NCBI GenBank assembly: GCA_029210805.1
Contig: JARGGA010000005.1
Location: 1 to 32,797 of the forward strand
DNA length: 32,797 nt
Origin: Candidatus Thorarchaeota archaeon
GTDB taxonomy: Archaea > Asgardarchaeota > Thorarchaeia > Thorarchaeales > Thorarchaeaceae
Reading direction: 5' to 3'
Shown here: positions 1-32,797 of the stretch, one piece after another
Layout of the letters: each line of letters begins with the position of its first letter
Numbering within the stretch: the stretch's first letter is position 1
The notes under the pieces: model-generated
The model's input: the letters and a program-made list of their open reading frames with translations, nothing else
Told to the model about the DNA's origin: nothing
Databases searched by the model: none
Made by a program: the position numbers and the translations under genes

Positions 1-1313
1 TCTGGGAGCACTTCACTCTGGTGTCCAAGATTGTGCAACTTACAATGAACGGTAACGACTGGCACAGAATCCTCCTTTCAGACCTCCATCATCAAGTGTC
101 TCTGAAACAAGTTGTTTTCTCAGGAGATAAGATGCTTGATGCAATATCCTCAACTCTGGTTGTTGCTGAATTGCCTGTTGCAAAGCATTCGGGGAAGGTG
201 GACATAACTGTCTTCATTCGAAGAGAGATTGCAGAGCAAGTTTTGTGGACGCCAGTGATGGTCCTAGAGGTCAAGACTAAGACCGCTTTTGATTTCAATC
301 TGTTCGGTTTAAAGCTTAAACGGAAACGAAAGAAAACAATCACACCTGCATTTTACGCATGGAAACGTGCCATGAGTGATGATGAATGGGATAGCCTCGT
401 TGGCTCAGGTCCTGACTGGGACGCTCTCGACCAGTTTTTGGACTATGAGAATGCAATACTCACCGAGTATGGACAGGTGGCCGCTCACGACCCAACTCCT
501 CCTACATCTCTCTGGAAGGGAGTCATTGTTCTGGATACAGACCAGAGTCCAATTGAGGTCTATCCAGCTTTTCAATACCTCCTTGAAGACCTAATGACAG
601 GGTTCGTTCAACAACTTGTTTTGCAGGATAACGCTCTCGCGGTTAAACCAGAACCGATAGATACTATATATGATGCTCCAAGAGTTGCGTTACTTGCTAC
701 ACCCTCTAGCGGTCCGACTGCTCTCCTTGATGAGATGGTCAATCCAGATAAATTACCAATGGAAGACCCTTTCAGTGACAGAGAAACAGATGAAAGGACT
801 CTTTCACTCTACGTTTCCATCCCGTCTCCAACTTCCTCAGGAGTGACTACAACGAAACTCTCACGAAACTGGCATCTCCTCCATCATATCCAAGAGAGCA
901 TTGAGGCTTCATCACCAACCATAAAGGAGATTGTTTGGTTAGATCTAATGGGGGACTACAAATCTGATAACCTCGTCAGAAAGAGATTCGGGCTCGATTC
1001 TCTGTTGCATGAGAAAAGAATTCCTAAGAAGCAGCATCATCAACTCACTGCCACTCTTCGATCCATCAAATTCCATGACCTAAGCATCAATATCGGTGAA
1101 CTCCTTACAGAGGGAGAAGAAGCGTTTGATAAACTATCTAGGCACATTACCGCCGCCCTTTCAGAAGCACAGAATTCGGAACGGATTATACTTCTTGATG
1201 GGAGGGCAGACGTTCGAAGATGTTTCCGGGTCATCAACAAGATTTGCTCCGCTCCCTTGAACAACGATTGCTTGACACCCTTCCGCGGTCGAAGACCAAT
1301 ATTATCTGGATAG
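1..1313 (+). pseudogene. 5' part (truncated by window start) of giant RecB-like PD-(D/E)XK protein, copy 1; reading frame breaks near 1212-1220
   Basis: Frame is open to the window edge (WEHFTL upstream of the called start). Motif AELPVAKHSGKVDI...VMVLEVKTK matches SEVPLDTDSGRGKVDI...ALACEIKTR of the 1636-aa ORF. After about 1215 the homology continues in another frame. Confidence 0.7.
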
Positions 1314-3580
1314 ACAATGGCACTCATCACACACGGATGAATATTCACTACCAGCGGAAGTGCATTGCCCCTCTCAGGTATGACTCTCCACGCAGAACAC
1401 ATCTGGATGAGAGTATCTACAATATCCCAACAACTCCTTGGGGCTTTGGGTGGATGGCTCCTCAGCAAGAGGATATTCGAATCATTGTACAAGACACTCC
1501 AACTGGGGCAAACCCTTGGAGTACAATAATACACGTTCCCCACCTTGTGGGGTTTGCAGAGAAGTTCAGAGGACTTGCCAAGCGGGATGGAAACGTTGCT
1601 CCTGAGGAGGTGTTTCATCATGTCACTAATGTTCATCCTATGCATGGGAGAGGAGTGACACTTTCCAGCATTCAAGCATCTGTTGGTGATTTATCAAAGG
1701 TACAGTTTCCCAAAATTCTTGATGATGCATTGACCCTTGTACCCAGTACTCTCAGACGTAGAGAGCCTGTATCTGCTAAGAAGGAGAAAGAAGAAGAGCG
1801 TCTCTCCCAGAATTTACCTTGGCAATCGACCTTTCACACGGTTGGCACTGCAGGGGGCTCAACAATGGATGAAAGAACAGGTCTCGCGTTAACGAAACCG
1901 CCACCAACCCCGCGTAGAGGAACCCCAAAATACATTGATGCTTACACATATGATTTCAAAACGCCTAAGAAGAGGATCATTACCAGACGCTGGTTCTATG
2001 AACAGACTCCAACACAAATCATTGAGAGTGATGATGAGTACTATGATTCTACTCAACCTCTAGGAATTGAGGATGTGTGGATTGGAGAGATTGACACCTT
2101 AGAAACACGTGAACGTGAGCTAAGACGGCTCCACTATGCGGCAAAGCACCTAATTGAGCAATCGTCGCTATCTAATGATCTGAAATTTTGCTGTAAGAAA
2201 ATAGAACGATACTGTGCAATCCAATTTGGATTCATGAAAGAGAACCCCTCTCTAAAAACCTCCGAGTTCTTCCTTGATGCACTTAGAAGAGTCAAAGGAA
2301 TCATCCTCGAAGACTCTAGTAGACTGGAAATCTGGAACGTTCTCCTACCACATAGAGAGAACACAGTAACTCTCTTGAATACTGAAAAAAGAGATGCACT
2401 GGAAGAGGTCATAGAGCAAATACCTGATGTTTTGCAAATCTATGGTAATAACCTATTCCTTGCAGTTCTGAGTACACTGAGCAATAGGAACCCCTCTCTA
2501 GCAGAATATCTATGGACTCCCATATCTGAGTGGATATTCTACCAGCTGGGTATAAGGATACAATATGATACAACAAAGTCGGTCTATAGCTTTCAAGCAA
2601 TTCTCTCCAATCACAGGTCACGCACTAAGACACTATCGCAGACCGATCTCCCCAAGAGAGCGGCAGGTGAAGAGGAGATTGGTGCTATATTCTGGAAAGA
2701 GTCTGAGACTGGTTTCGATGCTATGCTACTTATCCCTCATGATGGTAGATATCTAACAGGGATTATTGAAAGGCTCAGAGAAAGATGGATTCCCCCGAAA
2801 TGGTATGCGTGTAAAACTACTGCTCAACACCTGAAAGAATTTGCAGAAGAATCGTTGGCATCCACTGATAAAACTCCGATTGTAATATCAATCGTCCAAA
2901 ACACTCAGGTTCTCTGGGTTCCGGTGATGGATGAATATGATGATGATTTTCGATGGGGTTCATTCACCATAGCCCATGGCAAACCAGGTACACGACGCGA
3001 TAGTATTCCATGGCTTAAACTAGAAACCACAATCTCCCTATCACCACCCAATAGTATACCAGCAATTCCCGATTCAATTGATGATACTCTTAGGAAACTG
3101 GCACGGGTCAAGCATCGAGCAGTTCCAGTAAAATTGATGGTGAGTGTTAACAAACATCGTCAGGTCTATGAAGTTAATCTGGAAGGCGAATCATTTGAAG
3201 AGCAGTTTGAATTCTCAAGGACAAGTGAACTTGTTCGGTTCCTCCGCTCGCCAATCCACCAAGGCGAAGGATATCGTTCGAAAGGACATACTCTCACTTG
3301 GGACCACAGAAATGATATTATCTATAATGAAGATTCCATTTCGTTCCTCATACCTCTTATTCACCGGAGCCGATTTTATCCAGCCGAGTATCAATACCCA
3401 AAGACATGCAAGGCCCTACTGGCTACTAAGCAAGGCACCGAGGTTTCCATAATCACAAGAATAAACGAGAGTGGATTTGGAATCCTTTTTGAGGACCTTC
3501 CACCAAATTCCTCACTAAGTCTATTGGAGGAGGCTACATTCTCCAAGTCTACACTAATGCTCTTAACAGAGTGCGAATAA
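1220..3580 (+). CDS. 3' part of giant PD-(D/E)XK protein, copy 1 (continues homology in the -1 frame)
   Basis: Long ORF. PGHQQDLLRSLEQRLLDTLPRSKTNIIWID parallels THRNQLQIILDRLLASLPDEDDTTVLWFDS, and FEFSRTSELVRFLRSPIHQGEGYRSKGHTLTWDHRNDIIY parallels VEHESVPDLLRLLRWPMIHAGPMYTDAGEYVTWNVFDDIKY of the 1636-aa protein. Confidence 0.75.
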   Translation: MFPGHQQDLLRSLEQRLLDTLPRSKTNIIWIDNGTHHTRMNIHYQRKCIAPLRYDSPRRTHLDESIYNIPTTPWGFGWMAPQQEDIRIIVQDTPTGANPWSTIIHVPHLVGFAEKFRGLAKRDGNVAPEEVFHHVTNVHPMHGRGVTLSSIQASVGDLSKVQFPKILDDALTLVPSTLRRREPVSAKKEKEEERLSQNLPWQSTFHTVGTAGGSTMDERTGLALTKPPPTPRRGTPKYIDAYTYDFKTPKKRIITRRWFYEQTPTQIIESDDEYYDSTQPLGIEDVWIGEIDTLETRERELRRLHYAAKHLIEQSSLSNDLKFCCKKIERYCAIQFGFMKENPSLKTSEFFLDALRRVKGIILEDSSRLEIWNVLLPHRENTVTLLNTEKRDALEEVIEQIPDVLQIYGNNLFLAVLSTLSNRNPSLAEYLWTPISEWIFYQLGIRIQYDTTKSVYSFQAILSNHRSRTKTLSQTDLPKRAAGEEEIGAIFWKESETGFDAMLLIPHDGRYLTGIIERLRERWIPPKWYACKTTAQHLKEFAEESLASTDKTPIVISIVQNTQVLWVPVMDEYDDDFRWGSFTIAHGKPGTRRDSIPWLKLETTISLSPPNSIPAIPDSIDDTLRKLARVKHRAVPVKLMVSVNKHRQVYEVNLEGESFEEQFEFSRTSELVRFLRSPIHQGEGYRSKGHTLTWDHRNDIIYNEDSISFLIPLIHRSRFYPAEYQYPKTCKALLATKQGTEVSIITRINESGFGILFEDLPPNSSLSLLEEATFSKSTLMLLTECE

Positions 3581-4099
3581 TTGTTTGATTATTATAACGG
3601 TATCAGGCATCCTATGATTCTGAATGTAACTGATATTCAGGATATCAGATTCCTCGGACTTTCTGAGGATTTTAGACTCGGCCAAGCATTTCAAAAATGT
3701 AGGGAGGAATCTTACTTTGAGGAAGAGATTGAATCGCAAGTTTCTTTGAAGGACGCTGGGGAAGATGCTCCTGCTGTGGTAAAACAGATGAAGGTTGATA
3801 TTTCTATGACCGAACATGGTCAAACCTTCAGTTACAAGGGGCTGGAGCTCAGCGGCAAAAGGATTGTTGTATCATTAGAGTCGAATATGGGAGATTTCGC
3901 AGAACTATATGTTGTTCATGACGTTTACAAATATCTACAAGATTCTCAATATGCAGGAGGAGTATACACCGAGCGTGTTGATACTGAAGTGAATGACAAT
4001 CTCGCACCATATGACCTTGAGGAAGAAGAGCTTAAAGCAATTAGAGAGAAGGTCAAACGGGCCCTAGGAGAAGAAGGAATCAGATTCATTGAGGAGTAG
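3581..4099 (+). CDS. hypothetical acidic protein immediately downstream of giant protein copy 1
   Basis: 172-aa ORF starting TTG right after the previous stop (alternative ATG at 3614); no recognised domain. Confidence 0.6.
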   Translation: MFDYYNGIRHPMILNVTDIQDIRFLGLSEDFRLGQAFQKCREESYFEEEIESQVSLKDAGEDAPAVVKQMKVDISMTEHGQTFSYKGLELSGKRIVVSLESNMGDFAELYVVHDVYKYLQDSQYAGGVYTERVDTEVNDNLAPYDLEEEELKAIREKVKRALGEEGIRFIEE

Positions 4100-4291
4100 C
4101 TTTTCCCCCGTGGATAGTATTGTTCACAGTACAACAGGGATTTTGAGCTGTGGGGTTACCAGACCGATTGAACTGACAGTCTAACATGCCACTTGTATAA
4201 GGGATAATATTATACATATATTCCGTACACGTCCAACATCAGAACATGGGAGATTATATCACAAGTAGAAGTATAATCTATAAGGAATTTC

Positions 4292-4310
4292 GCTCTCTGA
4301 AAAAGAGAGC
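4292..4310. repeat. perfect hairpin GCTCTCT-gaaaa-AGAGAGC upstream of pcna
   Basis: 7-bp inverted repeat with 5-nt loop in the 287-bp intergenic region. Confidence 0.5.
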
Positions 4311-4386
4311 AAGCTTCTTAGGCTCATCTACCGGAAAGCATTAATCAAGCACTTGCAGGATGAGAATGTAGTTCGGAGGATATGTA

Positions 4387-5154
4387 ATGTTTCATGCGAC
4401 CTTGGATAGTACCAAAACCTGGAAACAGATTATTGATGCACTGGCAACTTTGCTAACTGATGCTCATTTCATTATATCAGATACTGGCATAGTGTTGAAT
4501 CAGCTTGACTCTTCAAAAGCAGCAATGGTGAATCTAAAACTTCCCAAAGGTGTATTCCAAGAGTTCGTGTCGGAAGGTGAGCATGATGTCTGTCTGGGCA
4601 TAGATGATCTTGTCAAGGTAAGTAAGAGAATGGCAGGCGATGACCATTTAGAGTTCAACTTGAACACAACAGATCAGCGTTTTGAGATTAAGATGATTGG
4701 TCAGGCAGAAAGACGATTCAGTCTTCAGCTACTTACTCCACCAGAAGCAAGGAGTAAAGAACCAGACCTTAAGACGCATGACACTAAAGCTGAGATGTTT
4801 GCTGATTCGTTCAAGCAAGCTGTGAAAGACATTGGTGTTGTTTCAAATCATATCAGAATATCCTCTAATTCTAATTCAATTGCGTTTCAAGGAGAAGGAG
4901 ATACAGGCGAAGCAGAGGTATCTCTCAAGAAAGGAGACGATGAATCAGCGCTCTTTGATCTGAAGGTTATAAATGACTCTCGCGCAAGATACTCATTGAG
5001 TTACTTGGCTGAAATTGCCAAGGCAATGGCTGGAGATAGTGTAGTACTTAGTTTCAGCACTGATAGACCCATCATTGTCGAGTTTGCAATCGCAGAAAGT
5101 GGTCGTATCAGTTTCATACTAGCTCCCATTGTCGAACAGAGATGGGAGAAATAA
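4387..5154 (+). CDS. pcn: DNA polymerase sliding clamp PCNA
   Basis: 255 aa; MFHATLDSTKTWKQIIDALATLLTDAHFIISDTGIVLNQLDSSKAAMVNLKLP... and C-terminal ISFILAPIVE are PCNA-like throughout. Confidence 0.95.
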   Translation: MFHATLDSTKTWKQIIDALATLLTDAHFIISDTGIVLNQLDSSKAAMVNLKLPKGVFQEFVSEGEHDVCLGIDDLVKVSKRMAGDDHLEFNLNTTDQRFEIKMIGQAERRFSLQLLTPPEARSKEPDLKTHDTKAEMFADSFKQAVKDIGVVSNHIRISSNSNSIAFQGEGDTGEAEVSLKKGDDESALFDLKVINDSRARYSLSYLAEIAKAMAGDSVVLSFSTDRPIIVEFAIAESGRISFILAPIVEQRWEK

Positions 5155-5168
5155 TAGATATTCATTGA

Positions 5169-6569
5169 GTGCGAAGAATGGCCCCGGATAAAAAAGCGCG
5201 CACCCGAAAGTTGCTACAGCTGATGTTTCAGGAGTATTACCGAACAAATCATGATAAGATTGACATACCTGATAAAATTCAGAACCGTGAGTTTGGTCTG
5301 GAAAACTGGGATTTCTCATGGGTGTGCAAGAAACGTATAGAGACTCTAGATGATGGAACAGACGTTCAAAGAGGCTGTGGAAAAAACGGAAGGTCGTTCT
5401 CAAATCTTCACATTTGCCCTCATTGCGGTGCCCAGGGGTTACAGACAACAAGATGGTCGCGTCACATTGGTTTTCGATCGCGAGATAATCTATTGGGTGA
5501 ATTGGCTAGATCCGTGCCTCACAGTGTATATCATTCGGCTGCATTTTATAGAGTGCCGGTAGCTCGTTCAATGATAGAAAAGGAGTGGAATGGTGCTGAA
5601 CTCGTGTTTGATATCGATGCTGACCATCTGGACATACCCTGTGCAAACAAACATGACGCTTGGCAATGCGGAAATACTGAATGTAACCAGGCAGGAAAAG
5701 GAAAAGCACCAGAAAATTGTCCGAGTTGTAATGGCGTATCGTTTAGAAGTCTCAAATGGATTTGTGATGATTGTCTGAATGCGGCAAGAGAGAACACAAT
5801 AAAACTGTACGACAAGTTTCTTGTGAAACACTTCGGGATTGATCCTGAATATATTCAGTTGAATTATAGTGGCCACCGGGGATACCATATACGAGTACGA
5901 GACCCAAGTGTCTTCGATTTGAGCTCAAATGGTAGAATGGAAATTGCTCACTACTTGACAGGTATGGGACTGAATAGCACAATCTCATCAGACGGTCTTC
6001 TTAGAATTGTTCCTACTGGTGAACTAAGAAACTGGCAACTTCCTGCGATTGCCAGAAAGCTTGCAGATGCCATGATTGAGTTCATTGATTCTATTGAATT
6101 GTATAAAGGAGATGAGCCATGGCTTAAGCGAATTTCAGTTCATAAGCAAGATGCAATTGAGGGACTGAGGAAAAATCCACCTATCCTTAGTGCAAAAGTA
6201 AAAGGGGTGGGTCCAAAATACTGGCAAGAGATAGCGAATAAAGCTGCAATGTTATACAGTGTAGATATTGATCAACCTGTTACAACTGATATTCATAGGG
6301 TGATTAGATTGATTGGAAGCTTAAATGGTAAGACTGGATTTACAGTCAATGAAATTACGCGTGAGGCACTTTCCAATTTTGATCCTTTCGGTGATGCTGT
6401 TGTTTTTGACGAAGGTTCTCTGAAGGTAACAATTCCTCAGAGAAGTATTGATGTCCCAGAGTTCAGAATTGCAGATTCTACTTATGGGCCATTCAATGAT
6501 ACCGTTGTGGATCTACCTAAGGCGGCAGCAGTCTTTCTATTATGTAAGGGGATGGCAAATGTTGAGTGA
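5169..6569 (+). CDS. priS: DNA primase small subunit PriS with additional Cys clusters
   Basis: ELVFDIDADHLD catalytic motif and LNYSGHRGYHIRV motif; alternative ATG start at 5178. Confidence 0.92.
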   Translation: MRRMAPDKKARTRKLLQLMFQEYYRTNHDKIDIPDKIQNREFGLENWDFSWVCKKRIETLDDGTDVQRGCGKNGRSFSNLHICPHCGAQGLQTTRWSRHIGFRSRDNLLGELARSVPHSVYHSAAFYRVPVARSMIEKEWNGAELVFDIDADHLDIPCANKHDAWQCGNTECNQAGKGKAPENCPSCNGVSFRSLKWICDDCLNAARENTIKLYDKFLVKHFGIDPEYIQLNYSGHRGYHIRVRDPSVFDLSSNGRMEIAHYLTGMGLNSTISSDGLLRIVPTGELRNWQLPAIARKLADAMIEFIDSIELYKGDEPWLKRISVHKQDAIEGLRKNPPILSAKVKGVGPKYWQEIANKAAMLYSVDIDQPVTTDIHRVIRLIGSLNGKTGFTVNEITREALSNFDPFGDAVVFDEGSLKVTIPQRSIDVPEFRIADSTYGPFNDTVVDLPKAAAVFLLCKGMANVE

Positions 6570-7182
6570 TATTTCATATGACACGATTAGCAAAGCATGG
6601 GAAAACGAGAAGGATAGTAAAAATCTCCAAGATTTCGAAGACCTTCGCCTAAGTAAAATGGTATCCTATCTATCGTCAATTCGACAGCAATTGGCTGAAA
6701 TGCCATCGGATAACGCCATTCAGGTAGATTTGCTAACTCAAGAAGGGCTCAACATAGAGTATATGCTTCGCGACCTCCTAATGCTCAGACGCACTAAAAT
6801 AATGAACTTGGTTCTACAAAATGAAACACCTAAGGCATCAATGACTTTGGCCGAGGAAGAGTTCCACAATCGTATGCAAAGGGGAATTTCAAGTCATACT
6901 GAATTCATTGATGAAGTGATTGCAGGGTCTCCTGTACCAACAATGAAACGAACAGGTAAATCAGAGAAGCCATCTCGGCCAGAAAAAGAAGTCGAGGATG
7001 ATTCTGAAGAGATGGAATATGTGATGGTGAGATTTTTGAGAGCCGTTGAAGAATCTTTCATGGGATTGGATGAAACAGTGTACGGCCCCTTTCAGGAAGA
7101 AGATGTTGCAACGATTCCTACTGCAAACGCTAAGGTATGGCTGAGAGATGGAACAGTTGCACGAGTAGCTCCTACAAAATAA
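6559..7182 (+). CDS. GINS complex subunit, Gins51/Gins15-like
   Basis: ATG at 6559 overlaps the priS stop. Helical A-domain followed by C-terminal B-domain-like VRFLRAVEESFMGLDETVYGPFQEEDVATIPTANAKVWLRDGTVARV; adjacent to priS. Confidence 0.8.
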   Translation: MLSDISYDTISKAWENEKDSKNLQDFEDLRLSKMVSYLSSIRQQLAEMPSDNAIQVDLLTQEGLNIEYMLRDLLMLRRTKIMNLVLQNETPKASMTLAEEEFHNRMQRGISSHTEFIDEVIAGSPVPTMKRTGKSEKPSRPEKEVEDDSEEMEYVMVRFLRAVEESFMGLDETVYGPFQEEDVATIPTANAKVWLRDGTVARVAPTK

Positions 7183-7195
7183 GAGGTTGAATAGA

Positions 7196-7480
7196 ATGGA
7201 TGAGCATATTCAATCGCGTGTGAGTACCATACGAAGCTTAGTTCAAAGGGATAGCAGAAACTCCGAAGAATCGTTTGAAAAGCTCCTTGTGGCACTTGCA
7301 GGTGTTTTTCGTTTGTTGGATGGAAAACAGTCAACGTTGGTTGCTCTACAGGGTTCATCAACAGAAGTTCAGGGGTATATACTAAAACTACTTGGGCAGA
7401 TAAGACAGCAGATAAACGATAGCTATGATTGCCTGATTGAAGAATTAGATAAACTTGCAGAGCGGATGGAGAAGATTTAA
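7196..7480 (+). CDS. small helical hypothetical protein
   Basis: ORF following GINS by about 13 bp (alternative TTG at 7187); coiled-coil-like composition. Confidence 0.6.
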   Translation: MDEHIQSRVSTIRSLVQRDSRNSEESFEKLLVALAGVFRLLDGKQSTLVALQGSSTEVQGYILKLLGQIRQQINDSYDCLIEELDKLAERMEKI

Positions 7481-7509
7481 GATTCCAAGAAATAGAAAGC
7501 TCTAAGTGG

Positions 7510-7722
7510 ATGCTATCTAACCTGATTCGTATGACAGCGGAACGAGAGTGGATTCTCTACATTGCAGGAATTGTATCTGTTGCAATCGCTCTTGTTAGTA
7601 ATTTTATGTATCCCCTTAACGAAATGGGAATATTGTATATCTTAGCCTTCGATGCTACTATAATTTTTGGAGTTTTTTGCATTCTGCTACTCATTCAGAA
7701 GAGAGCTCTTGAAGACTGGTAG
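7510..7722 (+). CDS. small membrane protein, two predicted TM segments
   Basis: 70-aa ORF with hydrophobic stretches WILYIAGIVSVAIALVSNFMY and IFGVFCILLLI. Confidence 0.5.
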   Translation: MLSNLIRMTAEREWILYIAGIVSVAIALVSNFMYPLNEMGILYILAFDATIIFGVFCILLLIQKRALEDW

Positions 7723-7859
7723 CATAATGTCTGCTTCTGCATAACTTAATTTCTAAATAATTGTAAGAGTTCTCAGAAACATAGTATCTTCAAAAATATT
7801 CATAGAAACTGACTAGCACAAGAAGGAGCAAATTCGCATGACTCACCTCAAGATAGGGC

Positions 7860-10800
7860 TTATGACTCTCCGAGCTCCTCAATGACTTCTTCGAGTTCGC
7901 TTTCCAATACTTCATCCAGATTTGCGATGCGCTCTTTCATCTCTTTTACTTCTGCTTCAATCAGATTTCTAATCTCCTCAATGGAGTATACCGATATACT
8001 CTCTACAGCATCATATAGAAAGACTCCATCAGCTACCTTTTCTCCCTGTTCATCCCTTACTATCCACTTTAAACAATCGTATTCCTCATACACCCTCAAC
8101 TGCAAGGGTCCAGTTCCGTCCTCATCTTGTGGATCATCGCACGAATTAGATAGGCCGAAGGAATCAAGTGCTTCCTTGAATTGTCTGTTAGCATCTTCTT
8201 CATTAATGATATTGAAACACGAACTCCACTCATGACTAAACAAATCACTGAATCCCTCTTCGACCTTCTCTCTTGTATCGGTCTTATCAATATCAAAAGA
8301 TTCCCTTCTTATCTCTAGACTCCTTATGTCACTATCTAGACTGAGTATGACAGAATATTGTGAGTCTGTATATTCAATTGTTACTTCGCAGGGCGGACTG
8401 GTCACTCCAAATCCGTCAGCCTCGAGAATTTTAGTCAGTCTTTTCTCAGCTTCTTGTAGGTTATTGATCTCATCAAGAGTGATTCCAACGCGCTCCAGAA
8501 TAAGGGTCAGAATTCGTCCTTTCTCCTCTTTCAGGTCATTGGTAAAATCAAATTCATAGGTGGTGTAGAATGGATGAAAGGGTTTCCCTGTTGCAGTTGA
8601 GATAGCATACCATCCAACCTCTCTCTTACCACTTGTAATAGATACAACCCATTCTTCCTCCTCAGCTCGAAGATAGGACCCTGGTGGGACCGAAGAGAGA
8701 ACATGGTCAAACTCTCTAAGAAGGAGTCTGATCCATTTCTCCTCTTGAAAGACCATGCACTCAGGAGTATCTGCTTTGTGACTGAACGATACCTCAAGTT
8801 TGTAGAGTTTTCCACTCCATATGCATCTTGGTGCAAGAAGGCCATGTATCTCTCTTCCTGTCTTGTACCCATCTAGCTGTCGCTCCAATCTCTTTGGAGC
8901 GTCTGCTGGGAGTTTGATATACCAACACGCACCATGTTCGTCCTCTTTCCCAAGGGCAATCGGACAAACAGACTCATCATGCTCAATCTCTACTGTGAGT
9001 TCCTCAGCATCCTCGAAGAATTGAGAAACCCTACTAGGGAGTTCCTCTGGAGTTGCCCTGGTTGCGCTAAAGATGATATATGGTCTGAGAAAGTCAAGAT
9101 TTGAGTACTTAATATCATCAAATACATTCCATGTCACATACTCGCCTGCATCTGTGTACATTGGCCCCGCATGAATCATAGGCCACCTGAGGAGTCTTAG
9201 CAGGTCTGGAACTGACTCATGTTCAACCTCCTGAAGTATGTCACCATCTTTGTCAACAAAGGCCACCCTGCAGACATCTTCTTCTCTCTCTAGCAGCACA
9301 CTAATGGAGATTGGAGAGGTTACTGAATTTAGGTAGCGCCTCAGAGCATCTGAAACACGTTGATAGAATTCCTCTGGGAGTCTGAAGTCTAATGGAGGTT
9401 CAGTAATGGATTGGGCTTCAGTTAGTTTGATGCCTTGTAGTTGACTGACTGAGGAATATCCTTTGCGTATCACTTCAAGCAGTCCTCCAAACTCTCTGTC
9501 ATCGTTATCAGGGTCTATGAACCATACCTCAAGTCCCTGTTCGGTTTCCCTACATGCAATAATGACTTGCTTGTATCCAAGAATATCATCTAATGTCTGT
9601 TGTACGAGAATCTCTTGTTTGGTTTCAGCCCAATATTCATCTTCTTTAGAAGGTCTGTTCGAAAAACAGCCCACCAACATCCTTGAACTTTTCTTTGGAT
9701 CTTGAAGGACCGTCCACCGATGAGTGCCAGTTTCTCCCGATTGGAACTCGATGCCTAGCACCCATTCAGATTCAAGTTTTTCTTCAATGACAGAGGCGTC
9801 TGAGATCAGTTCAGGAGCTTCACTTCTCTGTCTTGGTCTAGTCTGTAGTTTCAATGGCGAACGATAGAGACGTTGTGAATTGATCCTTCCAAGTGTCATG
9901 GCAACGTAAGCCTTACCGGACCTAATGTCTGGCTGTCGAAATCGTAAGAGGGCGAGTGTACTGGGTCCTATACTTGGAGGATTATCAGTGGTTTCCACAG
10001 AAACGATAACGTCCTCTGGACTACCCTTGAACTCCTGTATCAGTTCATCATACTGCTCTTCAAGGGTCTTACTTAGTTCGCCCAGAAACTTGTTCTTAGG
10101 ATTGAGCCTAACAATATATGGGATGAGTGTGAGAGCCAGAAGTTTCATCCTCTCACGAAGGTCTTTTTCAGGAAAGGCATTCTTTTCAGTCCTCTCTCTG
10201 TATACTAGACCACTTCCCTGATTCTTGAAGCGTTTTGACCATCCCTGTAGTGATGGAATAGACTCGAATCTTATGTCTACTTTCTCACGAGTATGTGTGA
10301 CAATCAATCGAATATCATCATATATTGGAGTATCACCAATACTTGGCAATGTCCATTTCTCAGGTTCAACTGCACTCCTTGGAGGGGAAGGTAGATTCCA
10401 GACTACCTCAGTCGTGTACTCTGCTAGTGACGAGGAAGAGTAGTATGGTAGTAAAGCTCTGGTCGCATACGGTATCGATTTCTCAGCAGAGGGAACTGGT
10501 GAGTCAAACCACAGGACAGTGGTATCATCTTCATCAGGAAGACTTGCCAGTAGTCTATCCAGAATAATCTGGAGTTGGTTTCTATGGGTTTCTGGAGTGG
10601 CATTCTTGAGTACGTCAATTCCGGATACAACGATAACTAATGGCCTGTCAGGCTCTTTCTCGATATCAAAGGTTGGTTCAAGACCATCATCATATAGATG
10701 GGAGAGAATGCTATTGAGATGAGCCTTGACCTCTATCTGTTCAAAGAAGTTACGAATGTGATCATAGTGTGCCTTTACCTCTTCTTCTGGAGTGCACCTC

Positions 10801-12770
10801 CTAGGCCTTAGACGCAATCGAGCCTCTGCCAGTTTTGGTTCAACGAACTGGTCTGCAAGATCAAGCCACAGAAACCTCGCATTGGGGATATTCATCTTCA
10901 TCTGATACAGTATCTGCAGTCCATGATAGTTTCGTGCGTTGTAGGCAGCTGAGGTTCCAGCAGATGTAGGGGACTCTCCTGTGAGATAGAGGATAAACCG
11001 CCTATCAGACTCCTCGTTCTGGTGAAAGGGATTGTAAGGTGGGCTCCAGGGTGATTCAACTCTCTTGCTTTGAGATTTCCTTAGAACTCTCTGTTTGTGA
11101 ATAACAAGAACAACTTTACAATCGGAATCATTTGATGGAGTGATGATGGTTCTTTTTACATTCCCCTTGATTTTCTTGAGAAACTCATATGCCTTGATAA
11201 CAAGTCCCTCAATGATTCGTCTAATCTGATTGATGTCTGTGATTGCCTCGATCATTATCGTGGCCCTGAATACATGGGCGGTTTCTTCTCCCGTGACCTC
11301 CTGAAATCTCTGAGCCAGTGCCTCTGCATAGATTGCGACCTGTGTTCGAGCGTTCTTATAGGGAGTAGAATCGACTATCGATTTCCATTCTTTCTCTTCC
11401 AGCGACCTATCCTGAAGAGGAAACTCAGCTATAACACGTTGAGGAATTCCATCTGTTCCTCTTGATTCTGATGCCTTTTGTATAGCATCAAGATACCACT
11501 TGTGTCCCATTCGTGTCTTGATCTCACAAGCTAATGCAGGTCGATAGAGTGCCTTTTTTCCATCCGTTGTCACAACTCTCTCCAGAAGTGTGATGTCCAC
11601 CTTCCCTCTTCCTGAGTCTGTATCCAGTGGTACTTCAGAAACAATGAGATATTCAGAGGATCTTGTGTATTCATGTCCCTGAAAGATGGCATCCCTCAAA
11701 TCCCAAGGGGTTGGAAAGAGATTCTCTATCCTCCGATGCATGATTGATCCTTTTAATTGACCTCTTTTGATTGCTTGCTCTCTTATGTATTCAACATCTT
11801 TCACTGTAATACATGGCTCGATAACACCAGGCGATCTGTAGAAGCCCGTCTGTTTGAGTCGTTTTATTTCCCGCAACACTGGAGAATCTCCATACAACTG
11901 AAGGAATTCATCATATTGAACATCAGTAAAGTCTATAGAAACCTCTCCCTGATCATATTCAAGAGTGCTAGTGACGCTCCTATCCACCCTCATGGTAGGT
12001 TGATATCCAGCATCTGTGATCAGATCTTTTACTTTGCCAAGGGCTTCAATTATTCCATTCCTGAACCCAAGTCTTCCGCAGTTGTACTCTGAATAGATGT
12101 GTTCCAGATAGGGTCTTGTCAGAAGCAGTAGGAGATTACTATAACGAGAAGTTTCCCTTTCTGGCACATCATGAATTGTACAAAATGTTGCAAGATACTC
12201 ATTGTGGCTTCTTGCTGCATCTCCAAAGTCCAATGAAGGAAGGTCTGGATGGGAGAGAATCACTCTAGGACCAAAGGATGTCCCCTCATATCCTGCTACA
12301 CGGAACTTCCTCCTCTTTACACCATCTCTCCGAGTTCTTGTTCCAAATTTGATCGACTTAGGGAGTGGAAAGTCCATCTCAGAAAACTCTCTCAGGTTGG
12401 CACCACAGATATTCTGTCGTGCATTATGAGGTCCTACTGTACCATCCGAGTTCCTTTGCCTCTGAACTTCTGTAAATCCAAACTCAGCCGCTTTTTCATT
12501 CAGCATCTTGAGATTGTTATCTCTGATCTGCGGCTCAGCCTTTAGAATATAGGAGTAATCAGGGTTTCCTCGTTCTTTAGTGAGGAGATATACCTGACGG
12601 GCAATCTTCCAGATTTCATCCGAGCTTCTGTAGTGTTTCGATGTTGTCTTGTTCTTGATTGCCCTCTGTAGTTGCACTGTTGAAGAGAGACCTGTCTGCA
12701 TTGCGATAGAGATTACTCTCTCTGGATGTATGGGGAGTGGTCGTGCAGGTCGTCCTCTTCGTCTTGGCAT
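7860..12770 (-). CDS. giant (1636 aa) RecB-like PD-(D/E)XK nuclease-domain protein with AT-hook-like N-terminus and degenerate P-loop-like region, copy 2
   Basis: N-terminal MPRRRGRPARP (RGRP core); E..GKVDITLL..ACEIKTR (E378/D392/E416xK418) and following RTQVAIYAEAL (QxxxY-like); about residues 590-780 resemble a RecA-like fold without the Walker A Lys. Confidence 0.85.
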   Translation of the reverse strand: MPRRRGRPARPLPIHPERVISIAMQTGLSSTVQLQRAIKNKTTSKHYRSSDEIWKIARQVYLLTKERGNPDYSYILKAEPQIRDNNLKMLNEKAAEFGFTEVQRQRNSDGTVGPHNARQNICGANLREFSEMDFPLPKSIKFGTRTRRDGVKRRKFRVAGYEGTSFGPRVILSHPDLPSLDFGDAARSHNEYLATFCTIHDVPERETSRYSNLLLLLTRPYLEHIYSEYNCGRLGFRNGIIEALGKVKDLITDAGYQPTMRVDRSVTSTLEYDQGEVSIDFTDVQYDEFLQLYGDSPVLREIKRLKQTGFYRSPGVIEPCITVKDVEYIREQAIKRGQLKGSIMHRRIENLFPTPWDLRDAIFQGHEYTRSSEYLIVSEVPLDTDSGRGKVDITLLERVVTTDGKKALYRPALACEIKTRMGHKWYLDAIQKASESRGTDGIPQRVIAEFPLQDRSLEEKEWKSIVDSTPYKNARTQVAIYAEALAQRFQEVTGEETAHVFRATIMIEAITDINQIRRIIEGLVIKAYEFLKKIKGNVKRTIITPSNDSDCKVVLVIHKQRVLRKSQSKRVESPWSPPYNPFHQNEESDRRFILYLTGESPTSAGTSAAYNARNYHGLQILYQMKMNIPNARFLWLDLADQFVEPKLAEARLRLRPRRCTPEEEVKAHYDHIRNFFEQIEVKAHLNSILSHLYDDGLEPTFDIEKEPDRPLVIVVSGIDVLKNATPETHRNQLQIILDRLLASLPDEDDTTVLWFDSPVPSAEKSIPYATRALLPYYSSSSLAEYTTEVVWNLPSPPRSAVEPEKWTLPSIGDTPIYDDIRLIVTHTREKVDIRFESIPSLQGWSKRFKNQGSGLVYRERTEKNAFPEKDLRERMKLLALTLIPYIVRLNPKNKFLGELSKTLEEQYDELIQEFKGSPEDVIVSVETTDNPPSIGPSTLALLRFRQPDIRSGKAYVAMTLGRINSQRLYRSPLKLQTRPRQRSEAPELISDASVIEEKLESEWVLGIEFQSGETGTHRWTVLQDPKKSSRMLVGCFSNRPSKEDEYWAETKQEILVQQTLDDILGYKQVIIACRETEQGLEVWFIDPDNDDREFGGLLEVIRKGYSSVSQLQGIKLTEAQSITEPPLDFRLPEEFYQRVSDALRRYLNSVTSPISISVLLEREEDVCRVAFVDKDGDILQEVEHESVPDLLRLLRWPMIHAGPMYTDAGEYVTWNVFDDIKYSNLDFLRPYIIFSATRATPEELPSRVSQFFEDAEELTVEIEHDESVCPIALGKEDEHGACWYIKLPADAPKRLERQLDGYKTGREIHGLLAPRCIWSGKLYKLEVSFSHKADTPECMVFQEEKWIRLLLREFDHVLSSVPPGSYLRAEEEEWVVSITSGKREVGWYAISTATGKPFHPFYTTYEFDFTNDLKEEKGRILTLILERVGITLDEINNLQEAEKRLTKILEADGFGVTSPPCEVTIEYTDSQYSVILSLDSDIRSLEIRRESFDIDKTDTREKVEEGFSDLFSHEWSSCFNIINEEDANRQFKEALDSFGLSNSCDDPQDEDGTGPLQLRVYEEYDCLKWIVRDEQGEKVADGVFLYDAVESISVYSIEEIRNLIEAEVKEMKERIANLDEVLESELEEVIEELGES

Positions 12771-12911
12771 CTCATTCTTCTATATCCTTTTTTGCTATTT
12801 AACTTCAATAGGTGAGAGTATTTATATTGTATTTATTTCTTTAAAATCGTATATGAGTGTTGAAATTTAGTGTTCTAAATATTAAATAATTAGCTAATTA
12901 ATAACTCTCAT

Positions 12912-12926
12912 AACTTTATATATTCA
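12912..12926 (+). repeat. direct repeat unit 1 AACTTTATATATTCA (TATA-box-like)
   Basis: Exact 15-bp match to 13009-13023, 97 bp apart. Confidence 0.75.
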
Positions 12927-12954
12927 TTGACTGTATCAATGTACGAGGTTAAAT

Positions 12955-12978
12955 TCCTCTTCCTGAACAAGAAGAGGA
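12955..12978. repeat. hairpin TCCTCTTC-ctgaacaa-GAAGAGGA upstream of tnpB
   Basis: 8-bp perfect inverted repeat; followed by a second hairpin CTGACC...GGTCAG at 12989-13008. Confidence 0.7.
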
Positions 12979-13008
12979 GTGAACTCAACTGACCAGAAAC
13001 TGGGTCAG

Positions 13009-13023
13009 AACTTTATATATTCA
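13009..13023 (+). promoter_or_regulatory. TATA box of tnpB-like gene (second copy of 15-bp direct repeat)
   Basis: CTTTATATA centred about 25 bp before the ATG at 13038, fitting a leaderless archaeal transcript. Confidence 0.6.
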
Positions 13024-13037
13024 GAAGGCGAAATTCA

Positions 13038-14729
13038 ATGGCTCGTTCCAAAGGTGTAATAATCTCTGTCAAGGTTCCTATCAAATGGGAAGTAATGACA
13101 GAGAGGACTAGGCAGAGGCTTAGACAGACCGTTGGAAGGGACACTAGGGTGATTCGTGCATTTCTTGGAATAATAGAACAACATGAAGACGAGTTGCTAA
13201 CGGGAAAGAACAGACAAAGAATTAGCGACGGCAAGCTGGACCAGCATACCATGACCGCGCTTAGGATGAATCCGGGTTATGAACAGAGAACGAACGTTCC
13301 ACATGACTTCAAGGTCCGATTTCCCCGAATCTCACAGAATGAATTGATTGAATGTCGACAAACCGCAGTTGCACTCTATGAGAGTTATCTCAAACTAAAT
13401 GCAAAAAATGGAGTGCGTGCTTCAAGACCTACTTCGATTAATGCGACTAGAAGAATACCACGCTGGGTCTTTTCTCGAAGGTTCAGTCTGATAGAAAAGA
13501 AAACCTCTGTCACTCGATGGTGGCTTGATATCAGGGATGCTCTTGACTCTGTGAGAGAGGGAAGAATCCATCATGATAGACTGAGTATTCCTCTCAAGGT
13601 GTCTCCATTTCACCTCAACCAGATAAGACGAGGTGAAGTAAAGGCACTACAGATCTTCACTGACAGGAATCGAAAATGGTGGGTGAGTCTTGCGGTGCGA
13701 ATAGACATCGACGAACTTCAAGAGAATGGCCTTCCAGCAGCTATCCTTGGTGTTGATCTTGGAGTTGAGAAAGCTGTTTGTTCTACCCTCCTTACTCCTG
13801 AAAAAGTACGGGAAACAAGATACTTCGTACAAAAAGAAAAGGTCAAAATTATCAAGAAGTATGATTGCATTGTTGCAGACCTACAGAGAAATATGCACAC
13901 TCGACAGAATGAAGGACTACCTAATGATAGAGTTGCTGAGAAACTCCGTCGTTTACGCTCAAAGAGAGAGAATGTATCTCGGGAATATGACCGAGTCCTT
14001 GTTCGTCAACTTCTCGACTATATCTCAGAACTGTCCAAGAAATACACACTCTATGTAGCCATTGGTCGTCTGAAGAATATTCGAGTTCGTGCAAAGCGAG
14101 GAAACTACCAAGGACGAAGGTTCAGGGGCATGATACACTCATGGGCCTTTGCAAGGATAACTGACAGTCTGAAACACGGGCTGGCTCAGCTAGGATGGAA
14201 TGTTGATGGAAAGGATGCTCGTTTTAGAGATGTCCCTGAGGCTTGGACCTCCATCATGTGCTGGAAGTGTGGAAGCAAGGGTACGAGACCCAAGCAGAAC
14301 TACTTCCACTGTCCATCCTGCGGTCATAAGACCAATGCTGATAGGAACGGTAGTATTAACATCGCTGCACGACTCCTTACGCTCACAAAGTCACTGCACT
14401 CTGTGAGAGGACTAGGCAAGTGGGATAGTGCGATTGTCAAGGCAAAATCACGAAGCTCACGACTGAAAGCCCAACCGAGAATCTCGAAGAGATTGTCAAG
14501 AGGGAAGTCCTTACTCTCCAAACAAGAACCAACATCAGGTTCTGGAGAGTCCGCGGCCGTTCACTATGTCCAGTCGGACCTTGTTAGTATCAGTGATGGT
14601 GCTGGGAAGGGTGATAATGACCCTGCTGTGGAAAAAACTGTGGAAACGCTCACTGTCGCTGGAAGTGATGAATCAGCACAAAGACAGGAGAAAGAGGCCA
14701 GGTCTGTAGGAGGGATTCCATCTCAATGA
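13038..14729 (+). CDS. tnpB: TnpB-like (IS200/IS605 OrfB family) RuvC/zinc-ribbon protein
   Basis: AILGVDLGVEKAV (RuvC-I), LYVAIGRLKNIR (RuvC-II position), CWKCGS...FHCPSCGHKTNADRNGSINIAAR (zinc ribbon and RuvC-III). Confidence 0.88.
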   Translation: MARSKGVIISVKVPIKWEVMTERTRQRLRQTVGRDTRVIRAFLGIIEQHEDELLTGKNRQRISDGKLDQHTMTALRMNPGYEQRTNVPHDFKVRFPRISQNELIECRQTAVALYESYLKLNAKNGVRASRPTSINATRRIPRWVFSRRFSLIEKKTSVTRWWLDIRDALDSVREGRIHHDRLSIPLKVSPFHLNQIRRGEVKALQIFTDRNRKWWVSLAVRIDIDELQENGLPAAILGVDLGVEKAVCSTLLTPEKVRETRYFVQKEKVKIIKKYDCIVADLQRNMHTRQNEGLPNDRVAEKLRRLRSKRENVSREYDRVLVRQLLDYISELSKKYTLYVAIGRLKNIRVRAKRGNYQGRRFRGMIHSWAFARITDSLKHGLAQLGWNVDGKDARFRDVPEAWTSIMCWKCGSKGTRPKQNYFHCPSCGHKTNADRNGSINIAARLLTLTKSLHSVRGLGKWDSAIVKAKSRSSRLKAQPRISKRLSRGKSLLSKQEPTSGSGESAAVHYVQSDLVSISDGAGKGDNDPAVEKTVETLTVAGSDESAQRQEKEARSVGGIPSQ

Positions 14730-14735
14730 TGACAG

Positions 14736-14772
14736 ACAATGCTCTTGCTCATTGTAAATTCTTCGTGAATTT
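14736..14772. repeat. two tandem hairpins just 3' of tnpB (ACAATG..CATTGT 14736-14755; AAATTC..GAATTT 14756-14772)
   Basis: Two perfect 6-bp inverted repeats starting 7 nt after the tnpB stop; candidate right-end/omega-RNA structure. Confidence 0.5.
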
Positions 14773-14939
14773 GCAAAGTGGTGACACTGGCAGGAGAAGG
14801 GCGGAACACAGAAGTTTCTTGTTGGTGTTCACTCACATCAAATGCAAGAAATAGGTTATCTGCAAACTTTTAATATAGGCTTCATTTGTGCTGTGGCATC
14901 TAGCCCCTTCGCCAGTCATCGTATTGGTGGTTATTAATC

Positions 14940-15482
14940 ATGACCGAAGCAGATGGAAAGGACGGCCCTCCGGCTGTATTGGTAGACCCAATAGACATGT
15001 CAAAACTCGATCCCAAATTTGGAGCCGTGATAAAGAGCATGCCTAATGGTGATGAGTTAACTGCATGTTTTGCGTGTTCTACATGTACTGCAGCATGTCC
15101 TATCGCGAATGTTTGGCAATACAAGCCGCATCAGCTTATTCGAATGATAATCTTAGGAATGTGTGAAGAGGTGTTATCCTCTGACGAAATATGGCTATGC
15201 TTGACTTGCTTCCAATGTCAAGAGCGATGTCCTCAGAAAGTAAGGGTCACTGACATCTTCTTTGACTGTAAGAATTTGGCTGCAGAAGAAGGAAAGATAC
15301 CCGAGAATATTGTTGGCCTTGCAAAAACGCTGATGGAAAAGGGTCAACTCTATGAAGTAACCGCAGACTGGGAAAGAGAGGATATGGATTTAGAACCTGC
15401 TGTCCCTGGTCTTTCAACAGATGAGTTTAGGGCAATAATCAAAGATACCCGATCTGGTAAGATTGTTGGAGGAAAGGAATAG
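14940..15482 (+). CDS. hdrC: heterodisulfide reductase subunit C-like 4Fe-4S protein
   Basis: Two CxxCxxCxxxCP-type motifs: CFACSTCTAACP and CLTCFQCQERCP. Confidence 0.85.
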   Translation: MTEADGKDGPPAVLVDPIDMSKLDPKFGAVIKSMPNGDELTACFACSTCTAACPIANVWQYKPHQLIRMIILGMCEEVLSSDEIWLCLTCFQCQERCPQKVRVTDIFFDCKNLAAEEGKIPENIVGLAKTLMEKGQLYEVTADWEREDMDLEPAVPGLSTDEFRAIIKDTRSGKIVGGKE

Positions 15483-15483
15483 A

Positions 15484-16350
15484 ATGCCGTCATACAATCT
15501 CTATATGGGTTGCAGTGTACCTGCTAATTACCCAAACTATGAAGCTGCAATGATCAAGGTAGGTAACGCCTTTGGGATGGAACTCAACTATATGGAAGGC
15601 GTATCTTGTTGTGGCAGTCCAAACCTTAGAGCATTTGATTATATGGGATGGTTGATTGTTAATGCAAGAACCCTAGCTATTGGAGAGAAAAATGGTCATG
15701 ATATTCTTACACCCTGCAATGGTTGCTTTGGGTCATTGAAGGATGTGTATCATTTTCTCAAGCATAATAAGTCATACAGAGAAGAAGTCAATAAGGTGCT
15801 AAAGAAGGAGGGTCTGGAATTCAAAGGTACCTCCAAACCACGACATTTTGTGGAGGCGCTCTATTCTGATATTGGTATTGAGCAAATACAAAAGAAAATC
15901 ACCAAACCCTTAGACGGCGTGGGAATAGCCATTCATTATGGATGCCATGTTCTCCGACCTGAGGACGTTACTGAGTTTTCTCCTGAGATACTTGATGAAC
16001 TTGTGAGAGTAACAGGCGCCACAGTCATTGACTATCCATTATGGAAGCAGTGTTGTGGAGCAACTGTATTGCCGGTTGATGAGGATTTAGCAATCAGATT
16101 AGCACGTGACAAGCTGAAGTCCATGACTGAAGCTGGTGCAGTGTTTGCCACTGTAGTTTGTCCAGCATGTGGAAATCAATTGGATTTGCAACAGTTGGGA
16201 CTCAAAGACTCATATGGAGAAGAATACAATCTTCCAGTTTTATTGTATCCCCAAATACTAGGTCTTGCCATGGGAATGGATGATGATGAAGTTGGACTCT
16301 CAATGAACCGTGTAGCTGCGGATGAGATCATGAACCATTTGACGGAATGA
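15484..16350 (+). CDS. hdrB: heterodisulfide reductase subunit B-like (two CCG domains)
   Basis: GCSVPANYPNYE...CCGSP...CNGC and GCHVLRP...CCGAT...CPACG. Confidence 0.88.
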   Translation: MPSYNLYMGCSVPANYPNYEAAMIKVGNAFGMELNYMEGVSCCGSPNLRAFDYMGWLIVNARTLAIGEKNGHDILTPCNGCFGSLKDVYHFLKHNKSYREEVNKVLKKEGLEFKGTSKPRHFVEALYSDIGIEQIQKKITKPLDGVGIAIHYGCHVLRPEDVTEFSPEILDELVRVTGATVIDYPLWKQCCGATVLPVDEDLAIRLARDKLKSMTEAGAVFATVVCPACGNQLDLQQLGLKDSYGEEYNLPVLLYPQILGLAMGMDDDEVGLSMNRVAADEIMNHLTE

Positions 16351-16363
16351 GGTATGATATCTG

Positions 16364-17614
16364 ATGTCGAATCCGGTCCTCATCATAGGCGCTGGAGTGG
16401 CAGGTCTCACCGCTGCGGTGGAACTTGCAGACTCAGGAGTTCCCACTATCGTTGTAGAAAGACTTCCGACGATTGGAGGAAATGCATTGGATCTTTACAA
16501 GGCATTTCCAACTGATGATTGCTTCTATTGTTTCGAAGGCAATCGTTGGCGTCCAGGTATCAGAAAATGTTTCTACAGAAGTGCACTCACTGACCAGCCA
16601 AATATAGACCTCAAAATCAACTCATATGTTGAGAATATTGCAGGAGAAGCAGGAAAGTTCGATGTTACAATACACATTGAACCAGAATATGTCGAAGCCA
16701 AGAAGTGCATCATGTGTGGACTCTGTATGGAACACTCAGACGCATTTTCACTGGTATCCCCTCAGTGTCAGCCACAGGCAGTGACTTATGATGCATCTAA
16801 AGCAAATGAAGGCGATAAGAAAGCTGCCGAGGAGTGTCCAACTAAGGCAATCAATCTGGATGCTGAAGCTCGAGATGAAACAGTGAAGGTTTCAGACATT
16901 GTTATCGCAACTGGTTATCACGAGATGAAGCCAGTCAATATTGATGAATATGCATATGGAAAGTATCCGAATGTAGTAACTCAACTCGAACTGGCTCAAA
17001 TATTGGATCCAAATGGTGCTACAGGGGGTAAGCTCCTTCGCCCATCAGATGGAAAGCCTACAACACGAGTAATGATGGTACAATGTGTTGGAAGTAGAGA
17101 TGAGAATTACTATCCATTCTGTTCCAAGATATGTTGTGTATTTGCCCTCAAACATGCAAACATTATTGCCGAGGAGCGTGATGCGAGTAATATTAGTGTC
17201 GTCTACATGGATATCAGAACCTATGACTCACACGAACGCTACTACCGAGAGGCCAGACAAAATGGCGTTGAATTCGTTCGTGGAAGAGTGGCAAGGATTG
17301 AACCACGAGATGATGACACACTTGATATCATCGTGTACGATTCGCTATTAGACAAATACCTCAAGTTTCCAGTAGACCTTTTTGTATTGTCATCAGCTCT
17401 AGAACCTCCTGAAGGTGGAGAGAAGATAATCGAATCACTTGGGCTAAAAGTTGCAAGCGGCTTCATTGCCCCTGCAGACCTTGTTTCAGAAAATGAAGTT
17501 GTAGCCGGAAACCATGTCTATGCGTGTGGAGCTGCTTTGGGACCAGCTGAGGTTCCCGAAAGTGTTACACAAGCAAGAGCAGTGGTTTCAAAGATTCTCC
17601 AAGGGAGGAAGTGA
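16364..17614 (+). CDS. hdrA: HdrA-like FAD-dependent subunit (416 aa)
   Basis: VLIIGAGVAGLTAAVELADSGVPTIVVE Rossmann motif; MVQCVGSRDENYYPFCSKICCVFALKHA typical of HdrA. Confidence 0.85.
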   Translation: MSNPVLIIGAGVAGLTAAVELADSGVPTIVVERLPTIGGNALDLYKAFPTDDCFYCFEGNRWRPGIRKCFYRSALTDQPNIDLKINSYVENIAGEAGKFDVTIHIEPEYVEAKKCIMCGLCMEHSDAFSLVSPQCQPQAVTYDASKANEGDKKAAEECPTKAINLDAEARDETVKVSDIVIATGYHEMKPVNIDEYAYGKYPNVVTQLELAQILDPNGATGGKLLRPSDGKPTTRVMMVQCVGSRDENYYPFCSKICCVFALKHANIIAEERDASNISVVYMDIRTYDSHERYYREARQNGVEFVRGRVARIEPRDDDTLDIIVYDSLLDKYLKFPVDLFVLSSALEPPEGGEKIIESLGLKVASGFIAPADLVSENEVVAGNHVYACGAALGPAEVPESVTQARAVVSKILQGRK

Positions 17615-17618
17615 TTAA

Positions 17619-19784
17619 ATGGCAGATATTGAAAAATCACCAGTTCTCTTATGCACATGTGGCAAACAACTTAATCTAGATTACGAATTTCTCTCATCCG
17701 AGTTAGGGAAAGTCGCAATGGCATCTTCCGTCACAGTTCAAGATACATGTTGTCAAGATGACGGACTGGAGAAGATTGCAGAACTCCTGAGTAAGAGTAA
17801 TGGTCGTCTTGTTCTTGGTGCTTGTACAAATCAGAAAATTCAGCCAAGAATTGACCAATACATGAAACAAAAGGGTATAGATCCCTCTAGAATTCGGTAT
17901 ATCAACATCCGTGAACACTCTGCGTGGGTGCATCCGGACAAGCAAGAAGCGTCCGAAAAGTCCCTTGATATGCTCCGTGGCGGGCTTGCTTCGGCAGGCA
18001 TCTCAAATCCGCTGACAGTTGAAGAAAAAGAAGTAGCAAAACATGTGACTGTTGTAGGTGGCGGAATAGCTGGAATAGAAACTGCATTGAGTTTGGATAA
18101 CCTAGGCTACAGTGTAACCCTCATAGAACTCGAAGAAAAACTGGGTGGTCATGTTGTAAATCTCCCAGTGATTGCACCGACTGGCAGGTCAGGTATTGAA
18201 GTATTGAAAGGCAGACTTGAAGCACTTGAGAAGAGTAAGAATATCACAGTCATGACTCAGACTCAAGTCAAGTATTTCCAGGGTGAAATGGGCAACTTCA
18301 CTGTAAACTACGTGACTAATGATGAAAATGAGGGCGAGTTACGGACATCTGCTGTTGTGATGGCTACTGGATTTAAAGAATTCAAACCATTCGCAATGGA
18401 AGAATATCGCTATGGAAAGAATCCTGATGTCTTGACACAATATGAGCTCTCCACCATGCTTTCTGGAGGGGCTCTCAAGAGACCCTATAATGATGGGGAT
18501 GTAAAAGAGGTCGTAATGGTTCAATGTGTGGGAAGCAGGTCTGAGGATTACAAGAGAGACTGTAGCAAGCTTTGTTGTACATTTGCAATAGATAATGCAC
18601 TCGAACTTCTTGAAAGGGACCCAAGTATCAATGTGAGAATCGTCTACATGGATATTCGAGTACCCTTTGAGAATGAGATGATCTACAAAGAGTCACGTGA
18701 AAAAGGTGTAGATTACATCCGTGGACGCATTAGTATGGTCTGGGAAAAGGATGGACAGACCTATGTCAAAATCTATGATTCTCTCTTGAATCAGTACTTT
18801 GAAGTCGCTGCAGATCTGGTCGTTCTTTCTGCAGCAATTCTTCCCTCTGATGGACTATCAGAACTATCGGAAACTCTAGGGTATGCTCTGCAAGAGGATG
18901 GTCATATCAAAGAACTCTATGGAAAACTTCGAAGAAATGAAACTCGTCGACGTGGTGTTGTTGCGGTTGGCGCTGTAACTAGACCACAATTCGTCTTCGA
19001 AGCAGTAACTGATGCTCAAGCTGCAGCCTTGGTATTACACAATGAGCTGCAAGGAGGCAAAATCCAGTCAATTGCCCGTGGTGCTGTTCTGAACGTAGAT
19101 GACTGTGTTGGTTGTAGTCTGTGTGCACAACAATGTCCACGTGGAGTGCCCCTCATGATTGAGCAGACAGAGGAAGAGGAGCTAGATGAAGACCAGAAAT
19201 TTATCTTCAAAGCAGCCATTGACACTCTAAATTGTCATGCTTGTGGTGTATGTCAGAGCCTGTGTCCCTCTGGTGCAACACAATTGAACTTCTTGAGCAA
19301 CGACCAACTTTGGTCTGAAATTGAAGCAACATTGGAAAAGGCTGAAGGAACCAAACCAACGACTCTGTGTTTCTACTGCGAAGAATGCGCAGTTTCCACC
19401 ATAGATATTGCAGGGGCTCGGAAAATGGAATACCCTGCAAGCACACGGTTGATTCCAGTCCCCTGTGCAGGGCGTGTTAGCATAATTGATATTCTGAAAG
19501 CATTTGAAAATGGTGCAGGATCTGTCATGATTGCTGCTTGTGAGAAGGATAGGTGCCATGTTGGTGGAACGGGTAATGAAATAGCACAGGTGCAGGTGGA
19601 TGTTGCCCGAGATATCCTGAATGCCATTGGATGGAAGGGTGAAAGAGTCGATATGTTCAGGATGTTTAGTGCAGAACCTGAACGCTTTACCAATGCGATT
19701 AATGAGATGGTAAAACGGGCTGTTGAATTTGGTCCAACGCCGGTGCATCAAGGAACCGCTGGATTGTGGGAGGCAGAGAAATGA
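17619..19784 (+). CDS. hdrA: HdrA-like subunit with ferredoxin motifs and C-terminal MvhD/FlpD-like domain (721 aa)
   Basis: HVTVVGGGIAGIETALSL; CVGCSLCAQQCP and CHACGVCQSLCP; C-terminal CFYCEECAVSTIDIAG...VPCAGRVSIIDILKAFENGAGSVMIAACEKDRCHVGGTGNE. Confidence 0.88.
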   Translation: MADIEKSPVLLCTCGKQLNLDYEFLSSELGKVAMASSVTVQDTCCQDDGLEKIAELLSKSNGRLVLGACTNQKIQPRIDQYMKQKGIDPSRIRYINIREHSAWVHPDKQEASEKSLDMLRGGLASAGISNPLTVEEKEVAKHVTVVGGGIAGIETALSLDNLGYSVTLIELEEKLGGHVVNLPVIAPTGRSGIEVLKGRLEALEKSKNITVMTQTQVKYFQGEMGNFTVNYVTNDENEGELRTSAVVMATGFKEFKPFAMEEYRYGKNPDVLTQYELSTMLSGGALKRPYNDGDVKEVVMVQCVGSRSEDYKRDCSKLCCTFAIDNALELLERDPSINVRIVYMDIRVPFENEMIYKESREKGVDYIRGRISMVWEKDGQTYVKIYDSLLNQYFEVAADLVVLSAAILPSDGLSELSETLGYALQEDGHIKELYGKLRRNETRRRGVVAVGAVTRPQFVFEAVTDAQAAALVLHNELQGGKIQSIARGAVLNVDDCVGCSLCAQQCPRGVPLMIEQTEEEELDEDQKFIFKAAIDTLNCHACGVCQSLCPSGATQLNFLSNDQLWSEIEATLEKAEGTKPTTLCFYCEECAVSTIDIAGARKMEYPASTRLIPVPCAGRVSIIDILKAFENGAGSVMIAACEKDRCHVGGTGNEIAQVQVDVARDILNAIGWKGERVDMFRMFSAEPERFTNAINEMVKRAVEFGPTPVHQGTAGLWEAEK

Positions 19785-19849
19785 GTGGCGATATAGTTGC
19801 AAAGGCGAGTGAAGTAAGTGTCTGCGATTCCAACCCTGGTGTTCTATGA
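19781..19849 (+). CDS. 22-aa ATGA-overlapping ORF at the end of hdrA (MSGDIVAKASEVSVCDSNPGVL); possible remnant of a truncated downstream gene
   Basis: ATGA start/stop overlap typical of translational coupling; very short. Confidence 0.3.
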   Translation: MSGDIVAKASEVSVCDSNPGVL

Positions 19850-19970
19850 TGTTAAACGGATTGGAAGAACTGATAATAGAAACACTGCTAGAACACGTAA
19901 AACAGGTCTTTGGTTGCCCCTTGCTTTGGCACATTCAAGGTGATAGTCCGATAGAACATAAAAAAGGACA

Positions 19971-20059
19971 TGGCCTCGGGGGCGAGATTTGAGCTCGCGT
20001 GAGGTACTGCCTCAACTTGGTCATAAGATGAGTGCCATAGACCTCTGGGCGTCCAGTCT
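19971..20059 (-). pseudogene. class-II (Ser/Leu-type) tRNA-like sequence, probably a decayed tRNA
   Basis: Minus strand: T-arm GCGAG-CTCAAAT-CTCGC, 3' acceptor CCCCGAG, discriminator G, CCA, variable arm TGAGG-CAGTA-CCTCA (20000-20014), D-arm GCC..A..GG..A..GGC. The 5' acceptor strand (AGACTGG) and anticodon stem (CTCAT/CCAAG) do not pair. Confidence 0.55.
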
Positions 20060-20070
20060 TCGCTTTTTTC

Positions 20071-21642
20071 TCAGTCCGAATCGTCCTTAATAATCTGTTT
20101 CAGGATTTTTGAAATTGCATCCCATTCTAGATTTGTTTTCTTCATGAGCGTGTGTACGGCCTTGTGACAAGATTGGCATAGCGCTACCCATTCATCAGGA
20201 TTCAGTGATTCTAGGTTCTCTTTGGTCCATAGAAGGCTACGATGGTGAGGTTTTCCATCCTTCTTATGGATGAGTTCCTTTTCGAAATCACATATATTAC
20301 AGCTGGTACCAAAGATGCTCTCTCGCAATTCATCAATACTTAGACCATCAAATTCCCTAGGCTCCCACCCCATCTTCCGGAGAACTCTACGAATTGGATG
20401 GTGGGTTTTGAATCCGAAATATTGTCCAATTTCATTCAAAGACATCTTCTCATCATAATATAATCTGAATACCACATCGGGGTCCAATTCTCTCTTGGGG
20501 TCCCAACCTTCTTCTTTGAAGATACGACCAATTGTTCTTGGTGAGCAATCTAATTGTTCAGAGATCTCTTCCATTGTCCACTTTTCATCAAAGAATAAAC
20601 TGTATACCTCTTCGCGGTTTATTCCCTTCCCTTTGGGGCGAGTTTCCCACCCCTCTTGTCTGAAAATGCGTCGTAGTGAATTCCCATTCTTCAATCCTAA
20701 ATGGTCTGCTACTTCTTGTAGCGTGAGTTCTTTATCAAAATATAATCTATATACTTCCTCAGAATCGATTTCCTTTTGAGGAACTGAATGGGGACGAGAA
20801 GTCCACATCTCTTCAATAAATATGCGACGAATTGGAGCTATCGAGCACCCAATAAGGTCAGCTATCTTTTGCATTGATAAATTCTCATCGAAATAGAGAT
20901 TGTACACTTCCTCTCTATCTATTTCCTGTTTTAGAGAGCGGACTTCCCAATCTTGGTTCTTGAAAGCTTGTCGTATAGAGAAACTAGATTTGAAACCAAA
21001 GTGATTAGCAATTTCATTCATTGACTTTCCTTCTTCATAATATAATCTGTGTGCATCCTGTAGTGGTACATCTTTGATATCCGAGCGGAACTGCCAACCA
21101 TTTACTTTGAACAGTCGGTTAATTGGGCTTCTAGAGATTCCCAGTTTTTTTGCAATTTCATATGATGATAGACGCTCATCAAAATATAATCTATGAATCT
21201 CTTCTGAATCCAGCTCTATTTTTGGGTGAGAACTCGGTCTTGCTTCCCAACCGTTGATTTTGAAAATGCGCCGAATTGGATTCTTTGTTCTAAAACCAAA
21301 ATGCGCAGCTATCGCTTTCATTGATTTGTTCTTGTCAAAGTATAGACTTCGTACTTCTTGAGTGTCAATCTCCTTTGCTGCTGTTCGAGTGTTCGTGGTT
21401 TCAACATCTATCTCTTGTTCAAACACCTTGTATTTTTCGAATCTCCAACCATGTTCATCAAACAATTCTTGGATTCGTTCTTTATCTGCGAACTTCTTAG
21501 CAATATCCCCCAGAAACAAAGATTCCTTATCGTAGATACTATCTCCTTTCTCCTTTTCCGAGCTTGACCACCGATACCACCTACCCACACGCAAACCGAT
21601 TCCCAAGTGGCGTAGCCCCACATTGTAGTGGGGGCAAGTCAT
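20071..21642 (-). CDS. tandem helix-turn-helix array protein with C-terminal HNH nuclease domain (523 aa)
   Basis: Seven clear ~45-51-aa repeats of type EEVYxLYFDExLSMxEIAxxxGxxxxxIRRIFKxxGWExR plus a degenerate N-terminal one; C-terminal CNIC-x14-HHR...NPDEWVALCQSCHKAVH HNH signature. Exact start uncertain. Confidence 0.8.
   Translation of the reverse strand: MTCPHYNVGLRHLGIGLRVGRWYRWSSSEKEKGDSIYDKESLFLGDIAKKFADKERIQELFDEHGWRFEKYKVFEQEIDVETTNTRTAAKEIDTQEVRSLYFDKNKSMKAIAAHFGFRTKNPIRRIFKINGWEARPSSHPKIELDSEEIHRLYFDERLSSYEIAKKLGISRSPINRLFKVNGWQFRSDIKDVPLQDAHRLYYEEGKSMNEIANHFGFKSSFSIRQAFKNQDWEVRSLKQEIDREEVYNLYFDENLSMQKIADLIGCSIAPIRRIFIEEMWTSRPHSVPQKEIDSEEVYRLYFDKELTLQEVADHLGLKNGNSLRRIFRQEGWETRPKGKGINREEVYSLFFDEKWTMEEISEQLDCSPRTIGRIFKEEGWDPKRELDPDVVFRLYYDEKMSLNEIGQYFGFKTHHPIRRVLRKMGWEPREFDGLSIDELRESIFGTSCNICDFEKELIHKKDGKPHHRSLLWTKENLESLNPDEWVALCQSCHKAVHTLMKKTNLEWDAISKILKQIIKDDSD
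21616..21633. repeat. hairpin CCCCAC-attgta-GTGGGG at 5' end of the HTH-array/HNH ORF
   Basis: 6-bp perfect inverted repeat in the region encoding the annotated N-terminus. Confidence 0.5.
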
Positions 21643-22083
21643 TTTCCCACTATAAGAATTCTTGGTTTGAAGTGGGTAGCTTTACTAATCAAATCTATTC
21701 CTTGTTTTCAACAACTCGTTACGAGAATCTTGAAATCTGAAAGAAGCGCAAGTCACAATAGCTCAATGTCCTATTCCACTCATCCACCTATTCTCTTGAA
21801 GCATGACCTGACAACAACACTGAGTATACCTCTTGAAAGGCTCATCTCATCCTGAAGTCCTGTGGGAGTCGTAGAGCATATCCTCAGTGTGGGCAGCGTC
21901 TGATGCAATCACACTCCTCTTTCTCAACTTAAACTTCTAAGATGTGCATTGACGAAAGAATAGGTGGCAGATTCGTGGGAATCGTGGTAGGAGGGGGGAG
22001 TTTGTGTAATGAGGGCATGTTACAAAACTAGCCCACGTATCCGCCAAGTATTCATGTACGGACCTTCTATTTAACATCATTCC

Positions 22084-22224
22084 TCAAGAATCTTCAAGAA
22101 CATAACCATGTCCGGTTTCTCTAGCGATTTCATTTTCTTTCAGACAATCTGCTCTTTTCGTGCTTCCCCATATGGCTCTCGAAGATTCAATAGGATAACC
22201 GTCTTCGTCATATGTATCAGCCAC
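22084..22224 (-). pseudogene. short coding-like remnant or GTG-start 46-aa ORF (MADTYDEDGYPIESSRAIWGSTKRADCLKENEIARETGHGYVLEDS)
   Basis: Protein-like composition; an in-frame stop lies shortly upstream; no ATG. Confidence 0.25.
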
Positions 22225-22442
22225 AACTATCTTGAAAAATAGATGAGCAATCTAACTACATTGCCAGAAAAGCAAAAGAAGATGCAAAGGTCTCGTCGAG
22301 GAAAAGAAAATAATCCCTTTTCCTGACAGATTATGTCATTCTCAGACAGGTTTATTATTATCTAATCGACGACTACCTCATTGTGGTCAAAGTGAAGAGT
22401 GCACATGTCCCAATCTCATTGATGATGAAAGGAGGCAGCTAA

Positions 22443-24713
22443 ATGACTAGCAGACCCAAGACATCGATTTCCTTTGTTTTCGGAAAGAGACAACGTATGA
22501 TGGATATGATGTTGGTACTTGGTGGACTCAAAGAGGAAGCTGCTGTTCCCCTTAGCAAAGTAAATGAAGAAATTTCGAAATTAAAACAGGAGATTGAACC
22601 CCTCACAGCAGAGATTCTTGAATTTCCAGAGAGATACTTCCAAGCATTCTTTGATACTGCAAAGAAAGCAGGTCTTGGAAATTCACTCTCCGATAGAGGT
22701 GTTCTTACTGAATCTATAGGAAACCTTGAGTCTGCACTTTCGAATGGAGATTCATCAGCGTTAACGGGCCTACTTGAAGTTCTGAAGACTCGCCTTGATT
22801 CTATGTCAGAGAAAGAAGATGCTTCCCAAGATAGTTCAGTGGGAGATGTATCTGCAATTCTAAAACCAGTAGTGGGCCTAATTTCTAATATTCAAGCAAG
22901 TATAAACAGCTTTGAGGAGAAGGCAAAAGCAGACGAAGAAGAAGCAATGAAAGAATTAGAGTCACTAACAGATTCCTTTGCCTCATTGACTTTGGACCTA
23001 AATTCAGACCCAGATGCCTCATTGGCAGAACTACAGAAGTTGGGAACCAACACCCGATATGGTCCATTTCTTCGAATAGCAGCACAGCTAAAAAGAGGAA
23101 AAAGGGATGGGAGAATAGATGATGCCCGTTTCGGGGACTTGATTCGTACAAATCTTCTTCTGGAACTTCGTCGTGGTATCATCATGTTTGTGCTGGGAAA
23201 AATGGGATCTAAAACAGCTGTGCAATTAGGTGAATCTATGGGAATATCTCCTAAGGATGTACAGAATGCCATTGTTAGCATGATTGGCAGAGGCGAAGTG
23301 GAGATGGTCGGACTTGATGGCGATGCTCCTGTCTTTGCGCAAGTTCTTACCAAAACACCAGACACAACACTTGTTGTGAAACGTATCGTTCAGCAGCTTC
23401 GGGGTATCGTAAAGACCCTAGATGAGTCCAGTAAATCGACCGTCCAAGAACCTCTGGAGCAACTTGAGGGTGTTCTTGAGCGACTTCAGTTATTGGGAGC
23501 ATATGATGAACCTGCTCTCTCTGAGCCAATAACAAATCTCCGAGAAGTTGTCGAAAAGGCTACAGAAGCGGCTATAGGTTCAGGATCTTCTGAAGACTCG
23601 AAGGAACTTCGTCTTCTGGTATCAGCAGGTCTTGAAGCCTTTACAAGATTCAGATTGAAAATCACACTTGAGAAAGGACCCAACTTGGTTTCTGGTCTCA
23701 ATGTCTACGGAGAGCAGCTCGATCCAGAGAAATACAAACAGATTATGGACAATTATCTAGATAGCGAGCTTGAGAGAGGCACACTGCTCATTCTAATCAG
23801 GGAAATTGGAGCAATGACTGCAAAGGATCTTGCTGAAAAGTCTAGGATTCCGCAAGATAGGATTTTACAACACCTGCTACGGATGAAGCGCGATGAATTG
23901 CTGACAATTGCTGGCGAAGACCATGGGTATGTTCTATATGATGTTCCTAGAACACTGAATGAAGCGGAAATTGCAATTCAGACTGCCTGCAATCTGGCAT
24001 CTTTGACTGCCCAAGCCAAGACCGAGCTTCAAGAAATTCTCTCCGATCTTAGGCCTGATACAATTGGCAGACTTACAGGCGCCCTTGAAATCTTCTCTAG
24101 GTCACGTGATAAGATGGAAACAATCACGATAGATGGAACAGTAGTTGGTAATGACATTCTATCTAGCGTGGAAGAAACAATCAAGTCATCAGTTTCAATG
24201 GGCTATCGTACTCGAGCGCGACTCCCAAGCACACGACCCAAAGTCACTATCGATGACCTGCTGGATGTTGATGTCCCATCAGTACTGGAGGAATATCGAG
24301 GTATGATGGGATATGCTCCACTCCTTGGATTTGGTACGATTGAATGGGATTACGCAAAGTGTGTTGGGTGCAAGTCATGTGAAATTGCATGTCCGGAGGA
24401 TGCTATCGAGCTTAAACCGGTTATCGACATACCCAAGTTCTTTGAATTGACAAACGAGGAGATTGAAAAACAACTTGTGAACAAAGGAATGTTCTACAAG
24501 ACTGTAAGGTCTCTTGCCACAACCAAACCAACTTCTCAAATCAAACTTGGTGAAGAAAAACCAGGGTTTGGAACAGTTGAAGTCGATCTCTGGCTCTGTG
24601 TTGGATGCAGAACTTGTGTAAGACGTTGTCCAGGAACAGAGGGAGGCGCATTGGAACTGGACCTCAAGTGGAACCTTCCGGAAGTTGTCAGGCATCTCGT
24701 TTCGCCGAACTAA
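22443..24713 (+). CDS. winged-helix-like / dicluster ferredoxin fusion protein (756 aa)
   Basis: Two related HTH-like segments (RRGIIMFVLGKMGSKTAVQLGESMGISPKDVQNAIVSMIGRGEVEMV; ERGTLLILIREIGAMTAKDLAEKSRIPQDRILQHLLRMKRDELLTI) and C-terminal CVGCKSCEIACP and CVGCRTCVRRCP. RBS GGAGG before the ATG. Confidence 0.8.
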   Translation: MTSRPKTSISFVFGKRQRMMDMMLVLGGLKEEAAVPLSKVNEEISKLKQEIEPLTAEILEFPERYFQAFFDTAKKAGLGNSLSDRGVLTESIGNLESALSNGDSSALTGLLEVLKTRLDSMSEKEDASQDSSVGDVSAILKPVVGLISNIQASINSFEEKAKADEEEAMKELESLTDSFASLTLDLNSDPDASLAELQKLGTNTRYGPFLRIAAQLKRGKRDGRIDDARFGDLIRTNLLLELRRGIIMFVLGKMGSKTAVQLGESMGISPKDVQNAIVSMIGRGEVEMVGLDGDAPVFAQVLTKTPDTTLVVKRIVQQLRGIVKTLDESSKSTVQEPLEQLEGVLERLQLLGAYDEPALSEPITNLREVVEKATEAAIGSGSSEDSKELRLLVSAGLEAFTRFRLKITLEKGPNLVSGLNVYGEQLDPEKYKQIMDNYLDSELERGTLLILIREIGAMTAKDLAEKSRIPQDRILQHLLRMKRDELLTIAGEDHGYVLYDVPRTLNEAEIAIQTACNLASLTAQAKTELQEILSDLRPDTIGRLTGALEIFSRSRDKMETITIDGTVVGNDILSSVEETIKSSVSMGYRTRARLPSTRPKVTIDDLLDVDVPSVLEEYRGMMGYAPLLGFGTIEWDYAKCVGCKSCEIACPEDAIELKPVIDIPKFFELTNEEIEKQLVNKGMFYKTVRSLATTKPTSQIKLGEEKPGFGTVEVDLWLCVGCRTCVRRCPGTEGGALELDLKWNLPEVVRHLVSPN

Positions 24714-24802
24714 CACCTTCAAATGAACTCGCCATTTCAAAAGGGACATATACGGATGTAGATAGTTCTAGGTATTGGAACAAAGGTTGGGTGCTGTAAG
24801 AT

Positions 24803-26002
24803 ATGATTGACTTCTCTCTAACAGATGAACAAAAGAATCTACAGAAAAAAGCGCGTGATTTCGCGCAAGAATACATGCTTCCGTACGCTTCATATTATGA
24901 CAAAACTGGTGAATTTCCAACACCAATAGTCAAGAAAGCGTGGGAAGCTGGATTGATGAATCTGGGAATACCTAAGGAATATGGTGGACCTGGTCTTGGG
25001 TTAGTTGACGCATGTATAGCAGTAGAAGAGTTTGCTGCTGGTTGTGCAGGGATGACTACGAGTATCTTTGCCAATCAGCTTGGTCCAGAGCCAGTTTTGA
25101 TTGCAGGTTCTCATGAGCAAAAGGAGAAGTACTTGCGACCGCTGACGAAAGAACCCAAGCTTGTTTCTTTTGCGTGTTCTGAGCCCGGAATGGGTAGTGA
25201 TGTTGCAGGTATCAAGACTACAGCACGAAAGGAAGGGGATTCATACATTCTCAATGGTGCCAAATTTTGGATAACAAATGCGCCTCATGCCGATTATTTC
25301 ACAGTCTTCGCAAGTCTTGATCCAAGCAAGCGGCACAAAGCGCTCTGTGCATTCATTGTAGATGCAGACACTCCGGGAGTAAAGACTGGAAAACCAGTGG
25401 AGAAAATGGGACATAGAGCCTCTGCCACTTCCTCAGTAATGTTCAGAGATGCAAAGGTACCAGGAGAGAATCTTCTCGCGGGTGAGGGACAAGGCTTTCG
25501 AATTGCCATGCAGACTTTTGCAATGACGCGACCAGCAATTGCTGCCTTTGCAACAGGCCTTGCAAGAGCATCAATGGAATTTGCTAGAGCATATACTGAC
25601 AAGAGGGAGGTCTTCAGTAGCAAACTTAGGGAATTTGAAGTGATTCAGTTCAAACTGGCAGAGATGTATATGAAAGTAGAAACATCTCGTCTTTTGTACC
25701 TCAAAGCGGCATGGGCGGCAGATAATACACCTGACGCCACAATTCCAGCTAGCGTGGCTAAAGCATATGCCACTGATGCAGCTATGTGGTGTGCAAGTGA
25801 AGCGGTCCAGATACATGGAGGGTATGGATACATTGACCAGTATCCTGTTGAGAAGCTGTTCAGAGATGCAAAACTATACCAAATCTATGAAGGCACAAGC
25901 GAAGTGCAGCGTTTGATACTTGGCAGGTTTGTGCTTGATGGCTACCAACCTGCAATGGAAAATCTACCCAAATGGACTGGACAAAAAGCACCTGACTTCT
26001 AA
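24803..26002 (+). CDS. acyl-CoA dehydrogenase
   Basis: MIDFSLTDEQKNLQKKARDFAQEY; FACSEPGMGSD; IHGGYGYIDQYPVEKLFRDAKLYQIYEGTSEVQRLILGR. Confidence 0.93.
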   Translation: MIDFSLTDEQKNLQKKARDFAQEYMLPYASYYDKTGEFPTPIVKKAWEAGLMNLGIPKEYGGPGLGLVDACIAVEEFAAGCAGMTTSIFANQLGPEPVLIAGSHEQKEKYLRPLTKEPKLVSFACSEPGMGSDVAGIKTTARKEGDSYILNGAKFWITNAPHADYFTVFASLDPSKRHKALCAFIVDADTPGVKTGKPVEKMGHRASATSSVMFRDAKVPGENLLAGEGQGFRIAMQTFAMTRPAIAAFATGLARASMEFARAYTDKREVFSSKLREFEVIQFKLAEMYMKVETSRLLYLKAAWAADNTPDATIPASVAKAYATDAAMWCASEAVQIHGGYGYIDQYPVEKLFRDAKLYQIYEGTSEVQRLILGRFVLDGYQPAMENLPKWTGQKAPDF

Positions 26003-26056
26003 GAGAATTATTGTCTTTGGAGCGGATGGTATTTCTAAACATCCGTTCCTTCTTTC

Positions 26057-26911
26057 TCACTTAAAATATCCAGGTTTTGTTACGTCTGGACCAAATGAAC
26101 TGTTGAACATTGCAAGACTTGCCCACACTGCCTCTTCAACTCTTACAGTTTCGGTTCCCTGATCGTCTATTGTATTTACCCAATAGTCAATGAATTCTTT
26201 CAGGGTATCTTTCTCCTTTGGGAATAACTCTCTAATGCCTCGACGAGGACCACCAATAATTGCAATCACATCACGCGTATTACCAACTACTGACTTGATT
26301 TCTGATTCAATACTGCTGTAAGGTACACCAGTCCTTGAAAGGGCAATTCGCGTCTTCGAGCTGGAGTTTTCGAGATGTTTTATCAGGCTATCGGTGACTT
26401 TGACGTCAAAGCCAAAGTAACGTTCTGTAGAGCTCCTCTCAACCACAGATAGCTGAATCGCACTATCTACCCAACGAAGTTTGAACAAGGTGGGATCACG
26501 ATTACTGATTGATTCATCACAGTCTATCAATTCATTTAGACCAATATCCACTTTTCCAGGGCCTGCTTGTATTCCCCATCTAAAATCTCCATTAGATACC
26601 GATTTCATTGATTGTGCAATAGGGTGGCTCTGCATTCGCAAGGGAGGAAGAATCCCAGCATACTTCAATGAAGGGGCCATAGGAAATGCGGTACGCCTGA
26701 GATATTGAGGTGTGTCCATGTACCTCAAGAGCTTCTCAAGTAGATTCAGGTCTCTTCGGATTTTTCCTTCGGAATTTGTTTGATAAATTACTACACTGTC
26801 TACTTTGAATACGGCAATTGCCCGTGCAATCTGACCAATTTTGATAGTTTTTTGTCGAAGGTCAGCGCAGTCAGAGAGAGAAGTGTCGGAAAGTGCAATT
26901 TCGAGTGGCAT
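26057..26911 (-). CDS. SPOUT-type RNA methyltransferase (DUF171/COG2106-like)
   Basis: IAVFKVDSVVIYQTN...YLRRTAFP...LKYAGILPPLRMQSHP; C-terminal IAIIGGPRRGIRELF. Confidence 0.8.
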   Translation of the reverse strand: MPLEIALSDTSLSDCADLRQKTIKIGQIARAIAVFKVDSVVIYQTNSEGKIRRDLNLLEKLLRYMDTPQYLRRTAFPMAPSLKYAGILPPLRMQSHPIAQSMKSVSNGDFRWGIQAGPGKVDIGLNELIDCDESISNRDPTLFKLRWVDSAIQLSVVERSSTERYFGFDVKVTDSLIKHLENSSSKTRIALSRTGVPYSSIESEIKSVVGNTRDVIAIIGGPRRGIRELFPKEKDTLKEFIDYWVNTIDDQGTETVRVEEAVWASLAMFNSSFGPDVTKPGYFK

Positions 26912-26921
26912 TTTTTATTCC

Positions 26922-27356
26922 TCAGAGGTCTAAAGTAAACCAGATTCGCGTAATCTCTGATTCGGTTTCGATTCTGATGTCAGCATATGTCATTGCTTTT
27001 ACTTCAGTCCGTGTTTCGTGCTTCTCAAAGTCTATCGCTTCGCCCCAAGCTAGTCCTTCCAAGGTGTAGGTGTTATCAATTTTGGCTAGTGAAGTGATTT
27101 CAAACTTTGAGTAGAACTTATACTCGATATCAATTAATGCGATAACTTGACCAACCCACTCTACGAGAAGCTCGTTGAGATCGTACCCAGTAACACAAAT
27201 TTTGGTGGATTCAGTAGGGGAAACGGTCGAAGTATTCATGATGACCTCATGGGTTGCAAGGGCAGCCTCTGCAAAGGCAGTTTCAAGAGTAGGTGCCCAG
27301 CACTCTACAGTAATGTCTGCAGTGTGCTCATGAAATTTGAATCCTCTCTCGGTCAT
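26922..27356 (-). CDS. archease
   Basis: FKFHEHTADITVECWAPTLETAFAEAALATHEVIMN and LNELLVEWVGQVIALIDIEYKFYSKFEI; start chosen at MTERGFKFHEHT. Confidence 0.9.
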   Translation of the reverse strand: MTERGFKFHEHTADITVECWAPTLETAFAEAALATHEVIMNTSTVSPTESTKICVTGYDLNELLVEWVGQVIALIDIEYKFYSKFEITSLAKIDNTYTLEGLAWGEAIDFEKHETRTEVKAMTYADIRIETESEITRIWFTLDL

Positions 27357-27446
27357 CTGATTCACATCAAAGTGCCACCACGACAAGAAGCTTAAAAGGC
27401 ATTTCAAATGGACTGAAGAAACAGGTCAAATAATGACCTACAAAAA

Positions 27447-27594
27447 GCCGAGGTAGCCAAGCCCGGATTACGGCGCCGGTCTTGAAAATCGGAGTGTTCT
27501 ACACTCCTAGACCAGGTCAACCGGTATCTTCGGATGCATGAGTTCAAGGGCTTTGACATTTCGTCAAGTCGAACACATCTCATCCTCGGCGCCA
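27447..27594 (+). tRNA. tRNA-Ser(UGA) containing two introns (27487-27518 and about 27548-27576), CCA encoded
   Basis: Acceptor GCCGAGG/CCTCGGC, G73, CCA; D-arm GCC/GGC with GG; anticodon stem CCGGT/ACCGG, loop CTTGAA|A; variable arm TATC-TTCG-GATG; T-stem ATGAG/CTCAT. Removing both insertions gives 87 nt. Confidence 0.9.
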
Positions 27595-27614
27595 TTCTCA
27601 TTCTATTTATCAGA

Positions 27615-28196
27615 TTATACTTCATTATATCTGAAACAGTCAACTGTGTGGTCGTTTACCATTCCAGTTGCCTTCATATGTGCGTAGACAATGGTTGATC
27701 CAACAAATTTGAAACCTCTTCGTTTCAAATCTTTGCTAATCTTGTCAGATAGTTCTGTGGTTGCAGGAATCTCCTTAGTAGACTTCCATTTGTTCACAAT
27801 AGGCTTTCCATCAACAAATCCCCAGATATAATTGTTAAAGGATTCAAATTCTTTCTGCACTTCAAGAAACGCTTTAGCATTTGTAATCGCAGATTCAATT
27901 TTGCTCCGATTCCTAACAATTCCACTGTTTGTCATCAGCTTCTCAATTTTCTTTGCATCATACTTTGCAATTTTCTTTGCATCAAAATTGTCAAAAGCTA
28001 GTCTATAGTTTTCGTGTTTCCTCAGAATCGTGATCCAACTCAACCCAGCCTGAAATCCTTCGAGCAAAAGGAACTCAAATAGCATCCTGTCATCATGAAC
28101 AGGAACTCCCCATTCCTCGTCATGATATTTTACGTAAAGTGGATTGTCCAGAGGTACCCAACTACAACGCTTTTTCTCTACCATTTTCTCTACCAA
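27615..28196 (-). CDS. tag: DNA-3-methyladenine glycosylase I
   Basis: RCSWVPLDNPLYVKYHDEEWGVPVHDDRMLFEFLLLEGFQAGLSWITILRKHENYRLAF; C-terminal GFKFVGSTIVYAHMKATGMVNDH. Confidence 0.95.
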   Translation of the reverse strand: MVEKMVEKKRCSWVPLDNPLYVKYHDEEWGVPVHDDRMLFEFLLLEGFQAGLSWITILRKHENYRLAFDNFDAKKIAKYDAKKIEKLMTNSGIVRNRSKIESAITNAKAFLEVQKEFESFNNYIWGFVDGKPIVNKWKSTKEIPATTELSDKISKDLKRRGFKFVGSTIVYAHMKATGMVNDHTVDCFRYNEV

Positions 28197-28255
28197 AAAC
28201 GATGGTTTATCCTAGAGAATATAAACAATTTCCAATTCCTACTAACCTAATCACA

Positions 28256-29224
28256 TCAAGTGAAGATTGATTTTGGAAGAACTGCTCTCACTCCAGGAGT
28301 GATATCAACAAGCTGACTGATTCTCATGTCAACAGCACAGCTACAAAGGGCATATGCTTCCTCACGGGTTAGTCCTTTTTCAGCAACCAACCACTCAATC
28401 ATATCCCTTAGAGCAATTCTTGCTGCATCCTCAGCCGTTTCACCCCAAGCAGTGGTCATGAAATGCTCATCCGTTTCATATTGGGGACGTTCTATTTTCT
28501 TGGTCTTATTGACTACAAGCCTTATTGTAACATCTGCATCAATTTCTACTGCTGTACCACAGACCTCGCCGTCACCTTGAACTGCATGAACATCACCAAC
28601 ACCAAATAGAGCTCCTTCAACAAAGACTGGTAGATAGACAATGGTACCAGCAGTGCAGGCACGTGAATCCATGTTGCCACCATATTCTCTTGGAATAAGA
28701 GTGCCCTGAGAACCTTCAGCTGGTGCAACAATCAGAGTGCCCGGAAAAGGATCTATAGGAATCTTCACTTTTTCACTAAAAACAGCCTTTCCATCTTCTA
28801 TTGGGATTATTCTAGTCCAAGGTTCAGGAAATTCAGAAGCAAGATACCCAAAGTTTGGGATTATACAACAAGATCCTTGTTTTGCAACATCAATGTCCAG
28901 AATGTGGACTTCTAAGGTATCTCCGGGTTCTGCGCCTTCAACATACACTGGACCTGTTGCAGGATTTATTCGTTCCATATCGAAGTTGATTGGTAAATCC
29001 GTAGATTTCTGAATTGTCTGATTGAAAGCATCCCGGCATTCAAAAACAACTGTTTCTCCTGTTTGTATTCTCAAAACCGGAGGGTTGCTACTATCAGCTT
29101 TGAAGACTACATCCTTCATACTCACTCGGTGATACTTCCCATCGTTCATTTTCATCACTAATGACGAAGAATATGCTGGAATTAAGTATTCCCAGAAACC
29201 TGCTTCCAAACTCATCTTCGACAA
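28256..29224 (-). CDS. acetamidase/formamidase family protein
   Basis: INPATGPVYVEGAEPGDTLEVHILDI; GGNMDSRACTAGTIVYLPVFVEGALFGVGDVHAVQGDGEVCGTAVE. Confidence 0.92.
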   Translation of the reverse strand: MSKMSLEAGFWEYLIPAYSSSLVMKMNDGKYHRVSMKDVVFKADSSNPPVLRIQTGETVVFECRDAFNQTIQKSTDLPINFDMERINPATGPVYVEGAEPGDTLEVHILDIDVAKQGSCCIIPNFGYLASEFPEPWTRIIPIEDGKAVFSEKVKIPIDPFPGTLIVAPAEGSQGTLIPREYGGNMDSRACTAGTIVYLPVFVEGALFGVGDVHAVQGDGEVCGTAVEIDADVTIRLVVNKTKKIERPQYETDEHFMTTAWGETAEDAARIALRDMIEWLVAEKGLTREEAYALCSCAVDMRISQLVDITPGVRAVLPKSIFT

Positions 29225-29259
29225 GAAATTTGGAACACATGTTCCAAGTATCGATTATT

Positions 29260-29544
29260 CTAGGTGACAGTTATCGACATAAACGGACAACGGTCCACAC
29301 ACTCGCCGCAGCCATTGCATAGTTCTGGATCTCTCAGGTGTGCGTGTCCATCGTCATAGCTGAAGGAGAGAGCGTCACATGCTCCAATGCATGGATGACC
29401 AGTGCAAAGAGTGCAATCGTCTATGTTGATTTCAATCGTTAATCCAAGTGATTCGTTAGTCCACTCCATGATAATCATCAAAAAAGACACTAATTCATCT
29501 ATTGAGGGTTTTTGCGAGGTAAGGTCCTCTATCTGAGAATCCAA
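29260..29544 (-). CDS. small 4Fe-4S ferredoxin-like protein
   Basis: CTLCTGHPCIGACDALSF and CNGCGECVDRCPFMSI; alternative start at 29478 (MIIMEW). Confidence 0.8.
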   Translation of the reverse strand: MDSQIEDLTSQKPSIDELVSFLMIIMEWTNESLGLTIEINIDDCTLCTGHPCIGACDALSFSYDDGHAHLRDPELCNGCGECVDRCPFMSITVT

Positions 29545-31102
29545 GATTTCGGTAGTACTGTTTCACACCAATTCCACTATTGACAAGGATTTGCTCAACA
29601 TCGTATTCATCTCGCCCAATGTCTTGGGCAGCTTGAATCATCTTTTCACCTAGACCGAGATGTTGCCACGAGTCCAAATCATGTTCGCCAATATCTACAA
29701 CTGGACCATATACTCTCAGTTCTCGAATCAGCGCACATGGTTTTTCAGTTATTTCCGGTCGGTATGCATCTTGGCTTGGAAGTCTTAGCCGGAGAAATCC
29801 AAAGATGATGTCAAGTCTAGGTATCTCAAATGATAGGAAGATCTCTTTCCCGCCGGCTGCATCGTATTCACGGCGCACTAGTTCAATTTCATCGGAATTG
29901 ACGTCCAAACCAGATCGCATTTGATAATGGCCAATTTCCCGATACCTGATAGTAGGGTTTCGCAGGTTTCGGGATATCATCTGGCGATGTACAAGCTCCC
30001 TCAAGTTGCCCTTGTCAAGCCCAGCTTCTATTTGATGTAGGGGAATGTCTCTCTGCATTCTCTGAATCCGTACATATTCCGGCATCTGGCTAACTACTGT
30101 AGAAACCAAGTCCACTATTTGATCACTGTTGAAGGGAATGTATTCTCCCTTTTTCCACCACTCATAGATCTTGGTATTTTTCACAATGATTGTTGGATAA
30201 ATCTTCAGCATATCTGGCTGAAATCTTGAATCTGAGAAGAGTTTCTTGAAGTCTTGGAGGTCGCTTTCGGGTGTGCTTCCAGGCAGACCAGGCATCATAT
30301 GGTAACATATTTTCAGACCTGAATCACGTAGCAATTGGGTTGCCCTAGCAGTCGTTTCCACTCCATGACCTCTTTCAACTCGTTCAAGAATCTCATCTGA
30401 AAGGGTCTGTACTCCAAGTTCGACCCTTGTTGCACCCATTCTAAGCATATCATCAACTGTGTCCTTGTTGATCCAATCGGGACGTGTTTCAAAAGTGAGT
30501 CCAACATTCCTTACTTCTGCGTTTTCATTGTTCTGCATCGATTGTTCCAGTGTTGGACTGGCAAATCCATTCATTGCATCTAAGCAGTTCTTCACAAAAC
30601 CCTCTCTGTAATCAGATTCCTTTGAACACCAATCACCGCCCATAACAATCAGCTCAACCTTGTTGATACTATGGCCGATTGTCTTTAGCTGATTCAGTCG
30701 AGTTTCCACCTGTCTGTATGGATTGAATTCATTCTGAATGCCTCTCATTGTTGCAGGTTCATGTCCAGTATAGCTCTGCGGCACGCCTAGGTCCGGCCCA
30801 CCGGGACAATACGCACATTTACCATGAGGGCAGGCATGAGGTTCAGTCATCACAGCGACTACAGCAACCCCGGATACTGTTCTTACGGGTCTTTTTTGTA
30901 AGAGCGGAATAAGGATATCAGCTTCTTCAGGAATGGACGCCTGTAGAACATCAGCATTTGAGGGAATTGTAGAACGTTGATACTTTCCACAGATTTTATT
31001 CTTGATTCGATTCACTACTCTCTTATCGACAGGGACATCACTCTGTAGTATCGCATCAATGATTTCTCTGTAAAGAGCATAATCCATGTCTTTGTCCGGC
31101 AT
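29495..31102 (-). CDS. elp3: Elp3-type tRNA U34 modification enzyme (radical SAM + GNAT)
   Basis: TEPHACPHGKCAYCPGGPDLGVPQSYTGHEPATMRG; C-terminal acetyltransferase segment QHLGLGEKMIQAAQDIGRDEYDVEQILVNSGIGVKQYYRNLGF. Confidence 0.95.
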   Translation of the reverse strand: MPDKDMDYALYREIIDAILQSDVPVDKRVVNRIKNKICGKYQRSTIPSNADVLQASIPEEADILIPLLQKRPVRTVSGVAVVAVMTEPHACPHGKCAYCPGGPDLGVPQSYTGHEPATMRGIQNEFNPYRQVETRLNQLKTIGHSINKVELIVMGGDWCSKESDYREGFVKNCLDAMNGFASPTLEQSMQNNENAEVRNVGLTFETRPDWINKDTVDDMLRMGATRVELGVQTLSDEILERVERGHGVETTARATQLLRDSGLKICYHMMPGLPGSTPESDLQDFKKLFSDSRFQPDMLKIYPTIIVKNTKIYEWWKKGEYIPFNSDQIVDLVSTVVSQMPEYVRIQRMQRDIPLHQIEAGLDKGNLRELVHRQMISRNLRNPTIRYREIGHYQMRSGLDVNSDEIELVRREYDAAGGKEIFLSFEIPRLDIIFGFLRLRLPSQDAYRPEITEKPCALIRELRVYGPVVDIGEHDLDSWQHLGLGEKMIQAAQDIGRDEYDVEQILVNSGIGVKQYYRNLGFSDRGPYLAKTLNR

Positions 31103-31246
31103 TGCATCTGAATAGGATGAGGTTGTTGATTAATACCATGTGGTATGCATGATTTCACTTGGAAAGAATAGACGTGTCTACAAGTTCGGATTCTGGTTCA
31201 AGTAATCTGCTTGCTGAACTCTGAGTTATCCCTTTAGTCACTGTTT

Positions 31247-31807
31247 CTACCCCCATTCGTTTACAAAATATTGCAAAGTAGTAACTACAGTCGATGTCCA
31301 TCTTGTAATGTCAACTTCATCAGAATCTGCAAGTTCTCGAACCATGACACTGAAGGGATGTACATTTTTTGTAGTGAGGGTCTTTGCAATCAAATGCATG
31401 ATGTACCGCCGCTTTTCATCAAGTGAGGCAGCATAAATCATCACAAGGCGATCTATTGCTTCTTGAGTGCCCAATTCTGCTATTGTCTTTACACCCAGAA
31501 ACCATTCTTCGGAGTTATTCGATTTGATGAGAGTCTCACAGTAATCAATAACTCCAGCATCCCGTCTGCGAGCGAGTTCCATCAGTCCAGGGGCCCTAAG
31601 AATAAGATGTACATCTTTATCATGTACAAGTTCCCACAGCTGCATCCGATCAGTGTCAGCATGGAGCGGAGTATGCTCTGGCCGGGAGGGAGGGTGACAG
31701 ACCAGACGCAGCCGGGGAGGGGAGTCATGGATTGATGTTTCGTCAGTGACTAATAAGGTCACCATAGAAATTCTAAGGATAGGCATGAAAATTGAAGCAT
31801 TTGGCAT
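31247..31807 (-). CDS. HEAT-repeat-like protein
   Basis: Helical pairs such as EEWFLGVKTIAELGTQEAIDRLVMIYAASLDEKRRYIMHLIAKTL; the true start may be internal (MQLWELVHDKD). Confidence 0.5.
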   Translation of the reverse strand: MPNASIFMPILRISMVTLLVTDETSIHDSPPRLRLVCHPPSRPEHTPLHADTDRMQLWELVHDKDVHLILRAPGLMELARRRDAGVIDYCETLIKSNNSEEWFLGVKTIAELGTQEAIDRLVMIYAASLDEKRRYIMHLIAKTLTTKNVHPFSVMVRELADSDEVDITRWTSTVVTTLQYFVNEWG

Positions 31808-31822
31808 AGGTCAGAGGACAAT

Positions 31823-31830
31823 CTTTAAAT
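31823..31830 (+). promoter_or_regulatory. TATA-box-like element (TTTAAAT) upstream of 5S rRNA
   Basis: CTTTAAAT about 30 bp before the 5S start. Confidence 0.4.
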
Positions 31831-31856
31831 CATGATTGACTCCCGAAAGTTCTTGA

Positions 31857-31971
31857 TGGCGGCCATAGGTTCCAGGATTTACCTGATCTCGGCTGAACTC
31901 AGAAGTCAAGTCTGGAATCGTTGACGGAAATGTGCGCTGCGCGAGCGCGTGACAAGCCGTTAAGCTGCCAC
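31857..31971 (+). rRNA. rrf: 5S ribosomal RNA
   Basis: Terminal helix TGGCGGC/GCTGCCA; internal CTGATCTCGGCTGAACTCAGAAGTCAAG and archaeal-like loop/helix architecture; pyrimidine-rich tract after the end. Confidence 0.85.
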
Positions 31972-31996
31972 TTTCTTCTTCTTTCATTATCGATTG

Positions 31997-32013
31997 TCAA
32001 ATCTTTGATTTGA
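31997..32013. repeat. hairpin TCAAATC-ttt-GATTTGA downstream of 5S rRNA
   Basis: 7-bp perfect inverted repeat. Confidence 0.45.
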
Positions 32014-32063
32014 AGAGAGTAAACTCCTACCTTCTCATAGTCTGATAGCGATTGTGGAATCAA

Positions 32064-32522
32064 TTATGGAGTAGTAAGCCATTTGTCATGTTCTTCTGTT
32101 TTCGAGGGAGATATAGCTGCTAACAGAATAACACCAGTTATGAAGAGTATAGGAATTGGAACAGTGATTATAAGATATGTTACTGGATAGAAGTATGTTA
32201 TTGTGAAAACGTAAAACAAAATTGAAACAACGAGTATATGCAACTCTGCCAATAATGCAACAAGTAATGCCTTTCTAATTGTTGTTTTTGCTTCATAGTA
32301 TCTATACACCTGAATAATGAAAACAATCCGCATAATGACGTAGACGAAGTTGAAGGTAGCAATAGTACTGCCACCGTTGACATGTGTAATCCAAAAAACG
32401 GCCTGAATGACCATATTTGTTGTGCCTTCTATGTAGTCGAACTCTACACCAACTAGCATCGGAAAAATGAGCGCGACAATGGCTACTATCAATGTCATCA
32501 CATAAGATTTCATTCCATTCAA
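32064..32522 (-). CDS. multi-pass membrane protein
   Basis: 152-aa ORF with about four hydrophobic segments. Confidence 0.6.
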   Translation of the reverse strand: MNGMKSYVMTLIVAIVALIFPMLVGVEFDYIEGTTNMVIQAVFWITHVNGGSTIATFNFVYVIMRIVFIIQVYRYYEAKTTIRKALLVALLAELHILVVSILFYVFTITYFYPVTYLIITVPIPILFITGVILLAAISPSKTEEHDKWLTTP

Positions 32523-32665
32523 CTTCCCACCTCAGTTCATCTCGTAGTTGTAGCCTCATGAAAAAATACTGTGTCAGTTTCTTTGTCGACGCATTCCGCA
32601 ATCGTCTCTTTCCATTCCAGACCACTCCGAGACTGTAAAATAGCTTCTCATGGTAAATGAAATGT

Positions 32666-32797
32666 ATGAGTCCACGAACAGAGCAATGGAGAATTGCTGG
32701 TATTGATGAGGCAGGACGTGGACCAATGTTTGGTCCCATGGTTGTGTGTGGAGTTTTGGTAGATTTGGACTCGTTAGAATTCCTCAGAAAATCGGGT
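32666..32797 (+). CDS. rnhB: ribonuclease HII, N-terminus (truncated by window end)
   Basis: MSPRTEQWRIAGIDEAGRGPMFGPMVVCGVLVD; GIDEAGRGP motif of RNase HII. Confidence 0.9.
   Translation, partial: MSPRTEQWRIAGIDEAGRGPMFGPMVVCGVLVDLDSLEFLRKSG

What the first reader, a model, noticed from the sequence alone, without database searches (positions are those of the whole stretch)
1..12770. Two divergent paralogues of a giant RecB-like nuclease protein bracket the pcna-priS-GINS operon
The + strand copy (1-3580) and - strand copy (7860-12770) share several collinear blocks: PD-(D/E)XK core, P-loop-like block and a C-terminal module. They enclose PCNA, primase and GINS. Both conserve D..ExK (GKVDI...EVK/EIK); copy 2 also has a QxxxY-like motif, as in RecB/Cas4/Dna2-type nucleases. 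A replication-linked processing nuclease, or a defence or selfish system parked at the replisome locus, are both possible.
Basis: partly seen in the sequence, partly recalled or inferred. Interest (0 to 1): 0.72.

Follow-up and report, generated by a model that had tools for sequence, protein, structure and literature searches.

The report
TnpB transposon carrying giant RecB-like nuclease
The two giant nuclease genes are parts of jumping DNA elements, in which a very large RecB-like nuclease always sits head-to-head with an RNA-guided TnpB nuclease; the replication genes between them are simply where the elements landed.

Summary
Copy 2 (7860-12770, -) is half of a ~7.1-kb mobile element (about 7735-14858). 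The other half is a divergent TnpB (RNA-guided nuclease) gene at 13038-14729 (+). In 30 of 30 intact, sufficiently flanked loci the giant is head-to-head with a TnpB-like gene, and the pairing recurs in a second archaeal family.

Relatives show empty sites: in 19 of 20, pcna-priS-GINS-hdr is uninterrupted. Copy 1 is a broken paralogue (extent to 4099) with a frameshift, an in-frame stop, and another element's right end at its left edge.

The giant has an invariant RecB/Cas4-type motif set, a RecA-like fold without the Walker lysine, and an unassigned N-terminal domain. A covarying RNA covers the 3' end of TnpB and the right end, like an omega/reRNA. The window's TnpB has the relocated 'Ealt' glutamate known from Fanzors. 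Some elements with canonical TnpB carry an IS607 TnpA; the window's type never does.

Identity as a TnpB-type mobile element is strong. The giant's role is inferred: processing TnpB-made breaks, or being the missing transposase.

The parts
7735..14858 (.). T-type mobile element, about 7.1 kb (ends estimated to within a few bases)
   Evidence: Operon contiguous without it in 19 of 20 relatives; flanks align to the empty site in G001 up to 7722 and from 14860; conserved right end.
7860..12770 (-). Giant 1636-aa protein
   Evidence: ORF; family of 30+ intact homologues; no Pfam or NCBIfam family above cut-off.
11991..12770 (-). N-terminal helical domain (residues 1-260), unassigned; invariant E79, R83, R104, N116, G123, R127, Y161, H174, D181, D184, R187
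   Evidence: Alignment A1; model; not Cas1 by profile comparison.
11151..11819 (-). RecB/Cas4-type PD-(D/E)XK nuclease domain (residues 318-540): G341xxxH345, E379, G389xxD392, E416xK418, Q477xxxY481
10191..11048 (-). RecA/Rad51/DnaB-like domain (residues 575-860), no conserved Walker A lysine
   Evidence: Foldseek hits from the 1-900 model, best T7 gp4 E 8e-4; placement of the domain inferred from secondary structure; alignment A6.
12771..13037 (.). Intergenic region between the divergent giant and TnpB genes
   Evidence: Head-to-head spacing 73-362 bp in 28 of 30 loci.
13038..14729 (+). TnpB-like RNA-guided nuclease, 563 aa, Ealt type: D240, E401, D435 invariant; canonical RuvC-II Glu replaced by G343
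   Evidence: guided_TnpB E 2.1e-23, Cas12f2 E 2.6e-18; Pfam TNB E 5.4e-12.
14640..14835 (+). Structured RNA (omega/reRNA-like scaffold) overlapping the TnpB 3' end, ending TTCACTCA
   Evidence: 97% of cells paired, 17 pairs with double changes; shuffles average 8.4, slid controls at most 6.
14836..14858 (+). Right-end terminus: variable 5-10 nt then GAAATAGGTTA
   Evidence: Motif shared by T-type elements.
7730..7734 (.). Possible target duplication, left copy (TCTGC; partner 14859-14863); weak
   Evidence: Direct inspection; longer repeats at other T-type elements.
54..4099 (+). Copy 1: broken giant gene (frame change ~1195-1225; TAA 3578-3580; homologous tail 3581-4099)
1..53 (+). Right end of an IS607-type (B-type) element or its miniature derivative, inserted in copy 1
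   Evidence: Same terminal sequence followed by unrelated flanks at 17 other places in the genome.

Best explanation
What it is: a TnpB-type mobile element whose defining extra part is a giant RecB-like nuclease gene, head-to-head with tnpB, with a structured guide-RNA-like right end. B-type elements (canonical TnpB, sometimes with an IS607 serine TnpA) move as IS607 does, at GG-containing targets. The window's T-type elements (Ealt TnpB, no TnpA) leave imperfect direct repeats of about 9-14 bp. How it most likely works: the RNA from the tnpB 3' end/right end guides TnpB to cut a target, probably the empty or homologous site. The giant binds the broken DNA and its RecB-type nuclease trims the ends, so that repair copies the element in or keeps it. 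Shown: discrete mobile element, obligate pairing, conserved RNA structure, invariant catalytic motifs. Inferred: RNA-guided cutting, end processing, and the order of steps. Confidence in the identity alone is about 0.9; the score below is for identity plus mechanism.
For: Pairing in 30 of 30 intact loci with enough upstream sequence, across T- and B-type, and in family f16. Empty sites: L055 in 4 congeners; L057 in 3 and L081 in 4; L064 in 6 and L085 in 9; window operon. High-copy ends in the own genome: 41 right ends vs control 1, 54 left ends vs control 0; 212-bp miniature copies. RNA covariation. Nuclease motifs invariant. TnpB identity, D240/E401/D435 in 24 of 24. IS607 TnpA in some B-type elements. 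The giant is kept with TnpB whether or not TnpA is present, so it more likely serves TnpB than TnpA (inference).
Against: No biochemical or expression data. The guide segment and its target were not identified: in T-type elements 20-odd nt of the element, not flank, follow the RNA scaffold. A RecB-like domain could instead cut as transposase or act in defence. Distant membership of the nuclease domain rests on motifs and a predicted fold: no profile hit to PDB sequences or consistent PHROG family.
Confidence: 0.55

Rival explanations
1. The giant protein is itself the transposase of T-type elements: its nuclease makes the cuts at ends and target, replacing TnpA.
For: No IS607 TnpA in any T-type locus; Y1 transposase (PF01797) in only 3 of 47 family genomes and absent from genus g4, where T- and B-type insertions are recent. 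T-type leaves ~9-14-bp direct repeats, unlike IS607.
Against: The giant is equally present in B-type elements that carry their own TnpA. T-type left ends are not obviously conserved. RecB-type nucleases are not known transposases. An unknown trans-acting enzyme is not excluded.
Confidence: 0.25
2. The giant and TnpB form a defence or competition module carried as cargo, cutting rival mobile elements or viruses.
For: Large, fast-diverging C-terminus, many paralogues, nested insertions of one element type into another.
Against: No PADLOC match. Pairing and RNA are built into the element end, so a role in the element's own life cycle is simpler.
Confidence: 0.15
3. Replication-linked nuclease, the reader's first option: the genes sit at pcna-priS-GINS because they work at the replication fork.
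For: Position in this one contig; a member lies ~11 kb from pcna in G045.
Against: No member in the 20 pcna loci fetched; dispersed sites with empty alleles; absent from relatives with intact replication genes.
Confidence: 0.03

Closest known systems
IS607-family transposons (serine TnpA + TnpB)
   Same: B-type elements: IS607 TnpA in L048, L056, L076 and a homologue in L141 (L048, L056, L076 tested: NF033518 E 5e-46 to 9e-54, above cut-off); TnpB; insertion at GG-containing targets, as described for IS607 (PMC6188088).
   Different: Extra 1.4-1.95-kaa nuclease gene. L055 has no TnpA. T-type elements lack TnpA and show direct repeats, which IS607 does not make.
IS200/IS605 elements and OMEGA TnpB with omega/reRNA
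   Same: TnpB with structured RNA overlapping the gene's 3' end and the element's right end.
   Different: No Y1 TnpA in 44 of 47 family genomes; giant partner; scaffold not directly at the element edge in T-type.
Ealt TnpB / pro-Fanzor (PMC10711439)
   Same: RuvC glutamate six residues before the first CxxC (E401AWTSIMCWKC), canonical site lost, in 24 of 24.
   Different: RuvC-I motif is DLG, not the DPG of Fanzors; archaeal; paired with the giant.
RecB/AddB/Cas4-type PD-(D/E)XK nucleases
   Same: GxxxH, E, GxxD, E/DxK, QxxxY order; core of three strands followed by the QxxxY helix in the model.
   Different: No profile match to known families; embedded in a giant protein with a RecA-like domain.
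Aloposons of Heimdallarchaeum (PMC8813620)
   Same: Archaeal mobile elements with giant genes, integration near tRNA genes.
   Different: Their giants are 3,000-6,000 aa and tandem, with four conserved upstream genes; that paper's text never mentions TnpB; homology not testable here.

Membership tests
IS607 family (B-type relatives) | Serine recombinase TnpA in the element | tested here: met
   Met for some B-type elements; not for L055.
IS607 family (window's T-type element) | Serine recombinase TnpA in the element | tested here: not met
   No TnpA or remnant in the window or any T-type locus.
IS607 family (B-type relatives) | Insertion at GG without target duplication | tested here: inconclusive
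   Targets AAGGGT at L055 and L057; shared GGTTGC or GGTTTTGGC at both ends is compatible with GG exchange or a repeat.
IS200/IS605 | Y1 HUH transposase, in the element or genome | tested here: not met
   No Y1 gene in the element; PF01797 in 3 of 47 family genomes; the own genome has one, at C338.
TnpB (RNA-guided nuclease) family | RuvC D/E/D triad plus zinc-ribbon TNB domain | tested here: met
   TNB E 5.4e-12; D240/E401/D435; guided_TnpB E 2e-23 but 83 bits, below the 100-bit cut-off.
TnpB (RNA-guided nuclease) family | Associated reRNA/omega-RNA | tested here: met
   Covarying RNA at 14640-14835; expression and guide not testable.
RecB/Cas4-type nuclease | GxxxH / GxxD / (E/D)xK / QxxxY on an alpha-beta core | tested here: met
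RecB/Cas4-type nuclease | Profile similarity to a known member | tested here: not met
   No relevant hit in Pfam, NCBIfam or PDB sequences; only single-member weak PHROG hits.
RecB/Cas4-type nuclease | Nuclease activity | not testable with these tools
   Needs purified protein.
Casposon (Cas1 integrase) | Cas1 domain | tested here: not met
   hhalign of giant N-terminal domain vs 23 archaeal Cas1: 1.1% probability; Foldseek hits weak, E 0.24-0.49.
Known anti-phage defence system | Match to a defence model | tested here: not met
   PADLOC, E up to 1: none.

The most novel reading that the evidence does not exclude
A class of archaeal mobile elements that move without any known transposase: a giant RecB-like nuclease and an RNA-guided Ealt TnpB together pick the target and insert or copy the element, i.e. 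natural RNA-guided insertion by a nuclease pair.
Probability: 0.2. Interest if true: 0.92.

Novelty: new variant of a known kind. Interest (0 to 1): 0.77.

Why it matters
TnpB is the ancestor of Cas12, and known TnpB elements are small. Here TnpB has an apparently obligate giant nuclease partner, kept across two archaeal families and across two TnpB types (canonical and Fanzor-like Ealt). That makes the question of what follows an RNA-guided cut in transposon biology directly testable, and offers a possible way of spreading without a known transposase. The giant itself belongs to a family unnamed in the libraries searched. No open-access paper found links TnpB with a RecB-like nuclease.

Tried and rejected
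Replication linkage: rejected by 20 pcna loci. Cas1/casposase origin of the N-terminal domain: suggested by a HxxxP..D motif and weak Foldseek hits, rejected by profile comparison. Giant Cas1-containing ORFs in G068 and G081 turned out to be helicase-Cas1 fusions unrelated to this family. 'Nuclease-dead' T-type TnpB: first inferred from loss of the canonical Glu, withdrawn after finding the invariant Ealt. Programmed frameshift in copy 1: unlikely given the additional in-frame stop, though assembly error at either site is not excluded. Restriction of the family to one archaeal family: revised after the profile search found three f16 genomes. Rfam: no relevant match, only a chance miRNA-model hit. 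C-terminal half: no confident fold match. Empty sites for the own genome's 212-bp copies: relatives too divergent.

Full report
1. The genes. The window is one whole contig of a 4.03-Mb archaeal assembly. Copy 2 is an intact 1636-aa ORF at 7860-12770 (-). Copy 1 is broken. Its product up to 1313 (frame 3) and from 1220 (frame 2) aligns end to end with a single homologue (L047, 1774 aa: 60% and 51% identity), with a frame change near 1195-1225; a TAA at 3578-3580 is followed in the same frame by a homologous tail to 4099. Bases 1-53 belong to another element's right end. A sequencing or assembly error at the frame change or stop cannot be excluded.

2. The family. The own genome has 16 matches on 13 contigs. 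Pfam, NCBIfam and PADLOC name none of it. A profile of residues 1-900 finds it in 30 genomes of the same archaeal family and in 3 genomes of one other family, among 231 genomes of the phylum. GxxxH, E379, GxxD, (E/D)xK and QxxxY are invariant in all 37-38 aligned rows that cover them. AlphaFold2 on residues 1-900 gave mean pLDDT 86.9 and pTM 0.86. Foldseek finds a RecA/Rad51/DnaB-like fold (best E 8e-4, probability up to 1.00), assigned here to about residues 590-850 from the order of secondary structure. That block has no conserved Walker lysine. The C-terminal half is poorly conserved, pLDDT 78.7, no confident match.

3. The partner. Clustering all neighbours in 41 loci gave two recurrent families and little else: TnpB-like proteins of ~560 aa (T) and ~720 aa (B). 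Of 30 giants that are intact and have at least 800 bp upstream, 30 are head-to-head with T or B, 28 of them at 73-362 bp. In the second family, f16, loci L277, L278, L280 and L282 show the same arrangement with T. The window's T protein matches guided_TnpB (E 2e-23, below that model's cut-off) and Cas12f2 (E 3e-18). T proteins lost the canonical RuvC-II glutamate (G343, 24 of 24) but keep E401, six residues before the first CxxC, with D240 and D435, 24 of 24. This is the Ealt arrangement described for Fanzors and their TnpB ancestors (PMC10711439). B proteins keep the canonical glutamate.

4. It is a mobile element. In 19 of 20 relatives pcna, priS, GINS and hdrC run together with no giant or TnpB between them; the exception, G023, shows no hdr genes nearby. 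The insert lies between 7722 and 14860. Elsewhere, flanks meet in uninterrupted congeners: L055 in four genomes at 91-93% identity, L057 in three (a fourth, G032, seems to hold a short derivative at the same site), L081 in four, L064 in six, L085 in nine. L077 lies in a tRNA gene with intact relatives. In the own genome the B-type right end occurs 41 times (reversed-pattern control 1) and the left end 54 times (control 0). Short 212-bp copies share both ends, and the complete 7674-bp B-type element L055 has the same ends. Six of 28 well-flanked elements lie within 500 bp of a tRNA gene, against 0.02 tRNA genes per kb over the loci.

5. The right-end RNA. Downstream of T genes a block ending TTCACTCA is conserved and then diverges. 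Its consensus structure forms 97% of pair cells with 17 doubly changed pairs; shuffles average 8.4, and sliding the partners gives 40-48% and at most 6. It overlaps the coding 3' end, as omega/reRNAs do. In T-type elements a further 20-odd nt, still inside the element, follow the scaffold; whether they are the guide is unknown.

6. Movement. L048, L056 and L076 carry an IS607 TnpA and L141 a clear homologue, and B-type targets contain AAGGGT, as expected for GG-specific IS607 insertion (PMC6188088). T-type elements have no TnpA; L064, L085 and L077 show imperfect direct repeats of about 14, 12 and 9 bp, read by eye. Y1 transposase is absent from 44 of 47 family genomes. What moves T-type elements is therefore open.

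7. Function. Shown: mobile element, obligate pairing, structured RNA, intact-looking active sites. Inferred: TnpB cuts under RNA guidance and the giant processes the break. The giant accompanies TnpB both with and without TnpA, which favours a role tied to TnpB. The transposase and defence readings remain open.

8. Limits. The genome and viral collections could not be scanned. The literature library is open-access only.

Noticed in passing
window 19785-22442, gene 20071-21642 (-): A 523-aa protein of repeated HTH units with an HNH-like C-terminus sits between two Hdr-operon genes that are adjacent in the relatives; probably another insertion.
   Followed up: partly
G000, e.g. L130, L135-L138: High-copy 212-bp non-autonomous elements with IS607-type ends; at L136 the two flanks look like parts of different genes (GNAT-like and methylase-like, by eye), suggesting rearrangement or a mis-join.
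   Followed up: partly
L195 (G032:C104): At the site where G016 holds the giant element L057, G032 seems to hold a short derivative with the same right end.
   Followed up: no
L269, L270, L271 (G068, G081): 1323-1363-aa proteins in another family of the phylum that look like helicase-Cas1 fusions (Cas1 E 3e-10 to 1e-6).
   Followed up: no
L055:11964-12587, also L054, L074, L077, L078, L022, L023: A ~190-226-aa gene of unknown family sits at the giant's 3' end, where TnpA sits in other elements.
   Followed up: partly
L052:16701-17444, L081:11283-11963: A second small unknown gene lies between giant and TnpB in two T-type elements, widening the spacing to 1.1-1.2 kb.
   Followed up: no
L049, L058, L079: Elements lie beside what reads as the 3' end of a 16S rRNA gene; identified by eye.
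   Followed up: no
G045:C64:151383-153011 and other genus-g6 genomes: Several genus-g6 genomes carry two pcna genes in tandem.
   Followed up: no

Follow-up and report, generated by a model that had tools for sequence, protein, structure and literature searches.

Tandem helix-turn-helix proteins with an HNH-type domain in Thorarchaeota are probably selfish cutters of conserved genes and could account for intron gain by archaeal tRNA genes

Free-standing homing endonucleases, which spread by intronless or collaborative homing, are recognized by a gene that lies beside a conserved target, a patchy spread, empty alleles, and a target that is displaced or altered. The described proteins nearest in kind to those reported here are phage HNH endonucleases bearing helix-turn-helix (HTH) modules (phrog_8446, phrog_7545 and phrog_8048), many of which are of the free-standing homing type. 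In archaea, BHB introns of rRNA genes, such as the 16S introns of Thermoproteales, hold LAGLIDADG endonuclease ORFs inside the intron, while the CRISPR-repeat-binding protein Cbp1 is made of tandem HTHs and, to our knowledge, has no nuclease domain. The frequent interruption of archaeal tRNA genes is an old open question, and it has been suggested by Randau and Soll, as their proposal is cited in PMC3293823, that introns shield these genes from mobile elements. Sugahara et al. 2012 (PMC3293823) remarked that direct evidence of a link between introns and mobile elements had been lacking until their single Caldiarchaeum locus, where tRNA-Thr(GGU) has a displaced 5' half, a new intron at 24/25 and an insert of ~1.9 kb carrying one ORF of DNA-binding/recombination type with paralogues, the insertion being attributed to a pNOB8-type integrating element and to integrase action. 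No description of a family of HTH-array HNH proteins in Thorarchaeota was found in the literature searched.

The locus described here lies in a stretch of 32,797 nucleotides from a Candidatus Thorarchaeota genome (contig JARGGA010000005.1), referred to as the window, in which the following features were recognized:

19806..22484, no strand assigned: insertion of about 2.7 kb by comparison with two same-genus genomes, which disrupts the first ~14 codons of the gene that now starts at 22443
19971..20056, minus strand: decayed class II (Ser-like) tRNA 3' fragment, from about the anticodon loop to CCA, directly after the nuclease stop
20071..21642, minus strand: tandem-HTH plus HNH-type protein of 523 aa (ORF, HTH models, AlphaFold model, family)
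20092..20343, minus strand: HNH-type domain, residues 434-517, with invariant C448, C451, H459, H466, C489 and H493 (alignment, PHROGs, model, Foldseek)
20353..20484, minus strand: HTH repeat 7, residues 387-430 (this and repeats 6 to 1 from the AlphaFold model and repeat HMM)
20494..20619, minus strand: HTH repeat 6, residues 342-383
20635..20766, minus strand: HTH repeat 5, residues 293-336
20791..20919, minus strand: HTH repeat 4, residues 242-284
20935..21066, minus strand: HTH repeat 3, residues 193-236
21082..21210, minus strand: HTH repeat 2, residues 145-187
21232..21366, minus strand: HTH repeat 1, residues 93-137
21442..21534, minus strand: degenerate N-terminal HTH repeat, weak, residues about 37-67 (repeat HMM; low model confidence)

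The ORF is real and begins with ATG. HTH profiles of many families match its repeats (Sigma70_r4 at 7e-22, HTH_38 at 6e-18), the ~45-51-aa tandem repeats are detectable in the DNA sequence as well, and in an AlphaFold2 model residues 94-423 form seven trihelical units with a pLDDT of about 90, which bears out the earlier proposal that the repeats are HTH folds. Seven repeats and a degenerate eighth had been counted in the preliminary description; the seven are recovered by both a repeat HMM and the model, whereas the eighth is plausible only, because its HMM match is weak and the model there is of low confidence (pLDDT mostly below 65). Sequence searches of solved structures with the protein gave nothing useful.

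The C-terminal ~85 aa are modelled as a compact domain of beta strands, Cys pairs and a CH..H helix (residues 436-522, pLDDT 90-97), that is, with the beta-beta-alpha metal fold, zinc Cys pairs and CH..H helix of the HNH superfamily. Its family motif is CxxC...H[RK]KDGxxH...LCxxCHxxxH, and across 41 aligned copies G445 is invariant along with the six Cys and His residues listed above, H497 being nearly so. HNH families of PHROGs match 34 of these 41 copies, while the Pfam HNH model gives weak matches to 19 (best E 0.004, below its cut-off); Foldseek matches of the model include Cas5-HNH and Cas8-HNH (type I-E HNH), with weak E-values. The assignment to an HNH-type domain thus holds on profile and fold, but the 'HHR' that had been read as a conserved pair does not, the invariant histidines being H459, within IHKKDG, and H466. 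In nearly all copies H459 is followed by K or R, in the context I/V/L-H-K/R, and the classical adjacent His-His or Asp-His catalytic pair is absent from the alignment of 41 copies; because this pair is missing, activity is argued from conservation. The C-terminal residues are kept by homologues while the array varies, and the domain probably cuts DNA.

This domain was found in 16 of 47 genomes of one family-level group of Thorarchaeota, including the genome of the window, with a patchy distribution and many copies in some genomes; when 228 genomes of the phylum were searched with a profile, a single weak extra match fell outside that group. All named relatives from a scan of 84,980 species with one narrow pattern are Candidatus Thorarchaeota, and a viral origin was rejected, since viral contigs held no relatives with the patterns used. 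Three more members (L037, L038, L039) occur in the window's own genome. The genomes are drafts, but one relative is encoded on a complete chromosome (CP070658, L059/L159), which shows that the family does not arise from misassembly. Homologues with different repeat counts had been called for as a check, and by the repeat HMM members carry between 1 and 8 HTH modules, so that the array is not invariant; they also carry one or two HNH copies, the first and second copies forming separate clades with the exception of one Thr pair. Comparison of 119 repeats places the most variable columns in the third (recognition) helix, as had been anticipated, with scaffold positions conserved; DNA specificity may be encoded by the array. 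This natural series of 1-8 modules also offers material for studying DNA reading by HTH arrays.

Several known systems resemble this family in part. The 211-aa phrog_8446, annotated 'HNH endonuclease', has a match of 4.7e-40 to the window protein that lies in the HTH repeats, with residues 242-342 as the best stretch, and one of 2.5e-34 across both HTH and HNH parts to L067, a relative in which the HTHs are joined to an ordinary HNH domain, while phrog_8048 and others match the HNH domain. Unlike these phage proteins, the Thorarchaeota family has longer and variable arrays, often two HNH domains, cellular archaeal hosts and an association with intron-bearing tRNA genes. Like the LAGLIDADG systems of rRNA introns, it pairs a nuclease gene with a conserved RNA gene that has introns of the BHB type, but here the ORF lies beside a tRNA and the nuclease fold is HNH-type. 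The Cbp1 model NF040595 matches residues 198-278 of the window protein at 49.1 bits, far below its curated cut-off of 140. TALE nucleases are comparable in logic only, having a repeat array joined to a nuclease domain, with most variation in the putative base-reading helix in our case; their fold is unrelated to HTH arrays, and a repeat-to-base code of the family described here is hypothetical.

The window nuclease gene lies on an insertion that breaks an hdr-linked gene, and the empty site is present in two same-genus genomes. In both of these, the hdrA-type gene (17619-19784 in the window) is directly followed by the gene that in the window starts at 22443, whereas in the window about nine codons of the broken gene remain after hdrA, followed by ~2.7 kb, after which the gene resumes with a new start. 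The tRNA fragment on this insert has a paired T-arm and CCA, gives a BLAST match to a tRNA library at E 5e-4 and shares 20-nt matches with T-arms of its own genome's tRNAs; neither ARAGORN nor Rfam recognizes it, and its identification therefore depends on pairing, the BLAST match and reading. Its first reading as Ser(GGA) was abandoned, and the isotype being uncertain, the label Ser-like is used. A complete or permuted tRNA in the insert was likewise rejected, no matching 5' half being seen. The window copy belongs to a single-HNH branch, in which none of six members adjoins an intact tRNA, three lie just upstream of rpsB and one lies beside rpoA2.

A different context is found for members with two HNH domains. 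By strict criteria a tRNA lies no more than 320 bp from 18 of the 22, whereas placements drawn at random within these loci come as close in 5.3% of cases (p about 7e-20 if every copy counts as independent, a value that overstates independence because several copies are orthologous). The remaining four (L055, L059, L065 and L068) also have tRNAs, as judged from BLAST and reading, which the strict rule misses because of introns. Relatives with only one or two HTHs adjoin tRNA genes equally well, a point to be set against the earlier suggestion that each repeat contacts a few base pairs and the array thereby defines a long site. The isotypes include Ser(TGA), Ser(CGA), Leu, Val, Thr, Ala(GGC) and Asp, and the protein clade tends to track tRNA type (Ser(TGA) in L049, L052, L053, L057 and L068; Thr in L038 and L046). 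The adjoining tRNAs read here carry introns, many of them non-canonical (T-loop, D-arm, variable arm); they were read by hand, ARAGORN isotypes often being wrong (Ala(GGC), for example, is called Glu). An ORF housed inside a giant tRNA intron was considered and rejected, since the ORFs adjoin intact tRNAs rather than lying between the exons of one tRNA.

Partial tRNA copies lie across many of the ORFs or nearby. The 3' pieces start in or at the T-loop in eight of ten cases (L045, L050, L053, L054, L057, L058/L060, L065, L068), the other two (L063 and the window fragment) being longer. At L063, a 1637-bp cassette containing the ORF and an intron-bearing tRNA-Ser(CGA) in opposite orientation is bounded by the two halves of an intronless tRNA-Ser(CGA), and when the halves are rejoined ARAGORN calls tRNA-Ser(CGA); similarly, at L051 the ORF and an intron-bearing Val tRNA in inverted orientation lie between two parts of a Val tRNA. 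In L061 the break (a 5' half) is in the anticodon loop and in L046 it is near position 28, the intact tRNA having its intron in the same region. Overall, the intron of the adjoining tRNA is at the break in L046, L054, L058/L060, L061, L065 and L068 and elsewhere in L053, L057, L050 and L045; this match is not universal, because L053 and L057 break in the T-loop but have the intron in the anticodon loop.

These observations fit, with fair likelihood, a homing-type selfish and free-standing endonuclease, in which the HTH array would address a conserved host gene, the HNH-type domain would cut it and repair from the donor would spread the nuclease gene together with a resistant target. The array would position the HNH domain on the host gene, cleavage being deduced from conservation, and the cut would be repaired from donor DNA in such a way that the nuclease gene is copied along with a cleavage-resistant version of the target. 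In the tRNA branch with two HNH domains, the break would fall mostly in the T-loop, at TTC|RAAT in the internal B box, and the two domains in one chain could cut both strands. The element would bring either a complete tRNA or the half needed to rebuild one, interrupted by an intron that presumably confers resistance, and would leave the old tRNA as displaced halves, in effect acting as a natural cleave-and-rescue element. Compared with known free-standing homing, the target here is mostly a tRNA gene, of which the old copy stays behind in pieces while a replacement with an interruption accompanies the nuclease gene. The window copy would have entered the hdr-linked operon together with a tRNA 3' remnant, its target being surmised. 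Counting against the homing reading are the missing adjacent catalytic pair, the lack of intact tRNAs beside the single-HNH branch together with the decayed state of the window fragment, the Ser(TGA) anticodon intron in about half of the ORF-less genomes, the introns of L053 and L057 that lie away from the break, and a site in the hdr operon that matches no known target sequence. The comparison with homing systems made in the preliminary description suits the genomic context, with insertion beside conserved genes, broken tRNA targets and patchy spread.

It could instead be argued that the family belongs to site-specific, integrase-like elements that insert at tRNA 3' ends through att-like sites, as pNOB8 and SSV do, with the HTH-HNH protein as recombinase or cargo. 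At L053, L057, L065 and L068 the order is intact tRNA, ORF, displaced 3' end, as in att-site integration, and the similar Caldiarchaeum locus was put down to integrase action by Sugahara et al. 2012 (PMC3293823); that case is a single locus, its ORF was not identified as HTH-HNH, and it is likened to ours by its published description only. A domain-profile search found no integrase domain in the 523-aa protein, however, and elements of the tyrosine-integrase (SSV/pNOB8) type restore the tRNA in its original orientation, whereas the intact tRNA of L063 and of L051 lies in reverse orientation between the old halves, an outcome that attP x attB integration does not yield. The cassette moreover consists of a single gene plus a tRNA, and other branches lie at protein-coding genes, so integration of this kind is considered unlikely.

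Present/absent polymorphism with empty alleles in relatives, as expected of homing, was observed at the window site and at the Ser(TGA) and Ala(GGC) loci. G016 lacks the ORF at the Ser(TGA) locus, where its flanks run unbroken through the tRNA, while G032 has there the ORF and a displaced tRNA end; within genus g6, the ORF-less G026 and G046 have an intronless Ser(TGA), and the ORF-bearing G038 and G007 have introns. The pair of anticodon and T-arm introns in Ala(GGC) is present in all three ORF-bearing genomes and in 0 of the ORF-less genomes listed. The spread between lineages is independent of the flanks, as is the case for homing endonucleases: between G032 and G038, which belong to different genera, the flanks are about 60% identical, whereas the region from the tRNA 3' half to the ORF end is mostly 75-100% identical, identity being close to 100% in the first HNH and less in the HTH region. 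The Ala cassettes of G038 and G007 are 70-100% identical (mostly above 82%), but the upstream flank in G038 is unrelated. A dN/dS of 0.22-0.44 in four pairs indicates purifying selection on the protein; the value for L053/L049 (3.5) was left out, as it rests on 15 changes.

This mobility also bears on the suggestion that the protein is a transcriptional regulator of tRNA and ribosomal genes, whose HTH array and zinc domain would control the neighbouring gene without cutting. Its tandem HTHs do resemble the AraC, DeoR and Cbp1 regulators by profile and fold, the neighbours are highly expressed genes and the catalytic pair is incomplete; nonetheless, ORFs that are patchy, multi-copy and recently moved between genera, that are surrounded by broken tRNA halves, and most copies of which match HNH models, with L067 having an ordinary HNH domain, make a regulator quite improbable. 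Least credible, and in our view very improbable, is a toxin or defence nuclease that cuts tRNA as RNA with the adjoining intron-bearing copy immune, since, although a nuclease-like domain beside tRNAs and neighbours that could be resistant substrates would agree with it, tandem HTHs indicate DNA rather than RNA, the spliced tRNA would be the same in both cases, neither a defence-island context nor a partner gene was noticed, and other branches adjoin rpsB, rplB and rpoA2.

If the family does consist of homing-type selfish endonucleases, as we favour, the intron would plausibly serve as immunity against cutting. A broader and more tentative proposal, for which the case is rather evenly poised, is that T-loop/B-box cutters accompanied by intron-bearing resistant tRNAs drive both intron gain and the scattering of tRNA halves in Thorarchaeota, with sister branches hitting ribosomal-protein and RNA-polymerase genes in the same manner; rpsB, rpoA2 and rpl2 are universally conserved and would therefore suit a selfish nuclease that depends on finding its target in each host. 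The anticodon intron of Ser(TGA) is also present in about half of the ORF-less genomes, so introns outlast or precede the ORF. The relatives of the window protein are probably selfish cutters of conserved genes and could account for intron gain by archaeal tRNA genes, and the shielding idea becomes testable now that there is a candidate agent, for which sequenced genomes show broken targets, empty alleles and polymorphic introns.

Further observations were made on other ORFs of these loci. Three proteins (L047 8489-10732, L048 111-2513 and L062 3447-5828) combine three HTHs with a C-terminal domain of another kind, ~560 aa long; two of the three sit just upstream of rpl2, L047 lying between rpl23 and rpl2 (gene names read from translations). 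By eye this domain has LAGLIDADG-like motifs ('GLGLSDGH', 'LWPEDGCF'), but that assignment is no more than a guess, the model having a pLDDT of 32 and no library giving a match. Upstream of some single-HNH and HTH-fusion genes there are large ORFs with a similar start (L040 3812-6523, L062 752-3478, L041 3283-6099), one of which has a HerA/TraG-like ATPase domain, and which possibly point to a larger mobile element. Upstream of rpoA2, L037 has a 1314-aa ORF (6465-10406, plus strand) without a Pfam match, whose N-terminal 'REIREND..LTxEERD' is common to some family members.

As regards tRNA-Ser(TGA), introns of its anticodon loop and T-loop are present in some and missing from other closely related genomes among 30 of Thorarchaeota (L165-L194), a set that provides ready data for intron gain and loss. 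The window itself contains a tRNA-Ser(TGA) gene with two introns, in the anticodon loop and the T-loop (27447-27592, plus strand), which the default mode of ARAGORN misses, and a 5S rRNA gene (31855-31973, plus strand).
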